NCBI RefSeq assembly: GCF_030264275.1
Contig: NZ_CP127165.1
Location: 2,344,001 to 2,408,000, forward strand
Reading direction: 5' to 3'
Source of the DNA: Marivivens sp. LCG002
Lineage (GTDB): Bacteria; Pseudomonadota; Alphaproteobacteria; Rhodobacterales; Rhodobacteraceae
DNA length: 64,000 bases
Shown here: positions 1-64,000 of the stretch, piece by piece
How the letters are laid out: every line of letters starts with the position of its first letter
Position numbering within the stretch: the stretch's first letter is position 1
Translations under genes and position numbers: made by a program
Notes under the pieces: generated by a model
What the model was told of the DNA's origin: nothing
Database searches by the model: none
Seen by the model: only the letters and a program-made list of their open reading frames with translations

Positions 1-316
1 CCAGCGCACGGCGTTGACTTGCGGGCGACAAAGCCAGCACGAGGTCGAACGACGAAAGATCGTCGCCCCATTGCTGCATTTCGTCGAACGAGCGCGAACG
101 ATGGCGGGACAGCTCGACCCCGATTTCTTGGCACACCGCCACAGCGAAACCGTCGATTTCAAGATCGTTCTTCACACCGACGGATTGGATATAGCATTCG
201 GTCCCATAGAACTTTTTCATGATCCCTTCGGCCATGGGGGAGCGGACGGAATTATGGTCACAACAAAAGAGCACCGACTGTGGCAAAGGATCGAAGCTTT
301 TGTCGATGTCCGTCAC
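1..316 (-). CDS. Low-molecular-weight phosphatase family protein (partial, C-terminus beyond window)
   Basis: The reading frame runs off the left edge, so only about 105 N-terminal residues are visible. It begins with GTG at 316-314, five nucleotides after the UPF0262 stop. A GGAGG ribosome binding site lies inside the end of that upstream gene, which supports the GTG start. Residues 18-26 contain CDHNSVRSP, the C-x5-R-S phosphate-binding loop of low-molecular-weight protein tyrosine phosphatases and related arsenate reductases. The catalytic Cys and Arg are both present. The substrate is unknown. Tight linkage to hisD and UPF0262 suggests a shared transcript. I infer a phosphatase rather than an arsenate reductase, because no ars genes are nearby, but the C-terminal aspartate loop cannot be checked here. 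Confidence 0.75.
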   Translation of the reverse strand, partial: MTDIDKSFDPLPQSVLFCCDHNSVRSPMAEGIMKKFYGTECYIQSVGVKNDLEIDGFAVAVCQEIGVELSRHRSRSFDEMQQWGDDLSSFDLVLALSPASQRRAL

Positions 317-321
317 GGCGC

Positions 322-801
322 TCACCCTCCGAAATGCAGAACGCAAATCAGTGTGAAAAGACGGCGTGCAGTGTCGTAATCGACCTCTGCCTTGCCCTCG
401 AGCCGCTCTTGGAGAATGCGCGCACCTTCGTCGTGAATTCCGCGACGGGCCATGTCGATCGTTTCGATCTGGTTCGTCGGAAGGGTCTTTACCGCGTCGA
501 AATAGCTTTCGCAGATCTGGAAATAGTCTTTCACCACCTGACGGAACGGCCCAAGGCTGAGATGGAACTCGGCAGCGGGATCGTCCGCTTCGGTCGTCAA
601 AGCGAAAACCAGACGGCGATCACGGATCGAAAGCGAAAGTTTATAGGGACCTTCGGGCACGGGACGTTCATCACGTGCGGGAAGAATGATGTTGTTGGCC
701 TCAAGAAGGTCAAAAATGGCGACACGGCGTTCCTGTTCGATCTCCGGTGTCGGAGGCGGCAGGGCGCTGTCGTCGAGTTCGATATGTATAATTCTGGACA
801 T
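322..801 (-). CDS. UPF0262 family protein
   Basis: This 159-residue cytosolic protein has no signal peptide or membrane segment. The sequence (start MSRIIHIELDD, a YKLSLSIRDRRLVF strand region, end TLICVLHFGG) matches the UPF0262 family, which is largely restricted to Alphaproteobacteria and has no known function. It lies 74 nt downstream of hisD and 5 nt upstream of the small phosphatase on the same strand. The hisD-UPF0262-phosphatase order is what I recall from Rhodobacterales genomes. No catalytic motif is evident. Family assignment is fairly sure; role unknown. Confidence 0.85.
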   Translation of the reverse strand: MSRIIHIELDDSALPPPTPEIEQERRVAIFDLLEANNIILPARDERPVPEGPYKLSLSIRDRRLVFALTTEADDPAAEFHLSLGPFRQVVKDYFQICESYFDAVKTLPTNQIETIDMARRGIHDEGARILQERLEGKAEVDYDTARRLFTLICVLHFGG

Positions 802-875
802 GGGAGGAGCGGTCCTTGATCTATACTTTCAGTTAGCCCGCTCCACGCCCGGAGGCAATGCGACCCAAGCGCAGT

Positions 876-2177
876 TTATCCATTCAGCTTGTCGAGTCGA
901 GCGCGAACGCTCAGCCCGTGGGCCTCAAGACTTTCCGACTGTGCAAGACGCTCTGCGCTCGGCCCTATTGCGGCGATGGCTTCGGGTGTCATGCGCGAAA
1001 GCGTAGTGCGCTTGAGAAAATCCATGACCGACAAACCCGACGAAAACCGCGCCGAACGCGCCGTCGGCAGAACGTGGTTGGGTCCACCGATATAGTCGCC
1101 GATGGCTTCGGGCGTCCAGGCGCCGACAAAGATCGCACCTGCGTGACGGATCTTCTCGCAGAGCGCATCCGCGTCATCGACGCAAAGCTCGAGATGCTCG
1201 GGTGCAATACGGTCGGACAGGCGCACGGCCTCGTCCATATCGCGCACGGTGATGACCGCGCCAAAGTCACGCCAGCTTGCCCCCGCAATCGCGCGGCGTT
1301 CCAGTGTTTCAAGCCGCTTGTCGACAGCAGCAGCGACCGCGCGGCCAAAGTCGGCATCATCGGTGATGAGGATGGATTGGGCACTTTCATCGTGCTCGGC
1401 CTGCGACAGAAGATCGAGAGCGATCCAGTCGGGGTCGTTGTCCTTGTCCGCAATCACGAGGATTTCAGACGGACCCGCGATCATATCGATCCCGACCTTA
1501 CCGAAAACGCGGCGCTTGGCTGCCGCGACAAAGGCATTGCCGGGGCCCGTGATCTTGTCCACGGGCGCAATGGTTTGGGTGCCATAGGCCAGCGCGGCAA
1601 TCGCCTGCGCTCCACCGATCCGGTAAACCTCGTCCACACCCGCAATGCGCGCCGCCAAGAGCACCAGCGGGTTTGCTACCCCATCAGGTGTCGGAACCAC
1701 GATGGCAAGACGCTCGACGCCCGCCACTTTCGCGGGGATCGCATTCATCAGGACCGACGACGGATAGGACGCGAGACCGCCCGGAACATAGAGACCCGCC
1801 GCGGACACCGCCGTCCAGCGCCAACCGAGCGACGCCCCGACCTCATCGGTCCAGCGTTTATCCTCGGGCATTTGCGCCGCGTGATAGGCGCGCACACGCG
1901 CAGCGGCGAGCTCCAGAGCCGCGCGATCCTCGGCGGAAACCTTGGCGCATTCGGCCTCGATTTCGGCTTCCGAAAACCGCAAGGTTTCAGGCGTCAGCTG
2001 CATTCGGTCGAATTTGGCGGTCAGCTCGATGACGGCGGCATCACCACGCGTGCGCACATCGGCGATGATCCCAGCAACAACCGCGTCCACATCGGGGCTA
2101 TCCTCGCGCTTCATTCCCAGAAGTGCGGTGAACGCCTCTTCAAAACCTGCGTCTTTGGTGTCGAGAAAATGCGGCAT
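876..2177 (-). CDS. hisD: Histidinol dehydrogenase
   Basis: HisD catalyses the last two steps of histidine synthesis, the NAD-dependent oxidation of L-histidinol to L-histidine, as a zinc-dependent cytosolic homodimer. The 433-residue length is normal. Zinc and substrate residues known from the E. coli enzyme are all visible: Gln259 and His262 (SQAEHD), Glu327/His328 (APEHLEL), Asp361 and His368 (GPNHVLP) and His420. It is the first gene of a small operon with UPF0262 and a phosphatase-like gene, separated by about 80 nt from mtnP upstream. No other his genes are in the window, so histidine genes are dispersed in this genome. Confidence 0.97.
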   Translation of the reverse strand: MPHFLDTKDAGFEEAFTALLGMKREDSPDVDAVVAGIIADVRTRGDAAVIELTAKFDRMQLTPETLRFSEAEIEAECAKVSAEDRAALELAAARVRAYHAAQMPEDKRWTDEVGASLGWRWTAVSAAGLYVPGGLASYPSSVLMNAIPAKVAGVERLAIVVPTPDGVANPLVLLAARIAGVDEVYRIGGAQAIAALAYGTQTIAPVDKITGPGNAFVAAAKRRVFGKVGIDMIAGPSEILVIADKDNDPDWIALDLLSQAEHDESAQSILITDDADFGRAVAAAVDKRLETLERRAIAGASWRDFGAVITVRDMDEAVRLSDRIAPEHLELCVDDADALCEKIRHAGAIFVGAWTPEAIGDYIGGPNHVLPTARSARFSSGLSVMDFLKRTTLSRMTPEAIAAIGPSAERLAQSESLEAHGLSVRARLDKLNG

Positions 2178-2258
2178 GTCGGTCTCCTTCGTGGGCGGTG
2201 ATACAGCCCCCGTCGCTGCGCTTCAATGCACCCAAGTGCGACTATTGTTCAACCTCAT

Positions 2259-3128
2259 TCAAAGAACACGCCCTGCAATGACCTTGAGGCGTTCCACGAC
2301 TTCGGGATCGCGCTTGGCGGGTGCGGTCATGATGGCAAATTCAAGGGCGCGGTCACAGCCACAAGGACAAACCGCGCGATCCCCGCCAAGCCGCAGCGGA
2401 AGCCCTGCGACTGTCTTTTTCGCATGCGCGGCGTTCCCCTGAAGCGTCTTGATCACCGCCGTCACATCCACGGCATCATGATCGGGGTGCCAACAGTCGT
2501 AATCCGTCACCATCGCGACAGTGGCATAACACATCTCGGCCTCGCGGCAGAGCTTGGCCTCGGGCATGTTCGTCATTCCGACCACATCGCAGCCCCATAC
2601 TTCGCGATAGAGCTTGCTCTCGGCGAGCGTCGAAAACTGTGGCCCTTCCATCGCGAGATAGGTCCCTCCGCGATGCACGGTCACGCCTGTAGCGCGCGCG
2701 GCGTCCTCGCAAAGGTCCATGAGCCGCGCACAGGTCGGATGACCGAAGCCGACATGCGCGACGCATCCGGTCCCGAAAAAGCTCTTTTCCCGCGCAAAGG
2801 TGCGGTCGATAAATTGATCGACGATCACAAAATCCCCCGGCGCATAGTCTTCGCGGAAACTGCCGCAAGCGGACACCGATACGACATCCGTCACGCCAAG
2901 CGACTTGAGCGCTGCAATGTTTGCACGATAGGGCACTTCGGTCGGGGAATGCACATGACCTCGACCGTGACGGGGCAAGAACACCATTTCGGTGCCGTCC
3001 AATGTTCCCGTCAAAACCTGATCCGAAGGTTTACCCCAAGGCGTGTCGACTGTGATCCATGCCGCATCCATCAGCCCGTCGATTTCATAAACGCCCGAAC
3101 CGCCGATAATCCCGATCTTTGCTTTCAT
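2259..3128 (-). CDS. mtnP: S-methyl-5'-thioadenosine phosphorylase
   Basis: MtnP cleaves 5'-methylthioadenosine with phosphate to adenine and 5-methylthioribose-1-phosphate, salvaging the by-product of polyamine and homoserine-lactone synthesis. The 289-residue protein has the PNP/MTAP fold: an N-terminal phosphate-binding IIGGSGVYEIDG segment, VSVSACGSFRED near residue 85, YLAMEGPQFST near 155, and GMTNMPEAKLCREAEMCYATV around 185-205, typical of the MTAP subfamily. Stand-alone position: its own upstream region faces the SulP gene across 164 nt. An MTI phosphorylase variant of the family cannot be excluded without alignment. Confidence 0.9.
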   Translation of the reverse strand: MKAKIGIIGGSGVYEIDGLMDAAWITVDTPWGKPSDQVLTGTLDGTEMVFLPRHGRGHVHSPTEVPYRANIAALKSLGVTDVVSVSACGSFREDYAPGDFVIVDQFIDRTFAREKSFFGTGCVAHVGFGHPTCARLMDLCEDAARATGVTVHRGGTYLAMEGPQFSTLAESKLYREVWGCDVVGMTNMPEAKLCREAEMCYATVAMVTDYDCWHPDHDAVDVTAVIKTLQGNAAHAKKTVAGLPLRLGGDRAVCPCGCDRALEFAIMTAPAKRDPEVVERLKVIAGRVL

Positions 3129-3292
3129 CTTTTGCCTTTCAAATCCCCCGAAGGGCAGCCTAGCGGATCGTCACTCGGCTGCAAGGCCGCCGTGCAGATC
3201 GGCAACACCTTGGCGGTGGGAGATCACGCGGGTTTAATTCAGGGTCGTTCTGGGTTAGGCGGACCCCACGCGAACATAGACAGGACAAGCCG

Positions 3293-4906
3293 ATGCCCAA
3301 AGCCTCGCTGGCGGCCTTTGCCGAACGCCTCACCATTGCCGACAAGAACCAGCTCACGCCGATGCAGATCAAAACGGACCTGCTCTCGGGTCTGACCGTT
3401 GCACTTGCTCTGGTGCCCGAAGCCGTGGCTTTTGCCTTTGTGGCGAATGTGCACCCTCTCGTCGGTCTCTATGCGGCCTTTATCGTCGGTCTGATCACCG
3501 CTCTTTTCGGGGGGCGTCCCGGCATGATCTCGGGGGCGACGGGCGCTCTGGCGGTCGTGATGGTAAGCCTCGTGAAAGAACACGGCGTCGAATATCTCTT
3601 TGCGACCGTTGTCCTCATGGGTTTGATTCAGATTTTTGTCGGCATCATGCGCTGGGGCAAGTTCATTCGCCTCGTGCCGCATCCCGTGATGCTCGGTTTC
3701 GTCAACGGTCTGGCCATCGTGATCGGTCTGGCGCAGTTGTCGCAGTTCAAGGTGCCTGGCTCGGCCGAAGCCTCGGGCCATGGAATGGGCGGCGGCGAAT
3801 GGCTCTCGGGTATGCCCCTTGTGATGATGCTTTCACTCGTCGCTTTGACCATGGCGATCATCTATGTGCTGCCGCGCTTCACCAAGGCCATCCCCGCCCC
3901 GCTGGCAGGGATCGGGATCACGGCGCTGATCGTGATCGTCTTCGGGATCGACGTGCCGCGCGTCGGGGATATGGCCTCGATCGAAGGCGGGCTGCCTGCG
4001 TTCCATCTTCCTATGGTTCCGATCTCGCTCGAGACATTCTACGTCATCCTGCCCTATTCCCTCATCCTTGCCGCGATCGGCCTGATCGAAAGCCTTCTGA
4101 CGCTCAACCTTGTTGGTGAAATGACGGGCAAACGCGGTGGCGCAAGTCAGGAATGCATCGCGCAAGGCGTCGCCAACACCGTCACAGGCTTCTTCGGCGG
4201 TATGGGCGGCTGCGCGATGATCGGCCAGTCGATGATCAACGTGAAATCGGGCGGGCGCACCCGCGTTGCCGCAACCTCGGCCGCGCTCTTCCTGCTTCTC
4301 TTTATCGTCGTTGCCTCGCCACTCATCGAGCAGATTCCGCTCGCTGCGCTTGTCGGTGTGATGTTCATGGTGGTGATCGGCACTTTTGCCTGGAACTCGT
4401 TCAAGATCCTGCGCCGTGTCCCATTGACCGATGCCTTTGTGATCATCCTTGTGACCGTTGTGACGGTCTGGACCGATCTCGCAACTGCGGTTGTGGTCGG
4501 CGTGATCGTCTCGGCACTCTCTTATGCATGGAACAACGCCAAGCGTATCCACGCCAAGACCTATGAAACCCCCGAAGGCGCGAAGGTCTATCAAATCCAG
4601 GGACCGCTGTTCTTCGGTTCGACCGACGGTTTCATGGAGACCTTCCAAGTCGAGAGCGATCCGTCTTTGGTGATCATCGACTTTCAGGACAGCCGCGTCG
4701 TCGATCAATCCGCGCTTCAGGCAATCGAAGCGGTCGCCGCAAAATACGAAGAGGTGGGCAAACGCATCCAGCTGCGCCACCTGAGCCGCGATTGCCACCG
4801 TCTTCTCTCCAAAGCGGGCCATCTGATGGTCGATAGCGACGACGATCCCGACTATGAGATTGCGGTCGACTACGGGGTGCGGACGGGCATTCTCGGAACC
4901 CACTAA
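3293..4906 (+). CDS. SulP family inorganic anion transporter with STAS domain
   Basis: This 537-residue inner-membrane protein has about 12-14 hydrophobic helices (residues 25-420) followed by a cytosolic STAS domain (about 435-535, with VIIDFQDSRVVDQSALQAIE). SulP signatures are clear: LTVALALVPEAVAFAFVANVHPLVGLYAAF at the first helices and GGRPGMISGATGALAVVM after. SulP carriers move sulfate, bicarbonate or dicarboxylates, usually by proton or sodium symport; the substrate here cannot be read from sequence. Ribosome binding site AGGACA precedes the ATG. It is monocistronic, divergent from mtnP and ending at a strong terminator. Confidence 0.93.
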   Translation: MPKASLAAFAERLTIADKNQLTPMQIKTDLLSGLTVALALVPEAVAFAFVANVHPLVGLYAAFIVGLITALFGGRPGMISGATGALAVVMVSLVKEHGVEYLFATVVLMGLIQIFVGIMRWGKFIRLVPHPVMLGFVNGLAIVIGLAQLSQFKVPGSAEASGHGMGGGEWLSGMPLVMMLSLVALTMAIIYVLPRFTKAIPAPLAGIGITALIVIVFGIDVPRVGDMASIEGGLPAFHLPMVPISLETFYVILPYSLILAAIGLIESLLTLNLVGEMTGKRGGASQECIAQGVANTVTGFFGGMGGCAMIGQSMINVKSGGRTRVAATSAALFLLLFIVVASPLIEQIPLAALVGVMFMVVIGTFAWNSFKILRRVPLTDAFVIILVTVVTVWTDLATAVVVGVIVSALSYAWNNAKRIHAKTYETPEGAKVYQIQGPLFFGSTDGFMETFQVESDPSLVIIDFQDSRVVDQSALQAIEAVAAKYEEVGKRIQLRHLSRDCHRLLSKAGHLMVDSDDDPDYEIAVDYGVRTGILGTH

Positions 4907-4909
4907 AAC

Positions 4910-4936
4910 AAAAGGGCGCCCCGAACGGCGCCCTTT
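4910..4936. terminator. Bidirectional rho-independent terminator
   Basis: An 10-11 bp perfect hairpin (GGCGCC core, 6-nt loop CCGAAC) is flanked by A-run on the left and T-run on the right. It serves the SulP gene on the plus strand and the convergent FAD-dehydrogenase operon on the minus strand. Confidence 0.9.
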
Positions 4937-4967
4937 TCAATTCAAGGCCAAGTCGTTTTTCGACCGA

Positions 4968-6386
4968 TCAGTCCGCAGCCCGAAGAACCACCCCTGGATT
5001 CATGATGCCCAACGGATCGAGCGAGGTTTTGATCGCGCGCATCATGGCAAGTTTGGCGGGGTCGGAATAGGTCTCGACATCTTTGACCTTGAGACGCCCG
5101 ACGCCGTGCTCTGCACTCACCGAACCGTCATAGGAATGGACAAGGTCATGGATGCATTTCTTGGCATCATTGCGGATGTTGTCGTATTCCTTGCGGTCGC
5201 GACCCTTTGCAGGAAACAGGTTATAGTGAAGATTCCCGTCCCCGAGATGGCCGAAGCAGTTGATCCGCATATCTCCGAGCTTTGCCAGCTCGCCGGGTCC
5301 GCGCTCGATAAATTCGGGGATAGCCGAGAGCGGTAGCGAAATGTCATGCGACGACACCGACCCGATCCGCTTGTTCCCCTGCGGGATCATCTCGCGGATT
5401 TTCCAAAAGGCCTGACGCTGGGCCTCGGACGAGGCGATGACACCGTCGGTCACATAACCCTCTTCTGCGGCGGCAACGAAAAGGGTTTCGAGGACCTCTG
5501 TCGCATCAACCGAGGCAGGCAATCCAAGATCGACGAGAACCATCCATTCGGGCCACTCGTCGAACGGCTTTGCCACATCAAAGCCCGTCTCTTCGAGAAA
5601 GCTCGGCCCCATGCGGTGGATCAGCTCGAAAGCAGAGATGCTTTCACCGACCTGCGAACCGGCAAGCGCCAAGAGATCCAGAGCGGCTTTGGGCGAAGGG
5701 ACCGCCAAGAGCGCGGTTCCATATTGCGCAGGGCGCGGCAAAAGCTTGAGCGCGGCGGCGGTGATGATCCCCAAGGACCCTTCCGATCCGATGAAAAGAT
5801 CGCGCAAGGCATAGCCCGTGTTGTCCTTGCGAAGCCGAGTGAGGCCGTTCCATATCTCGCCGTCTGCCGTCACAACTTCAAGACCGAGAACCTGCGCACG
5901 GGCATTCCCATAGCGCAGAACATTGACACCGCCCGCATTGGTCGCCAGCAAACCGCCGATCCGCGCCGACCCTTCCGAGGCGAGCGAGAGCGGGAACAAA
6001 CGATCGACCTCTTCGGCCGCGCGGTGCACTTCGGCAAGGATCACCCCCGCATCCGCGACGAGAACGTTTTCGGTCGGATAGACAGCCCTGATCGACTTCA
6101 TCCGTTCCGTTGAAAGAACGATCGGACGTGCGCCATCGGGCATAATCTGCCCCCCAACGAGCCCTGTTCCGCCGCTATAGGGCACGATGCCTACGCGCGC
6201 ATCGCGGCAGGCTTTGACGATGATCGCCACTTCTTCTGTGCTGGCGGGGGCGAGAACGACCCCGTGCCCCTCGTAGCGGCCACGCGGTTCCTCGAAATAT
6301 TGCGCGGTGTCTTCTTTGAAACACGCCGCGGGCAAACGTGTCTTCAGCAAGGAAACAAAAGTATCGTCCGCAGGATTCAAAGCCAT
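4968..6386 (-). CDS. FAD-linked 2-hydroxyacid dehydrogenase (GlcD / D-lactate / D-2-hydroxyglutarate type)
   Basis: A 472-residue flavoprotein of the FAD-linked oxidase C-terminal family. The N-terminal PCMH FAD-binding domain carries YSGGTGLVGGQ (about 68-80) and GGLLATNAGGVNVLRYG (about 148-164). The C-terminal cap has the metal/substrate motif GHLGDGNLHYN and ends with SAEHGVGRLK and LDPLGIMNPGVVL. Members oxidise D-lactate, glycolate or D-2-hydroxyglutarate and pass electrons to quinone or a partner. No GlcE or GlcF partner is adjacent, so a single-subunit D-lactate or D-2-hydroxyglutarate dehydrogenase is more likely than glycolate oxidase. Last gene of the long oxidase/thrC transcription unit, ending at the shared terminator. 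Confidence 0.9.
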   Translation of the reverse strand: MALNPADDTFVSLLKTRLPAACFKEDTAQYFEEPRGRYEGHGVVLAPASTEEVAIIVKACRDARVGIVPYSGGTGLVGGQIMPDGARPIVLSTERMKSIRAVYPTENVLVADAGVILAEVHRAAEEVDRLFPLSLASEGSARIGGLLATNAGGVNVLRYGNARAQVLGLEVVTADGEIWNGLTRLRKDNTGYALRDLFIGSEGSLGIITAAALKLLPRPAQYGTALLAVPSPKAALDLLALAGSQVGESISAFELIHRMGPSFLEETGFDVAKPFDEWPEWMVLVDLGLPASVDATEVLETLFVAAAEEGYVTDGVIASSEAQRQAFWKIREMIPQGNKRIGSVSSHDISLPLSAIPEFIERGPGELAKLGDMRINCFGHLGDGNLHYNLFPAKGRDRKEYDNIRNDAKKCIHDLVHSYDGSVSAEHGVGRLKVKDVETYSDPAKLAMMRAIKTSLDPLGIMNPGVVLRAAD

Positions 6387-6398
6387 GTCATATCCGTA

Positions 6399-6989
6399 TC
6401 AGGCCAAACCGACTTCGGTCTTGCCGCGTCTGTCGTTTCGAAGGTTGGCATAGAGCACATGATTGCGCCAGCGCCCGTTGATCTGGAGATAGCTCTGCGC
6501 CACCCCCTCGTATTTATAACCGCAGCTTTCGAGAAGCCGCCGCGAAGGTGTATTCTCGGGCAAACAGCCCGCTTCGATCCGGCTCAGATCCAGCGTGTTG
6601 AACGCGTAATGCACAACCGCTTTGATCGCCTCGCGCATATAGCCTTGCCGCGTGAAACGCTCGCCCGTCCAATAGCCGGTGGTCGCGGACTGGGCGGGGC
6701 CTCGGCGGATGTTGTCGAGCGTGATCGCACCGATCAACGCATTGTCGCTCCTGCGGACGAGAAAGAACGGATAAGCCGTTCCGTTCACCATCGAACGCTG
6801 CGCCCAATACACACGATTGGTAAATGCCTTGCGCGAGAGATGATCCTGCGACCAGGTCGGTTCCCACGGCGTCAGAAACGCTTGGCTTTCAAGGCGAAGA
6901 TTGGCCCAAGGCACAAAGTCGCTGTGGATGGGCGGCCGCAAGGTCAGCCGCTCGGTCTCGAGCTGGACTTTCTTGCGCCGTCCGAACAT
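6399..6989 (-). CDS. RimJ/RimL-type GNAT N-acetyltransferase
   Basis: A 196-residue GNAT protein (ETERLTLRPPIHSDFVPW near the N-terminus, GYWTGERFTRQGYMREAI acetyl-CoA loop about 108-125, ENTPSRRLLESCGYKYEGV about 147-165). This pattern is that of RimJ-like ribosomal-protein-alanine acetyltransferases, which acetylate the N-terminus of ribosomal protein S5. The actual target is inferred only. The ATG overlaps the M16 peptidase stop by one nucleotide (TGATG), so translation is probably coupled. It lies 12 nt upstream of the FAD dehydrogenase. Confidence 0.88.
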   Translation of the reverse strand: MFGRRKKVQLETERLTLRPPIHSDFVPWANLRLESQAFLTPWEPTWSQDHLSRKAFTNRVYWAQRSMVNGTAYPFFLVRRSDNALIGAITLDNIRRGPAQSATTGYWTGERFTRQGYMREAIKAVVHYAFNTLDLSRIEAGCLPENTPSRRLLESCGYKYEGVAQSYLQINGRWRNHVLYANLRNDRRGKTEVGLA

Positions 6990-8254
6990 CAGCCCGCAAG
7001 TCTCCCCTTGAGCTCGTCAAGCGCGGGGGCGTCGCTTTTGGGACCATAGAGCGCCATGGCGACCCCTGTGTCGGCGACCATCTTCTCGCCAAAGGCTTTG
7101 ACCCCTGCCACATCAACGGCGTCGATCTTGGCGATGGTCTCGTTGAGGTCGGGTACGCGTTCCCAGATCGAGAGCGAACGAACGAGACGCTCGGCGCGAT
7201 TGGACGGGCTTTCCAGACCCATCAAAAGCCCTGCCTTCATCTGTGCACGGGCGCGGGCCACTTCGGCTTCGGTCATGTCTTCTGCGGCGCGCTTCATCTC
7301 GTCGATGGTGATCGCCGAAAGCTCGTTGATCTGTTCGGCACTGGTGCCCGCATAGATCGTCATCATGCCCGTGTCTTCATGGGCGCCCGTCTGGGCGAAG
7401 ATCGTATAGCAAAGGCCGCGCTTCTCGCGCACCTCTTGGAACAGACGAGAGGACATGCCGCCCCCCAGCGCGATGGCATAGACCTGTGCGGTAAAGATAT
7501 CGTCGTCACGATAATCGGGACCTTCGAGGCCAAGCGTGAAATGCACCTGCTCGAGCGCCTTGGTTTCACGACGTTCGCCGCCGACAAACTTTGCAGGCTC
7601 GATGAGCGAGAGACCGCCCCCACCTTTCATATCCCCGAACAAAGCCTCGGCCTGTTTGACGATTGCCTCGTGATCGACGGCGCCCGCCGCAACAAGGATC
7701 ATCTGCTCAGGGCGATAATGCTCGCTCACAAAACCCGACAGATCGGACCGACCAAAGGCTTTGACCCGCTCGGCAGGTCCGAGGATGGTGCGGCCAAGCG
7801 CCTGATCGGGATAGGACACCTCTTGGAGCCAGTCGAAAATCACATCGTCGGGCGTATCGAGCGCTTGCCCGATTTCCTGAAGGATGACACCGCGCTCGAC
7901 CTCGATTTCATTCGGATCGAAAATCGGGTTGCGCAGGATATCGGCAACAAGTTCGATGCCCAAAGGCGTGTCCTGTTCAAGAACGCGGGCGTAATAGGCC
8001 GTCATTTCGCGGCTGGTATAGGCGTTGATATAGCCGCCCACATCCTCGATCTGTTCGGCGATTTGTAGGGCCGTGCGCGTTTTCGTGCCTTTGAACGCCA
8101 TATGCTCAAGGAAATGCGCAATACCGTTCTGCTCGATGCGCTCATGGCGCGCACCTGCAAGAACCCAGACACCGACCGAAACCGTCTGCAGCGACGGCAT
8201 ATGCTCGGTAATGACGCGGAACCCGTTGGAAAGGGTGTGAAGTTGGATCGTCAA
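6989..8254 (-). CDS. M16 family zinc peptidase (processing-peptidase-like)
   Basis: A 421-residue insulinase-family metallopeptidase. The inverted zinc motif HxxEH is HFLEH at residues 47-51, with the distal Glu in ERGVILQEI. The glycine-rich ALGGGMSSRLFQEVREKRGLCY segment (around 270-292) is typical of the mitochondrial processing peptidase beta-like bacterial proteins. It has no signal peptide and is probably cytosolic. Its ATG overlaps the end of thrC by 4 nt, a pairing I recall from Rhodobacterales. Substrate unknown. Confidence 0.93.
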   Translation of the reverse strand: MTIQLHTLSNGFRVITEHMPSLQTVSVGVWVLAGARHERIEQNGIAHFLEHMAFKGTKTRTALQIAEQIEDVGGYINAYTSREMTAYYARVLEQDTPLGIELVADILRNPIFDPNEIEVERGVILQEIGQALDTPDDVIFDWLQEVSYPDQALGRTILGPAERVKAFGRSDLSGFVSEHYRPEQMILVAAGAVDHEAIVKQAEALFGDMKGGGGLSLIEPAKFVGGERRETKALEQVHFTLGLEGPDYRDDDIFTAQVYAIALGGGMSSRLFQEVREKRGLCYTIFAQTGAHEDTGMMTIYAGTSAEQINELSAITIDEMKRAAEDMTEAEVARARAQMKAGLLMGLESPSNRAERLVRSLSIWERVPDLNETIAKIDAVDVAGVKAFGEKMVADTGVAMALYGPKSDAPALDELKGRLAG

Positions 8255-9639
8255 CGCGAACGGCGCTCCCGAATAAGGCTCTGAAGAGCCGAAAGATCAT
8301 TTGCAACGCGGGTCACGCGCTCTTCTCGCTCGAAAAGATCGGACATGCGCGGAGGAAGGGTCGGATAGATACCCGTTGCAGCCTCGACCGCTGCGGGGAA
8401 TTTTGCAGGGTGCGCGGTCGCAAGGGTGATCATCGGAATATCGGAAAGATGCTCTTCTGCGACCTTCACCCCGACAGCCGAATGCGGGCACAGGATTTCC
8501 CCCGTCAGAGTGCGCTGCGCGGTGATGGTGGCCGACGTTTCCTCTTCCGAGGCACGGCCCGAGTCAAAGGTTGCCTTGAGGAAATCGAACGCGCCTTGCG
8601 AAATGGTGAACTCGCCTTTGGATTTGAGGTCTTCCATCTGCTGCGTCACGACTGCGCCGTCACGCCCATAGGCATCGAACAGAGCACGTTCAAAGTTCGA
8701 GGACACCTGAATATCCATCGATGGGCTGATCGAAGGGGTAACGCCCTCTTTCTTCTGGATGCCCGTTTTCAAGGTGCGGTCCAGAATGTCGTTCTGGTTC
8801 GTTGCCACAACGAGCTTTTCGATGGGGAGGCCCATCTTCTTGGCGATGTAGCCGGCAAAAATGTCACCAAAGTTGCCCGTGGGCACGGTGAACGAGACTT
8901 TGCGATGCGGCGCACCAAGGCTCACTGCAGAGGAGAAATAATAGACCACCTGAGCCAGAACACGGCCCCAGTTGATCGAGTTCACACCGGCAAGAGCGAC
9001 TTCCTCGCGGAAGTCGAAGTCGTTGAACATATCCTTGAGAGCGGCCTGACAATCGTCAAAATCACCGTCTACGGCCAAGGCGTGGACGTTGGCTTCGGAA
9101 GGGGTCGTCATCTGGCGACGCTGAACTTCGGAGACGCGCCCATGCGGGAAGAGAATGAAAACATCCACATTCGAAAGCCCGCGGAACGCCTCGATGGCCG
9201 CAGACCCCGTATCCCCCGAGGTCGCGCCCACGATGGTGATCCGCTTGCCCGAACGCCCAAGAGCGAATTGCATCATCTGGCCGATGAGCTGCATCGCAAA
9301 GTCCTTGAACGCAAGCGTCGGGCCGTGGAACAGCTCGAGAAGGAAGTGGTTCGGCCCAAGCTGGACCAAAGGCGCACGGGCGGCATGGCCGAAGCCCGCA
9401 TAGGCCTTGTCGATCAGGCTCTCGAATTCCTCATCGGTAAAGGTATCGCCGACATAGGGACGCATGACCTGAAAGGCGATTTCCTCATAGGATTTGCCAG
9501 CCATCGCCGCGATTTCTTCGGCGCTCAGCGTCGGAACCGTTTCGGGCACATAAAGACCGCCGTCGCGCGCAAGACCGGTCATCATCGCCTCTTCGAACGT
9601 GAGGATCGGAGCCTGTCCACGGGTCGAAATATAGCGCAT
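8251..9639 (-). CDS. thrC: Threonine synthase
   Basis: ThrC converts O-phospho-L-homoserine to L-threonine with PLP, the last step of threonine synthesis. The 462-residue length and the N-terminus (MRYISTRGQAP) match the long bacterial type. The PLP lysine is Lys112 in LAFKDFAMQL. The phosphate-binding GATSGDTGSAA loop follows near residue 150. It is embedded between SURF1 (3 nt away) and the M16 peptidase (4-nt overlap), so it is likely transcribed with the oxidase cluster. Confidence 0.97.
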   Translation of the reverse strand: MRYISTRGQAPILTFEEAMMTGLARDGGLYVPETVPTLSAEEIAAMAGKSYEEIAFQVMRPYVGDTFTDEEFESLIDKAYAGFGHAARAPLVQLGPNHFLLELFHGPTLAFKDFAMQLIGQMMQFALGRSGKRITIVGATSGDTGSAAIEAFRGLSNVDVFILFPHGRVSEVQRRQMTTPSEANVHALAVDGDFDDCQAALKDMFNDFDFREEVALAGVNSINWGRVLAQVVYYFSSAVSLGAPHRKVSFTVPTGNFGDIFAGYIAKKMGLPIEKLVVATNQNDILDRTLKTGIQKKEGVTPSISPSMDIQVSSNFERALFDAYGRDGAVVTQQMEDLKSKGEFTISQGAFDFLKATFDSGRASEEETSATITAQRTLTGEILCPHSAVGVKVAEEHLSDIPMITLATAHPAKFPAAVEAATGIYPTLPPRMSDLFEREERVTRVANDLSALQSLIRERRSR

Positions 9640-9642
9640 GTC

Positions 9643-10317
9643 TCAGTCCTTTCGCGCAGCGGTGCGTTTTACAAAGAAACCTGTCATCACAGCCCAAACA
9701 GCGGCAAGCAAGAACCAGGTGATTGCATATTCACGGTGATCGTTCTTGATCCCCGAAGTGTCAACCGGCACAGGCGTGAGACGCGGGTCAGGGTTGCTCG
9801 AACTCCTCAGAACAACCATGATTTCCGAGGTATCGAGCGCTTGCGCCATATCCGTCACATTGCGCGCAAACCAGATATTGCGTCCCAGATCGGGCGCGGG
9901 CGTGGAATCATTCTTGTCGTCGGGCCAAAGCAGATTGCCTGTGATCTCTTGCCGCCCGTCAAAGGGCGGAAGTTCCTTGGCTTCAAGCGGGAGCACACCG
10001 AAATCGACCATGATGGAACGGCCGTCCTCGATCTTGGCGGCACGGATCACCCGATACCCTGTTCCGGCGCCCGTCCCCGAAGAGAGGACATGCAGCTCGG
10101 GGCCATAAGGATCAATGACCGCAGTAACGGAGCCATACTCCATCGTGTCTTCATTCGGATCGGCGGGGATCGAAACGGCAGGCGCGTCGATTCTGCTCTG
10201 GATGAGGTCCAGAATGTCGCGTTTCCAATCCAGACGCTGAACCTGCCAGAAGCCGAGCCAGAGAAGGATCGCAAGCCCACCGAGGCCAAAGGTCAAAAGA
10301 AAGAGAATTCGGCGCAT
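9643..10317 (-). CDS. SURF1 family cytochrome oxidase biogenesis protein
   Basis: SURF1 proteins help insert haem a into subunit I of aa3 oxidases. The 224-residue protein starts MRRILFLLTFGL and has the classic two-helix layout: one membrane helix at residues 5-25 followed by GFWQVQRLDWK, a periplasmic domain with FARNVTDMAQ, and a C-terminal helix (YAITWFLLAAVWAVMTGFF). An in-frame upstream ATG at 10374 would add 19 residues overlapping a hairpin. I prefer the ATG at 10317 because GGGGAG lies 4-9 nt ahead of it. It sits between ctaE and thrC. Confidence 0.93.
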   Translation of the reverse strand: MRRILFLLTFGLGGLAILLWLGFWQVQRLDWKRDILDLIQSRIDAPAVSIPADPNEDTMEYGSVTAVIDPYGPELHVLSSGTGAGTGYRVIRAAKIEDGRSIMVDFGVLPLEAKELPPFDGRQEITGNLLWPDDKNDSTPAPDLGRNIWFARNVTDMAQALDTSEIMVVLRSSSNPDPRLTPVPVDTSGIKNDHREYAITWFLLAAVWAVMTGFFVKRTAARKD

Positions 10318-10340
10318 CGGCTCCCCTCGTTCAACAGAGA

Positions 10341-10366
10341 AACGCGCGGGCGTTGACCCGCGCGTT
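10341..10366 (-). terminator. Intergenic hairpin between ctaE and SURF1
   Basis: A 10-bp perfect GC-rich stem (AACGCGCGGG / CCCGCGCGTT, 6-nt loop) lies in the 100-nt gap after ctaE. The minus-strand tail has only TTTCTCTG, so it is at best a leaky terminator or an RNA-stabilising hairpin. The plus side has a better T-run, but no plus-strand gene ends here. Confidence 0.5.
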
Positions 10367-10417
10367 TTGTTCAATGTCGCTTTCGCTCGGATGGGTCAAG
10401 ACCCACCGACACTCGGC

Positions 10418-11218
10418 TTACTGACCCCAGATGTAGACAGCAGCAAAGAGGAAGAGCCAAACAACGTCCACAAAGTGCCAGTACCAAGCGGCAGCTTCAA
10501 AGCCGAGGTGCTGTTCCTTGGTGAAGTGGCCGCGATAGGCACGCATCAAGCAGATCGCAAGGAAGATCGTGCCGATGATGACGTGGAAGCCGTGGAAGCC
10601 GGTCGCCATGAAGAAGTTCGCGCCATAGATGTTGCCGGCAAACCCGAAGGCAGCGTGGCTGTATTCATAAGCCTGGAACACGGTGAAGATCAGACCGAGC
10701 AGAACAGCGATCCAGAGGCCCGACTTGAGGTCCTTGCGGTTGTTCTCGTGCGCGATCGCATGGTGCGCCCAGGTTGCAGCGGCACCCGAGCAGAGAAGGA
10801 TCAGCGTGTTGATCAGCGGAAGGTGCCAAGGATCGAAGGTTTCGATACCTGCGGGCGGCCAAACACCGTCAACGAGCGGGTATTCGGGGCCCATCGGATA
10901 CATGGCGTGCTTGAAGAACGACCAGAACCATGCGGCAAAGAACATGACTTCCGACATGATGAAAAAGATCACGCCATAGCGAAGACCGATGCGTACGACG
11001 GGGGTATGGTCGCCCGAATGGCTCTCGACCACAACGTCGGACCACCATGCATACATGGTGTAGAGAACGCCGAGGAGACCGATCAGGAAGAAATACGGCA
11101 TATCTGCCGACATCCACATAACGGCGCCGAAAAGCATAACAAAGGTCGAAACAGCGCCGACAAAGGGCCAGATCGACGGCGGAAGGATATGGTAATCGTG
11201 GTTCTTTTCATGAGCCAT
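10418..11218 (-). CDS. ctaE: Cytochrome c oxidase subunit III
   Basis: Core membrane subunit of the aa3 oxidase. 266 residues with seven predicted membrane helices. The conserved [16 protein letters not shown] segment contains the subunit III glutamate involved in lipid and proton-side interactions, and HFHKE-type residues follow ([35 protein letters not shown] at the C-terminus). It lies 24 nt downstream of the Cox11-type gene in the assembly cluster. Subunit I is not encoded nearby. Confidence 0.97.
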
Positions 11219-11242
11219 GTCAGTGTTCCCTGCGGCTTGGTC

Positions 11243-11845
11243 TTAATTCAGGTCAGTGGTGGCGACGGGCGCCTCGATGTCCAGAGCAGCTTGCCGTTCT
11301 TCCTCGGGCAGGTCGATCTGGTAAAAGGTATAACTCAGCGTGATGGTATGCACGTATTTTCCTTCGCGGTCCTCGACAATTGCGGGATCAACAAAGAAGC
11401 TTACGGGCATTTGCACCGTCTCGCCGGGTTGAAGCACCTGCTCGGTAAAGCAGAAGCATTCGATCTTGTCGAAGAACCCGCCTGCTGCATAGGGGGTCAC
11501 GTTATAAGCGGCCTGACCGGCAACCGGCTTGTCGGTCGGGTTATGTGCTTCGTAAAACGCAAGTGCGGTCTGGCCGATCTTCACGGTCATTTCACGCTGC
11601 GACGGGGTGAACTGCCAAGGCATGTCGCGATCGGTCGACGCATCGAAGCGGATCGTGATCTCTTGATCGAGGATCACATCGCTCTCCGAGGTCGCGATAT
11701 TGGTCGCACCGCCAAATCCGGTGACACGGCAGAACCACGAGTAGAACGGGACCGAGGCCCAGGCCAAAGCGCCCATGATGAACACGACGCTTACGAGTTG
11801 GATAACAGTCCGCTTTGGTCCTTTGATATTCGGGAAAAGCGTCAT
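11243..11845 (-). CDS. ctaG: Cox11/CtaG copper chaperone for cytochrome oxidase
   Basis: This protein delivers copper to the CuB site of subunit I. It has 200 residues, one N-terminal membrane anchor (about 15-33) and a periplasmic immunoglobulin-like domain. The copper-binding CFCF motif is intact (Cys130 and Cys132), as is the membrane-proximal FCRVTG cysteine (Cys39). It overlaps the small upstream membrane protein by 4 nt, indicating translational coupling. Confidence 0.96.
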   Translation of the reverse strand: MTLFPNIKGPKRTVIQLVSVVFIMGALAWASVPFYSWFCRVTGFGGATNIATSESDVILDQEITIRFDASTDRDMPWQFTPSQREMTVKIGQTALAFYEAHNPTDKPVAGQAAYNVTPYAAGGFFDKIECFCFTEQVLQPGETVQMPVSFFVDPAIVEDREGKYVHTITLSYTFYQIDLPEEERQAALDIEAPVATTDLN

Positions 11846-12066
11846 TGTGAGGCACCCTCCGATGATTGACCCTCCTGCGCACCGGCAGCCAGTGCGGGAC
11901 GGGCGACATGGTCGAAACGTTCGAACTTCTTGGCGTCTCCAAGCTGGAGAACCTTGACGACGGTCAAGCCGAAGACGATCGCAACAAAGACAATAAGCAG
12001 GCCTAGAACGCCGAAGTTCCGGTTCTTACGGCGTGCATGAAGCTCGTGTTCTACCTTCAGAGCCAT
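11842..12066 (-). CDS. Small single-helix membrane protein of the cox assembly cluster (CoxF-like)
   Basis: A 74-residue protein with a basic N-terminus (HELHARRKNRNFG) and one membrane helix (about 18-40). A small protein of this size commonly sits between ctaB and ctaG in Rhodobacterales and Paracoccus and is annotated CoxF or cytochrome oxidase assembly protein. Its ATG lies inside the end of ctaB (10-nt overlap) and its end overlaps ctaG by 4 nt, so it is clearly a translated member of the operon. Its biochemical role is not established. Confidence 0.85.
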   Translation of the reverse strand: MALKVEHELHARRKNRNFGVLGLLIVFVAIVFGLTVVKVLQLGDAKKFERFDHVARPALAAGAQEGQSSEGASQ

Positions 12067-13013
12067 GACCAGCCTCCAAATCCAAGGGGGGCAAGGGCGG
12101 CTTCGGCGAACAAAGCTACGAAGTGTAGGAAGAGATAGGCAAGCGATACTTTGAAAGCTGCGCGCTCGGCCGCAAAGCCGTCCGATTCGGCGACCTCTTC
12201 ATCGCGGCGCCACACCTTGTAACATGCGCTCAGGAACCAGCCGTTCCAGATCAGCGCAACCGCAAGATAAATCGGGCCACCGATCGAGGTAAACGCGATG
12301 GCAAGCGAAACGGGCACAAGAGCAACCATATAGCCCATGATGTGGTTGCGCGTTACGCGGCGGCCATGGGTTTCGGTGAGCATCGGCACACCCGCATTGC
12401 CATAGTCCGATTTCACGAAAATCGCGAGCGCCCAGAAATGGGGCGGCGTCCACATAAAGATCAGGGCAGTCATCAAGACCGATTCAACGCTGATCGAACC
12501 CGTGGCAATCGCCCAACCGATCATGGGCGGCAAGGCGCCGGAAAGTCCGCCGATCACGATGTTCTGCGGCGTCGAGCGCTTGAGCCACATCGAATAGACG
12601 ACTGCATAGAAGAAAATGGTAAAGGCAAGCAGGAAGGCCGCCAGAAAGTTGGTGGCCAACGCCAGAAGCACAACCGAAAAACCCGAGAGCGCAAGACCGA
12701 TGGCCAAAGCCTCTTCGGGTTGCACACGGCCCGAGGGGATCGGGCGCTTGGCGGTGCGGCGCATGATGCGGTCGATGTCCGCGTCCCACCACATGTTCAA
12801 CGCGCCCGAAGCACCGGCGCCGACAGCGACACAAAGGATGCCGACAAAGGCGATGAACGGATGCACCGGAACGGGTGCCACAAAGAGGCCCACCAAAGCG
12901 GTGAACACGACAAGCGACATGACGCGCGGCTTGAGAAGCGCGAAGTAGTCGCCCATCCCTGCCTCGTATGTCGTGTCTTGCATATTCACGTCGGTCATTC
13001 GGTCCAAATCCAT
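12057..13013 (-). CDS. ctaB: Protoheme IX farnesyltransferase (haem O synthase)
   Basis: CtaB transfers a farnesyl group to protohaem IX, making haem O, the precursor of haem a. It is a UbiA-type polytopic prenyltransferase with about nine helices. The first aspartate-rich motif is N73-x3-D77-x3-D81 (NMWWDADIDRIM). The second Asp-containing loop is near KSDYGNAGVPM. Three in-frame ATGs (13013, 12998, 12983) are possible and none has a strong ribosome binding site. The conserved part begins near residue 20 (MGDYFALLKPRVMSL). It lies between ctaC and the CoxF-like gene. Confidence 0.96.
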   Translation of the reverse strand: MDLDRMTDVNMQDTTYEAGMGDYFALLKPRVMSLVVFTALVGLFVAPVPVHPFIAFVGILCVAVGAGASGALNMWWDADIDRIMRRTAKRPIPSGRVQPEEALAIGLALSGFSVVLLALATNFLAAFLLAFTIFFYAVVYSMWLKRSTPQNIVIGGLSGALPPMIGWAIATGSISVESVLMTALIFMWTPPHFWALAIFVKSDYGNAGVPMLTETHGRRVTRNHIMGYMVALVPVSLAIAFTSIGGPIYLAVALIWNGWFLSACYKVWRRDEEVAESDGFAAERAAFKVSLAYLFLHFVALFAEAALAPLGFGGWSWL

Positions 13014-13103
13014 CTGCGGTTTTCGATGGCGTTGAAGGTAAGCCGAAGCCTACCTTCGCCCATTCACATCGCCGCGACCTTGATCAGGTGTCGGCGCGGC
13101 GCT

Positions 13104-13967
13104 TTAGACGCCGTTCTCTGCCTTGGCGGCTTCAAGCCACTCGGCATAGGCTTCTTCGCTGACCACCTTGACGGTGATCGGCATATAGGCGTGCGCGATA
13201 CCGCAAAGTTCCGAGCACTGGCCGAAGTAGATGCCTTCTTTCTCTGCCGCGAACCAAAGCTGGGCAAGACGGCCGGGAACGGCGTCCTGCTTCACGCCAA
13301 ACGCGGGGATGGTCCAGGAGTGGATCACATCCGCACCCGTCACCTGCATGACGATGGTCTTGCCGACGGGGACGACCACTGCGGTATCGGTGGCAAGAAG
13401 GAACTGCTGGTCGGTGTAACCTGCTTCGGCAAGCTGGGCCGAAACTTCGGGCGTCAGCATGTTGTTCGCATCGGCACCGATCATGTAGCTGTCAAAGGCG
13501 ATACCTTCGTCAACATACTCATAACCCCAATACCACTGGTAGCCGGTGACCTTGATGGTCACGTCGCCTTGCGGGATTTCCTGCTGCTTGAACAGAACCG
13601 GAAGCGAGAACGAGCCGATGAAAACAAGGATCGCGATCGGGATGATCGTCCATGCGATTTCAAGCGGCGAGTTGTGCGTAAACGTCGCGGGGTTCGGGTT
13701 CGAACGGCGGTTGTAGCGCACGATCACCCAAACGAGCAGCGCGCACACAAAGATCACGATGCCCGTGATGATGAAAAGGATCAGGCCGTCGAGCCATTGA
13801 AGGTCACGAGCAAGCTCGGTCGATGCAGGCTGGAAGCCCATTGCATCCGGGGTCGGCTGGCCGATGATTTCCAGTTTCTGGTTTACCGCTTGAGCGGAGG
13901 CTGCGGCGCCCGAAAGGATCAGCCCGGCAGCTGCCGCAAGCTTGGTGACAAAGTTGGTCATTCGCAT
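13104..13967 (-). CDS. ctaC: Cytochrome c oxidase subunit II
   Basis: CtaC carries the CuA centre that receives electrons from cytochrome c. In the 287-residue form starting at 13967 there is a cleavable signal (about 1-25), two membrane helices (about 58-84 and 104-126) and the periplasmic cupredoxin domain. CuA ligands are intact: His216, Cys251, Glu253, Cys255, His259 and Met262 ([12 protein letters not shown]). The aromatic YQWYWGYEY patch is also present. The open frame extends upstream to 14078, but AGGG lies about 6 nt ahead of the ATG at 13967 and that start gives a proper signal peptide. First gene of the oxidase cluster. A perfect FNR-type box lies about 150 nt upstream. Confidence 0.96.
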
Positions 13968-14114
13968 GTCATACCCTGTTCTTGATGGAGCGCATTCTAG
14001 CCCCGTGAGAACCCCGCACAAATCAATTGGACGGAATCCCGTTGTATCCGGTGTCGCTGATCCCATATCCTGACGCACAACTCAAGAACTGGTATTGCGG
14101 CAAACGGACGCTTT

Positions 14115-14128
14115 TTGATCTAAATCAA
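14115..14128. promoter_or_regulatory. FNR/FnrL-type box TTGAT-N4-ATCAA
   Basis: A perfect 14-bp palindrome TTGATCTAAATCAA lies in the ctaC/tldD divergent region. This is the exact consensus of FNR-family oxygen regulators (FnrL in Rhodobacter). Its centre is about 154 nt before the ctaC start and 29 nt before the tldD start. It could activate or repress ctaC depending on an unmapped promoter, and would overlap the leader of tldD. Activity is inferred from sequence alone. Confidence 0.65.
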
Positions 14129-14150
14129 CGTTGCCGCGGGAAAACGAGAC

Positions 14151-15572
14151 ATGACACAAGACGCTTTTCGCCCCTTCGAGACCAATTTGGACCAAGATTC
14201 GGCCCTGAAACTGCTTCAAGAGGCGACTCTGGGCGCGGATGACGGCGAATTGTTTCTGGAGCGTCGCCGCTCCGAGGTGCTCTCTTACGACGATGGTCGC
14301 GTCAAAACAGCCAGTTACAACGCCTCCGAGGGATTCGGTCTTCGTGCGGTGCGCGGCGAAACAGCGGGCTATGCCCATTCGACTACCATTGACGAAAACG
14401 CGATCAAGCGCGCTGTTGCGACCGCCCGCCTTGCCATCGGCGAAGGTGGCGGCACTTTGGCGCAGGCGCCGCGTCCGACCAACGTCAAGCTCTACACCGA
14501 TGATGACCCGATCGCCCAAGCGACCTTTCCCGCCAAAATCGACGTCCTCAAGGAAATCGATGCGTTTGCACGTGACCTCGACCCGCGCGTCGTTCAGGTC
14601 TCGGCGACCGTAGCCGCCTCGCTTCAGGAAGTGGTGATTCTCCGTCCCGAAGGCACTATGGTGACCGATACCCGCCCGATGAGCCGTGTAAACGTCTCGG
14701 TCATCGTCGAGGAAAACGGCCGTCGGGAAAGCGGCGGCCACGGCGGAGGTGGCCGAGAGGGCCTCATCGGTCTGATCAGCCGCGACAACTGGGAACCCGC
14801 CGTGCGCGAAGCGCTTCGGGTGGCGCTCGTCAATCTCGAAGCCGAAGCCGCGCCTGCAGGCGTTATGGATGTCGTGCTGGGGAACGGCTGGCCCGGGGTC
14901 TTGCTGCACGAAGCTGTCGGTCACGGGCTTGAAGGCGACTTCAACCGCAAGGGATCAAGCGCCTTCACAGGGCTGGTCGGTCAGCAGGTCGCGGCCAAGG
15001 GGGTCACCGTTCTGGATGACGGCACGATTCCCGGACGTCGCGGTTCCATCACGGTCGACGACGAAGGCACCCCATCGGGCAAGAACGTTCTGATCGAAGA
15101 CGGGATTCTGGTCGGCTATATGCAAGACCGCCAGAACGCCAGACTGATGGGCGTGCCCGCAACCGGAAACGGTCGCCGCGAAAGCTTTGAGCACATGCCC
15201 ATGCCGCGCATGACGAACACCTATATGCTCGGCGGGGACGCGACCCGTGCCGAGCTGATCTCCGAACTCAAGGACGGAATCTATGCGGTCGGGTTCAGCG
15301 GGGGCCAAGTCGATATCACCAACGGAAAATTCGTGTTTTCCTGCACCGAAGCCTACCGCGTCAAAGACGGCAAAATCGGCGCGCCGGTCAAGGGCGCGAC
15401 CCTGATCGGCGATGGTCCTGCCGCAATGAAAAAAATCCGCGGGATCGGCAACGATATGGCGCTTGATCCGGGCATCGGAAATTGCGGCAAGGCGGGTCAA
15501 TGGGTGCCCGTAGGCGTCGGTCAACCCTCGCTTCTGATCGGCGGCCTTACGGTTGGTGGAAGCGGCGCATAA
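14151..15572 (+). CDS. tldD: Metalloprotease TldD
   Basis: TldD, usually with TldE/PmbA, degrades unfolded peptides and processes modified peptides and antitoxins. The 473-residue protein carries the family zinc motif HEAVGH (253-258) followed by GLEGDFNRKGSSAF, and C-terminal VSGKFVF-like and CGKAGQWVPVGVGQP segments typical of TldD rather than PmbA. The ATG at 14151 is the first in the frame. It is divergent from the cox cluster and precedes dprA by 72 nt. No tldE is in the window. Confidence 0.95.
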   Translation: MTQDAFRPFETNLDQDSALKLLQEATLGADDGELFLERRRSEVLSYDDGRVKTASYNASEGFGLRAVRGETAGYAHSTTIDENAIKRAVATARLAIGEGGGTLAQAPRPTNVKLYTDDDPIAQATFPAKIDVLKEIDAFARDLDPRVVQVSATVAASLQEVVILRPEGTMVTDTRPMSRVNVSVIVEENGRRESGGHGGGGREGLIGLISRDNWEPAVREALRVALVNLEAEAAPAGVMDVVLGNGWPGVLLHEAVGHGLEGDFNRKGSSAFTGLVGQQVAAKGVTVLDDGTIPGRRGSITVDDEGTPSGKNVLIEDGILVGYMQDRQNARLMGVPATGNGRRESFEHMPMPRMTNTYMLGGDATRAELISELKDGIYAVGFSGGQVDITNGKFVFSCTEAYRVKDGKIGAPVKGATLIGDGPAAMKKIRGIGNDMALDPGIGNCGKAGQWVPVGVGQPSLLIGGLTVGGSGA

Positions 15573-15601
15573 AAGTTTTCCGCTCTTAATCTTGGGTTAA
15601 C

Positions 15602-15644
15602 CCTTCGCTCCTATACATGATCCTGTAACAGGACGGAGCGAAGG
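15602..15644 (+). promoter_or_regulatory. Nested inverted repeats covering the dprA ribosome binding site
   Basis: A perfect 10-bp inverted repeat (CCTTCGCTCC at 15602-15611 and GGAGCGAAGG at 15635-15644) directly abuts the dprA ATG. Its right arm contains the GGAG ribosome binding site. Inside the loop is a second palindrome, TCCTGT-A-ACAGGA (15621-15633). In RNA the outer stem would hide the ribosome binding site if transcription starts upstream of 15602. In DNA the inner palindrome could be an operator. Function is inferred. Confidence 0.5.
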
Positions 15645-16784
15645 ATGACCGAGGACACAGCCTCTTCCACTCACCCCCCACTCCCACCCACCACGGAAGA
15701 AGAACGCTTCGCTTGGCTCCGCCTGTTACGCTCGCGCCGTGTCGGGATTTCAACGTTTTATCGGATGCTCGCCGAGTTCGGCACGGCCAAGGCCGCCTTG
15801 GCCGCCCTCCCCGAAGTGGCACGCGCTGCGGGTGTCAATGACTACACCCCCTGCCCCGAGGGCGTGATTGCCGCCGAATTGAACGCAGGTCGCAAGGCCC
15901 GTGCCCGTATCGTCGCCATCGGTGAAGCAGGATATCCCGATCTCCTTGCCCAGATCTCGGATGCGCCGCCACTTCTGTGGATGCTTGGCACATCGGACGT
16001 CCTTGAAAAGCCGACAATCGCGATTGTGGGCGCGCGTAATGCCTCTTCGCTTGGTCTTCGCATGGCGCGAAAGCTTGCTGTTGATCTTGGCGCGGCGGGG
16101 TTTTGCGTCGTCTCGGGCCTTGCTCGCGGGATCGATACCGCTGCGCATGACGCCGCACTTCCTGTCGGAACGATCGCTGTCCAAGCCGGCGGCGTGGATG
16201 TGGCCTATCCCAAGGAAAACGAAGCTCTGGCGGCAAAGATCGTGGAAAACGGCCTTCGGATTTCCGAGCAACCCATGGGGCTTGTCCCGCAAGCCCGCCA
16301 TTTCCCGCCGCGCAACCGAATCGTATCGGGGATCGCCCAAGCCGTCGTCGTCATCGAAGCCGCATCACGTTCGGGCACCCTCATCACCACCCAAAGCGCG
16401 CTCTCCCAAGGGCGAGAGGTCTTCGCCGTCCCAGGTCACCCGTTCGATGGTCGTGCGGGGGGCTGTAATGCGCTGATCCGCGATGGGGCGACCTTGATCC
16501 GCTCGGCCGAGGATGTGATCGATGCCTTGCAGCGGACGGAACCACAGCAAAAACTCTGCGAACCCGCCCCTGTCCCGACGAGCCAGCGACAGCTTCCCCT
16601 TCGCGAGGCGGCGGTGCTCCACCGTCAAATCCTCAACAAACTCGGCCCTTCCCCGCTCGCCGAGGATCAATTGATCCGCGACCTTGCGTCAACGGCAAAA
16701 GAAATTTCGCCCCTCTTGGTCTCGCTCGAACTCGAAGGGCAGATCCAGCGCCACGCGGGCGGCTTGGTGACGCGTGTGGTTTAG
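15645..16784 (+). CDS. dprA: DNA-processing protein DprA
   Basis: DprA binds single-stranded DNA entering the cell and loads RecA during natural transformation; it is widespread even in species not known to be competent. The 379 residues comprise an N-terminal helical region (about 20-75), the Rossmann-like DNA-binding fold (about 115-300, with IAIVGARNASSLG, VVSGLARGIDTAAH, ISEQPMG, FPPRNRIVSGIAQAVVVIEA and GREVFAVPGHP) and a C-terminal winged-helix domain (about 320-378). It follows tldD and converges on the LytTR gene with a 4-nt stop overlap. Confidence 0.96.
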   Translation: MTEDTASSTHPPLPPTTEEERFAWLRLLRSRRVGISTFYRMLAEFGTAKAALAALPEVARAAGVNDYTPCPEGVIAAELNAGRKARARIVAIGEAGYPDLLAQISDAPPLLWMLGTSDVLEKPTIAIVGARNASSLGLRMARKLAVDLGAAGFCVVSGLARGIDTAAHDAALPVGTIAVQAGGVDVAYPKENEALAAKIVENGLRISEQPMGLVPQARHFPPRNRIVSGIAQAVVVIEAASRSGTLITTQSALSQGREVFAVPGHPFDGRAGGCNALIRDGATLIRSAEDVIDALQRTEPQQKLCEPAPVPTSQRQLPLREAAVLHRQILNKLGPSPLAEDQLIRDLASTAKEISPLLVSLELEGQIQRHAGGLVTRVV

Positions 16785-17542
16785 AATGTGATCCCGTTTT
16801 CGATGACTTTGGCTTTGAAAGTCCGAGAAACCGGCACAAGGGCACCATCGGCCATCTCGATGAAATCGCGTCCTTCCATCCGTCGACCTCTGACGACGAA
16901 GGCGCGGCACACCCAATGCGAGCGATGGGTATAAAGCCCCTCGACCGGTTCGATTTCGGCCACGGCATCCCTTAGCCTAAGGAGCAGCCGCTCGGAATTT
17001 CCGTTATCGAGCACCACCTCGACATAGTGATCGTTCGCGACAAGCCGCATGATCTGCACGTTGCCACTGGCCTCCAATCGCTCGAAAAGCCGCGGCTTCT
17101 CAGCGCTGGCAGGACCCTCTTCGGTCGGCAGGGGAGCCCGACGCCGCTCGAGTCGTCCACGCACAATCGAAACCGCAATCGAAAAGACCGTAATATCCCT
17201 GAGTAGGACGACTAGATCATCACGCGTCAGCGGCGAAAAGCGCAACACGAATTCCGTCATGATCCAGATCACGGGCACGAAACAAAGGGCAAAAACCGCA
17301 CCTATCACAGCGTCCCGCAGGACAGTAAGGGTGCCGAATGACGGGATGACGGACCGGAGAATGCCAGAGAGAACAAGGGCCGCACCGACCATGATCGGCC
17401 AGTACAGCAGCCTCTGGCCAAAGGACAAAAACGACGTGCCGAAGGGGGCCGAAACCATGAGCACACAGCACGCGATCAGCCAGATGGACACATAACGCCG
17501 AAAACTGCTCTTATCGGGTAAAATGTGGAAACCTTGAAACAT
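16781..17542 (-). CDS. Membrane-anchored LytTR-domain transcriptional regulator
   Basis: A 253-residue protein with four predicted membrane helices in residues 15-125 and a C-terminal LytTR DNA-binding domain (about 150-250; ANDHYVEVVLDNG, HRSHWVCRAFV and PVSRTFKAKVIEN are typical). It has no receiver domain, so it is not a classical response regulator; the membrane part presumably senses a signal or an accessory protein. There is no clear ribosome binding site before the ATG (AAGAATTTTAT leader). CTTATC appears twice, exactly 30 nt apart, upstream (17551 and 17581). Targets unknown; it is flanked by dprA and folD. Confidence 0.88.
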   Translation of the reverse strand: MFQGFHILPDKSSFRRYVSIWLIACCVLMVSAPFGTSFLSFGQRLLYWPIMVGAALVLSGILRSVIPSFGTLTVLRDAVIGAVFALCFVPVIWIMTEFVLRFSPLTRDDLVVLLRDITVFSIAVSIVRGRLERRRAPLPTEEGPASAEKPRLFERLEASGNVQIMRLVANDHYVEVVLDNGNSERLLLRLRDAVAEIEPVEGLYTHRSHWVCRAFVVRGRRMEGRDFIEMADGALVPVSRTFKAKVIENGITF

Positions 17543-17607
17543 ATAAAATTCTTATCAAATCACGTCTGACCTGACAGAGGCTTATCCAAAAACCAAGCGC
17601 AAGGCAC

Positions 17608-17635
17608 AAAAAAACCCGCCTGATTGCGGGTTTTT
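17608..17635 (-). terminator. Rho-independent terminator of the folD end
   Basis: The stem CCCGC / GCGGG, extended by flanking A/T runs (seven A left, five T right) with a 6-nt loop, lies 15 nt after the folD stop. It gives a clean U-tract on the minus strand and closes the long ruv-tol-folD collinear block. Confidence 0.88.
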
Positions 17636-17649
17636 CTGCAGTTCGTTGT

Positions 17650-18543
17650 TCAAGCCGTAAGGCCCTCGGGCTCGGCAAGTCCGTTCGCGCGGCAGCACGC
17701 GGTCAGGGTATTCGCCAGAAGGCAAGCGATCGTCATCGGACCGACACCTCCCGGAACAGGCGTGATCGCTCCGGCAACCGCAGCCGCGCTCTCGTAATGG
17801 ACATCGCCGACCAGACGGGTTTTGCCCTCGCCGGCATCCACGCGGTTGATACCAACGTCGATCACGGTCGCGCCCTCTTTGATCCAGTCGCCATGCACCA
17901 TTTCGGGGCGACCGACAGCAGCAACGACGATATCGGCCTGACGGACAACAGCGGCAAGATCCTTGGTCCGCGAATGGGCGATCGTGACGGTGCAGCTATC
18001 ACCGAGAAGAAGATTTGCCATCGGCTTGCCGACGATGTTGGAGCGCCCGATGACAACGGCATTCATGCCCGAGAGCGACCCATGATAGTCGCGCAGCATC
18101 ATCAGACAGCCAAGCGGGGTGCAGGGCACCATGGCCTTTTGGCCTGTCCCGAGAAGTCCCACGTTGGAAATATGGAAGCCATCGACATCCTTGGCGGGAT
18201 CGATGGAATTGATCACCAGATCGGAATTGAGATGCGAGGGCAGCGGGAGCTGGACGAGAATACCGTGAACAGCGGGATCGTTGTTCAGCTTGTCGATAAG
18301 AGCCAGAAGGTCCGCCTCGGATGTGGAGGCGTCGAGCTTGTGCTCATAGGAATTCATACCGACTTCGACCGTCTGCTTACCCTTGGAGCGCACATAGACC
18401 TGAGAGGCAGGGTCTTCGCCTACCAGCACCACGGCGAGCCCGGGCGTGATTCCGTTCTCCTCCTTGAGACGGGTAACATGCGAAGCGACTTTCTCGCGGA
18501 CGGTAGCGGCAAAGGCTTTGCCGTCGATCACTTTTGCAGCCAT
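17650..18543 (-). CDS. folD: Bifunctional methylenetetrahydrofolate dehydrogenase/cyclohydrolase
   Basis: FolD interconverts 5,10-methylene-, 5,10-methenyl- and 10-formyl-tetrahydrofolate using NADP. The 297-residue protein has the family signatures: [14 protein letters not shown] near residue 50 with the catalytic Lys, QLPLPSHLN near 100, DGFH, PCTPLG and the nucleotide-binding [11 protein letters not shown] (about 163-173). It lies downstream of fhs, whose product 10-formyl-THF it uses, so the pair forms a one-carbon module. Confidence 0.97.
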
Positions 18544-18619
18544 TCAGGCGACCTCCAAAATAACATAAGCCCGGTGTTTCGGGGCGAAAGTTCAGAATTT
18601 CCGCAACCGCGGTATGTGA

Positions 18620-18650
18620 CGGGGGCAGAAGTTGACGCTTCCTGCCCCCG
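18620..18650 (-). repeat. Intergenic hairpin between fhs and folD
   Basis: A 9-bp perfect stem (CGGGGGCAG / CTGCCCCCG, 13-nt loop) lies in the 129-nt gap between fhs and folD. It has no T-run, so it is more likely an RNA-processing or stability element than a terminator. Confidence 0.45.
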
Positions 18651-18672
18651 CCGTGTTCGAATTTCAATAACC

Positions 18673-20349
18673 TTAGAACAGACCTTCGATCTGGCCGTCG
18701 TCATTGAGACAGATGTTTTCCGCCGAAGGCACCTTGGGCAGACCGGGCATGGTCATGATCTCGCCGCAGATCACGACAACGAACCCTGCACCTGCCGAAA
18801 GACGCACTTCGCGGATCGGAACCGAGTGACCCGTCGGCGCGCCGCGCAGGTTCGGATCGGTCGAGAAAGAATACTGCGTCTTGGCCATACAGATCGGCAG
18901 ATTGCCATAGCCCTGTGCTTCCCATTCCTTGAGCTGGTCGCGGATTTTCTTGTCCGCAATCACTTCGTCGGCGTGGTAGATACGCTTGGCGATGGTGTCG
19001 ATCTTCTGGAAGAGCGACATATCGTCGGGATAGAGCGGCGCAAAGCTCGACGATCCACTTTCTGCAAGCTGGACGACTTTCTTGGCGAGATCCTCGATAC
19101 CTTCCGAACCTTTGGCCCAGTGCTTACACAGGATCGCTTCTGCGCCCATTTCGGCAACATAGGCTTTGACGGCTTCAACTTCGGCGTCGGTATCGGTGAC
19201 AAAGTGGTTGATGGCGACGACAACAGGCACACCGAACGATTTGACGTTCGAGATGTGGCGACCAAGGTTCGGACAGCCTTTCTTGACCGCTTCGACGTTC
19301 TCGGAACCAAGGTCGGCCTTGGCAACGCCGCCGTTCATCTTCATCGCGCGCACGGTGGCGACGATCACGGCCGCATCGGGCTTGAGACCTGCCTTGCGGC
19401 ACTTGATGTCAAAGAACTTTTCCGCACCAAGGTCCGCACCGAAACCGGCTTCGGTCACAACGTAATCCGCGATCTTGAGAGCGGTGGTCGTGGCGATGAC
19501 CGAGTTACAACCGTGTGCGATGTTGGCGAAGGGTCCGCCGTGCACAAAGGCAGGGTTGTTTTCGAGCGTCTGGACAAGGTTCGGCTGCATCGCGTCCTTG
19601 AGAAGAACGGTCATTGCGCCATCGGCCTTGATATCGCGGCAATAGACGGGGGTCTTGTCGCGGCGATAGGCAACGATCATATCGCCAAGACGGCGCTGCA
19701 GATCCTCGAGGTCCTTTGCAAGGCAAAGGATCGCCATCACTTCGGATGCAACGGTGATGTCGAAACCTGCTTCACGCGGGAAACCGTTGGCCACACCGCC
19801 GAGCGAGACGTTGATCTGACGTAGAGCGCGGTCGTTCATATCCATCACGCGGCGCCAAGCCACGCGACGGATATCGATATCGAGCGTGTTGCCCCAATAG
19901 ATGTGGTTGTCGATCATCGCAGCGAGAAGGTTGTGCGCAGAGGTGATCGCGTGGAAGTCACCCGTAAAGTGCAGGTTCATGTCTTCCATCGGAACGACCT
20001 GAGCCATACCGCCACCCGCAGCGCCACCCTTCATCCCGAAGTTCGGCCCGAGCGATGCTTCGCGGATACAGATCGCGGCTTTCTTGCCGATGCGGTTAAG
20101 GCCGTCACCCAGACCGACAGTGGTCGTGGTTTTGCCTTCACCTGCGGGGGTCGGGTTGATTGCGGTGACGAGAACGAGCTTGCCGTTCGGCTTTCCCTGA
20201 ACGCCGTTGATGAACTCTTGCGACAGTTTGGCTTTGTCATGACCATAGGGAAGCAAATGTTCGCTTGCGATCCCCAGCTTGGCGCCGATTTCCTGAATCG
20301 GTTTTTTCTTGGCCTCGCGTGCGATCTGGATATCGGTCTTGTAGCTCAT
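18673..20349 (-). CDS. fhs: Formate--tetrahydrofolate ligase
   Basis: Fhs makes 10-formyl-THF from formate, THF and ATP. The length of 558 residues is normal. The ATP-binding P-loop [10 protein letters not shown] is at 67-76, followed by [35 protein letters not shown] and [16 protein letters not shown], all strongly conserved in the family. The formate it uses may come from methylotrophic or dimethylsulfoniopropionate-type demethylation, common in marine Rhodobacterales (inference). It is followed by folD. A perfect 8-bp inverted repeat (20433-20440 / 20454-20461) lies in its upstream gap. Confidence 0.97.
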
Positions 20350-20504
20350 TGCTCCTCCATAGAACTAACGCCGCACATGTCACGCGGCTCTCTAGTCCTG
20401 TGTCTAACGGGAGCGCCAGACAGGAACGGGGTCGATTCCGACATTTTCGGTGGCGGAATCGCCCAAGGTGGAAACCAAATTCCACGATAGGAACATTTTG
20501 TGGC

Positions 20505-21095
20505 CTAGGGCTTCCATCCTCGCTGGTCGGGAACATGCACCCGCAGCGCATCACCGACGGCGATTTTCCCCTCTCGTTCGACCCAAGCGGTAACACCGCG
20601 GCGACCGCGTGCCGATTGGACAAACGCCGCGCCCTGCCCGTTTTCATGGGCGGCAATCGTATCGCGCACAACGCTGCAAGGGCGGTTCTGCATGTCGACC
20701 GTCACCGTCGCGCCGCTCTCGAACTGGAGCCGCGAGGACGGGGGAATGAAGCTGAAATCGGGGATGCCTCGCACCACAATCGTCGCCCCGAGCCAGAGCG
20801 GATCGATCCGCTCCATCCCGAGCCGAAGCGCGATCTGCGCCAACTCTTCCTCGCTGACCAACGAAATCTGGCGGGTGTTCCGAATAGGAGTGTCTTTGGG
20901 ATACTGGGCCGTCACCCGCACACAGGACGGTCGCGTTTCCCCATAATGCGCGTCGCCCACCGCCCCCGCAAAAGTCAGATCGAGCGCCTCGCGCCGCTGG
21001 GCCGTGATCTGTTTTCCCGACCGTTCGGGCATCAGTCCGAGCCACACGATCGTTCCGGAAAAGTCGGTCGGTTTCAAAGCGGGCATGTCGAACAC
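20505..21095 (-). CDS. MOSC domain-containing protein
   Basis: A 196-residue protein with a MOSC (molybdenum cofactor sulfurase C-terminal) beta-barrel. The conserved cysteine that can carry persulfide is in NRPCSVV (about residue 137). Upstream RVTAQYPKDTPIRNTRQISLVSEEEL and C-terminal GRRGVTAWVEREGKIAVGD fit the stand-alone bacterial family. Such proteins are proposed to transfer sulfur or bind molybdenum cofactor; the actual role is unknown. MPALKP (21083) is an alternative start. It is separated from ftsH by a terminator hairpin and from fhs by 155 nt. Confidence 0.85.
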   Translation of the reverse strand: MFDMPALKPTDFSGTIVWLGLMPERSGKQITAQRREALDLTFAGAVGDAHYGETRPSCVRVTAQYPKDTPIRNTRQISLVSEEELAQIALRLGMERIDPLWLGATIVVRGIPDFSFIPPSSRLQFESGATVTVDMQNRPCSVVRDTIAAHENGQGAAFVQSARGRRGVTAWVEREGKIAVGDALRVHVPDQRGWKP

Positions 21096-21155
21096 CTATG
21101 TTTGCAGCAGTGGACGCGAAGACAGCTATCGAAAAATATCTCCCGCCACAAATGC

Positions 21156-21185
21156 AAACCCCCGAAACTCGGAGAGTTTCGGGGG
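21156..21185 (-). terminator. Terminator downstream of ftsH
   Basis: A 12-bp perfect stem (CCCCCGAAACTC / GAGTTTCGGGGG, 3-nt loop) is followed on the minus strand by TTTGCATTTG. It lies 23 nt after the ftsH stop and is the strongest hairpin in the block, so MOSC and fhs are probably expressed separately. Confidence 0.85.
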
Positions 21186-21207
21186 CTGCTGTTCGGCCTG
21201 ATAAGGC

Positions 21208-23127
21208 TTAGGCGGTCGGTTCGGGCTCTCCCGAAAGATCGGTCGCCTTGGGCTTGCGCGGCTTGCGCGTCTTGGGAAGCTCGGTCACCGATGCAGAGGT
21301 CTCTTCCGCTGCTTCGCCGCCGTTTCCGCCCGATTGTGGCGGCTCGCCGCGCATCACGCGCTCGATCTCTTCGCCGGTCAGAGTTTCGTATTCCAAGAGC
21401 CCCTGAGCAAGGCGCTCCCATTCGTCATGCTTTTCCCTCAGGATACGCAGAGCATTCTGGTAACCCTCGTCGATAAAGCGCTTCACTTCCTGTTCGATGA
21501 GCTCTTTGGTGTTCGCCGAAACAGAGAAGCCCGCAGTATTGCCCGAATAACCTTCGTGCGCCTCGGCATAGTCGATGTTGCCGACCTTGTCCGACATGCC
21601 CCAACGAAGCACCATCGCACGCGCAAGCTGCGAGGCCTGCTGGATATCGCCTGCGGGGCCGTTCGACACTTCGTCCTCACCATACTTGAGAACTTCGGCG
21701 GCCTTGCCTGCCATGGTCATCGCAAGCTTCTGCTCGCATTCAGAGCGGTGCCAGTTCAGACGGTCGATCTCGGGAAGAGACACGACCATACCAAGCGCTC
21801 CGCCACGGGGAATGATCGTCGCCTTGTAGACGGGATCACACTTGGGAAGAGCAAGGCCGACGACCGCGTGACCTGCTTCGTGATATGCGGTCTTTTCCTT
21901 TTGCTCGGCGGTGAGAACCATCGAGCGGCGCTCTGCGCCCATCATCACCTTGTCCTTGGCATTTTCGAAATCGACCATGGTGACAAAGCGACGACCCACG
22001 CGCGCCGCCATTAATGCCGCTTCGTTCACAAGGTTCATGAGGTCCGCACCCGAGAAACCGGGGGTGCCGCGCGCGATGATGCGAAGATCGACATCAGGGC
22101 CAAGCGGGGTCTTGCGTGCATGAACGGCAAGGATCTTTTCGCGGCCTTTGATATCGGGGTTCGGAACCGTCACCTGACGGTCGAAACGACCGGGACGCAA
22201 AAGCGCGGGGTCAAGCACGTCACGACGGTTGGTTGCCGCAACGATGATCACGCCTTCGTTTGCTTCGAAACCATCCATCTCGACGAGAAGCTGGTTGAGC
22301 GTCTGTTCGCGTTCGTCGTTGCCGCCGCCATAGCCTGCACCACGTGCACGGCCCACGGCGTCGATTTCGTCGATGAAGACGATACAAGGCGCGTTCTTTT
22401 TGGCCTGTTCGAACATGTCGCGCACGCGCGAAGCACCGACACCCACGAACATTTCCACAAAGTCGGAACCCGAGATGGTAAAGAACGGAACGCCTGCTTC
22501 ACCCGCGATAGCGCGCGCAAGAAGCGTCTTACCCGTCCCCGGAGGGCCCACGAGAAGCGCACCTTTGGGGATCTTGCCGCCAAGGCGCGAGAATTTCTGG
22601 GGATTGCGAAGGAATTCAACGATCTCTTCAAGCTCTTCTTTGGCTTCGTCGATCCCTGCAACGTCGTCAAAGGTCACGCGGCCCTGCTTTTCGGTCAGCA
22701 GTTTGGCCTTGGACTTACCAAACCCCATCGCACCGCCACGGCCACCGCCCTGCATCCGGTTCATAAAATAGATCCAGACACCGATCAGCAGAAGGAACGG
22801 CAAAAGGCTGAGGAGGAAGGCCTGGAACGTCGATTGTTCCTGGCTTTCTGCGCGCACCGGAATGCCCTTGTCCAAAAGCAGATCGGTGATGTTTGCATCG
22901 GACGGCTTGATCGACACATAGCTGCGGCCGTCGGCAGCCGTATAGAGCAGCTTTTCGCCGTCTATCGTGACTTCGGTCACCGTGCCGTTGTCCACAGCAG
23001 AAACAAACTCGGAATAGTTCCGGCTCGAGGCCTGAAGGCTGTTGCTGCCACCACTGAAAATATTGAACAGCGAGACGATCAACAGGAACAGAACGACCCA
23101 GAAAACGATATTGCGCGCGTTACCCAA
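21208..23127 (-). CDS. ftsH: ATP-dependent zinc metalloprotease FtsH (TTG start)
   Basis: FtsH is a hexameric inner-membrane AAA+ protease degrading misassembled membrane proteins and regulators such as RpoH and LpxC. I place the start at TTG 23127 ([10 protein letters not shown], the usual FtsH N-terminus), because AAAGGAG sits 6 nt before it. The upstream in-frame ATG at 23160 has no such site. In the 639-residue form there are two membrane helices (about 6-25 and 100-122), Walker A GPPGTGKT (194-201), Walker B VFIDEI (250-255) and zinc motif HEAGH (416-420). The C-terminus is basic and disordered. An RpoH-like promoter lies in the gap behind tilS. Confidence 0.97.
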
Positions 23128-23182
23128 GGGGAACTCCTTTGAAATCCGTCGGAGACGCAAGAGTCGCGCCTGCCGTGTTCTT

Positions 23183-23210
23183 AAAATAGGGATCAGAAAA
23201 GGTTGTTCAA
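23183..23210 (-). promoter_or_regulatory. Candidate RpoH-like promoter of ftsH
   Basis: On the minus strand, TTGAAC (23210-23205, overlapping the tilS stop) and a -10 region TATTTT (23188-23183), preceded by CCC to give CCCTATTTTA, are 16 nt apart. TTGAA with CCTATNT resembles heat-shock sigma factor promoters in Rhodobacter. The predicted start leaves a leader of about 50 nt before the TTG codon. Confidence 0.5.
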
Positions 23211-24466
23211 TGCGTTAATACGAATGTGCGCAAACTCGTGACATCCCATTTGCAATTAAACGCCCAATCGGGATGGAAAACACCTGCAAATGGCGCAAAA
23301 ATCACCGTTTCTCCGCACCAAACGGCAGGAGAGCCAAGCAAAGAGCGCCTTGGATGGCCCGTTTCGCGCCAGATCGCGCCAATCTGTCTCAGTCCGTTTT
23401 CCCCCAAGGTGCGCACTTTGGCGGTCTGCTCGGGCCCCTGTGCGATGACCCGCCGATCCCAAAGCGCCCCGACATCCGCCTCGATATTTTGAACGGCGAC
23501 CGGCTCTCGGGCGATATGGATCACCCCCTTGCGAAGGTAGACAAGCGCCCCAGCAAGCGTAGCCGTCTCTTGGTAAGCGCCATCGACAAGTCGCTGAACC
23601 TTGTCGGCGCGGGGCGGATAATCGGCCCCGCCGACATAGCGGAGCGCGATGTTCAAATACCGCCGCCGCAAATCGCGGCTGAGCGATAGAAACACCTCTT
23701 CCTCAAGCCGAAGATCAATGGGCGTGACAGCCAAGCCGCCTTCGATCCTCGTCCAAAGCTCCTGCATCAGATCGCCGCGCGTGGACCGAAGGTTCGCAAT
23801 GCTTTTGCCGAAGTCCAGTCCGAGACCTTCAAGCGAGGCGAGCGCTTTGCGGACTCTGACCCGATCATAATGGTCGTCCTCGTTCGTCGGATCATCGACC
23901 CAAGAAATGCCACGGCTCTCGAGCAAAGACCGAAGCGCCCCGCGCTCAATCCCGAGAACGGGACGATGGAACCTGATGCCATGGGTCTCGAACTGCGGCC
24001 TCATGCCCGAAAGTCCGTCAAGCCCCGCCCCCCGCATGAGGCCCATGACAAAGGTTTCGGCATTATCGTCGGCGGTATGCCCCAGCGCGATGTCCCCGAT
24101 CCCCTCGGTTTCGGCCCAATCCGACATCAACCGATACCGCGCGCTTCGCGCCTCGGCCATGAGATTGCCCGTCGCCGGATGATCGCGCCATGTAAGGATG
24201 TGGTGCCCAAGGCCCCAGCCTTGGCAAAGTTCGCCCACATAGGCGGCTTCGGCCTTGGCTTCGGGGCGCAATCCGTGATCGACTGTGACGACACTCAGCG
24301 CGACGCCATGTAGCGCCGCCCACTCCCGTGCGAGCACAAGCAAGCCGAGGCTATCGCTCCCCCCCGACACAGCAAGGGCGAGCGCTTTGGGCAAAGCGTG
24401 AAAATGGGTGTGAAACGCGTCCTGCACCTTATCCGCAGGACAAGGACTGCATCGCGGCTTTGGCAT
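23207..24466 (-). CDS. tilS: tRNA(Ile)-lysidine synthetase
   Basis: TilS attaches lysine to cytidine 34 of tRNA-Ile(CAU), switching it from AUG to AUA decoding. The 419-residue protein has the PP-loop SGGSDS at 34-39, the following [12 protein letters not shown], and the N-type ATPase continuation ([29 protein letters not shown]). The ATG at 24466 overlaps the end of cpoB by 38 nt. A GTG at 24427, just after the cpoB stop, is an alternative, but AGAGG lies ahead of the ATG. It is the gene before ftsH, a common bacterial arrangement. Confidence 0.95.
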
Positions 24467-25250
24467 CTGCTGCCGCCTCTAGGTCGGGAAAGCGCGATAC
24501 GACCTCGGCAAGGGTGATACAGGCGTCCTGCACCTGTCCGATCGTGCCGAGCGAATACCCAAGCTTGAAAAGCGCATCAGGGGCAATTTCGCCCGACTGA
24601 TCCACCGAGAAGCTTGCAAGATAGGCGCGCGCCGCATCCGTCATATTTCCAAGGCTTTCGAGAGCCTCACCGCGCAGATAATGCGCCTGTGCGTTCAAAG
24701 GCCCACCAGGATAGCTTTCGACAAAGGTTGCAAAAAGCTGAACCGCCGTTTCGAAATCACCTTCGGAGAGAGCGGCTTCGGCCGCAGCGAAATCGGCTTC
24801 TTCCCCTACGGCAAGCTCTGGGGTCGATGCGGATTGCTCTTGCGGCGCGGGGATCGACGCGGCGCTGTCCACACCGCCCAATGTCGTGCCCGTGCCGACG
24901 AGGGAAAGATCGCATCCCTCTTCCAGCTCGCAAAGACGGAATTCGAGATCGGTGATGCGGCGCGTTCCGTCCTCGGTTATCCTGTTGATCCTGAACTCGA
25001 GCTCTTCGGATTTTGCCGTAAGCCGCTGAAGCTCGGCCTCGATGGCATTCAAGCGATCAAGCGTGCTCCCCGAACCCGTGGTCGCCGTCAGCCCGCCGCT
25101 TGCCGAAAGCTCGGAGCGGAGATTTTGCACGTCGACATAAAGTGAAGAGAGCTGCTGCCGGATATCTGCAAGCGTTTCGGTTTGCTGCGCACTCGCCGCC
25201 AAGGGCGAGGACAGAGCAATAGCAACAGCGAATGCAAGACGTCGGAACAT
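24429..25250 (-). CDS. cpoB: Cell division coordinator CpoB (YbgF), tol-pal cluster
   Basis: CpoB is a periplasmic protein linking peptidoglycan synthesis with Tol-driven outer-membrane constriction. The 273 residues show a signal peptide (1-22, ends AASAQ), a coiled-coil trimerisation region (about 25-105, interrupted by a glycine/serine stretch) and C-terminal TPR repeats (about 150-270; FAAAEAALSEGDFETAVQLFATFVESYPGG, AQAHYLRGEALESLG, PDALFKLGYSL). Position right after pal supports the call. Confidence 0.94.
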   Translation of the reverse strand: MFRRLAFAVAIALSSPLAASAQQTETLADIRQQLSSLYVDVQNLRSELSASGGLTATTGSGSTLDRLNAIEAELQRLTAKSEELEFRINRITEDGTRRITDLEFRLCELEEGCDLSLVGTGTTLGGVDSAASIPAPQEQSASTPELAVGEEADFAAAEAALSEGDFETAVQLFATFVESYPGGPLNAQAHYLRGEALESLGNMTDAARAYLASFSVDQSGEIAPDALFKLGYSLGTIGQVQDACITLAEVVSRFPDLEAAADAKAAMQSLSCG

Positions 25251-25275
25251 GCAGCTCTCCTTGTTAAGCGGTGAT

Positions 25276-25788
25276 TTAGCCGATGCTACCGATCGAGATC
25301 ACGGTCACGGCGCGGCGGTTGACCGAATAGCAGGACTCATCGGCGCAAACAGCGGTCGGGCGCTCTTTGCCATAAGAAATGGTGCGGATGCGGGCATCGG
25401 GCACGCCCTTGGACACAAGGTATTCACGCACAGCGTTCGAACGGCGTGCACCAAGCGCGAGGTTGTATTCGCGGGTGCCCTGCTCGTCGGCATGGCCTTC
25501 GATGAGCGCAAGGTAATCCGAGTTGGTCAAAAGCCAGCTGGCTTGACCATCGAGAACCTGCATCGCTTCGGCGGTCAGAGTGGACTGGTCCACGAGGAAG
25601 AACACGCGATCGCCTACGGTCTGGCTGAAATAGGCGGGGCTGGTCGGGTCACTGGCCGAACCGCCGAAACCCGCGCCTGCGGAATTGAGATCCACCGAAT
25701 TGCCGTTATCGGCAAAGCGGTCGGGACGCGTACACGCGGCCGTCGAGAGGGCCAAGAGGATAAGTGCGGCTTTGGTAAGGCTGCGCAT
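25276..25788 (-). CDS. pal: Peptidoglycan-associated lipoprotein Pal
   Basis: Pal is an outer-membrane lipoprotein that binds peptidoglycan and TolB. The 170-residue precursor has a lipobox at Cys19 (LSTAAC) and a C-terminal OmpA-like domain (about 60-165) with ALIEGHADEQGTREYNLALGARRSNAVREYLVSKGV, the diaminopimelate-binding signature. AGGA precedes the ATG. A hairpin separates it from tolB, so it may also be expressed from its own promoter. Confidence 0.97.
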   Translation of the reverse strand: MRSLTKAALILLALSTAACTRPDRFADNGNSVDLNSAGAGFGGSASDPTSPAYFSQTVGDRVFFLVDQSTLTAEAMQVLDGQASWLLTNSDYLALIEGHADEQGTREYNLALGARRSNAVREYLVSKGVPDARIRTISYGKERPTAVCADESCYSVNRRAVTVISIGSIG

Positions 25789-25838
25789 GGGAAGTTCCTG
25801 TATAGGTTATTGGTGCTCGTTGTCTGCTAGAATAGCAC

Positions 25839-25865
25839 GGAGCGGACCCCTTGGGAATCCGCTCC
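25839..25865 (-). repeat. Intergenic hairpin between tolB and pal
   Basis: An 8-bp perfect stem (GGAGCGGA / TCCGCTCC) with inner CCC/GGG pairing lies 9 nt after the tolB stop. It lacks a T-run on the minus strand, so it may stabilise the tolB message or modulate read-through into pal rather than terminate. Confidence 0.5.
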
Positions 25866-25873
25866 TGATTTTG

Positions 25874-27211
25874 TTACCGCTGCAAGGGGCCCCATGACGG
25901 GTCAGAGGCAAATCCCCCCGTTGCGATCTGGCGCAGGTTGCGGCCCGAAACATCGACCGAATAGAGCGACGGCCCGCCGTTCGCGCCAAGCGTCTCGCGG
26001 AAGAACATCACCACGCGGCCGTTCGGCGACCACGTCGGACCTTCGTCCAGAGCGCTCCCCGAAGCCGAGGACAAAAGACGCTCTTCCGAACCATCGGTGC
26101 GCATCACACCGATATGGAAGCGACCCGCGTTCTGCTTGGTAAAGGCGATGAGATCCCCGCGCGGCGACCAGACGGGCGTGCCGTAACGCCCCTCGCCAAA
26201 GGAAATGCGACGCGCCTCGCCCCCGTTTGCAGTCATGATGTAAAGCTGGGGCGAACCGGAGCGGTCGCTCTCGAACACGATCTGGCTGCCGTCGGGCGAA
26301 TAGCTCGGCGCGGTTTCGATCGAAGGCGCATTGGTCAAGCGGGTGTGCTGTCCCGTGAGCAGATCCGTGCGCCAGATATCGGTGTTTCCGCCGGAAGACA
26401 GCGAATAGATCACAGCCGTGCCATCGCGCGAGAAGCGCGGCGAGAACGACATTTCACCGGGCGCCGTAGAGACAGGCTGCGCAACTGCCGAAGCCACGTC
26501 AAGAACGTTGATGCGCGGCGAGCCGCTTTCGTAGCTGGTATAAAGCACACGGTCGCCTGTCGGCGAGAAACGCGGGGCAAGCACCAGAGAGTTGCCTGAT
26601 GTCAGATACTGGATGCTGCTCGGCGCGCCGTCAGAGTCCATGATGGCGATTGCCTTGGACCGGTTGTCCTTGGGCCCGCTTTCGGCGACATAGATCACAC
26701 GGCTGTCGAAATAGCGCTCTTCGCCCGTGATACGGGCATAGACCTCGTCCGCCACCTTGTGGGACATGCGACGCCAACCTTGGGTGGTGCCCGCAAATTG
26801 GAGCCCTTCGCCCATCTCGTTGCCCGAGAAAACGTCATAAAGGCGGAATTTCACGAAAACCTGTTGGCCCTGCACGGAAACGGCACCCGTCACCAGAGCC
26901 TGTGCATTGATGGCCCGCCAATCGGCATAGGCGACAGGCTGGCTAAAGCTGGCGTGCTGGCTGATGAAAGCGGACGGCGGGATCTGGCGGAACAACCCCG
27001 TGCCCGTCAGATCTTCGGCCACCACGCGGCTGATATCCGCGGCCAGTGCCTCGCTTCCCGCGGTTTCCGCCTGAAACTGCGGAATGGCAAAAGGCAGCGG
27101 CTCGATCACACCATTGGTGATGGTCAAGCGCAGCGGACCGTTTTGCGCCGCGACGGGTCCTGCAAGAACAAGGGCCAGAACCAGCGCCATGAACTTCTTA
27201 AACATATGCAT
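25874..27211 (-). CDS. tolB: Tol-Pal system periplasmic protein TolB
   Basis: TolB is a periplasmic beta-propeller shuttling between Pal and TolA. About 445 residues: signal peptide (ends GPVAAQ), the N-terminal domain (about 25-150, PFAIPQF...[16 protein letters not shown]) and the propeller with repeated [25 protein letters not shown] and [10 protein letters not shown] blades. Three close ATGs (27217, 27211, 27205) compete; 27211 is chosen because GGAG lies 9 nt ahead. The frame extends to 27298, but that extension would spoil the signal peptide. A GCGCTA-N4-TAGCGC repeat (27247-27262) precedes it. Confidence 0.96.
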
Positions 27212-27325
27212 CCTCATTTGCTCCGCACATCGGCGGCACACCCATAGCGCTAGTGTTAGCGCATGACTCGGGCAATTGATAATCTTTCGAACCGGCAAGA
27301 ATACGCCAAGATGTGATGTATTGTT

Positions 27326-28450
27326 TCATCTTAGACGCATAGTTGCAGGATCAAATGTCAAAACCACCTGTTTCCAGTGGTCGTATTTGTCGGCAGGGAG
27401 GTTGAACCCACGCGCACCGCAGATCATCACCGCGCGCCGTGCGGTCTGGAATGCGGTCTGAGCAAGGTTATCCGTCCCGCCCGTCGCCGAGACAAAGCGC
27501 ACGTCCCCGTCCACCTTGCCTTCGGGGGTAAGATCGAACTCTACCGTCACCACGACCCGCGCCCATTCGGCACCGGGGTCGACCGACCAACAACTGCTCA
27601 CCGCAAGACGGAAGGCCTCTTGCTCCGAACCTGTCAGCGGGGGACCCGACGCCGTGGCGGTCGCAGGCGCCGAAGATTGGCTCCCTCCAGCCAAAAGCGC
27701 GGCAAGCTCTTCGGCTTCGGCATCCGTCGTGTCCGCAGCGGGCGTTTCCTCGGCCTGTGCCGTTTCGGTTTGCGGCGCAGGGGTCGGACGCGAGGGGCGC
27801 ACGGCAGGACGCGGCGATGTATCGGGCGCGCCTGCAGGTATCTCGGCCTCTGTCACGATCTCGGTTGTCGTCTCTTCGGGTGCAGCTTGTTCCTGCACCA
27901 CGGTTTCCTGTTCGGCAGGCTGCTCGGCATCCTCTTCGACAGCGGCCTGTTCGACAGGGGCGGTCTCTACATCAGGGGGCGGCGGCGCAACGGGCGTATC
28001 GGCCACGCGGTCCGCTTGACGCACTTGCGGGCGCTCGCTGACAGGCAAATCGGGCGCTCCGGCAAGCACCTCGGGTTGCGGCGGCTGGGGCGCTGTATCC
28101 GTCACTTCGGCGGGCGGTGTCGGCGGCTCGGGCTGGGCAGGAGGCGGCGCTTCCTCGGCAGGGGCTTCGGTCACGTCGGGCTGAACGGCTTCGGGAGCGG
28201 GGTCCTCTTGCGGAGCCTCGAGAGCGGGCGCTTCTTCCACGACAGGTGCGACGGGTGTCGTCGGCACCTCGGTCGTGGGTTGCGGCGAGGTCGCGCGAAC
28301 GAGCGCCTCAAAAGACTCGCCCGACACGACCGTCACTTCGGTGATCTCGAACTCGAGCGGATCACTGCTCAATCCCCATCCGGCCAAAAGCCAGATAAGG
28401 AGAGCCAGATGGCCTGCGCCCGAGACATAGGTTCCGTAACTTACGGGCAT
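27326..28450 (-). CDS. tolA: TolA-like energy transducer of the Tol-Pal system
   Basis: TolA spans the periplasm, linking TolQR to TolB/Pal. This 374-residue protein has an N-terminal membrane helix (about 8-27), a long disordered linker (about 55-265) extremely rich in Pro, Glu, Ala and Thr, and a globular C-terminal domain (about 275-374) with two cysteines (SCWSVDPG and MICGARGF) likely forming the conserved disulfide. The linker is TonB-like instead of the Lys/Ala helical rod of enterobacterial TolA. Position between tolR and tolB fixes the identity. Confidence 0.93.
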   Translation of the reverse strand: MPVSYGTYVSGAGHLALLIWLLAGWGLSSDPLEFEITEVTVVSGESFEALVRATSPQPTTEVPTTPVAPVVEEAPALEAPQEDPAPEAVQPDVTEAPAEEAPPPAQPEPPTPPAEVTDTAPQPPQPEVLAGAPDLPVSERPQVRQADRVADTPVAPPPPDVETAPVEQAAVEEDAEQPAEQETVVQEQAAPEETTTEIVTEAEIPAGAPDTSPRPAVRPSRPTPAPQTETAQAEETPAADTTDAEAEELAALLAGGSQSSAPATATASGPPLTGSEQEAFRLAVSSCWSVDPGAEWARVVVTVEFDLTPEGKVDGDVRFVSATGGTDNLAQTAFQTARRAVMICGARGFNLPADKYDHWKQVVLTFDPATMRLR

Positions 28451-28457
28451 AGCGCCC

Positions 28458-28925
28458 TTACTCCTGCGCCCCGCCAGGCGCTGTTGCGATGTCGGTCACA
28501 AGACCGATATTCGAGAAGCCACCCGCATTGAGCAGCCCCATAACCTGAGCGACACGATCCCAATTGTTGGACCCGTCCGCACGGAGATAAATCCGGTCAG
28601 AGGTCCGCTCTGCTGCAATCGCCTGAAGTTTCTCCACAAGTTCCGCTTCGTTCGTGTCCGAATTCTGGATCATAACGACGCCCTCTGCGGTGATCGTCAC
28701 GGTCAGCGGCTCTTCCTCGTCGGCGGGCAAAGCACTCGCTTGCGTCTTGGGAAGCTCGACAGGAACACCGACCGTCATCAAGGGGGCCGCGACCATAAAG
28801 ATGATCAAAAGCACGAGCATCACGTCGACAAACGGCGTGATGTTGATCTCGGACATCGGCTGGGCGCCGCCGCGACGTCGCCGCCGCCCTCCGCCCGAAG
28901 CCTTTTTCATGATACCCGCGCCCAT
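28458..28925 (-). CDS. tolR: Tol-Pal system protein TolR
   Basis: TolR is the ExbD-like inner-membrane subunit using proton motive force with TolQ. 155 residues: a basic N-terminus (GGGRRRRRGG), SEINITPFVDVMLVLLIIFMV with the essential membrane Asp (about residue 34), then a periplasmic domain. The ATG lies 3 nt after the tolQ stop. MKKASG (residue 6) is an alternative start. Confidence 0.97.
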   Translation of the reverse strand: MGAGIMKKASGGGRRRRRGGAQPMSEINITPFVDVMLVLLIIFMVAAPLMTVGVPVELPKTQASALPADEEEPLTVTITAEGVVMIQNSDTNEAELVEKLQAIAAERTSDRIYLRADGSNNWDRVAQVMGLLNAGGFSNIGLVTDIATAPGGAQE

Positions 28926-28928
28926 GGA

Positions 28929-29603
28929 TCAGCTGTCCAGCTGGCGCGAAAGGATCGTCGCGAATTCGTCGGCAAAGGCCTCGTAGCCAGAGAGGATGCG
29001 GTCGCTATCCGCCGAGAGCTTGTTATAGAAGATAACGGCGGGGATAGCAGCCAAAAGACCAAGTCCCGTCGCCAACAGCGCCTCGGCGATACCGGGGGCC
29101 ACAACGGCAAGGTTGGTGTTCTGTTGCTGGGCGATCTCGATGAAGGAATTCATGATCCCCCAAACAGTCCCGAAGAGCCCGACGAAGGGTGCGGTCGAAC
29201 CGACAGTCGCCAGAACGGGGAGCCCCTTTTGAAGGGCGCTTGCCTCTTTGGCGATGGCCACATCCATAGACCGATCGATACGGGCCTGCGCCCCCGCGAT
29301 CAGACCGCCGTCCTGACGGTGGCTGCGACGCCATTCGAGCATACCCGCCGCAAAAATCCGCTCCGACTGACCGCGCGGCTTGGTGCCGATGGCATCGAAC
29401 AGCTCGTCCAGCGGCTCGCCCGACCAGAACGAACGATCAAAGATCGCCGCTTCGGCGCGTGCCTTGCGGTATTGGATCATCTTGTCCACGATGACCGCCC
29501 AGCACCAGATCGAGGCACCGATCAGCATGATCATCACAAATTTCACCATAAAAGTGGCACGCGCAAAGAGTGCCCACATGGTGTAGTCGGTCGCTGCTTC
29601 CAT
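28929..29603 (-). CDS. tolQ: Tol-Pal system protein TolQ
   Basis: TolQ is the ExbB/MotA-like proton-channel subunit. 224 residues with three membrane helices (about 12-33, 128-150, 163-185); the channel-lining segments ATVGSTAPFVGLFGTVWGIMNSF and GIAEALLATGLGLLAAIPAVIFYN are diagnostic. First of the tolQRAB-pal-cpoB series, 108 nt downstream of ybgC. Confidence 0.98.
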   Translation of the reverse strand: MEAATDYTMWALFARATFMVKFVMIMLIGASIWCWAVIVDKMIQYRKARAEAAIFDRSFWSGEPLDELFDAIGTKPRGQSERIFAAGMLEWRRSHRQDGGLIAGAQARIDRSMDVAIAKEASALQKGLPVLATVGSTAPFVGLFGTVWGIMNSFIEIAQQQNTNLAVVAPGIAEALLATGLGLLAAIPAVIFYNKLSADSDRILSGYEAFADEFATILSRQLDS

Positions 29604-29711
29604 AAATCTGCTCGTTTTTAGTGGCCGTTCGGGCCTATTTGGACCCGATTTACCCCATTTACGCGAACAAAGCCAATAGAACCGCGATCACAGCTCTGTT
29701 TTTCGCTGAAA

Positions 29712-30101
29712 TCAGTGCAATGGTCGGCGGAGAATTGCCGGAAGCCGTGCAGGCGCGCCATTCGCGCCGATGGCGACAAGTGTCACATGCGCCGAAAAGA
29801 GCTTTTCGCCAGCGCGAAGCACATCCTGAGATAGAACGATCCGTGCACCCGTAAGCGACTCGACCCGCGTTTCGATGGTCAGTTCGTCGTCGAATTTGGC
29901 GGGGTGAAGGTAATCGGCTTCCACACGGCGCACCGCAAAGACGATCCCTTGCTCCTCCTTGAGCCGCGCCTGATCCACGCCCTGACTGCGCACCCATTCG
30001 GTGCGCGCACGCTCGATGAACTTTAGGTAATTCGCATAATAGACGATCCCCGCAAGATCGGTGTCCTCGTAATAGACGCGGCAGGAAAAGGTATGGATCA
30101 C
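29712..30101 (-). CDS. ybgC: Tol-Pal-associated acyl-CoA thioesterase YbgC
   Basis: A 129-residue single hot-dog domain thioesterase. The catalytic signature YYEDTDLAGIVYYANYLKFIERARTEW (residues 10-36) contains the conserved Asp and Tyr. E. coli YbgC acts on short-chain and phospholipid-related acyl-CoA and is encoded ahead of tolQ, as here. Its ATG overlaps the upstream hypothetical gene by 4 nt. Confidence 0.96.
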   Translation of the reverse strand: MIHTFSCRVYYEDTDLAGIVYYANYLKFIERARTEWVRSQGVDQARLKEEQGIVFAVRRVEADYLHPAKFDDELTIETRVESLTGARIVLSQDVLRAGEKLFSAHVTLVAIGANGAPARLPAILRRPLH

Positions 30102-30730
30102 GACAGGGTCTCCTTTGACATGCGGGCAAAGAGCCGTAGGGCGTGTGTCTTTTCCTTGGCCACCGCCGGCAGGATCGGATCATAAACCGCCCTGAGTACG
30201 CCACCGATTTCGGGACGCAGCACGGGGACCCCCTTGGCCAGAGCAAGCGGCGAGGTTTCCGCAAAAGCGCTCTCGGACCAGAGCGCGAGCATTTGCACCG
30301 CCTGCCCCAAGGCGATGGTTTCGGCAGGAAGCTTGGACATCTCGGCATCCATCCGCAAGAACACGAAACAGGCGCAAATCGCGCCGTCCCTGTCAAAACG
30401 GAAAATGCGGTATTGATTGGCCTCGGCACGCTCGAGCCGCTCGACCACTTGGCGCAGTTCGGGAACGAGCTGATCGAGGTTCGGAACTTCGACAAGATCA
30501 TTCCACTCGCGGCAGAAAAAGAACATCAGGTTGGCGCCGAACTCGGGATCGGTTTCCGCCATCTTGTGGCCAGCAAAGCCGACCACCAATTCAATCGCGC
30601 CCTTGATCGTCGAAAGCGTCGCATCTTCGACCCCGAAGACAACGGGGACAATCGGCCGCCCCCAACGCGCACAGAGGAATTCGCCATCGGCTCGGGTGAA
30701 ATGGGCCTCGATCTGGTCGGGTGTCATCAT
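30098..30730 (-). CDS. Conserved hypothetical protein between ruvB and ybgC
   Basis: About 210 residues starting at MMTPDQIEAHFTRADGEFLCARWGRPIVP; the two adjacent ATGs (30730, 30727) are both possible and the ribosome binding site is weak. The open frame continues upstream to 30883 into ruvB, but that part is not conserved-looking. It is soluble with no signal peptide; features include a single cysteine-rich patch (ICACFVF) and a mixed alpha/beta pattern. It overlaps ybgC by 4 nt, so it is co-translated with the tol genes. I do not recognise a domain and cannot assign a function. Confidence 0.8.
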   Translation of the reverse strand: MMTPDQIEAHFTRADGEFLCARWGRPIVPVVFGVEDATLSTIKGAIELVVGFAGHKMAETDPEFGANLMFFFCREWNDLVEVPNLDQLVPELRQVVERLERAEANQYRIFRFDRDGAICACFVFLRMDAEMSKLPAETIALGQAVQMLALWSESAFAETSPLALAKGVPVLRPEIGGVLRAVYDPILPAVAKEKTHALRLFARMSKETLS

Positions 30731-30800
30731 CGGCACAGTCTCGCGTCTTCGGTCATTTGGCGCTCTCTTTGCACATCTCGGCGCAAGAACCAAGTCGCGC

Positions 30801-31823
30801 TTACTTCCCGAAGAGATCCTGTTGACCCTTGGGGGCATCAAGCCCGAGGTGACGCCAAGCCGCTTGCGCCAGCATCCGCCCACGCGGGGTGCGCTGGATC
30901 AATCCCTGTTGCAGAAGATAGGGTTCGATCACTTCTTCCAAGGCATCGCGGCTTTCGGACAAGGCCGCCGAAAGCGTTTCGATACCGACTGGGCCGCCGC
31001 CATAGCTCTCTGCGATCAGCCGAAGATAGCGACGGTCTGCCCCGTCGAGCCCAAGGTGATCCACCCCGAGCCGCGTCAGGGCACGATCCGCCAGAGCACG
31101 GGTCACGCGCCCATCTCCTTCGACAATCGCGAAATCCACCACTCGGCGCAAAAGACGACCCGCGATCCGCGGTGTGCCGCGCGCGCGGCGGGCAATCTCG
31201 AGAGCGCCGTCCTCATCGGCAGGTGCGCCAAGGAGCCGCGCTCCCCGTTTCACGATCTCGTTAAGCTCGGGCACCGTATAGAACTCGAGCCGCGTCGGAA
31301 TGCCGAAACGATCCCGCAACGGCGTCGTCAAAAGCCCCAAACGCGTGGTCGCGCCCACAAGCGTAAAAGGTTGCAATTCGATCCGCACCGTGCGCGCCGC
31401 AGGCCCCTCGCCGATGACGAGATCAAGCTCATAATCTTCCATCGCGGGATAGAGCACTTCTTCGACCGCTGGGTTCAGACGGTGGATCTCGTCGATAAAA
31501 AGAACGTCCCGCGCCTCAAGGTTTGTCAGGATCGCCGCCAAATCCCCCGCCTTGGCCAGAACCGGCCCCGAGGTCATACGGAAATTCACCCCAAGCTCTC
31601 GCGACATGATCTGCGCCAGCGTGGTTTTCCCCAAACCGGGCGGACCATGGAAAAGCGTGTGATCCATCGCTTCGCCCCGCTGCTTGGCGCTCTCGATAAA
31701 GACGCGAAGGTTGGCGCGGGCCTCGGCCTGACCGATAAACTCTTCAAGTCCCTGCGGGCGCAAAGCGCGATCGCGGTCTTCTGGCTGCCTCTCGGGGCGC
31801 AATGTCGGATCAGGTTCGGTCAT
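30801..31823 (-). CDS. ruvB: Holliday junction branch migration helicase RuvB
   Basis: RuvB is the AAA+ motor of the RuvAB complex. 340 residues with Walker A GPPGLGKT (60-67), Walker B LFIDEIHR, sensor 1 [16 protein letters not shown] and the C-terminal winged-helix ([45 protein letters not shown]). It follows ruvA by 9 nt. Confidence 0.98.
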
Positions 31824-31832
31824 TACACGGCC

Positions 31833-32486
31833 TTACTTTGGAGCAAGCAGCTTGAGCGCCGCACGGATAAGCCCGTTTGTATCAAGATCAGGCGTCTCGC
31901 CCAAAGCCTGAGCCACAGCGCTCGCGGCCTCGGACGGACCATAGCCAAGGTTACCGAGCGCTGAAAGAGCCTCTGGCTGCGCCATGTTCTGGACGGGGGG
32001 CGCTTTGCGGGGCTTCGGCGCTGCGTCTTCGATCACCTCTTCCACATCGACGGCCTCGGCCGTGCCGCCCGACATCGCCATCACACTCGGGGCTTTGTCC
32101 TTGAGTTCGATGACCACACGCTGCGCGGTCTTGGGGCCGACGCCCTTGGCCTTGGCCACAGCGCTCCAGTCGCCCAACGCGATCGCACGGCTTACCCCGT
32201 CCGCGCCAAGCGCCCCAAGGATCGCCATAGAGGCCTTGGCCCCGATCCCTTGGACCGACATCAACAAGCGATGCCATTCCTTTTCAACCAGCGTCGTGAA
32301 CCCGAAAAGCTGAAGCAGATCCTCGCGCACGAGCAAATCGGTATAAAGCGCCACCGCCTCGCCCTTGGGCGGAAGCGACGCCATGACCCGGTCCGAGACA
32401 TAGACGATATACCCGACCCCACGAACATCGATCAGGATATGGTCGCTGCCCTTGTAATCGATACGGCCCGAAAGTTTTCCGATCAT
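31833..32486 (-). CDS. ruvA: Holliday junction DNA helicase subunit RuvA
   Basis: RuvA tetramers bind the junction and load RuvB. 217 residues starting [13 protein letters not shown]; this ATG overlaps the ruvC stop in ATGA, whereas the longer frame to 32549 lies inside ruvC. Domain I OB-fold (1-65), domain II helix-hairpin-helix (about 70-140, [14 protein letters not shown] and [19 protein letters not shown]), acidic/proline linker and C-terminal domain III binding RuvB (about 170-217). Confidence 0.97.
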
Positions 32487-32992
32487 GCGCCCGCTTTCAG
32501 AATGGCCCGCTGGAGATGCCCCGCAGACTGGCAATGGTGGGAATGGCAAATCGCGATGGCCAAAGCATCCGCCGCATCCGCGCCCGCGATCTTGACCCCG
32601 GGAAGCTGGAGCTTGACCATATGGTCGATCTGCCGCTTGTCCGCGTGCCCCACACCGACCACGGCCTTTTTCACAGCGTTCGGGAGATACTCCCCAACCT
32701 CGAGCCCCGCTTGCGCAGGCACGAGCAAAGCCACCCCGCGCGCCTGCCCCAATTTGAGCGTGGCCACAGCGTCCTTGTTCACAAAGGTCTGTTCCACGGC
32801 GGCAGCAGTCGGCGCATAGGTCCGGAACACTTCGGTCAATTGGCGATGAAGGGACAAAAGCCGTTCCGACAGCGCCGCAGCCCCGTCGGATTTGCAGATA
32901 CCATTCGCCACATGGGTCAAACGAGAGCCATCAACGTCGATGATTCCCCATCCCATGTTGCGAAGACCCGGATCGATTCCGATCACCCGCAT
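32483..32992 (-). CDS. ruvC: Crossover junction endodeoxyribonuclease RuvC
   Basis: RuvC resolves Holliday junctions. 169 residues from [20 protein letters not shown] about 8 nt ahead supports this ATG over the one at 33022. Acidic catalytic residues are visible: Asp7 (IDPG), Glu in VEQTFV (about 66) and the C-terminal [15 protein letters not shown]. First gene of the ruvCAB-ybgC-tol block. Confidence 0.97.
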
Positions 32993-33171
32993 GCTCTGCC
33001 CCTTGTTTTTGTTCTGGAACAAGGACTAGCACAAAACAAGAACACCCGCCAAGCCCTTTGTCCATCGCCTATTCGCGACCCTTCGAAAACGGCATACGAC
33101 ACCCAGTCTCGGGTTTGCCCGAAAACCAAGCAAAACAAAGGCGATTTGCACGAAATGAGGCATGCTGTGAA

Positions 33172-33188
33172 TGCATAAGAACTATGCA
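33172..33188. repeat. Inverted repeat TGCATA-N5-TATGCA upstream of the DUF1127 gene
   Basis: A perfect 6-bp inverted repeat with a 5-nt spacer lies about 90 nt before the DUF1127 start, in the ruvC/DUF1127 divergent region. A second short repeat (TGCTGC-GCT-GCAGCA, 33203-33217) follows. Either may be an operator; no regulator can be named. Confidence 0.35.
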
Positions 33189-33277
33189 AAAACACCTTCT
33201 AGTGCTGCGCTGCAGCAAAGTTTATCTGCCGCTCGAAACGAATTTTGGTCAGCGTTTGACCCACAGGAGATTGTCCG

Positions 33278-33469
33278 ATGATCGAAGTAAACCAGTCCCG
33301 CGCCCTCAGCCCTCGCGCGTTCTATATCGCCTATGTCGCCTGCCTTGATGCCATTGATGCGGTCAAGCAAGCCTATGCCCGCCACAAGACCAAGCGCGAA
33401 CTCGAAGCGCTCAGCGACCACGAGCTTGCCGATATCGGCCTCACGCGCTCGATGATCGACAAAATCTGA
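33278..33469 (+). CDS. DUF1127 domain-containing small protein
   Basis: A 63-residue basic protein ending in the DUF1127 motif (ELEALSDHELADIGLTRSMIDKI). Small DUF1127 proteins are common in Rhizobiales and Rhodobacterales, often stress-induced; some bind RNA and affect small-RNA and phosphate or carbon metabolism. GGAG lies about 8 nt before the ATG. It stands alone, and its stop directly abuts the stop of the convergent membrane protein gene. Confidence 0.85.
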   Translation: MIEVNQSRALSPRAFYIAYVACLDAIDAVKQAYARHKTKRELEALSDHELADIGLTRSMIDKI

Positions 33470-33802
33470 TCAGTCGGCGGAAACGAACGTCGCTATCCGA
33501 GAGGTTAAGGGGTCGATCTTGAGAAGAGCGGCCCCTATTTGCTCGGGCAAGGTCCCCTGAGCCATCGCAAGACGTTGCTCTTCAAAGTGGTCGGCACCGA
33601 TGCTTGTGACCGCAATCGTCTTGAGCACGAAAAACAGCCCCACGACAACAAACAGCGCCGCAAACGGAAAGCGCACGTCGATTTGGCGCGGTCGCAGCAC
33701 GGGGCGCTGTCCCACATTGAAATCGACGCCGTAGATCGCTTTCATACGATCTTCGAACGACGGCTCGTGCCATTGGACTGGGTTTTGACGTGACTGTGAC
33801 AT
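33470..33802 (-). CDS. Hypothetical single-pass membrane protein
   Basis: A 110-residue protein: N-terminal cytosolic segment (MSQSRQNPVQWHEPSFEDRMKAIYGVDF), one membrane helix (about 46-67, PFAALFVVVGLFFVLKTIAV) and a C-terminal tail ending in FVSAD. No recognised domain. It converges on the DUF1127 gene with no gap between stops and is 101 nt downstream of nothing on its own strand (prmA ends at 33903), so it probably has its own promoter. Confidence 0.7.
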   Translation of the reverse strand: MSQSRQNPVQWHEPSFEDRMKAIYGVDFNVGQRPVLRPRQIDVRFPFAALFVVVGLFFVLKTIAVTSIGADHFEEQRLAMAQGTLPEQIGAALLKIDPLTSRIATFVSAD

Positions 33803-33902
33803 TACTCAACTCGGGACCTAATCTACCCAAGCTATATGCCAAATGTGTGGCGGTCCACTGGCATAAGTCGGGCGAAATCATGTCACTGTCGCCAGAGCGC
33901 GA

Positions 33903-34775
33903 TCAATCCTTGCGCATGGTAAGCGTTGTCCAGTCTCCGATGCTCGATCGCTTGTAAGAGCCGAAACCGTTTGCCCGATAGGTCTCTTCCACCGAATCGG
34001 CTTGCTCGTTCAGAATGCCCGAGAGGATGATGAAACCACCGCTTACGAGGTGCGCCGACATCTCGGGCGCAAGAGCGATCAGCGGACCCTTGAGGATGTT
34101 CGCAAAGATCAAATCAAAGGGTGCGACCTCGGCCAATGCGGGAGTGTCGAACCCTGCCGCTTCGACACAGGTCACCTTGCCGACAAGCCCGTTCGCGACG
34201 ACATTCGCCTCGGCCACATCAACAGCCACGCGGTCGATGTCGGAGGCAAGGATCGGAACGCCGTCCCAAACCCGCGCCGCCGCCATGGCAAGCACGGCCG
34301 TGCCGCAGCCGATATCCGCAACCTTGCCTGCTGCAAGCCCGTCATCGAGCAGCGCATCGAACGCCTTGAGGCAGCCCAGCGTCGTGCCATGATGGCCCGT
34401 GCCAAAGGCCATCGCCGCATCGATCAAGAGCGGAACACGGCCCGAAGGCACCTTGTCGGCGTCATGGCTCCCGTAAACGAAAAAGCGTCCCGCTTCGACG
34501 GGCGCAAGCTCGCGGCGAACCTTGGCGACCCAGTCCTGATCGGGAATCTCCGAGACAACGAACCCGTTCGCCTCGTGCATCGCGGCAAGCAGGGCAAGCC
34601 CCGCCTGATCGGGTTCTTCGGTGAAATAGACCGCAACCTCCCACAGTCCCGAGTCGTCCTCGACCTCGAACGTGCCGACGCCCGTGGGCTCGGGGAAGAG
34701 GTTCTCGCATTTCTCGGCCAGAGCCTCTGCAGCAAGTTGACCGTTGATCGTGGTGATGGCGCTATAGGTCGTCAT
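33903..34775 (-). CDS. prmA: Ribosomal protein L11 methyltransferase-like SAM methyltransferase
   Basis: PrmA trimethylates ribosomal protein L11. 290 residues starting MTTYSAITTINGQLAAEAL at 34775, 7 nt after the MFS gene; the frame also opens to 34814, inside that gene. The C-terminal methyltransferase domain has motif I VADIGCGTAVLAMAAA (about 155-170), the preceding AFGTGHHGTTLGCL, and the NxxPF-like FDLIFANILKGPLIAL. The N-terminal half corresponds to the L11-recognition domain. Confidence 0.93.
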   Translation of the reverse strand: MTTYSAITTINGQLAAEALAEKCENLFPEPTGVGTFEVEDDSGLWEVAVYFTEEPDQAGLALLAAMHEANGFVVSEIPDQDWVAKVRRELAPVEAGRFFVYGSHDADKVPSGRVPLLIDAAMAFGTGHHGTTLGCLKAFDALLDDGLAAGKVADIGCGTAVLAMAAARVWDGVPILASDIDRVAVDVAEANVVANGLVGKVTCVEAAGFDTPALAEVAPFDLIFANILKGPLIALAPEMSAHLVSGGFIILSGILNEQADSVEETYRANGFGSYKRSSIGDWTTLTMRKD

Positions 34776-34782
34776 AAAAGTC

Positions 34783-36015
34783 TCATTCAGCAGGAGCCGC
34801 GACAGGGCGGGCAAAGATTGTCTCGTTCCCGGGCATCGGGTGGCGCGGGATCAAAAGTGCAAGAAGGAAAGACACCGAGGCCATTCCTGCGGCAAGAACA
34901 AACACCAAGAGCGGCGAATAGAGCCAAAGAACCCCAAGAACAACAGGCAGAAACACCGCTGCAATGTGGTTGATCGTAAAAGCCACCGCTGCGGTCGGGG
35001 CGATATCACCCGGATCGGCGATCTTCTGGAAATAGGTTTTGAGCGCGAGCGCCATGGCAAAGAAAATGTGGTCCACCACGTAAAGGGCCGAGGCCACGAC
35101 GACACCCCAGCCGAACCAATAGACCCCGCCATAGGCCAAAAAGACCGTCACAAGCCCTGCGTATTCGATGAGGAGCGCGCGCCGCTCGCCAAAGTCGGAG
35201 ACAACGCGCCCGATCACGGGGGCAAGCACCATATTGGCGATCAGGTTGATCAGGAAGAGCCCCGTCACTTCGTGCACTTCGAAGCCGAATTTCTCGACCA
35301 TCATGAAGCCCGCGAAAACCACGAAAATCTGGCGCCGTGCGCCGGCCATGAACTGGAGCGCATAGTAGAGCCAATAGCGTTTGCGCAGGATCATCTTTTT
35401 GACCTGCGGATTGGGCGACTCGAATTGCGGATAGGCAAAGTAGCAGAACACCGCAATCACGGCCGTAATCCCGCCACCGACGAGGTAAACAAGATTATAG
35501 CTCAGATCAAAGGCCTTCCACGTCACGACGATCGACCCATAGGCCACAAAGGTCGCCGCCGATCCCGCGGCCAGAAGCCAGCCGAGCGTTTGCGGCGCTT
35601 TTTGCTTGTCGATCCACTGGAGCTGCAGCGACTGGTTCACCGTCTCGTAGTAATGGAAACCGATCGACGACAGGAGCGTGATGGTCAGAATCCCGCCCAA
35701 CGTCGGAAAATAGGCCGTCACCGCCGTCGCCACCCCCAGAAGGAAAAGCGAAAGAACTCCAAGCACCTGTTCACGAAGGACCATGATCACAAGGATCACA
35801 CCAATAGCGAGGAACCCCGGAATTTCGCGCACGGTGTGCAAAAGCCCGATATCGCCGCCGTCGAAATTGGCGACCTCGACCACAAAGTTATTGAGGAGCG
35901 CCGACCACACGTTAAAGGCCACCGGCATTCCCATCGCCATGAGAAAAAGAAGCGAGATCGGTCGCCGCCAAAACGGCAGAGTCTGCGCATCGGACAATTT
36001 TACAATTCTAGCCAT
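34783..36015 (-). CDS. Major facilitator superfamily transporter
   Basis: A 410-residue polytopic protein with 11-12 predicted helices. The N-terminus (MARIVKLSDAQTLPFWRRPISLLFLM) is cytosolic, and the loop SPNPQVKKMILRKRYWLYY divides the two halves; FGERRALLIEYAG matches the inter-helix motif after helix 8. The substrate cannot be inferred. It is close to prmA (7 nt), hinting at co-transcription without an obvious functional link. Confidence 0.88.
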   Translation of the reverse strand: MARIVKLSDAQTLPFWRRPISLLFLMAMGMPVAFNVWSALLNNFVVEVANFDGGDIGLLHTVREIPGFLAIGVILVIMVLREQVLGVLSLFLLGVATAVTAYFPTLGGILTITLLSSIGFHYYETVNQSLQLQWIDKQKAPQTLGWLLAAGSAATFVAYGSIVVTWKAFDLSYNLVYLVGGGITAVIAVFCYFAYPQFESPNPQVKKMILRKRYWLYYALQFMAGARRQIFVVFAGFMMVEKFGFEVHEVTGLFLINLIANMVLAPVIGRVVSDFGERRALLIEYAGLVTVFLAYGGVYWFGWGVVVASALYVVDHIFFAMALALKTYFQKIADPGDIAPTAAVAFTINHIAAVFLPVVLGVLWLYSPLLVFVLAAGMASVSFLLALLIPRHPMPGNETIFARPVAAPAE

Positions 36016-36095
36016 ATCCGCTCGATACGCCGAAAGCCGCCCGATGGCGAGAGGGAAACGCGCAACAGATATGCCAGTTTAGTTAAAGCACGCCG

Positions 36096-38312
36096 CTAGT
36101 AGAAACTCTGCGGATCAATGTCGATGGAAAGCCGCACCGAACCCGGCACCCGCACTTGAGCGACCCATGCGGCCAAAGCCTGTTGAATGGGCGCGCCCTT
36201 GGCTGCCTTGACCAAGAGCCGCACGCGGTGACGCCCCCTGATCCGCGCAATCGGCGCGGGCGCGGGACCATAGACCTGCGCCCCGATCTGTCGGAGCGGG
36301 CCGTCCCGCTTGGCAAGCTCGGACCCGAGATCGAACACCTCTTGAACCGATGGCGAAGACAGCACAATCCCCGCCATACGCCCATAGGGCGGCACGCCCG
36401 CCATGCGGCGCTGCTCGGCTTCGGCGGCCCAGAAATCCTCTTCGTCGCCCGAAAGGATCGCACGGATCACGGGATGTTCGGGCTGATAGGTCTGGAGCAC
36501 TGCTTCGCCCTGTGCCGCAGCCCGTCCCGCGCGGCCCGCCACTTGCCGCATGAGCTGGAACGTCCGTTCCGCTGCGCGAAGATCCGACCCCTGAAGTCCG
36601 AGGTCCGCGTCGATCACCCCCACCAGAGTGAGCAGCGGAAAGTTATGCCCCTTGGCTACGATCTGGGTGCCGATGATAATGTCGGCCTCGCCCGCTGCGA
36701 TCTGCTCGATCCGTTCCTTGAGCGCCCGCGCCGATCCGAACAGATCGGACGAAAGGATCACGGTCCGCGCATAGGGGAAAAGCGCTTCGACCTCCTCGGA
36801 AATCCGCTCGACGCCAGGCCCGACGGGCGCAAGTTTTCCTTCGACCTGACACGAGGGGCAAGCCTCGGGCATCGGCTTTGTTTCGCCGCACTGATGGCAC
36901 ATGAGCCGTTTGAGGAATCGGTGTTCCACCATGCGCGCATCACAATGATCACAAGCGATCTGATGGCCGCACGCACGGCAAATGGTAACGGGCGCATAGC
37001 CACGACGGTTCAGGAACACGAGCGACTGCTCGCCCTTTTCGATCCGCCGCGTGATCCCCGACTGCAAGCTGGGCGAAATCCATCGCCCCGAGGGGACATC
37101 CTCGCTGCGCATGTCGATCGCACTTATCTTGGGCATCACCGCCTCGCCGAACCGCGAGACGAGATCGAGCCGCCGATACTTGCCCGCATCCGCATTCGCC
37201 CAGCTTTCAAGGCTCGGCGTCGCCGAGGCAAGAACCACCTGCGCATCGTTCAGAGACGCCCGCAGCACCGCCATATCCCGCGCGTTATAAAGCGCCCCGT
37301 CCTCTTGCTTGTAAGAGGTGTCATGCTCTTCATCGACGACGATCAGACCAAGATCGCGGAACGGCAGAAAGAGAGCCGAGCGTGCACCGACAACCATCTG
37401 GGCCTCGCCCTGACCCACCATTTTCCAACAGCGCCGACGCTCGGTCATGGTCACGCCCGAGTGCCATTCGGCAGGCTTCGCCCCGAAACGCGCTTCAACC
37501 CGCGTGATGAATTCCGACGTGAGCGCGATTTCAGGGAGCAACACCAAGGCCTGACGACCCAGCCGAAGACATTCGGCCACCGCTTCAAGGTAAACCTCGG
37601 TCTTGCCCGACCCCGTCACCCCCTTGAGCAAGGTCGTGGCGTATTTGCCCTCCCGCATCCCTTGGGTGATCACTTCGGCGCAGGCCGCCTGATCCTCGGT
37701 GAGCGTTTTACCGCCATAGCTTGGATCAAGCCGCATATAGGGCGTATCGCGCGGCGTATCTTCTTCGCGCACGGCCCCCATCTTGACCAGCCCCTTGACG
37801 ACAGAGGTGCCGACCCCCGCCATTTCGGCCAGTTCGCCAAGAGTGAAAGACAACCCGCCATAGTCGCGCAAAACCTCGATCACCCGCGCACGCGCCTCGG
37901 TAAGACGCTCGGGCACGCCTTCCCCCAGACGATAGACCTTGCGCATCGAAGGCGCATCACCAAGTCCGGGCGCACGGGTCGCAAGCCGTAGCATAGCGCT
38001 CATCGGCGTGAGCGTGTAATCCCCTGCTTTCAAAAGGAAACTGCGCATTTCTTCGCGCATGGGCGCAACATTGAGCACACGTAGGATCGACCGCACCTTG
38101 GCATAGTCGAAATCGCCCTTGCCCTCGCCCCAGACGACGCCGAGAACCTTGCGCGGACCAAGCGGCACCTCGACGAAAGCGCCGCGCCAGCAGCCGCCTT
38201 CGGGGGCTTTGTAATCCAGAATCCGGTCAAGGGGCTGTGCGGTCAACACGCCGACAAGCTCGCCCTCTTCAAAGAATTCCTTCACCTGCACTTGGGTCCC
38301 CGTTCTGTCCAT
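36096..38312 (-). CDS. priA: Primosomal protein N' (replication restart helicase PriA)
   Basis: PriA restarts stalled replication forks. 738 residues: N-terminal DNA-binding domain, superfamily 2 helicase with Walker A GVTGSGKTEVYLEAV (about 225-240) and DEEH box (VVDEEHDTSYKQEDG, about 330), then the zinc-binding insertion with eight cysteines (CRACGHQIACDHC, MCHQCGETKPMPEACPSC, about 440-490) and the motif V-VI region QMMRQVAGRAGRA-like QLMRQVAGRAGRAAAQG. Divergent from DUF484-xerC. Confidence 0.97.
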   Translation of the reverse strand: MDRTGTQVQVKEFFEEGELVGVLTAQPLDRILDYKAPEGGCWRGAFVEVPLGPRKVLGVVWGEGKGDFDYAKVRSILRVLNVAPMREEMRSFLLKAGDYTLTPMSAMLRLATRAPGLGDAPSMRKVYRLGEGVPERLTEARARVIEVLRDYGGLSFTLGELAEMAGVGTSVVKGLVKMGAVREEDTPRDTPYMRLDPSYGGKTLTEDQAACAEVITQGMREGKYATTLLKGVTGSGKTEVYLEAVAECLRLGRQALVLLPEIALTSEFITRVEARFGAKPAEWHSGVTMTERRRCWKMVGQGEAQMVVGARSALFLPFRDLGLIVVDEEHDTSYKQEDGALYNARDMAVLRASLNDAQVVLASATPSLESWANADAGKYRRLDLVSRFGEAVMPKISAIDMRSEDVPSGRWISPSLQSGITRRIEKGEQSLVFLNRRGYAPVTICRACGHQIACDHCDARMVEHRFLKRLMCHQCGETKPMPEACPSCQVEGKLAPVGPGVERISEEVEALFPYARTVILSSDLFGSARALKERIEQIAAGEADIIIGTQIVAKGHNFPLLTLVGVIDADLGLQGSDLRAAERTFQLMRQVAGRAGRAAAQGEAVLQTYQPEHPVIRAILSGDEEDFWAAEAEQRRMAGVPPYGRMAGIVLSSPSVQEVFDLGSELAKRDGPLRQIGAQVYGPAPAPIARIRGRHRVRLLVKAAKGAPIQQALAAWVAQVRVPGSVRLSIDIDPQSFY

Positions 38313-38391
38313 TTATGGGGAGGTATAGCTTTGATCGACCTTCGCCAACCCCGAAGCCCCCACACCGCCTTTGCATTTTTCAACCAAAAGA

Positions 38392-38421
38392 TTGCAAAAA
38401 CCTTGCATAAACCCTTATAAG
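38392..38421 (+). promoter_or_regulatory. Candidate sigma70-type promoter for the DUF484-xerC-pcs operon
   Basis: TTGCAA (38392-38397) and TATAAG (38416-38421) are 18 nt apart, giving a leader of about 30 nt before the DUF484 ATG. AACCTT...AAGGTT (38399-38424) forms an inverted repeat over the same region. Sequence-based prediction only. Confidence 0.4.
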
Positions 38422-38457
38422 GTTACCCAAAGTTCGCCAAGAATAACGAGTAGTCCA

Positions 38458-39165
38458 ATGAGCCAAGGCGCGATGATCGACGAGAAAATCCGCGAAACCA
38501 TCATGGCCGCGCCCGAAGCGCTGCTGGATGACACAGACATCATGCGTGCTCTGGTCGCCGCAAACGAACGCACGATGGGCGGCAATATCGTCGATCTTCG
38601 CGGAATCGCGATGGAACGGCTCGAGTCGCGTCTGGACAGGCTCGAGGATACCCATCGTTCGGTCATTGCAGCGGCCTATGACAACCTCGCTGGCACGAAC
38701 CAGATCCACCGCGCGGTTCTGCGCATGATGGAACCCACCAAGTTCGAAGATTTCCTCAAGGACCTCGGCGGCGATGTCGCCGATATCCTGCGCGTCGACT
38801 CGATCCGTCTCGTGCTCGAATCGGTCTCCAAGGCCGAGGACCCCGCGCTGCGCAAACTGGGCGACGTGCTCGCCGTGGCAGAGCCGGGATATGTGGAAAC
38901 TTATGTCACCCAAGGGCGCAATACACCGCTTCGCCAAGTCACACTCCGACAGGTGCAACCCGCCAAGGACTCGCTCTTCGGCGACAAGTCGGATTTCATC
39001 CGCTCCGAGGCGTGTCTCGTGCTCGATTTCGGCGAGGGGCGGCTTCCGGGAATGCTCCTCATGGGCTCCGAAGACCCGCATCAATTCAATCAGGCCCAAG
39101 GCACCGATCTTCTCGCCTTTTTCGGCGGAGTGTTCGAGCGCGCCATGCGGCGCTGGCTTGGCTGA
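38458..39165 (+). CDS. DUF484 family protein
   Basis: About 235 residues, start MSQGAMIDEKIRETI. The ATG at 38473 (MIDEK, with AAGG ahead) is an alternative. DUF484 proteins have an N-terminal coiled coil (here about 40-75) and a GAF-like C-terminal domain (about 90-230; SEACLVLDFGEGRLPGMLLMGSEDPHQFNQAQGTDLLAFFGG). Their function is unknown, but the gene precedes xerC in many proteobacteria, including E. coli yigA-xerC, as it does here with a 3-nt gap. Confidence 0.9.
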   Translation: MSQGAMIDEKIRETIMAAPEALLDDTDIMRALVAANERTMGGNIVDLRGIAMERLESRLDRLEDTHRSVIAAAYDNLAGTNQIHRAVLRMMEPTKFEDFLKDLGGDVADILRVDSIRLVLESVSKAEDPALRKLGDVLAVAEPGYVETYVTQGRNTPLRQVTLRQVQPAKDSLFGDKSDFIRSEACLVLDFGEGRLPGMLLMGSEDPHQFNQAQGTDLLAFFGGVFERAMRRWLG

Positions 39166-39168
39166 TCG

Positions 39169-40092
39169 GTGCTGTCCCCCGCACTCACAAGGTCCCTTGA
39201 CGACTGGCTGGCCCACGCACGCGCAATCGACGGTGCATCGGACAATACGCTCAAAGCCTATCAGGCCGACGTTCTCGGCTTTCTCGGGTTTATGGCGCAG
39301 CACCATGGCGACCAACAAGGGCTCGGCCCGATTTCACGCCTTACGGTAAGCGATATGCGCGCTTGGATGGCCCATGAACGCGGGCGCGGCGTCTCTGCGC
39401 GGTCCCTCGCGCGCGCGCTTTCTGCCGTCAAGACATTCTACCGCTGGCTCTCCGAACGCGAAGACTTCGAGCCGACCGCCGTTCTTTCCACCCGTGCGCC
39501 CAAGTTCCAGAAGAAACTGCCCCGCCCGCTCGCGCCCGATGCGGCAACCGATATGCTTTCCACCATCGATCTCCAATCCGGCGAGCCGTGGATCGCTGCG
39601 CGGGACGTGGCTGTGGTTACTTTGCTCTATGCCTGCGGGCTGCGGATCTCCGAGGCGCTCGGCCTCACGGGTGCTGCCTTTCCGCTCAAGGACGTGCTGC
39701 GCATCATCGGCAAAGGCGGAAAAGAGCGTCTCGTTCCCGTCCTGCCTGTCGCCCGATCCGCGGTCGCCGACTATGTCCGCGCCTGCCCCTTCGATCTCGC
39801 GCCGTCGGGGCCGCTGTTTCGGGGTGCCCGCGGCGGCCCCCTCAGCCCGCGCGCCATTCAAAAAGTCATGGAACAGGCCCGTCTTCAGCTCGGGCTGCCC
39901 TCTTCGGCCACGCCCCATGCGATGCGTCACTCTTTCGCGACCCATCTTTTGAACGCTGGTGGCGATCTGCGCACCATTCAAGAGTTGCTCGGACACGCGT
40001 CTCTCTCTACGACCCAAGCCTACACCGCCGTCGATACGGCCCGCCTGATGGACGTCTACAACCGCGCCCATCCCCACGCCCAATCGAACTGA
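39169..40092 (+). CDS. xerC: Tyrosine recombinase XerC (GTG start)
   Basis: XerC with XerD resolves chromosome dimers at dif. 307 residues; the start codon is GTG immediately after the DUF484 stop, with no strong ribosome binding site, suggesting translational coupling. SAM-like core-binding N-domain (about 1-105) and catalytic domain with Arg159 (CGLRISEAL), His250, Arg253 (HAMRHSFATHLL), His276 (LGHASLS) and the Tyr285 nucleophile (TTQAYTAV), all present. No dif site was recognised in the window. Confidence 0.95.
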   Translation: MLSPALTRSLDDWLAHARAIDGASDNTLKAYQADVLGFLGFMAQHHGDQQGLGPISRLTVSDMRAWMAHERGRGVSARSLARALSAVKTFYRWLSEREDFEPTAVLSTRAPKFQKKLPRPLAPDAATDMLSTIDLQSGEPWIAARDVAVVTLLYACGLRISEALGLTGAAFPLKDVLRIIGKGGKERLVPVLPVARSAVADYVRACPFDLAPSGPLFRGARGGPLSPRAIQKVMEQARLQLGLPSSATPHAMRHSFATHLLNAGGDLRTIQELLGHASLSTTQAYTAVDTARLMDVYNRAHPHAQSN

Positions 40093-40099
40093 GACCCCA

Positions 40100-40795
40100 A
40101 TGTCGATCGAACGCAAAGCCCTCCTCGTCCATCTTTTTACCGCCACAGGCGCGGTCTTTGCGATGCTCGCCATGCTCGCAGCGGTCGACGGGCTCTGGGA
40201 CGAAATGTTCATGTGGCTCGTCGTCGCCTTCTTCGTGGACGGAATCGATGGCCCTCTCGCGCGCCGCTATCAGGTCAAGCTCAACGCCCCCGTGTTCGAC
40301 GGCGTGCTTCTGGATCTGATCATCGACTATCTGACCTATGTCTTCGTCCCCGCCTATGCGCTCTTCAAATCGGGGCTGCTGCCGGGGTGGACGGGCTGGA
40401 TTGCGATCATCGTGATCACCTTTGCATCGGCGCTCTACTTTGCCGATACCCGCATGAAGACCAAGGATTACAGCTTCTCGGGCTTTCCTGGATGTTGGAA
40501 CATGGTGGTTCTGGTGCTCTTTGCGCTGCACCCCAACTTCTGGGTGATCCTCGCGCTTGTCGTCGTATTGGCCGTCGCCATGTTCCTGCCGATCAAATTC
40601 GTGCATCCCGTGCGCACCGAGCGCTGGCGCATCGTCACCCTGCCCATGGCGCTCGCTTGGACAGGGTTCGCAGGCTGGGCCGCATGGGTCGGCTTCCATC
40701 CCGAAAGCTGGGCGCATTTCGGGCTGGTCGTCACCTCGATCTATCTGATCAGCGCAGGGGCCCTGCAGCAAATCCGCTACGGCAAAGACGGCTAG
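40100..40795 (+). CDS. pcs: Phosphatidylcholine synthase (CDP-alcohol phosphatidyltransferase)
   Basis: Pcs condenses choline with CDP-diacylglycerol to phosphatidylcholine in one step, an alphaproteobacterial route. 231 residues with about eight membrane helices. The CDP-alcohol phosphotransferase motif is present: DGIDGPLARRYQV then, after the longer Pcs spacing, DGVLLDLIIDYLTY with the catalytic aspartates. FSGFPGCWNM further on is also Pcs-like. It lies 8 nt after xerC; its stop overlaps the convergent GNAT gene by 4 nt. A generic CDP-alcohol transferase is the alternative call. Confidence 0.9.
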   Translation: MSIERKALLVHLFTATGAVFAMLAMLAAVDGLWDEMFMWLVVAFFVDGIDGPLARRYQVKLNAPVFDGVLLDLIIDYLTYVFVPAYALFKSGLLPGWTGWIAIIVITFASALYFADTRMKTKDYSFSGFPGCWNMVVLVLFALHPNFWVILALVVVLAVAMFLPIKFVHPVRTERWRIVTLPMALAWTGFAGWAAWVGFHPESWAHFGLVVTSIYLISAGALQQIRYGKDG

Positions 40796-41208
40796 AGCGC
40801 CTTTGTCATAAGGCGATGCGCGATCCCCGCATCGTCGAACTCCGGCCCCTCGGCCACGAACCCGAGCCGCTCGTAAAAGGCAATCGCCGAGACCTGCGCA
40901 CTAAGCCGCGCCTCGGTAAACCCTGCGGCTTTGGCGTGATCAAGCACCGCCTCCATCAGACGCCGACCAAGCCCCGTGCCCCGCGCGGCCTTGACCACGG
41001 CGACGCGTTGCACCTTGGCATAGCCTCGATCAAGCAGACGCGCGGTGCCCGAAGGGACACCGTTCTCCCGCGCCAGAAAATGGACGCACCGATCCTCGAG
41101 ATCATCAAGCTCAAGCTCCGCAGGCACCTTCTGCTCCTCAACGAAAACAGTGGTGCGGATCGCGTAACAGGCCTGACGGTCCTCGGTGCTGGACACAACG
41201 GTAATCAT
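40792..41208 (-). CDS. GNAT family N-acetyltransferase (ElaA-like)
   Basis: A 138-residue single GNAT domain. The N-terminus (CYAIRTTVFVEEQKVPAELELDDLE) resembles the ElaA/YjcF group; acetyl-CoA site is VQRVAVVKAARGTGLGRRLMEAVL (about 67-90), followed by AQVSAIAFYERLGFVAEGPEFDDAGIAHRLM. Substrate unknown. It is 54 nt downstream of ileS, separated by a terminator. Confidence 0.9.
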   Translation of the reverse strand: MITVVSSTEDRQACYAIRTTVFVEEQKVPAELELDDLEDRCVHFLARENGVPSGTARLLDRGYAKVQRVAVVKAARGTGLGRRLMEAVLDHAKAAGFTEARLSAQVSAIAFYERLGFVAEGPEFDDAGIAHRLMTKAL

Positions 41209-41236
41209 ATCATCCCCTTGAAAGTCCCAAGCGAAA

Positions 41237-41258
41237 AGGGCGCCCGAAGGCGCCCTGA
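41237..41258 (-). terminator. Terminator of ileS
   Basis: An 8-bp perfect stem (AGGGCGCC / GGCGCCCT, CGAA/TTCG tetraloop) is followed on the minus strand by TTTTCGCTT. It lies 3 nt after the ileS stop and insulates the GNAT gene. Confidence 0.9.
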
Positions 41259-41261
41259 TCC

Positions 41262-44159
41262 TTATCCAAGCGCCGCGTCACAGCGGCCACAGACACCCTC
41301 GTGTTTGTGGGTCCCGACATCGGGCAGGATCTTCCAGCAACGTTGGCACTTCTCGCCCTCTGCCTCTTGGAATACCACAGCCACACCTGCGACATCGCCC
41401 ATGCGGAATGCATCCTCAGGCGCAGGATCACTGGTCAGAACGATCCCCGAGGTGATGCACAGATCGTCAAAGGCGACGGTCTTGAGCGCATCCAGAACGT
41501 CTTGATCTTCGACATGGACCACAGGGGCCGCCTCAAGGCTGGCACCGATGACCTTGGCGGTCCGCTGGATTTCCAGCGCGGCGGTGACAACGCGGCGCAC
41601 CTTGCGGATGTTGGCCCACTTCGCAGCCAGTGCCTCGTCCATCCACGCGGCGGGCGTTTCGGGAATATCGGTGAGATGCACCGATGCGCCCGCTTCCTTG
41701 TGACGTTCGAGCCAGACCTCTTCCATCGTGAACACGAGGATCGGGGCAAGCCATGTGGTCAGGCGGTTGAACAGGATGTCCATGACCGTTTGGGCCGCAC
41801 GGCGGCGCGGCGTGTCGCCATCGCAATAAAGAGCATCCTTGCGGATATCGAAGTAATAGGCCGACAAATCCACCGTCGCAAAGTTGAACAGCGACTGGAA
41901 CACGCCTTGGAAGTCGTATTCGGCATAGCCCTTGCGCACGACCTCGTCGAGTTCGGCAAGACGGTGCAGAACCCAGCGCTCCAGCTCGGGCATATCCTTG
42001 GGATCGACCCGCTGCCCCTCGTCAAAGCCCGCAAGCGAGCCGAGCATAAAGCGCATGGTGTTGCGCAGACGGCGATAGCTGTCGGCAACGCCCTTGATGA
42101 TCTTGTCCCCGATGCGAAGATCTACGGTGTAATCCGACTGCGCCACCCAAAGACGCAGGATATCCGCACCGAATTCGTTGCAGACATCTTCGGGGGCCAC
42201 GGTGTTGCCGATGGACTTGGACATCTTCATGCCCTTTTCATCCAGCGTGAAGCCGTGGGTCAGAACGCCCTTGTAAGGCGCACGCCCCTTGGTGCCACAG
42301 GCCTGAAGCATCGACGAATGGAACCAGCCACGATGCTGGTCGGTGCCTTCGAGGTAGAGGTCGGCGATACCGTCGGCCGTCCCATCGGGACGATCGCGCA
42401 GCACGAAAGCATGGGTCGAGCCCGAGTCGAACCACACGTCGAGCACGTCATAGACCTGCTCATAATCGTCGGGGTTGGCCTCGTTGCCGAAGACCTTTTC
42501 CTTGAAGCCTTCGACATACCACGCATCCGCGCCCTCGGCTTCGAAGGCTTCGGCGATACGGGCGTTGATCGCCTCGTTGCGCAAAAGGAAGTCGGGGTCG
42601 GTCGGCAAAGCCCCTTTCTTGACGAAGACGGTGAGCGGAACGCCCCACGCGCGCTGGCGCGAGAGAACCCAGTCAGGCCGCGCTTCGATCATCGAATAGA
42701 GACGGTTGCGGCCCGTTTGCGGGGTCCATGTTACCAGCTGGTCGATCGAGGTCAGCGCCCGTTCGCGGATCGTCTTGCCATAGGTGTCCTGACCGTCGTT
42801 CACCTCCTTGTCGATCGCGGCAAACCACTGGGGCGTGTTGCGATAGATCACAGGCGCTTTGGACCGCCAAGAATGCGGGTAAGAGTGCTTGAGCTTGGCC
42901 TTGCCGAAAAGACCGCCCGCACCCGCCATTGTCTTGATGTTGGCGACATTGGCGGGGCCTTCCTTGCCGTCGGAAAGGATGACATGCATCCCCGCAAACA
43001 GCGGCAAGTCCTTGCGATAGCTGGAATCTTCGGTGACGTTATAGGTCATCGGAAGCCCGAATTTCAGGCCGAGTTGATAGTCGTCATCCCCGTGCGACGG
43101 CGCGGTGTGGACAAAGCCCGTGCCCGCCTCTTCGGTGACGTGATCACCCGGCAGCATCGGAACATCAAAGTCCCACTCGCCGTTGCCGCCCTCGATCCCG
43201 CGATAGGGATGGGCAAGGATCATGCCTTCAAGAGCGTCGGCCGCGACATCGCCGACCTTTTCGAACGCGGTCACGCGGACGCCCTGCATGACGCTTTCGG
43301 CCAGCGAATTGGCAAGCAGAACGACTTCGCCGACCACAGCCGACGAATGCTCGTGCACTTCGGTGATACGGTAAAGCCCGTATTCGATCGAAGGACCGTA
43401 CGCCACGGCGCGGTTTTGCGGGATGGTCCACGGGGTGGTGGTCCAGATCACGACCGTAAAGTCATCACCCGAAACTTTCTCGCCACCGACAACAGGCTTG
43501 AACCGCACCCAGACCTGATGGCTGGTGTGGTCGTGGTATTCGACCTCGGCCTCGGCCAGTGCGGTTTTCTCGACCGGCGACCACATCACGGGCTTGGAGC
43601 CTTGATAGAGCGTGCCGTTCATGAGCAGCTTCATGAACTCTTCGGCGATGACGCGCTCGGCGTGGAAGTTCATCGTCAGATACGGATCGGCCCAGTTGCC
43701 CGTGATCCCCAGACGCTTGAACTCTTCGCGCTGGATGTCGATCCAGCCTTCGGCGAACTTGCGGCATTCCTGACGGAAATCGACGACGGGAACCTCGTCC
43801 TTGTTCTTGCCCTCGGCGCGGTATTTTTCCTCGATCTTCCATTCGATGGGAAGCCCGTGACAGTCCCAGCCCGGAACATAGCGCGCGTCCTTGCCGAGCA
43901 TCTGCTGCGAGCGGACGATAAAGTCCTTGAGGATCTTGTTCAGCGCGTGGCCGATGTGCAGATGGCCGTTCGCATAGGGAGGGCCATCGTGCAGGATGAA
44001 GGGCTCGCGTCCCTCCTTCTCGCGCAGACGGTCATAGATGCCGATCTCGTTCCAACGGGCAAGCCACTCGGGCTCGCGCTGCGGCAAACCCGCACGCATC
44101 GGAAAGTCGGTTTCGGGAAGGTTCAATGTGTCTTTGTAGTCAGGCGTATCGGCGCACAT
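41262..44159 (-). CDS. ileS: Isoleucine--tRNA ligase
   Basis: IleS charges tRNA-Ile. 965 residues from MCADTPDYKDTLNLPETDF at 44159 (GGA 8 nt ahead; an upstream ATG at 44183 is less likely). Class I motifs HIGH (68-71) and KMSKS (about 645) frame the Rossmann fold; the CP1 editing domain lies between (WTTTPWTIPQNRAV, about 225). The C-terminal zinc finger is CQRCWKILP...CGRCDAALG, so this is the bacterial eubacterial-type enzyme sensitive to mupirocin in principle. Confidence 0.97.
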   Translation of the reverse strand: MCADTPDYKDTLNLPETDFPMRAGLPQREPEWLARWNEIGIYDRLREKEGREPFILHDGPPYANGHLHIGHALNKILKDFIVRSQQMLGKDARYVPGWDCHGLPIEWKIEEKYRAEGKNKDEVPVVDFRQECRKFAEGWIDIQREEFKRLGITGNWADPYLTMNFHAERVIAEEFMKLLMNGTLYQGSKPVMWSPVEKTALAEAEVEYHDHTSHQVWVRFKPVVGGEKVSGDDFTVVIWTTTPWTIPQNRAVAYGPSIEYGLYRITEVHEHSSAVVGEVVLLANSLAESVMQGVRVTAFEKVGDVAADALEGMILAHPYRGIEGGNGEWDFDVPMLPGDHVTEEAGTGFVHTAPSHGDDDYQLGLKFGLPMTYNVTEDSSYRKDLPLFAGMHVILSDGKEGPANVANIKTMAGAGGLFGKAKLKHSYPHSWRSKAPVIYRNTPQWFAAIDKEVNDGQDTYGKTIRERALTSIDQLVTWTPQTGRNRLYSMIEARPDWVLSRQRAWGVPLTVFVKKGALPTDPDFLLRNEAINARIAEAFEAEGADAWYVEGFKEKVFGNEANPDDYEQVYDVLDVWFDSGSTHAFVLRDRPDGTADGIADLYLEGTDQHRGWFHSSMLQACGTKGRAPYKGVLTHGFTLDEKGMKMSKSIGNTVAPEDVCNEFGADILRLWVAQSDYTVDLRIGDKIIKGVADSYRRLRNTMRFMLGSLAGFDEGQRVDPKDMPELERWVLHRLAELDEVVRKGYAEYDFQGVFQSLFNFATVDLSAYYFDIRKDALYCDGDTPRRRAAQTVMDILFNRLTTWLAPILVFTMEEVWLERHKEAGASVHLTDIPETPAAWMDEALAAKWANIRKVRRVVTAALEIQRTAKVIGASLEAAPVVHVEDQDVLDALKTVAFDDLCITSGIVLTSDPAPEDAFRMGDVAGVAVVFQEAEGEKCQRCWKILPDVGTHKHEGVCGRCDAALG

Positions 44160-44412
44160 AGGAGCGTCCTTTTGGCGGATCATCAGTCATTTCGGGAATA
44201 TCGGTGCGAGTTCTCAAACACCTTTGCCCGGCGTCTCTGGTCGTCAGAGCGCCGGGGAAATAATTCGAATGATGATCAGGTTCGGTTCCATCATGCGCAG
44301 GCTTATAGGACGCGGAAGGGCAAGGGTAAAGTGGGGCATTGGACCTGCGTCAGCTTGGCTACTTGCCGTTGTGCGGACATCGCGCGAAACTATCTCATAT
44401 AGGAGAACACAA

Positions 44413-44817
44413 ATGGCAGAAATCACACCAAGATTTCCGATCTCCGACGAAGAGATTGCCCGCGTTGTTCACGAGTTTTACGCAGTTGTTCGCACCCACC
44501 CCGGACTTGGTCCGGTGTTCAATCGTCACGTCAAGGATTGGACCGCCCACGAAGCCAAAATCATCGAGTTTTGGCGCAATGCGATCATGTTCGAACGCAA
44601 CTATACGGGCAACCCGATGAAAGCCCACATGGAAGCGCGCGACGTCAAAGCCCAGCACTTCGATGTTTGGCTCGGGCTGTTCGACTCGGTTCTGCGGCGT
44701 GAATTGCCGCCGATCTCGGCCCATGCCTGGTCGATCCTTGCGCATCGCATCGGCCGAGGGCTGCGTCTTGGAGTGGAAGAGGCGAAGCGCCCTGTGGACG
44801 CCCCGCCGACCTTCTAG
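44413..44817 (+). CDS. Group III truncated haemoglobin
   Basis: A 134-residue haem protein starting at 44413, with AGGAG 8 nt ahead; the frame extends upstream to 44224 without a ribosome binding site. Group III features are present: RVVHEFYAVVRTHPGLGPVFNRHV in helices A-C, FWRNAIMFERNYTGNPMKAHM in helix E-F, with His72 the likely proximal ligand, and QHFDVWLGLFDSVL after. Group III globins are thought to handle nitric oxide or peroxide, or sense oxygen. It converges on the YcjF-like gene with a 4-nt stop overlap and has its own 229-nt upstream region. Confidence 0.93.
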   Translation: MAEITPRFPISDEEIARVVHEFYAVVRTHPGLGPVFNRHVKDWTAHEAKIIEFWRNAIMFERNYTGNPMKAHMEARDVKAQHFDVWLGLFDSVLRRELPPISAHAWSILAHRIGRGLRLGVEEAKRPVDAPPTF

Positions 44818-45809
44818 GTGCTTTTGCCGAAAAGCCCCGCCAGTGCACGCCCCACAAGGTCGTGGACCTGCGGCTTTTTGCCGACCACAAAGGGCAGCGG
44901 ACGACAGACCTCGATCGCGGCGACCCCGACCCGAGCGGTCAGCGCCCCGTTGATCACGCCCTCGCCAAAGCGGCGCGAGACCTTGGAGAGCACGCCGCCC
45001 CCCGCAATCGAGCCGATGAGATCGTCCCCGACCGCGACGGCCCCCGTCGCCACCAGATGCGCAAAGACCGATCTGGCAAGCCGCCAATTCCCCAAAGTTC
45101 CCGAACGTCCGCCATATATCTCGGCAACGCGGCGGATCATTCGAAGGTTCGCGGTGAGTGCCGTCACCACATCCGCCAGCGCAAGCGGCACAATCGCCGT
45201 CACGGTGGCCACCTGTCGGGCGGCGGCCCGAACCTCTGCCGCGGCCTGCTCGTCCAGAGAGCGGAGCACTTCTGCCTCGGCGATCCCCAAAAGTCCGTCG
45301 GCGTCGAAAACCTCGCCCTCGCGCGATTTGACCTTGGCCAAACCAGCCGCGAGCTCGGGCCGCCCTGCGTAGAGTGCGCCGATTTCCTTGAGAACCCCCC
45401 GCGCCGCCTTGATATCGCCCGAGGCCGCAGCCCCAGAGGCACGCCGCGCAATACCGTCAAGCCGCTTGAGACGGCGGAACGATGCGACTTCGCGCAGCGC
45501 GATGATCAAGAGCACAAGGACAAAGCCGAGGAACAAAACCGTGACGATGCCGCCCAGAACGGGATTGCGTGTCAAAAGACCCGTCACATAATCCCATGCC
45601 GCAAGTGAAACCACGAAACCCGTCAGCGACAGGAGCAGCCCCCAAAACCATTTGGCAAGCGACGATCCGCGTCGGCCCATGACATTGGCAACAGTGGTCA
45701 TCGCCACAGGCTGCGCATAGGTCGGCTCGTCGATGATCTGCGGCGCGTCGGCGGGGCTTTCGATCCGATCGTCAAGATCGATATGAAGGGGGCCTGATGT
45801 CTGGCTCAT
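44814..45809 (-). CDS. YcjF-family (UPF0283) inner membrane protein
   Basis: A 331-residue protein of the TIGR01620 / UPF0283 (DUF697) family: two N-terminal membrane helices (about 50-72 and 85-107), a coiled cytosolic middle, and the hydrophobic C-terminal DUF697 core (RQVATVTAIVPLALADVVTALTANLRMIRRVAEIYGGRSG, HLVATGAVAVGDDLIGS). It overlaps the YcjX gene by 4 nt; the pair is heat-shock and envelope-stress related in E. coli. Precise role unknown. Confidence 0.92.
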   Translation of the reverse strand: MSQTSGPLHIDLDDRIESPADAPQIIDEPTYAQPVAMTTVANVMGRRGSSLAKWFWGLLLSLTGFVVSLAAWDYVTGLLTRNPVLGGIVTVLFLGFVLVLLIIALREVASFRRLKRLDGIARRASGAAASGDIKAARGVLKEIGALYAGRPELAAGLAKVKSREGEVFDADGLLGIAEAEVLRSLDEQAAAEVRAAARQVATVTAIVPLALADVVTALTANLRMIRRVAEIYGGRSGTLGNWRLARSVFAHLVATGAVAVGDDLIGSIAGGGVLSKVSRRFGEGVINGALTARVGVAAIEVCRPLPFVVGKKPQVHDLVGRALAGLFGKST

Positions 45810-47221
45810 AGCCTGTCTCCGATCAAATACTGTGCCGCCCGATCAAGACGGATATGCGGCGGCCCCTCGCCCGCGCGAAGCGTCAAAGGGGCGGGCGCGA
45901 ATTCCATCACCCGATACCCGCCACTGCTCCAGTCGCGCGCGCCCGACCGCGCAGGCGCAAGAACATGCGAGGGATCGATCGGCAGGGTCCCAGGAAACGA
46001 GGCGGCATTCGACCCTGTATCAAGCCTTCGTCCTTTGACGACGTCGACCTCTTTGCCGCTATGGGTCACGGTGTCCTCGGTCGTTGTCCGCAAGGCCGCA
46101 ATCGACATGGCCGAAGTCGCAGCCCCTGCGAAATCGGCGCGGTCCTTGGCATCACGGAGCAGCGCCTCGGCCAATGCGGTCAACGCCGCGTGTTGGGTGT
46201 GATGCAGATGATCCGCCTTGGTCGCTGCGAACAACAGCTTTTCCACCTTGTGACCCGTCAGGATTCGGCTCAGGAAATTGTTCCTACCGGGACGAAACGC
46301 CATCAGGATATCGGCCATCGTCTGCCGCAAATCCTCAAAGGCCTGCGGCCCTGCACTCAGCGCCCCAAGAACATCGACAAGCACCACCTGTCGATCGATC
46401 CGCGCAAAATGCTCGCGATAGAACGGTTTGACGACGTTGCGCTTGTAACTCTCGAAGCGGCGCTCGAACTCCTGATAAAGCGATCCCTTGGCCGCACCCT
46501 CTGGCCTGTGCAGCGGCGCAAAGGTCAAAACGGGCGACCCTTCAAGATCACCGGGCAACAGGAACCGTCCCGGCGTCAGATCGGAAAATCCCTCTTTGCG
46601 CGCCGTCTCGAGATAGGCGCGATACGCGAGGGCAAGGCTACGGGCGCGCTCTTCGTCAAGCGGCGCATCCCCTTGGACATTGGCGACGGTGGCGGCGTAA
46701 TCGCTCCCCGCCTCGCGCTTGGTCAAACGGCCCAGCGCCTCGGCGGACCATTCGGCATAGCTCTTGTCCAAAAGCCCCAGATCAAGAAGCCATTCACCGG
46801 GATAGTCGACAATATCGATGTGCACCGTCCGCGGCCCCGACATCCCCGCCAAAAGCCCGCGCTGCGCGACCTTGAGCGACAGGCGAAGCTCGCTCACTCG
46901 CCGCGTGCCTTCGGGCCAATGCGGATTGTCCGAGGTGATCGCGGCAAGATGGTCCTCATAGGGAAACCGCGGGATCGTGTCGTCGGGTTGCGGCTGAAGA
47001 TAGGCCGACAATATCCGCCCCTCACCCGCCGCAAGAAGCTGCGGCATACGTCCACGGTCCAGCAAATTCGCGACAAGCGAGGTGATGAACACCGTCTTGC
47101 CTGCACGGGAAAGCCCCGTAACGCCGATACGGATCACGGGATCGGAAAACGGAGCGACCAAGGTTTCTCCGACCGTTTCAATGCTGCGCCCGAGTTCGCG
47201 GGCAATATCATCAATGCGCAA
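45806..47221 (-). CDS. YcjX-family GTPase-like P-loop NTPase (TTG start)
   Basis: A 471-residue protein whose start is best placed at TTG 47221 (LRIDDIARELG), with AAAGGA 6 nt ahead; there is no ATG before truA's region in this frame. The P-loop is GLSRAGKTVF (36-45), with the DxxG-like HIDIVDYPGEW (about 135-145). This is the YcjX family (DUF463), nucleotide-binding, co-conserved and here overlapping the YcjF-like gene by 4 nt. A longer frame to 48085 runs across truA and is not credible. Confidence 0.9.
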   Translation of the reverse strand: MRIDDIARELGRSIETVGETLVAPFSDPVIRIGVTGLSRAGKTVFITSLVANLLDRGRMPQLLAAGEGRILSAYLQPQPDDTIPRFPYEDHLAAITSDNPHWPEGTRRVSELRLSLKVAQRGLLAGMSGPRTVHIDIVDYPGEWLLDLGLLDKSYAEWSAEALGRLTKREAGSDYAATVANVQGDAPLDEERARSLALAYRAYLETARKEGFSDLTPGRFLLPGDLEGSPVLTFAPLHRPEGAAKGSLYQEFERRFESYKRNVVKPFYREHFARIDRQVVLVDVLGALSAGPQAFEDLRQTMADILMAFRPGRNNFLSRILTGHKVEKLLFAATKADHLHHTQHAALTALAEALLRDAKDRADFAGAATSAMSIAALRTTTEDTVTHSGKEVDVVKGRRLDTGSNAASFPGTLPIDPSHVLAPARSGARDWSSGGYRVMEFAPAPLTLRAGEGPPHIRLDRAAQYLIGDRL

Positions 47222-47317
47222 CGGCGTTCCTTTCTCGCTTTGCGCACCATAGATAGGCACTTCGCAACCCGCTGTGTAGGGATTGATTTCCAAAGGGTTT
47301 GGACCTAAGCGCGACAC

Positions 47318-48091
47318 ATGCCCCGTTATGCGCTTCAGGTCGAATATCACGGCGCCCCCTTTGCAGGTTGGCAAAGGCAGGCCGATCAGCCCTCGGTTCA
47401 GGGCGCGATCGAACACGCGCTGTCGAAACTCGAACCGCGCGCCCATACCATTGCCGCAGCGGGCCGCACCGATGCGGGCGTCCATGCGACGCATCAGGTC
47501 GCCCATTGCGATATGGAACGCGACTGGGACCCGTTTCGTCTGTCCGAAGCGCTCAACTTCCACCTCAAGCCCGCACCTGTCGCCATCGTCCGCGCCGCGC
47601 GGGTTGCCGATGACTGGCACGCCCGCTTTTCTGCGGTCGAGCGCCGCTATACCTTTCGGCTGGTGTGTCGCCGCGCCCCCCTCGTGCACGAGGCAGGCCT
47701 TGTCTGGCAGGTCAAACATCCGCTCGACGGCACGCAGATGCAGGCGGGGGCGGATCGGCTTTTGGGGCGGCACGATTTCACAACCTTCCGCTCGTCGATC
47801 TGTCAGGCGGACAGCCCCGTGCGCACGCTCGACGAACTCCGTGTCGAAGAGATCGCCCGCCCGGACGGACAAGAGTTCCGTTTTCACGTCCGCGCACGCT
47901 CTTTCCTCCACAATCAGGTAAGAAGCTTTGTAGGCACGCTGGAACGTGTCGGATCGGGCGCTTGGACCCCCGATGACGTGACCCGTGCGCTCGAAGCCAA
48001 AGACCGCGCCGCGTGCGGCCCTGTTTGCCCGCCCGAAGGTCTCTACCTGTCGGGGGTCGGCTACCCCGACGATCCTTTCCCGCAAATCTAG
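47318..48091 (+). CDS. truA: tRNA pseudouridine(38-40) synthase
   Basis: TruA makes pseudouridine in the anticodon stem-loop. 257 residues, first residue [21 protein letters not shown], with catalytic Asp52 in GRTDAGVHA and the second family segment [18 protein letters not shown] (about 197-214). Divergent from YcjX across 96 nt; tamA follows after 74 nt. Confidence 0.97.
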
Positions 48092-48165
48092 GCAAAGCCT
48101 CGCCGATAGCCCGCAACGGATTCACTTGGGGTAATTTTTCCGATACACGGAACCCAAGAATACCG

Positions 48166-49992
48166 ATGAACGTTAACCCATCGGAACAGACGGAGCGCGC
48201 CTTGGGCAAACTGAACCGAACTTTGACGACTGCGGCTTTTCTCGCCGTGGTGACTTCTGCGACCGCGCAAGAGGTCGAACTTCGCTTGGCGGATGAATTT
48301 GCCGATCTCGCCCCCGCGATCCAGAGTGCCTCCCTCACCCTCTCGCTCGGTCAGGAAGAGGGAACGCTGCCGCAAGATTACATCGCCGCCGCCCGTGCCG
48401 ATTACCGCCGCATCCTCACGGCGCTTTATGCCTCGGGCCACTACGGTGCGACCGTTTCGATCAGGATCGACGGGGTCGAGGCCGCAGGAATGTCCCCCCT
48501 GACCCGCGTCTCTTCCGTCAATCGCGTCGACATCACGGTCACGCCGGGCCCGAGTTTTCGGTTCGGCACCGCCTCGGTCCAACCGATGGCCGAAGGGACC
48601 GACCTTCCCTCGGGCTTTGCAACGGGCGAAATCGCCGAAAGCGGTCTGATCCGCGACGCCGCAAAAGCCGCTGTCGAGGGATGGCGGGACGACGGCTATG
48701 CCAAAGCCGACATCAGCGCCCAAAGCATCCGCGCCAATCACTCCACCGAAACGCTCGACGCCGCCCTGACCGTCGGAACGGGTCCACGCCTGACCTTCGG
48801 CACCGTCGCGGTCGAGGGCAACAACGGGATACGGGCCGACCGTATCCGCGACATCGCCGGCATCCCCGAAGGCGAAACCTTTTCGCCCAAAGCGCTGTCG
48901 GACGCGGCCAGCCGTTTGCGGCGCAGCGGCGCTTTCAGCTCGGTCGCCATCACCGAAGACGAAGCGATCGGGCCGAACGACACCCTCGCCACCCTCATTC
49001 AGGTGGACGAAGCCACCCCCCGCCGTTTCGGTGTGGGCGCCGAACTTTCCTCTTCGGACGGGCTCGTGCTCAACGGCTATTGGCTCCACCGCAATTTCCT
49101 CGGCGGGGCCGAGAGCTTTCGGATCGAAGGCGAGATTTCAGGCATCAGCACCAAGGGCACGTCCACGCTCGACTATAGGCTGAGCTATGACTTCCTGCGC
49201 CCCCAGACTGGCCCCTTCCGCACCGACTTTTATTCCAACGGTGCCATCGAAGTGCTCAACGATCCCGGCTATTTCCTCAAGCAGGTGCGCGCCGAGGCAG
49301 GCTTTACGCGCCTCTTCGACACCCTCACCCTTTCGGGCGGTGTCGGCTTCTCCTCTGCCGAAGTGCGCGACGATCTCGGCACGCGGCGCTATTCGGTGGT
49401 CAATGCCCCCTTCAGCTTGGAATGGGACAGACGCGATACACCGCTTGACGCAAGCTCGGGCTATTACCTGAAATCGACCGCAATGCCGTTCTTCGGGATC
49501 GGGGCCGTCGACAGCGGCCTTCGCGCCGAGGTGGATGCCCGCGCCTATCGCAGCTTTGGTGAAAGCGACCGCCTGACCCTCGCCGCGCGCGGCCAGCTTG
49601 GCGCCATCGCAGGCCCGACCGCAGAGCGCACGCCCGCAGATTACCTTTTCTACTCGGGCGGAAGCGACACCGTGCGCGGGCAAAGCTATCAATCCTTGGG
49701 CACCACTCTCAACAACGGGGTCAAGATCGGCGGCCTCTCCCTTGCCGCCGCCTCGCTCGAAGCACGCTATGACGTGACCGAAAAAATCGGCGCGGTCGGC
49801 TTCTTCGACATCGGTTATGTCGGTGCCGACGCGGTCCCTCTGCGCAACGGCAACTGGCACGCAGGCACGGGCCTCGGCCTTCGGTATGACACAGGCATCG
49901 GGCCGATCCGCCTTGACCTTGCCACGCCTGCCAACGGCGGACGCTTTGCCAAAGCGCTGAGCGTTTACGTCGGGATAGGACAATCCTTCTGA
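48166..49992 (+). CDS. tamA: Translocation and assembly module outer-membrane protein TamA
   Basis: TamA is a BamA-like outer-membrane beta-barrel working with TamB in autotransporter and lipid export. About 608 residues: signal peptide (ends TSATAQ), three POTRA domains (about 40-270; YIAAARADYRRILTALYASGHYGATVSI, DGYAKADI, LRRSGAFSSVAI), and a C-terminal barrel (about 280-608) ending with IGPIRLDLATPAN and terminal phenylalanine. The ATG at 48166 is weakly preceded. A TTG at 48202 has GGAG 6 nt ahead and gives an ideal signal peptide (LGKLNRTLTTAAFL); it may be the real start. tamB overlaps by one nucleotide. Confidence 0.94.
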   Translation: MNVNPSEQTERALGKLNRTLTTAAFLAVVTSATAQEVELRLADEFADLAPAIQSASLTLSLGQEEGTLPQDYIAAARADYRRILTALYASGHYGATVSIRIDGVEAAGMSPLTRVSSVNRVDITVTPGPSFRFGTASVQPMAEGTDLPSGFATGEIAESGLIRDAAKAAVEGWRDDGYAKADISAQSIRANHSTETLDAALTVGTGPRLTFGTVAVEGNNGIRADRIRDIAGIPEGETFSPKALSDAASRLRRSGAFSSVAITEDEAIGPNDTLATLIQVDEATPRRFGVGAELSSSDGLVLNGYWLHRNFLGGAESFRIEGEISGISTKGTSTLDYRLSYDFLRPQTGPFRTDFYSNGAIEVLNDPGYFLKQVRAEAGFTRLFDTLTLSGGVGFSSAEVRDDLGTRRYSVVNAPFSLEWDRRDTPLDASSGYYLKSTAMPFFGIGAVDSGLRAEVDARAYRSFGESDRLTLAARGQLGAIAGPTAERTPADYLFYSGGSDTVRGQSYQSLGTTLNNGVKIGGLSLAAASLEARYDVTEKIGAVGFFDIGYVGADAVPLRNGNWHAGTGLGLRYDTGIGPIRLDLATPANGGRFAKALSVYVGIGQSF

Positions 49993-52900
49993 TGCGCTAT
50001 CTGACCCTTTGTTCCATCGCCCTCGTTGCGACCCCGCTTCTCGCTCAGGATACAAGCCAGCAAGAGGCCGACCGTGGCTATCTCGCGGGACTTATCGAAA
50101 ACGCGCTTTCGGGATCGGGACGGCAGGTCATCATCTCTGGCTTTGCAGGGGCGCTCAGCTCCAAGGCAACGGTCGAGCGCCTGACCATCGCCGATGCCGA
50201 CGGGATCTGGCTTGATGCGCGGGGCCTTACGCTCGATTGGAACCGCGCGGCCCTCCTTCGTGGCGCAATCAGCGTTGAAGAGTTTTCCGCCGCCGAACTG
50301 ATCGTGCACCGCGCGCCCGTCGCTGGCGAAAGCGCACCAACGCCCGAGGCCACGCCCTTTGCACTCCCTGATCTTCCCGTGTCCATCGACCTTGGAACGC
50401 TCGAGATCGGCCGCGTTACGCTGGGTCCCTCCCTCTTGGGCGAAGAGATTGCGCTGACCCTAAACGGCACTGCCTCGCTCTCGGACGGTGAAGGAAACGC
50501 GACCCTCAACGCCGCGCGGCTCGACGGCGCCGAAGGACGGCTCGGCCTCACAGGCAGCTTCATCAACGAAACGCGGTTTCTCGACCTCGACCTGATCCTG
50601 ACCGAAGGAGAAGCGGGGATTGCGGCGCGTCTTCTTGACCTGCCCGATCAGCCAAGCGTCGATCTCGCGCTCAAAGGCACAGGCCCCCTTACAGACTTTT
50701 CCGCAGAGCTGACCCTCGCCACCGACGAGATCCAAAGGCTCGCAGGCAACTTTGCCCTCGGCGCGGTCCCGACCGATGTCGAAGGCCGCTTTGATCGCAC
50801 CTATTCGCTCGATCTCGGCGGGGATGTCACTGCGCTCTTTCTGCCGCAATATCGCGACTTCTTTGGTCCCGACATCTCTCTCAGGGCGAGCGGCACCCAA
50901 TTCGCCCAAGGCGGGTTGACGCTCGACACCCTCGATCTTGCGGCGCAAAGCATCACCCTCCAAGGCTCCGCCGCGATCGACGCCCAAGGCTGGCCCGAAA
51001 GCTTCAGCCTCACGGGCAACATCGGCGCGGCGGATCAAAGCGCCGTGGTGCTGCCCCTCGCAGGCCCCGTCACCCAAATCGAAAGCGCAGAGATTGCGGT
51101 TTCATTTGACGCCACCTCAGGCGAGGCTTGGACCGCGAATATCAGCGCCACGAACTTCGAACGACCGGGGCTCGGTATTCCGTCCCTTGACCTGAGCGGC
51201 GGCGGCATCATCCGGCGCGGCGACCTGAACGGGCTTGGACAGATCACCGCCGACCTCGACTATGCGGCGCAAGGCATCGCTCTGGATGACCTCGGCATGT
51301 CCGATGCTTTAGGGGATACCATCGCGGGACGTCTCGCCCTCCGCTATGGCGAAGGCACTCCGATCAGCATCGACACGCTGACCCTGAACGGGGCGGGCCT
51401 TAACGTCCAAGGCACCGCGTCCATCGACACCCGTGACACCCTTGCCGTCACCACCGACCTTCTGGTCGAGGCTCAGGCGCTCGAACGGTTCAACACCCTG
51501 CTCGGGCAAACCTTGGGCGGCAGCGCTTCTCTGGCTGTTGCAGGGGACATCGCGCCGCTTTCGGGTGCGTTCGACTTCACCGTCGATGGCCGAACGCAGG
51601 ATCTCGCGCTCGGGATCAATGAACTCGACGGCCTTATTGCGGGCCAAGGCACGCTTTCGCTCGAAGCGGAGCGCGACGAAAACGGCACCCGCCTTCCGCG
51701 GCTCGCCATCCGCACCCAAGGCGCAAATCTCGACGCAAGCGCCGCAATCACTTCGGGGGCGAGTTCGGGGGATCTCACGCTCGCGATTGCCGATCTCGGA
51801 CGTATCCGCGACGGTCTTTCGGGCGCGGCCACCCTGACCGCCAAAGGCACGCGCAGCGCAGAGGCCCAAGTCGACCTGACCGCAGAGCTGACGCGCGGCT
51901 CGGACACCATCCGCCTTGCCGCGCAAACGCCCGATATGACCCAAGGCGCGCCCTTCGACGTGACCCTCGCCGCGCAGATCGCGCAGATCGCGGACTATGC
52001 CCGCGCCTTCGATCAAAGCCTGAGCGGCGGCCTCGGCATCGAGGCCCAAGGCACCCTTGCCACGGACGCGAGCACTTTTGACCTTGATCTGACCACGCGG
52101 GGCCAGAACCTCGCATTGGGGATCGATGCCGCCGATACGCTCCTGCGCGGCGGCTCCACCCTCGCCGCCAAGATCACCCGCGACGCAGGCGGCACCATCG
52201 CGATCACCGATGCCGATTTTGCGGCCCCCAACGTCTCAGCGGCGGCGAATGTGACACTTGGCGGCGGCTCCTCTCGCGCCACCTTCAACGCGCGCTTCCC
52301 CGATATCGCCGTCATTACGCCCGACATCAGCGGTGCAGCCACCCTTGACGGCACCGCCCGCCAAGGCACCGACGGCGCTTGGTTGATCGACATCGACGCC
52401 AGCGGACCAGGCGGCACGAGCGCCAACGTCAACGGCCGTGTCGGCACCACGGGCCGTCTCGACATCGCGGCGCGGGGCGTCGCAGCGCTCGGCCTTGCCA
52501 ACAGCTTTATCGAACCACGCCGCATTCAGGGGACCGCCGACTTCAACCTGCGTCTCGCGGGTCCTGCCGCACTTTCGTCCCTCAGCGGCAGCGTCTCGGC
52601 CACGGGCGCACGCCTGAGCGCTCCGACGCTGGGGCAATCGGTCAACGATCTGGGCTTTGATGTGACCTTGGGCGGCAATCAGGCGCGGCTCACCCTGAAC
52701 GGCGCTCTTGAAAGCGGCGGCGCTATCGCGGGCCGTGGCTCGATCGGGTTCGGCACAGGACTGCCTTCGGCGCTGACCATCGACCTGAACGAGGTGGTGC
52801 TGCGCGATCCCGAACTCTATCAAACCACCGTCAACGGCTCGGTTGCGATCAACGGCAATCTTGCAGGCGGCGCAATGATTGCGGGGACGCTCAACCTCGG

Positions 52901-53765
52901 CGCTGCGGAAATCCGCGTGCCCTCCTCTTCGGTGAGTGCCTTGGGCGATCTGCCCCAAGTCGCCCATGTGAATGCCCCTTCGGATGTCGCGGCAACGCTG
53001 GGCCGCGCGGGTCTCACACTCGGCGGCGTTGAAATCGGCCAAGCCGCAAGCGGCGGCTCTTCCCGCCCGTTCGGTCTCGATCTCGCGATCAACGCACCGT
53101 CCAAGATTTTCGTGCGCGGGCGCGGGCTTGACGCTGAACTCGGCGGACGACTGACCATCGGCGGGACCACTGCAAACGTCATTCCCGTCGGCCAATTCGA
53201 TCTTGTCCGTGGTCGCCTCAATATCCTGCAACAACGCTTTGATCTCGACGAGGGCGCGGTCTCGCTTCAGGGCGGCTTCGTGCCCTTTATGCGTCTTGTC
53301 GCCACCTCCAAGGCGCGGACGGGCACCACGGTCAGGATCATCGTCGAAGGTCCCGCAGACGAACCCGAGGTGCGCTTTACCTCGACACCCGATCTGCCGC
53401 AGGACGAAGTCCTCTCGCAGCTTATCTTCGGACGTGATCTCGCCTCGATCACCCCGTTCCAAGCCGTGCAACTCGCCGCCGCCGTCGGGACCCTCGCGGG
53501 ACGGGGCGGCACTGGGGTTGTCGACAACCTTCGCGCGGGGATCGGTCTTGACGATATCGACGTCACCTCGGACGACAACGGCAATGCCGCCGTGCGTGCG
53601 GGCAAATACATCTCGGACAACATCTATACCGATGTCACCGTGAGCAGCGACGGCACCACCGCGATCGATCTCAACCTCGATCTGACCGACAGCTTCACCG
53701 CAAGAGGAAGCGCGACCTCGGACGGGGAAACCAGCCTCGGTATCTTCTTCGAGAAAGACTACTAA
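49992..53765 (+). CDS. tamB: Translocation and assembly module inner-membrane protein TamB
   Basis: TamB is a long periplasm-spanning AsmA/TamB-type protein forming a lipid-conducting groove to TamA. 1257 residues with a signal/anchor (1-19), a long repetitive beta-strand region of L/I-D-A alternation, and the conserved C-terminal TamB domain (about 930-1257; VRGRGLDAELGGRLTIGGT, LNILQQRFDLDEGAVSLQGGFVPFMRL, DEVLSQLIFGRDLASITPFQAVQLAAAVG). It starts in TGATG overlapping the tamA stop. Confidence 0.96.
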   Translation: MRYLTLCSIALVATPLLAQDTSQQEADRGYLAGLIENALSGSGRQVIISGFAGALSSKATVERLTIADADGIWLDARGLTLDWNRAALLRGAISVEEFSAAELIVHRAPVAGESAPTPEATPFALPDLPVSIDLGTLEIGRVTLGPSLLGEEIALTLNGTASLSDGEGNATLNAARLDGAEGRLGLTGSFINETRFLDLDLILTEGEAGIAARLLDLPDQPSVDLALKGTGPLTDFSAELTLATDEIQRLAGNFALGAVPTDVEGRFDRTYSLDLGGDVTALFLPQYRDFFGPDISLRASGTQFAQGGLTLDTLDLAAQSITLQGSAAIDAQGWPESFSLTGNIGAADQSAVVLPLAGPVTQIESAEIAVSFDATSGEAWTANISATNFERPGLGIPSLDLSGGGIIRRGDLNGLGQITADLDYAAQGIALDDLGMSDALGDTIAGRLALRYGEGTPISIDTLTLNGAGLNVQGTASIDTRDTLAVTTDLLVEAQALERFNTLLGQTLGGSASLAVAGDIAPLSGAFDFTVDGRTQDLALGINELDGLIAGQGTLSLEAERDENGTRLPRLAIRTQGANLDASAAITSGASSGDLTLAIADLGRIRDGLSGAATLTAKGTRSAEAQVDLTAELTRGSDTIRLAAQTPDMTQGAPFDVTLAAQIAQIADYARAFDQSLSGGLGIEAQGTLATDASTFDLDLTTRGQNLALGIDAADTLLRGGSTLAAKITRDAGGTIAITDADFAAPNVSAAANVTLGGGSSRATFNARFPDIAVITPDISGAATLDGTARQGTDGAWLIDIDASGPGGTSANVNGRVGTTGRLDIAARGVAALGLANSFIEPRRIQGTADFNLRLAGPAALSSLSGSVSATGARLSAPTLGQSVNDLGFDVTLGGNQARLTLNGALESGGAIAGRGSIGFGTGLPSALTIDLNEVVLRDPELYQTTVNGSVAINGNLAGGAMIAGTLNLGAAEIRVPSSSVSALGDLPQVAHVNAPSDVAATLGRAGLTLGGVEIGQAASGGSSRPFGLDLAINAPSKIFVRGRGLDAELGGRLTIGGTTANVIPVGQFDLVRGRLNILQQRFDLDEGAVSLQGGFVPFMRLVATSKARTGTTVRIIVEGPADEPEVRFTSTPDLPQDEVLSQLIFGRDLASITPFQAVQLAAAVGTLAGRGGTGVVDNLRAGIGLDDIDVTSDDNGNAAVRAGKYISDNIYTDVTVSSDGTTAIDLNLDLTDSFTARGSATSDGETSLGIFFEKDY

Positions 53766-53769
53766 GCAA

Positions 53770-53793
53770 AAAGGGCGGGAAACCCCGCCCTTT
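53770..53793. terminator. Bidirectional terminator between tamB and the opp operon
   Basis: A 10-bp perfect stem (AAAGGGCGGG / CCCGCCCTTT, AAAC loop) is flanked by A-run left and T-run right. It lies 5 nt after tamB and 3 nt before the oppF stop, so it serves both convergent units. Confidence 0.92.
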
Positions 53794-53795
53794 CG

Positions 53796-54812
53796 TCATA
53801 CCGTCCCGACCACTTCGCCAAAGGCATTGTCCTCGTGATAGGGGCAGGACACCAGATGCCCCTCGGCCACTTGGGCGACTGCGGGCCTCTCGCCTGCACA
53901 GGCCTCTCGCGCGATGGGACACCGCGTGCGGAACACACAGCCCGACGGCGGATCGAGAGGCGACGGAAGCTCGCCCGAGATCACCGCACGCGGACGCGAC
54001 TTTTCCAGAACAGGATCGGGCACGGGCACCGATGAAATAAGCCCCCGCGTATAGGGATGGCGCGGATTGCCGGTCAAAGCCTCGGCCCCCGCGACCTCCA
54101 TCATCCGTCCAAGATACATCACCGCGATGCGGTCCGAGATGTGCTTTACCACGCTCAGATCATGGGCGATGAAAATCATCGTAAGCCCGAGGTCTTTTTG
54201 CAGCTCCTTGAGAAGGTTCACCACCTGCGCCTGCACCGACACATCGAGCGCCGAGACAGGCTCATCACAGATGAGCAGCTTGGGTTTGAGGATCAGCGCG
54301 CGCGCAATCCCGATCCGCTGGCACTGCCCGCCCGAGAATTCATGCGGATAGCGGTTCACAAGGTTCGGCAACAGCCCGACCCGCTCCATGAGGTCCTGAA
54401 CGCGCTTGCGCACTTCGGCCTTGGGCAGCTTGGGCTCATGCGTGATCAGAGGTTCGGCGATAATCTCGCCCACGGTCATGCGCGGATTAAGCGCGGCAAG
54501 CGGGTCCTGAAACACCATCTGCACATAGCGCCGATGATGCCGACGCGCCTCGGGCGCCATGCTCAAAAGGCTCTCACCCTCGAAAAGCACGTCCCCGCCC
54601 GTGACAGGCGCAAGGCCGCAGATCGCACGGGCAATCGTGGATTTACCCGACCCGCTTTCACCAACGACACCAAGACATTCACCGGGCTGCACGTCAAAGC
54701 TCATGCCGCCGACCGCCTGAAGCGACTTGTGCGGCGTCCACGGCCAAGCTCCCGAAGGTTTGATGTCGAAAGTCACCCGAAGGTCACGCACCGAAAGAAT
54801 GGGATCAGACAT
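53796..54812 (-). CDS. oppF: Oligopeptide ABC transporter ATP-binding protein OppF
   Basis: One of two ATPase subunits of a peptide-type importer. 338 residues with Walker [10 protein letters not shown] (51-59), signature [16 protein letters not shown] (about 158-173; LSGGQ variant), Walker [13 protein letters not shown] and H-loop [10 protein letters not shown]. The C-terminal cysteine cluster ([14 protein letters not shown]) is the oligopeptide-transporter domain. It overlaps oppD by 8 nt and ends at the shared terminator. Confidence 0.96.
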
Positions 54813-55773
54813 GGCTCAGCTCCTCTGTCGGAACGTGACAGGCACGGCGATGCGCCTCGCCTGCAATGACGGGCTTTGCACTCTGGCAAACATCCCGCAC
54901 TTCGGCGCAGCGCGGCGCAAAGGGACAGCCCTCGGGCAGTCGGGACATATCCGGTGGCTCACCCGCGATGGCGAGCAAAGCCTCGTCCTTGCGGTCGAAC
55001 CGCGGCACAGCCCGCAAGAGCCCGCGCGTATAGGGATGGCTCGGACGCGCGAAAAGAGCTTCGGTCGCGGCCTCCTCCATCACCTGTCCGCCATAGAGAA
55101 CCAGCGTGCGGTCACAAAACCCCGCCACGACCCCGAGATCATGCGTGATCAGGATCACAGCCGTGCCGAACTCCTGACGGATATCACCGAAAAGCTCCAT
55201 GATCTGCGCCTGCACCGTCACGTCGAGCGCCGTCGTCGGCTCGTCCGCGATCAACAGCTTGGGCTGACACAAAAGCGCCATGGCGATCATGATCCGCTGC
55301 CGCATCCCGCCCGAAAACTCGTGCGGATACATGGTGATGCGCGCCTTGGCATCGGGAATGCGCACCGCGTCGAGCATCTTGGCCGCCTCGGCCACCGCAT
55401 CACGTTTGCTCATCCCCTTATGAAGCTGGAGCACCTCGGCCATCTGGTCCGAAATCCGCATATAGGGATTGAGCGAAGTCATCGGGTCCTGAAAGATCAT
55501 CGCCACTTCGTTGCTTCGAATGCGGTTCAGCTCTTTGCGCGACATGGTGAGCAGGTCTTTGCCTTCATAGAGCGCCTGCCCCGTGGCCTTGCCGTTCCGC
55601 GCCAAAAGGCCCATCGCGGCAAAGGCGGTCTGGCTCTTGCCCGATCCGCTCTCGCCTACGATGGCAAGGGTCTCGCCCTTTTCGACGGTGAAGGACACTC
55701 CGTTGACGGCATTGACCGCGCCGTCGCCGGTCTGGAATTCGACCCTAAGGTCTTTGATCTGCAAAAGGCTCAT
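54805..55773 (-). CDS. oppD: Oligopeptide ABC transporter ATP-binding protein OppD
   Basis: The second ATPase subunit. 322 residues with Walker [10 protein letters not shown] (40-48), signature [16 protein letters not shown], Walker [13 protein letters not shown] and H-loop [13 protein letters not shown]-terminal cysteine cluster [15 protein letters not shown] is intact; in related transporters it binds an iron-sulfur cluster. It lies 3 nt after oppC. Confidence 0.96.
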
Positions 55774-55776
55774 GGG

Positions 55777-56700
55777 TCAGCGGTCCTTGGGATCAAGTGC
55801 ATCACGAAGGCCATCGCCCACAAAGAAGAAGGCATAAAGCGTGATGAGAAAGAAGAAGAGCGGGAAACCGATCATCCACGGCGTGCCGAAGCCGAGCTGG
55901 CTCGCACCGGCGGAAATCAGCGCCCCGAGCGAGGTCATCGGTTCCTGAATCCCGAGCCCGAGAAAGCTGATAAAGCTTTCCGTGATGATCAGCTGCGGAA
56001 TGAGGAGCGTTGCGTAAACGATCACGATCCCCGCAAGGTTCGGAACGATGTGACGCAGGATCACGGTAAAGGGTTTCACCCCGGTTGCGACGGCCGCCTC
56101 GACGAACTCCTTGTTCTTGATGGTCAGCGTCTGTCCCCGCGCGATGCGCGCCATATCAAGCCATGAAATCAGCCCGACCCCGACAAAGAGCATCACCATC
56201 GAGCGGCCAAAGACCACAAGCAGCAGAATGATCACGAACATGAACGGAATGGCGATAAGGATATCGACGATCCGCATCATCACGCTGTCGATCCGCCCGC
56301 CCATATAGCCTGCAAAGGCACCATAGAGCGTGCCGACGACAACGGCGACAAGGCTGCCGATCACACCGACGAGGATCGAAATCCGCGTGCCCTGAACGAC
56401 GCGGGTATAAAGATCCCGCCCCTCCTGTTCGAGCCCGAAGAAATGCGCGTTCTCGATACTCGGAGCGCCAAGGTTCTTGATATCGCGGCGAAGCGAGAAG
56501 TCCACGAAATCGGGTTCATGTGGGCTCAGATACTGGCCGAAGAATGCGAAAACGAGAACAAAGCCGAGAAGAACAAGGCTGATCAAAGCGGCGCGATTGC
56601 GGACAAAGCGGCGAAAGGCATCATGCCAGAGGCTCCGCCCCTTGATCGCTTGGGCATTGGCAACACCCGCGAGCTGGTCTGCTGTAGTGCGACTGAACAT
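55777..56700 (-). CDS. oppC: Oligopeptide ABC transporter permease OppC
   Basis: Inner-membrane permease, 307 residues, about six helices. The N-terminal OppC_N helix (RNRAALISLVLLGFVLVFAFFG) precedes the five-helix permease domain; the EAA loop is EAAVATGVKPFTVILRHIVPNLAG (about 210-233). It partners OppB; separated from it by 9 nt. Confidence 0.96.
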   Translation of the reverse strand: MFSRTTADQLAGVANAQAIKGRSLWHDAFRRFVRNRAALISLVLLGFVLVFAFFGQYLSPHEPDFVDFSLRRDIKNLGAPSIENAHFFGLEQEGRDLYTRVVQGTRISILVGVIGSLVAVVVGTLYGAFAGYMGGRIDSVMMRIVDILIAIPFMFVIILLLVVFGRSMVMLFVGVGLISWLDMARIARGQTLTIKNKEFVEAAVATGVKPFTVILRHIVPNLAGIVIVYATLLIPQLIITESFISFLGLGIQEPMTSLGALISAGASQLGFGTPWMIGFPLFFFLITLYAFFFVGDGLRDALDPKDR

Positions 56701-56709
56701 GCTGCCCCC

Positions 56710-57633
56710 TCAGTAACGGATTTTGGGGTCGATCCACGCATAGAGCAGGTCGACAATCAGGTTGAAGAGAATGGTCAGCGCCCCCATGAGGATCGTGATC
56801 CCCATCATCACCGAATAGTCACGGTTAAAGGCGGCGTTGACGAAATAGACGCCGATCCCGCCGGTCGAGAAATAGCTGTCCACAATCACGGACCCCGTCA
56901 CCATAAGAACAAAGGCGGGCCCGAGGTAGGAAAGCACAGGCAGCATCGCAGGCTTGAGGGCGTGGCGCAGAATGATCCGCCGATCCGAAAGCCCCTTGGC
57001 CCGCGCGGTGCGGATGAACCCGCTATTGAGCACCTCGAGCATCGAAGAGCGGGTGATCCTCGCGATCGACGCCATATAGGAGGTCGAGAGCGCGATCACA
57101 GGCAGGATGAGATACTGGAGCTGCCCGCCGTTCCATCCCCCACCGGGGAGCCAACCAAGCCAGAGCGTAAAGACAATCACCAGCATCGGGGCCATGACAA
57201 AGTTCGGAAGCGACTGCGCGCCGATGGAAATCCCGACGGCAAGATAATCAAGCCACGTATTGTGGCGGATGGCGGCCACAACGCCCAAGGTCACACCGAC
57301 GATCACGGCTAAAACGAACGACCAGAAGCCATAGGTAAGCGTGACGGGGAACCCCTGAGCGATGATGTCGTTGACGCTGCGGTCCTTGTATTTGAACGAC
57401 GGGCCGAAATCGAAATGCACCACGACGTTCCAGACATAGTCGAAGATCTGTTTCCAATAAGGCTGATCAAGCCCGTATTTCGCCTCGATATTGGCAAGCA
57501 CTTGCGGCGGCAAAGGACGCTCTGCGTTGAACGGACCACCGGGCGCGGCGAACATCAGAACAAAGGAAATGACGATCAGCACAAGGATCGTCGGAATGGC
57601 GACCGCAAATCTGCGGGCGATAAAAGACAGCAT
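56710..57633 (-). CDS. oppB: Oligopeptide ABC transporter permease OppB
   Basis: Inner-membrane permease, 307 residues from MLSFIARRFAVAIPTILV (AGAGG ahead of the ATG at 57633; the frame opens further to 57675). Six helices, EAA-type loop RTARAKGLSDRRIILRHALKPAML (about 200-223). The insert between helices 1 and 2 (GLDQPYWKQIFDYVWNVV) is typical of OppB. A hairpin separates it from oppA upstream. Confidence 0.96.
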   Translation of the reverse strand: MLSFIARRFAVAIPTILVLIVISFVLMFAAPGGPFNAERPLPPQVLANIEAKYGLDQPYWKQIFDYVWNVVVHFDFGPSFKYKDRSVNDIIAQGFPVTLTYGFWSFVLAVIVGVTLGVVAAIRHNTWLDYLAVGISIGAQSLPNFVMAPMLVIVFTLWLGWLPGGGWNGGQLQYLILPVIALSTSYMASIARITRSSMLEVLNSGFIRTARAKGLSDRRIILRHALKPAMLPVLSYLGPAFVLMVTGSVIVDSYFSTGGIGVYFVNAAFNRDYSVMMGITILMGALTILFNLIVDLLYAWIDPKIRY

Positions 57634-57663
57634 CTCGAAACCTCTTGCAGAAATGCCAAAGGC

Positions 57664-57688
57664 CCGCGCCCCCATGACAGGGGCGCGG
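57664..57688 (-). promoter_or_regulatory. Hairpin between oppA and oppB
   Basis: A 9-bp perfect GC-rich stem (CCGCGCCCC / GGGGCGCGG, 7-nt loop) lies in the 76-nt gap between the oppA stop and the oppB start, with no T-run. Such hairpins after binding-protein genes protect the upstream message and lower expression of the permease genes. Function here is inferred. Confidence 0.65.
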
Positions 57689-57709
57689 AACCGTTAAGCA
57701 AACGTCGCT

Positions 57710-59353
57710 TTATTCGGCGACTTTGTAGAGTTCGCGGGAATACCAGGTCTGCTGGACGTTCTCCAAGGGCCAGCCCTTGATCGCATCGTTCAGCATGAAG
57801 TTTTCGGTGTAGTGATAGATCGGGATGATCGGAACATCAGCCGCGATGATCTCTTCCACCTTGGTGTAATTCGCGCTCGGATCGGCAAGGGTCTTGGACT
57901 CGGCCAAAAGCGCATCGACTTCGGGGTTGTTATAGCCGGCGTCGTTATAGCCCGAGCTCGAGTTCATCAGATCGAGGAAGGTCGAGGCTTCGTTATAGTC
58001 GCCACACCAGCCCGCACGCGAAACGTCGAAGTTGCCGTTGCCCCGCTCTTCAAGGAAGGTCTGCCATTCCATGTTCGCTAGCGTGGTTTCAACGCCGAGC
58101 GTCTGCTTCCACATCTGGCTTACGGCGATAGCGACCGACTTGTGCGCTTCCGAGGTGTTATAGAGGATTTCAAGGCTGATCGGGTTATCCGAGCCATAGC
58201 CTGCCTCGGCAAGCAGAGCCTTGGCCTTTTCGTTGCGCTCGTCTTGGGTCATGCCTGCGGCTTCCACCATCGGCACCTCGAAGCCCGCAGTCGCGCCGGG
58301 GGTAAAGGTATAGGCGGGGAACTGACCTGCGGCCAGAACGTCCTCGACGATGATGTCGCGGTCGATGGCAAGGCTCAGAGCCTGACGCACGCGCACATCC
58401 TTGGCCCACTCGGGCGCGGTGTCACGCATGTTCATGTTGTAGTAATAGGAGCAAAGGCTCGGCACCGCGATGGCTTCGTTCGGATACTCCTGAACGAGGC
58501 TCGGGTATTGCCCCGGCGGGAGCCCTTGGGCGGTCTTGTCGATCTCGCCTGCCTGCCAACGGGTCAGCGCTTGGGTCGAGTCGTTGATGATCAGCATCAC
58601 GACCTTGTCGATCAGCACATTGTCCGCATCCCAATAGGTCGGGCTCTTTTCGCGGACAAGACGCTCCTGAAGAACGCGCTCGGTGAGGACATAAGCACCG
58701 TTGCCGACGAAATGCTCGGGCGTGACCCAGTCGTTGCCGAACTCTTCAACCACATGCTGCGGCACGGGGAATGTGGTGCCATGCGTCACCATCTGCGGGA
58801 AATAAGGAAGCGGCTGGGTGATGCGGACTTCGAGCGTCTTGTCGTCGATCGCTTTGACGCCAAGCTCGGTCACAGGCTTTTCACCCGCGATCACGGCGGC
58901 GGCATTCTCGATGCTCATCAGCTCGATATACCACGAATAGGGCGAGGCGGTCTCGGGGTTCGCCGCACGCTGCCATGCATAGACGAAATCACCGGCGGTG
59001 ACGGGCGTGCCGTCCGACCACACCGCATTGTCGCGCAGCGTGAAGGTATAGGTCATCTGGTCTTCGGATACCTCATACCCCGTCGCAACACCGGGAACGG
59101 GGTTGCCGTCGGGGTCCTGGTTCAACAGACCTTCGAAGAGATCGCGCACAACGGCAGAGCCTTCGACATCCTCGACAAGACCCGGATCAATGGAGGGAAT
59201 TTCGTCGATGGTGGAATAGGTGAACACCTGTTCGGCGGCCAAAGCCTCGCCGGTCACGGGGTGCGTGGCGCCATGGCCCTCGGCATAGACAGCCGTCCCG
59301 ATCAGAACGAGAGCCGCCGCAGTAGTCGCTTTCAACGTATTTTTCAGTGTCAT
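57710..59353 (-). CDS. oppA: Oligopeptide-type ABC transporter substrate-binding protein OppA
   Basis: Periplasmic family 5 extracellular solute-binding protein, 547 residues. Signal peptide 1-24 (ends AVYA). Family features: YSTIDEIPSIDPGLVEDVEG, YEVSEDQMTYTFTLRDNAVWSDGTPVTAGDFVYAWQRAANP (about 95-130), YYNMNMRDTAPEWAKDVRVRQALSLAIDRD (about 305-335). The OppA/MppA subgroup resemblance suggests peptides, but two-gene amine catabolism under the same operator motif leaves other amine substrates possible. GGAG lies 7 nt ahead of the ATG. First gene of oppABCDF. Confidence 0.95.
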   Translation of the reverse strand: MTLKNTLKATTAAALVLIGTAVYAEGHGATHPVTGEALAAEQVFTYSTIDEIPSIDPGLVEDVEGSAVVRDLFEGLLNQDPDGNPVPGVATGYEVSEDQMTYTFTLRDNAVWSDGTPVTAGDFVYAWQRAANPETASPYSWYIELMSIENAAAVIAGEKPVTELGVKAIDDKTLEVRITQPLPYFPQMVTHGTTFPVPQHVVEEFGNDWVTPEHFVGNGAYVLTERVLQERLVREKSPTYWDADNVLIDKVVMLIINDSTQALTRWQAGEIDKTAQGLPPGQYPSLVQEYPNEAIAVPSLCSYYYNMNMRDTAPEWAKDVRVRQALSLAIDRDIIVEDVLAAGQFPAYTFTPGATAGFEVPMVEAAGMTQDERNEKAKALLAEAGYGSDNPISLEILYNTSEAHKSVAIAVSQMWKQTLGVETTLANMEWQTFLEERGNGNFDVSRAGWCGDYNEASTFLDLMNSSSGYNDAGYNNPEVDALLAESKTLADPSANYTKVEEIIAADVPIIPIYHYTENFMLNDAIKGWPLENVQQTWYSRELYKVAE

Positions 59354-59423
59354 GAATAATCTCCCTGACTGGAGCGAGTTCGAACCCGCACTCTTGTTTA
59401 AACGATGCCCACAACCGTGGACC

Positions 59424-59434
59424 TCTGATCAAAA
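59424..59434. promoter_or_regulatory. TGATCA operator-like site, proximal, upstream of oppA
   Basis: TGATCA core at 59426-59431, reading TTTTGATCAG on the minus strand, 73 nt before the oppA ATG. It is the degenerate partner of the perfect site at 59446, with centres 22 bp apart (two helical turns), so a dimer pair could bind on one face. Confidence 0.55.
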
Positions 59435-59445
59435 CTTTTTTACTC

Positions 59446-59455
59446 TTTGATCAAA
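59446..59455. promoter_or_regulatory. TTTGATCAAA operator-like palindrome, distal, upstream of oppA
   Basis: A perfect 10-bp palindrome 93 nt before the oppA ATG. The same sequence recurs upstream of the aminotransferase operon and, with one change, upstream of the GntR gene between them. Confidence 0.6.
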
Positions 59456-59589
59456 AACGCAAGCGGGATTAGCGATCTTTCCGTTGCGTCACCTGTTCAA
59501 CAGCTTACCGAGCACCAAGTTCCTTTAGGTCTGCTGTTTTTTGCGCCATAGTGCGGCGAAACGACCGAACCCAACCGAAAGAGCCGCCG

Positions 59590-60156
59590 ATGGACCTGCT
59601 TGACCTCACCGAACGCAAAGGGCTTCCCGATGCGCTCCGTGTCCTCTTGGAAACCTTCCCCCGTGAAGACTGGCAAAACGATCCCGGATACAACGGCCTC
59701 ATCAGCTTCTGGCTGGAACGGCATCTGACCTTTCGTCGGCTTTTGGACGAAATGACGAATGAAACCATGAGCTTGCTGGACAAGAAATCCGACGAGCGGC
59801 GCTTTGCGGGGCGCATCTCGCGCTATGGCGGCATCTTTGTGGAACAGCTCCACGGCCACCACCAGATCGAGGATCACCACTATTTCCCCGTGCTCTCGGC
59901 ACGCGACATCCGCCTCAAGCGCGGCTTCGACATTCTGGACAAGGATCACCATGCGCTCGACGGGCTTTTGAACGACTTTGTAGGCAGCGCCAACGCCGCG
60001 CTGACCAAACTCGACGACAAGAACGCCCTTTTGCCCGCTGCCGAAAATTTCCGCCGCGATGTCGTGCGCCTGACGGGTTTCATCGACCGCCATCTCACCG
60101 ACGAGGAAGATCTCATCGTGCCTGTGATCCTCAAATACGGCACCCATGGTCTTTGA
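59590..60156 (+). CDS. Hemerythrin-like (HHE) domain protein
   Basis: A 188-residue soluble protein from ATG 59590 (a GTG at 59551 would add 13 residues with no better ribosome binding site). All-helical HHE fold with the expected metal ligands: ERHLTFRRLLDEM (helix 1), HGHHQIEDHHYFPVL (helix 2), LDKDHHALDGLLNDF (helix 3) and DRHLTDEEDLIVPVI (helix 4). A di-iron site binding oxygen, NO or sensing iron is inferred. It sits between the divergent opp operon and the GntR gene, but the latter has its own promoter. Confidence 0.88.
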   Translation: MDLLDLTERKGLPDALRVLLETFPREDWQNDPGYNGLISFWLERHLTFRRLLDEMTNETMSLLDKKSDERRFAGRISRYGGIFVEQLHGHHQIEDHHYFPVLSARDIRLKRGFDILDKDHHALDGLLNDFVGSANAALTKLDDKNALLPAAENFRRDVVRLTGFIDRHLTDEEDLIVPVILKYGTHGL

Positions 60157-60157
60157 A

Positions 60158-60167
60158 TTTGATCATG
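60158..60167 (+). promoter_or_regulatory. TGATCA operator-like site over the GntR gene promoter
   Basis: TTTGATCATG starts 2 nt after the hemerythrin stop and 26 nt before the GntR ATG. The inner TTGATC could act as the -35 element, with GCTAAA or TAAAAG downstream as -10, so binding would block transcription. Suggests autoregulation. Confidence 0.55.
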
Positions 60168-60192
60168 TCCGAGAACTTGGGCTAAAAGGATC

Positions 60193-60882
60193 ATGAAACC
60201 GCATGAGGGTCAGAAATTGAACGAACACATGGCCAAGATTCCGACCCACGAGTTGGTCTATCGCCAGATCCGTGACATGATCCTGTGCGGCGAGCTGGAG
60301 CCGGGTCAGGCCGTCACGATCCAGGGGCTTGTCTCCCATCTCGAAGCGGGCATGACCCCCGTGCGCGAAGCGATCCGCCGCCTCACCGCCGAAAGCGCTC
60401 TGGTCTTTCAGGGCAATCGCCGCGTGAGCGTTCCCGTGCTGACGCTCGATGAAGTCAACGAACTCGCCTTTGCGCGGCTCGCCATCGAACCCAAGCTCGC
60501 CTATTGGGCGGCTTCCAAGCTCACCGTGCCCCAGATCGGCCAGTTGGAACAGATCGATCAGGATCTGAACAAGGCCATCGCGCGCGGCGATGTGCGCGAT
60601 TATCTCTACTTCAACTACCAGTTCCACGCCCAACTTTATGCGGTGTCGGGCGCGAATATCCTTGTCTCCATTGCGGATTCCCTCTGGCTCCGCATGGGGC
60701 CAAGCCTTCGGGTGATTTGCGGGCGCTACGGCACGACGAACCTTCCCGACATGCATGCGGGGGCGATTTCGGCGATGAAGCGCGGCGATGCCCAAGCGGT
60801 GATGGACGCCATCAAAGCCGACCTTGAACAAGGCATCGATCAGGTCCGCGCCTCGCTGCTCGAAGCTACAAACGGTCTCTGA
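60193..60882 (+). CDS. GntR family (FCD/FadR-type) transcriptional regulator
   Basis: A 229-residue regulator. N-terminal winged helix (about 16-80; LVYRQIRDMILCGELEPGQAVTIQGLVSHLEAGMTPVREAIRRLTAESALV) and C-terminal FCD ligand domain (about 92-215; LAIEPKLAYWAASKLT, YLYFNYQFHAQLYAVSGANILV, DMHAGAISAMKRGDAQAV) with the His and Asp residues expected for metal/carboxylate binding. Its 3' end overlaps the convergent oxidase by 17 nt. Operator-like TGATCA sites in front of itself, oppA and the aminotransferase suggest it controls both units. The effector is presumably an amine, amino acid or peptide catabolite. Confidence 0.93.
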   Translation: MKPHEGQKLNEHMAKIPTHELVYRQIRDMILCGELEPGQAVTIQGLVSHLEAGMTPVREAIRRLTAESALVFQGNRRVSVPVLTLDEVNELAFARLAIEPKLAYWAASKLTVPQIGQLEQIDQDLNKAIARGDVRDYLYFNYQFHAQLYAVSGANILVSIADSLWLRMGPSLRVICGRYGTTNLPDMHAGAISAMKRGDAQAVMDAIKADLEQGIDQVRASLLEATNGL

Positions 60883-62167
60883 GCGAGAACCAGAGCATCC
60901 CGAGCACCAGCAAAGGCGCGCGCAGCAACGCCCCTCCCGGAAACGCGGGCGTGGGCACTTTGGCCATGAGATCGAACCGCTCGGCCTGACCCGCAATCGC
61001 CTCCGAGGCAAGCTGCCCTGCGAGCGTCGCCATCGCCACACCATGCCCCGAATAGCCCGACATCGACAGGATATTCCCCGCCAGCCGCTCGAAATGCGGC
61101 ATACGGTTCAGCGTGATCGCCAACGTGCCGCCCCATGCGTAATCGATCGGAACATCGGCAAGCTGCGGATAGACTTCGGCCATGCACGGCCGCACCAAGG
61201 CGTCGATCCGCGCAGGGAACCGATAGCCATAGGTCTCGCCGCCGCCGAAAAGCATGCGATTGTCCGCCGAAAGACGGAAGTAGTTGATCACGAACTTGGA
61301 ATCCGCAACGGCCTCTTTCATCGGGAGCACTTGGCCAAGCTGCGCATCGGTCAACGGCGCGGTCGCAACGATGTAATTGTTGATCGGCATCACCCGCGCC
61401 GCAACCTTGGGCTCAAGCCCTCCAAGGTATCCATTCGCCCCAAGAACGACAAAGCGCGCCTTGACCGAACCCTGTTCCGTTCTGACGGTCGCTGGGTCCC
61501 CTCGCACAACCTCGGTCACGCGGCTTTGCTCGAAAATCCGCACGCCTTTGGACTTGGCAGCCCGCGCCAATCCCAGAGCGAATTTCAGCGGGTGGATATG
61601 CCCCGAGCCGTAATCCACGCTGCCCCCATGGTAGAAATCCGACCCGACACGGGCGCGGATGTCATCGCGCGACAGCTTTTCGGCCTGCGTATAGCCATAT
61701 TCCTCGCGGAGCTTGTCGACCGCTGCATGGCTATGTTTGACGAACCGCGCACGATGATCCGCATGGATCACACCGGCGACCCATTCGTAATCGATGCCGT
61801 AGCGCGCCGCGAGATCGTGGATCAACGTCACCGAAGCCTGAGACAGATCCCAAAGGGCGCGCGCATCGGCCTTGCCCATCATCGCTTCAAGCTCGTCCTG
61901 CTCGAGCCGCTGACCGCCCGAGACCTGACCGCCGTTGCGACCGGACGCGCCGAAGCCCACGCGCTGCGCTTCGATCAGCACCACATCATAGCCCATCTCG
62001 GCCAGATGGAGCGCCGAAGACAGCCCCGTAAAGCCGCCGCCCACAACACAAACGTCACAGGTGAGGTCACCCGCAAGCTGCGGCTCCACCTCGGGCAAAT
62101 CCGCGCTCGCGGCATACCAGCTCGACGGATAAGCGCCGAGCCGGTCGTTGGCCGTCAAAAGGTCCAT
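60866..62167 (-). CDS. FAD-dependent amine oxidoreductase (PuuB / gamma-glutamylputrescine oxidase-like)
   Basis: A 433-residue DAO-family flavoprotein from MDLLTANDRLGAYP (ATG at 62167 overlaps the aminotransferase stop in TAATG). FAD dinucleotide motif VVGGGFTGLSSALHLAE (41-57), followed by GFGASGRNGGQVSGGQ, the usual histidyl-free PuuB/OrdL signature, and C-terminal GYSGHGVAMATLAGQLASEAIAGQ. OrdL/PuuB enzymes oxidise gamma-glutamylputrescine or related secondary amines. Substrate is inferred from family and partner only. Confidence 0.92.
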   Translation of the reverse strand: MDLLTANDRLGAYPSSWYAASADLPEVEPQLAGDLTCDVCVVGGGFTGLSSALHLAEMGYDVVLIEAQRVGFGASGRNGGQVSGGQRLEQDELEAMMGKADARALWDLSQASVTLIHDLAARYGIDYEWVAGVIHADHRARFVKHSHAAVDKLREEYGYTQAEKLSRDDIRARVGSDFYHGGSVDYGSGHIHPLKFALGLARAAKSKGVRIFEQSRVTEVVRGDPATVRTEQGSVKARFVVLGANGYLGGLEPKVAARVMPINNYIVATAPLTDAQLGQVLPMKEAVADSKFVINYFRLSADNRMLFGGGETYGYRFPARIDALVRPCMAEVYPQLADVPIDYAWGGTLAITLNRMPHFERLAGNILSMSGYSGHGVAMATLAGQLASEAIAGQAERFDLMAKVPTPAFPGGALLRAPLLVLGMLWFSLRDRL

Positions 62168-63561
62168 TACGGAGCCTCGAACATCCCGTCCTTGACGAGA
62201 TCGGCATAGCATTCATCAAGCGACTTGCGGGCACGCTTGATCAACTCGTCCGCTTCCGCACGGGTAAGAACGAGCGGCGGAGCGATGATCATACGGTCGC
62301 CCACATGGCGCATGATAAGATCGTTGCCGAAACATTTCTCGCGGCAGCGATACCCCACAACACCGGGCGCAGTCTTGAACGGTGCGCGGGTCGCCTTGTT
62401 CGGGGTCAGAGCAAGCGAGGCCATAAGACCGACGATCTTGGTCTCGCCCACCATCGGGTGATCACCAAGGCTGTGCCACAGCTCGGCCAGATACGGCCCG
62501 ATGTCGTTCTTGACGTGATCGACGATATTCTCTTCTTCGAGAATACGCAGGTTTTCCAAAGCGACAGCCGCCGCCACGGGGTGACCCGAATAGGTATAGC
62601 CGTGGTTGAAGTCACCTGCCTCACCGACCACATTCGCCACCTCGTCACAGACAAGCGAAGCACCGATCGGCGCATAGCCCGACGAAAGCCCCTTGGCGAT
62701 GGTCATGATATGGGGACGGATGCCGACCGTCTGGCTTCCGAACATATTGCCTGTGCGTCCGAACCCGCAGATCACCTCGTCCGCGATCAGAAGGATTTCG
62801 TATTTGTCGCAGATGCGCTGGATTTCGGGCCAATAGCTGTCGGGCGCGACGATCACACCGCCCGCACCCATCACGGGTTCACCGATAAAGGCGGCCACGT
62901 TCTCTTCGCCGAGTTCAAGGATCGCGGCTTCAAGCTCTTGTGCACGGGCGACGCCGAACTCTTCGGGGTCCATATCGCCACCCTCGACCCACCAGTTCGG
63001 CTGGTTGATGTGGTGGATACCCGGAATGATGCCGCCCTGCGCATGCATCCCCGCCATCCCGCCAAGGCTCATGCCCGCCATGGTCGAGCCGTGATAGGCG
63101 TTCTTGCGGCTGATCACGATCTGTTTTGTGGGCTTGCCCTTGGCGTGCCAATACTGGCGCACAAGACGCAGGTTCGTGTCGTTCGCTTCCGACCCCGACC
63201 CCGCAAAGAACACGTGGTTGAGATCACCGGGCGCCATCTCGGCCAGCTTGGCGGCAAGCGCAATCGCGGGCACATGCGAGGTCTGGAAGAACGTGTTGTA
63301 ATAGGGAAGCTCGCGGATCTGCTGCGCGGCGACATCCGCCAGCGTGTCGCGGCCATAGCCGATGTTCACACACCAAAGACCCGACATGGCGTCAAGAATG
63401 CGGTGCCCCTCGCTATCGGTGAGCCACACGCCCTCGGCGCGGGTGATGACGCGCGCGCCCTTTTTGGCAAGAGCCGCAGCCGCCGTGAACGGGTGCATGT
63501 GGTGCGCCGCATCAAGAGCCTGAAGCTCGGCGGTGGGGGTGTTGTTCGTGATCTTTTTCAT
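62167..63561 (-). CDS. Class III PLP aminotransferase (polyamine/putrescine--pyruvate type)
   Basis: A 464-residue fold-type I aminotransferase. PLP lysine Lys290 in TIAKGLSSGYAPIG, Asp261 (LLIADEVICGFGRTG) and the phosphate loop GSGSEANDTN (121-130). The N-terminus (DAAHHMHPFTAAAALAKKGARVITRAEGVWLTDSEGHRILD) matches the omega-amino acid/SpuC group that transfers amino groups from putrescine, cadaverine or spermidine to pyruvate. AGAAGGA precedes the ATG. It is first in a two-gene operon with the FAD oxidase. Confidence 0.94.
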   Translation of the reverse strand: MKKITNNTPTAELQALDAAHHMHPFTAAAALAKKGARVITRAEGVWLTDSEGHRILDAMSGLWCVNIGYGRDTLADVAAQQIRELPYYNTFFQTSHVPAIALAAKLAEMAPGDLNHVFFAGSGSEANDTNLRLVRQYWHAKGKPTKQIVISRKNAYHGSTMAGMSLGGMAGMHAQGGIIPGIHHINQPNWWVEGGDMDPEEFGVARAQELEAAILELGEENVAAFIGEPVMGAGGVIVAPDSYWPEIQRICDKYEILLIADEVICGFGRTGNMFGSQTVGIRPHIMTIAKGLSSGYAPIGASLVCDEVANVVGEAGDFNHGYTYSGHPVAAAVALENLRILEEENIVDHVKNDIGPYLAELWHSLGDHPMVGETKIVGLMASLALTPNKATRAPFKTAPGVVGYRCREKCFGNDLIMRHVGDRMIIAPPLVLTRAEADELIKRARKSLDECYADLVKDGMFEAP

Positions 63562-63636
63562 CGCACATTCCTTCTGGGACGGCTGGCAAATTCGGAAACG
63601 GTCCGCGCCCGACCTTCGGGCCGTGGATTTGGCCCA

Positions 63637-63664
63637 AGGATATGGGGCAACGAAGCGGTGTCAA
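63637..63664 (-). promoter_or_regulatory. Sigma70-type promoter of the aminotransferase/oxidase operon
   Basis: On the minus strand, a perfect TTGACA (63664-63659) and TATCCT (63642-63637) are 16 nt apart, giving a leader of about 70 nt. It lies 3 nt from the TGATCA operator. Confidence 0.65.
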
Positions 63665-63667
63665 TAT

Positions 63668-63679
63668 ATTTGATCAAAT
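63668..63679. promoter_or_regulatory. ATTTGATCAAAT operator next to the aminotransferase promoter
   Basis: A perfect 12-bp palindrome located 3 nt upstream of the -35 element. It is the longest copy of the motif shared with oppA and the GntR gene, placed where a regulator could contact or occlude RNA polymerase. Confidence 0.65.
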
Positions 63680-64000
63680 TTTATCGCCCCATTCAAGCAC
63701 CTCTCGAAACCCGCTTTGAGCAACTGCGGGTGGCGCCTCCTCCACCCCTCGTTTCGCCGCGTCTCGACTCGGACTCGGCCGCATCACAAACCCTGCATGA
63801 TTCGACACCTGCCCCCGAGCCAACACCGTCTGCGCACTGTGATTTCAAAACTGTTGTGGAAACGCGCAGCAAATGCTCCATTTCCCCCTTCATTGCGGCT
63901 AGTCTCTTCGTCTCACGCGTTTTTTTCACGCTCCCCCTTGTTTTTTCCTGTTGCCTATGTGGGGATATTTGCAGCACTGGGCGCGAAAACGTTGCTTTAG
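63680..64000. other. Right-end region without a convincing gene
   Basis: Beyond the aminotransferase operator (63680-64000) I see no ORF with coding character. The short open frames here are Arg/Ser/Pro-rich with no ribosome binding site. T-rich stretches near 63915-63945 and TATGTGGGGATATTT near 63955 suggest a promoter region for a gene to the right of the window. Confidence 0.4.

Follow-up and report, generated by a model that had tools for sequence, protein, structure and literature searches.

In the Rhodobacteraceae, a GntR regulator of the FCD type very probably controls polyamine import, polyamine catabolism and part of polyamine synthesis, as far as genome sequence can tell. The case starts from a 64,000-nucleotide stretch of contig NZ_CP127165.1 of Marivivens sp. 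LCG002 (the window). A sequence-only reading of the window had placed one GntR/FCD regulator, an oligopeptide importer (opp) and an aminotransferase/oxidase pair under a single palindromic operator. The regulator, the shared operator and the tie to polyamine-type catabolism are borne out by the domains found, by operator cores ahead of gntR at all 41 loci taken from relatives, and by the relatives of the aminotransferase. The regulon is wider than that reading supposed and has a different centre: its core uptake system is not opp but potFGHI, which lies just outside the window.

Operator copies in the window

Four copies of the operator stand in the window (Table 1), with TGATCA cores at 59426, 59448, 60160 and 63671. 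As the earlier reading had it, they lie ahead of oppA (two), gntR and the aminotransferase/oxidase operon, and by our gene calls all four are intergenic and precede gene starts. The oppA-side copies at 59424 and 59446, spaced 22 bp start to start, sit in the gap that separates oppA from a divergently read hemerythrin-domain gene. At 60158 the match is one-sided, with one full half site and the core; TTTGATCAT variants also occur upstream of gntR in four other loci (L051, L054, L055 and L079). The promoter-like pair beside the 63669 copy reads TTGACA-N16-TATCCT. A fifth site of the TTTGATCAAA type is found at 64009, 9 bp beyond the window end, ahead of the putrescine-importer-like operon potFGHI.

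Table 1. Genes and operator copies in the window
Feature	Position	Strand	Basis or setting
oppF	53796-54812	-	Pfam; Opp model 507.4 of 540 (below cut-off)
oppD	54805-55773	-	Pfam; Opp model 507.1 of 575 (below cut-off)
oppC	55777-56700	-	Pfam; Opp model 362.3 of 433 (below cut-off)
oppB	56710-57675 (alternative start 57633)	-	OppB equivalog 446.5 bits, cut-off 388
oppA, oligopeptide-binding protein	57710-59353	-	Pfam; Opp model 539.9 of 947 (below cut-off)
Operator copy TCTGATCAAA	59424-59433		Ahead of oppA (minus) and the divergent hemerythrin gene
Operator copy TTTGATCAAA	59446-59455		Second member of the oppA pair
Hemerythrin-domain protein	59590-60156	+	Pfam Hemerythrin on the longer frame 59551-60156
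Operator copy TTTGATCATG	60158-60167		25 bp before the gntR start codon
gntR, GntR regulator with FCD domain, 229 aa	60193-60882	+	Pfam
FAD-dependent oxidase, DAO family	60866-62167	-	Pfam DAO
AT1, class III aminotransferase, SpuC/putrescine-aminotransferase-like	62167-63561	-	NF005682 755.9 bits (cut-off 510)
Operator copy TTTGATCAAA	63669-63678		Directly upstream of the promoter-like pair of the aminotransferase operon (minus)

The hemerythrin-domain gene beside the oppA operator pair had gone unmentioned in the sequence-only reading. It lies directly upstream of gntR, and the two are possibly co-transcribed. Among the 41 other loci the gene was found in one (L055), from a genome of the same genus.

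How much weight can so short a palindrome bear? Bare TGATCA occurs 42 times in the window against a shuffle mean of 16, and seven of the 42 are intergenic by our gene calls. Three of these seven (13079, 33465 and 44271) are bare cores that lack the TTT or AAA flank, so the claim that no intergenic copies exist elsewhere is true of the flanked motif only. The window count with two mismatches allowed is no more than chance: 27 matches against 20.6, with 11 of 100 shuffles reaching that number. The 3.16-Mb genome holds 18 copies of TTTGATCAAA, which does not exceed the half-site prediction, with 10 seen and 12.25 expected over the first 100 of 153 WWWGATCWWW sites. By count alone the motif is thus at genomic background, one of the outcomes that the sequence-only reading had said would refute it, and we discarded enrichment as proof. 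A control with the reversed pattern was also set aside: CTAG is scarce in bacterial DNA, which makes the comparison unfair. Three of the 18 exact sites fall inside genes and several others show no evident polyamine link; in the same-genus genome G117, six of the 15 sites examined (18 in all) stand at polyamine-type genes. Across 198 genomes, motif counts did not separate, by eye, those with the regulator (GntR+) from those without (GntR-). With the count at background, the significance of the motif rests on position and conservation; conservation at these loci in relatives was another test that the reading had set.

The regulator and its neighbours

Pfam finds only GntR (45.6, cut-off 27) and FCD (60, cut-off 24.3) domains in the regulator. 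Many FCD proteins have an Asp/His/His/His metal site. The presumed metal positions here, assigned by eye, read N141, H145, H188 and D210, so that two of the four presumed ligands, N141 and D210, differ. Of 42 aligned sequences, 36 have the same residues and six have gaps at these positions. The closest solved FCD relative by sequence is E. coli McbR (YncC; PDB 4p9f, 2e-16, over residues 23-184 only). McbR likewise has Asn at the N141 position, which a metal-binding Asp occupies in many FCD proteins, but it has Arg at the H145 position, and its regulon of biofilm and colanic acid is unlike the one described here.

AT1 is predicted to be a SpuC-like polyamine aminotransferase, as the sequence-only reading had proposed: it scores above the NF005682 cut-off, and among its solved relatives (6gwi, 5e-185; 9j4z, 3e-178) are chains labelled as putrescine aminotransferase and as polyamine:pyruvate transaminase. 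No substrate is named for the three best solved matches. The oxidase, which the sequence-only reading called PuuB-like, can be placed in the DAO family but matched no PuuB-specific model above cut-off: none of 25 NCBIfam models (the best of 48 matched) reaches its cut-off, the top matches, AmaA (217.8 of 600) and Phn_aa_oxid (193.4 of 632.8), falling far below; no solved relative was found at 1e-15. In the pot operon beside gntR, the PotF model (434.9 bits, cut-off 636) and the PotG model (487.9, cut-off 613) stay below threshold and the potA subfamily model (405.9, cut-off 355.6) passes.

All five opp products exceed Pfam cut-offs, as a family 5 binding protein, two permeases and two ATPases (oligopeptide C-terminal region). 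NCBIfam Opp models are the best matches for every one of them, and OppB alone passes its cut-off. Residues 35-545 of OppA align with solved peptide-binding OppA chains and share with them the stretches RAGWCxDYNE, LYNTSxxHK and LCxYYY, presumably the residues that hold the peptide ends.

These stretches bear on the cargo of the importer. The earlier reading took Opp for a dedicated importer of amine-containing peptides or conjugates, rather than ordinary peptides, feeding the aminotransferase/oxidase pair. We checked this idea through the OppA motifs. Because OppA keeps the stretches of solved peptide-binding chains, import of amine conjugates in place of peptides is unsupported. The idea draws strength from the window's genome, in which opp, gntR and the amine genes adjoin and share sites; opp is also next to gntR in G129, and in G163 a site precedes an oppA that is not linked to gntR. 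Yet a PotF-type importer operon lies next door, the window-type oppA occurs in just one of the 41 other gntR neighbourhoods, and only two of eight oppA places in GntR+ genomes bear sites, one of them a 42% homologue. We consider dedicated conjugate import improbable. From its distribution, opp looks like a lineage-limited, local addition to the regulon.

Conservation at gntR loci of relatives

Orthologues of gntR were found in 95 of 198 family genomes, our own counted, by a search limited to 14 scored candidates per genome, so that an orthologue could be missed. The family draw holds one genome per genus, our own genus excepted. From the 94 other orthologues we took 40 neighbourhoods, mostly the best-scoring, skipping those near contig ends; Marinomonas, the one gntR locus yielded by a scan of the contig set, brought the main set to 41. 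Thirty short loci from the orthologue search were left out of separate analysis, and two (G075 and G076) of ten later-named loci were already in the main set.

In all 41 loci the core TTTGATCA is found, on one strand or the other, no more than 150 bp upstream of gntR, whose starts were estimated from tblastn matches. The full palindrome TTGATCAA is present upstream in 34, against a Markov-sample mean of 0.3 (maximum 3). Cores also occupy every one of the 33 gaps between gntR and potF and 36 of the 37 between gntR and AT1. Operators lie over or next to promoter-like boxes: TTTGATCATATTCT, in which the operator runs into a TATTCT box, is found downstream of gntR in 26 of the 41 loci, and a TTGAC box precedes TTTGATCATATT by 4-14 bp in 28. 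Outside the main set, L169 and L206 carry a site only downstream of gntR, and L173 has one at -192. The exact motif was not found at two class-level orthologues (41-45% identity). On the supporting side, a 50% identical GntR on a Sulfitobacter plasmid has no pot cluster next to it and no site in 13.7 kb.

Could a six-base core between common A/T flanks arise at these places by chance? The genome-wide frequency at half-site expectation and the chance-level count in the window would allow it, but the position is conserved in 41 of 41 loci drawn from one genome per genus, apart from our own genus. This very strong conservation refutes chance as a complete explanation, which is scarcely credible; for single distal sites it may hold.

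Operators away from the locus

The regulon appears to extend past the locus, to ornithine decarboxylase (ODC), agmatinase and a second polyamine-type ABC operon. We compared 30 hand-picked GntR+ genomes, mostly the best-scoring, with 30 GntR- genomes picked mostly for completeness (15 listed without a match, 10 inferred from absence among 115 matched genomes and five with only a paralogue). Cores were sought within 400 bp upstream of ODC and 300 bp upstream of other genes. With our own genome excluded, they precede ODC in 5/10 GntR+ places against 0/6 GntR-, agmatinase in 5/19 against 0/11 (loci obtained for 30 of 47 matches) and oppA in 2/8 against 0/12 (11 genomes). Singly these differences are only suggestive (Fisher 0.06, 0.08 and 0.15, uncorrected for relatedness); pooled, they amount to 12/37 against 0/29 (Fisher 0.0004, likewise uncorrected). 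Core and exact motif give equal ODC counts, and counting the bare palindrome TTGATCAA in place of the core gives 11/37 against 1/29. In GntR+ genomes 25 of the 37 distal genes, half or more, have no site. In G163, a draft genome, gntR is on a different contig from the pot/AT1 locus and from oppA, which nevertheless carry sites.

The palindrome might instead belong to another transcription factor acting on the same genes, with GntR binding something else. Binding of the palindrome by GntR is, after all, something that we infer; a second GntR paralogue (34-38% identity) is present in many of the family genomes; and G145, which has the paralogue but no orthologue, carries TTGATCAA palindromes ahead of oppA, as ATTGATCAAT and CTTGATCAAT. 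However, the site tracks gntR, including its own promoter, at 41 of 41 loci. In genomes without the orthologue the core is missing from all 39 potF, ODC, agmatinase and oppA upstream regions, 10 of them at potF, and it was not found in the paralogue-only genomes with readable genes (G063, G120 and G145). The probability that another factor owns the site seems to us small.

Discussion

The model that we favour, a polyamine-responsive GntR/FCD repressor acting on TTTGATCAAA, with opp as a lineage addition, is as a whole likely to be correct. Its operator would be the palindrome TTTGATCAAA; TTTGATCATA and one-sided variants would be accepted as well. Sitting on or beside target promoters, GntR would repress its own gene, potFGHI, the aminotransferase/oxidase operon and agmatinase, and binding of a polyamine or of an early breakdown product to the FCD domain would release it. 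In the window's lineage the operator would have been placed, as a tandem pair, ahead of an ordinary oligopeptide importer, oppABCDF.

A bolder but unlikely proposal is that this one protein serves as a polyamine homeostat. From sites inside or beside promoters it would repress import, catabolism and peptide-uptake genes, and from sites 30-89 bp upstream of a presumed -35 box it would activate ODC. An excess of polyamine would then lower synthesis and raise consumption through one operator sequence. The conserved ODC mRNA leader may hide the ribosome-binding site and so add a second layer. Rfam gave no match for seven loci at the gathering threshold or for our own ODC leader at E up to 1; for L103 it gave 16 weak matches, none covering the ODC leader.

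How does the favoured repressor compare with known systems? PuuR and PauR, the polyamine repressors of enterobacteria and pseudomonads, have a cupin domain. The GntR/FCD protein would likewise control putrescine uptake and catabolism, but PuuR and PauR belong to the XRE family and are unrelated to it. PuuR is described as an XRE-family repressor of puu genes in the accessible part of PMC5320631. The same part assigns to the MocR regulators GabR/GabR2 and TauR amine-utilisation regulons with predicted puuA, puuD and speB, and includes ABC transporters of dpp or opp type in predicted amine regulons under MocR control, a published parallel for the presence of opp. In membership of the GntR superfamily, in amine utilisation and in the pairing of putrescine genes with dpp/opp transporters, these resemble the system described here. 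MocR proteins, however, have a PLP-binding aminotransferase-like domain, whereas the window's regulator has GntR and FCD only, and the target sets differ.

Mou et al. (2010) reportedly described spermidine genes of Ruegeria pomeroyi. The potFGHI genes of that organism (SPO3466-3469) serve putrescine, cadaverine and spermidine, as mutants show, and the accessible part of the report names no regulator for them (PMC10130141). By its model matches, the pot neighbour of gntR is of the same transporter type. The literature searched, mostly open-access and available in part, yielded no regulator of this importer. Searches of it for the motif as text gave none on a polyamine or GntR subject among the matches listed, and motif text combined with GntR gave unrelated matter only; the accessible parts of PMC4344238, PMC5343134 and PMC8437039 contain no polyamine GntR regulon.

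What emerges is a gene with a ten-base operator and a list of predicted targets, applicable to about half of the family genomes sampled. Polyamines are a labile source of nitrogen and carbon in the sea, and such a list would aid the reading of pot transcripts in marine metatranscriptomes.

Operator copies in the Marivivens genome

The sequence-only reading proposed that a GntR/FCD regulator and four copies of a TGATCA-core palindrome form a local regulon. All four palindromes are present, each at or within 2 bases of the place named for it. The further statement that the window holds no other intergenic copies stands for flanked cores (TTTGATCA or TGATCAAA), of which there are exactly these four; it falls for the bare core (42 copies in the window), which recurs at three other intergenic places without the flank. 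A further exact site, out of reach of the sequence-only reading, lies in the next chromosome bases (L016), in front of a potFGHI-like operon. With it the locus has five copies of the operator type and comprises opp, hemerythrin, gntR, oxidase, aminotransferase and pot.

Features of the proposed regulon and its surroundings (window coordinates unless a genome, contig or locus is named)
Feature	Location	Strand	Remark
oppA	57710-59353	-	first gene of oppABCDF
operator	59424		
operator	59446		exact site
hemerythrin-domain gene	59590-60156		between oppA and gntR
operator	60158		
gntR	60193-60882	+	FCD domain
FAD-dependent (DAO) oxidase	60866-62167	-	
AT1	62167-63561	-	class III SpuC-like aminotransferase
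operator	63669		exact site, AT1 operon
operator	64009		exact site, past window edge
pot operon	after 64009		PotF-like binding protein, PotG-like ATPase, two permease-like proteins, second aminotransferase, glutamine-synthetase-family protein
distal exact site (L003)	G000:C1:258565		acyl-CoA dehydrogenase gene
distal exact site (L018)	G000:C2:122354		LacI-type regulator/xanthine-dehydrogenase-like operon
decarboxylase leader	L005:1595-1712		in C1 of our own genome, roughly 107 bases leading up to the ornithine-decarboxylase-like gene; also 14 further decarboxylase loci

Does the number of sites in the genome support a regulon? A scan for the exact motif found 18, not above the half-site prediction (drawn from the first 100 of 153 WWWGATCWWW places in this genome), which is background. 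Because such a count proves nothing, the question had to be settled by where the sites lie and how well they are conserved. Seven of the 18 precede polyamine-type genes: three are the sites at 59446, 63669 and 64009, and of the other four one precedes a gene resembling lysine/ornithine decarboxylase (where a weaker copy lies 30 bp off), one an M20 amidohydrolase, one the agmatinase that follows it and one a second ABC operon of PotA type. Three are intragenic and the others have no clear polyamine link. An acyl-CoA dehydrogenase gene with an exact site some 80 bp upstream could encode a glutaryl-CoA dehydrogenase, which would fit cadaverine breakdown; it scores 214.8 with the NCBIfam glutaryl-CoA model, below the cut-off of 470, and higher with FadE models. 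Another exact site separates a LacI-type regulator from a xanthine-dehydrogenase-like operon (names assigned by eye), where a polyamine link is not evident.

Conservation of gntR with its putative operator

A GntR orthologue (at least 42% identity and at least 162 bits) is present in 95 of the 198 family genomes, our own included; a paralogue class (34-38% identity, at most 150 bits) occurs without an orthologue in 20 of 115 matched family genomes. Our main set comprises forty family neighbourhoods of 17-20 kb and one Marinomonas locus. All 41 have the core no more than 150 bp upstream of the estimated gntR start, where TTGATCAA is the most frequent 8-base palindrome (34 loci; the runner-up has 3 and the Markov-sample mean is 0.3). 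Away from these upstream regions the same loci hold 63 copies of the core in 799 kb. AT1 lies downstream of gntR in 37 loci, with the core in the gap of 36.

These placements bear out a regulator-operator regulon that acts on amine catabolism. They contradict opp as its centre: potF is divergent from gntR, at most 400 bp away, in 33 of the 41 loci, every gap containing the core, and among the loci examined opp adjoins gntR only in our own genome and G129. The hemerythrin-domain gene, which could be co-transcribed with gntR, also adjoins it in a same-genus locus (L055) and in none of 40 others. At the presumed FCD ligand positions, which might hold a metal, 36 of 42 aligned sequences read N141/H145/H188/D210, the other six being gapped there.

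A phylum draw of 398 genomes gave 12 matches to GntR, 10 in the family and 2 elsewhere in the class; ten loci were added, eight from the family (two already in the main set) and two class-level. The operator is upstream of gntR in seven of the eight (once at -192) and only downstream in one. The exact motif is absent from the class-level loci L175 and L176, where TTGTGATCACAA- and TTGTGATCGCAA-like palindromes replace TTTGATCAAA upstream of gntR, which suggests that the flanks have changed and the TGATC core has been kept.

Named relatives vary. A Qingshengfaniella alkalisoli plasmid is annotated, in this order, with FAD oxidase, GS, two permeases, potA and polyamine SBP, and then divergently GntR, aminotransferase, FAD oxidase and aldehyde dehydrogenase; sites lie at -114, +652 and +681. 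Aliiroseovarius crassostreae has GntR followed by GS and two FAD oxidoreductases, with a single site at +702 and none upstream. Around a Sulfitobacter plasmid copy of GntR, beside fructose bisphosphatase, there are neither pot genes nor operator sites.

Candidate distal targets in genomes with and without the regulator

With our own genome left out, genomes with a GntR orthologue have upstream sites at 5 of 10 ornithine decarboxylase genes, 5 of 19 agmatinase genes and 2 of 8 oppA genes, versus none at 6, 11 and 12 places in genomes without one. Pooled, this is 12/37 versus 0/29 (Fisher 0.0004; gene by gene 0.06, 0.08 and 0.15), the genomes being related and kinship not corrected for. Counting the bare palindrome TTGATCAA instead gives 11/37 versus 1/29, the single case arising because oppA of G145, which lacks the regulator, has ATTGATCAAT and CTTGATCAAT upstream. 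These two TTGATCAA-type palindromes (L126) are 13 bp apart, 185-198 bp before oppA; chance, a missed orthologue and another reader of the same palindrome are candidate explanations. Neither core nor palindrome precedes any of 10 potF homologues in genomes without the regulator.

Exact sites adjoin polyamine-type genes in 7 of 7 cases in G129, 4 of 5 in G163 and 6 of 15 examined (of 18) in G117, with genes labelled by matches to our own proteins and sequence reading, and only partly scanned against family models. G163 has no pot genes in the 20 kb read around gntR; its pot/AT1 locus and its oppA lie on other contigs, and both have sites.

We regard a GntR/FCD polyamine regulon acting through this operator as probable, our confidence being slightly lowered by the G145 palindromes and by loci beyond the main set that depart from the pattern.

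Promoter geometry and a possible mechanism

Downstream of gntR, 26 of 41 loci have an operator that merges into a TATTCT box (TTTGATCATATTCT), and a TTGAC box lies 4-14 bp ahead of TTTGATCATATT in 28; a protein bound at these places should block RNA polymerase. The site at 63669 is immediately upstream of TTGACA-N16-TATCCT. Operator positions argue for repression: potF and AT1 would be repressed by the regulator, as would agmatinase, whose site is 11 bp ahead of its start codon. In six genomes the distance from the decarboxylase sites down to what we read as a -35 box is 30-89 bp, a placement that would fit activation, or else a promoter further upstream that has escaped notice. Judged by the target genes, the effector would be of polyamine type. 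The R. pomeroyi importer serves putrescine, cadaverine and spermidine (PMC10130141).

The decarboxylase leader

The 5' leader of the decarboxylase gene is near-invariant, whether or not the genome has GntR. All 15 aligned sequences, from 17 loci, share identical blocks of 22 and 17 bases; the diverged L104 copy and L106 (first block present, longer leader) were omitted. In the consensus fold CGTCTCC pairs with the GGAGATG ribosome-binding/start region; covariation says little, because most pairs never vary. Rfam 15 gave no match over the leader in L005, L091-L093 or L103. The leader is possibly a polyamine or ornithine sensor controlling translation, and may be the same element as the alphaproteobacterial 'speF' leader.

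A possible Opp branch

Our own oppA has two sites at a spacing of 22 bp, roughly two helical turns. The G163 gene has TTTGATCAAC at -100, and TTTGATCATA precedes a 42% homologue in G034; G129 oppA has no site within 300 bp upstream, and no oppA was found at 1e-100 in the same-genus genome G117.

What does this importer carry? The proposal that it takes up amine conjugates and not ordinary peptides finds no support. OppA residues 35-545 align with a solved peptide-binding OppA (3e-145), and the protein retains stretches whose residues hold both peptide ends. In E. coli, polyamines affect OppA synthesis. Oligopeptide-type transporters in predicted amine regulons have already been reported under MocR regulators (PMC5320631), and the present regulon would share that feature. 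What is new is this regulator-operator pair; its kind is already known. On a modest reading, some lineages have drawn peptide uptake into a polyamine-responsive regulon.
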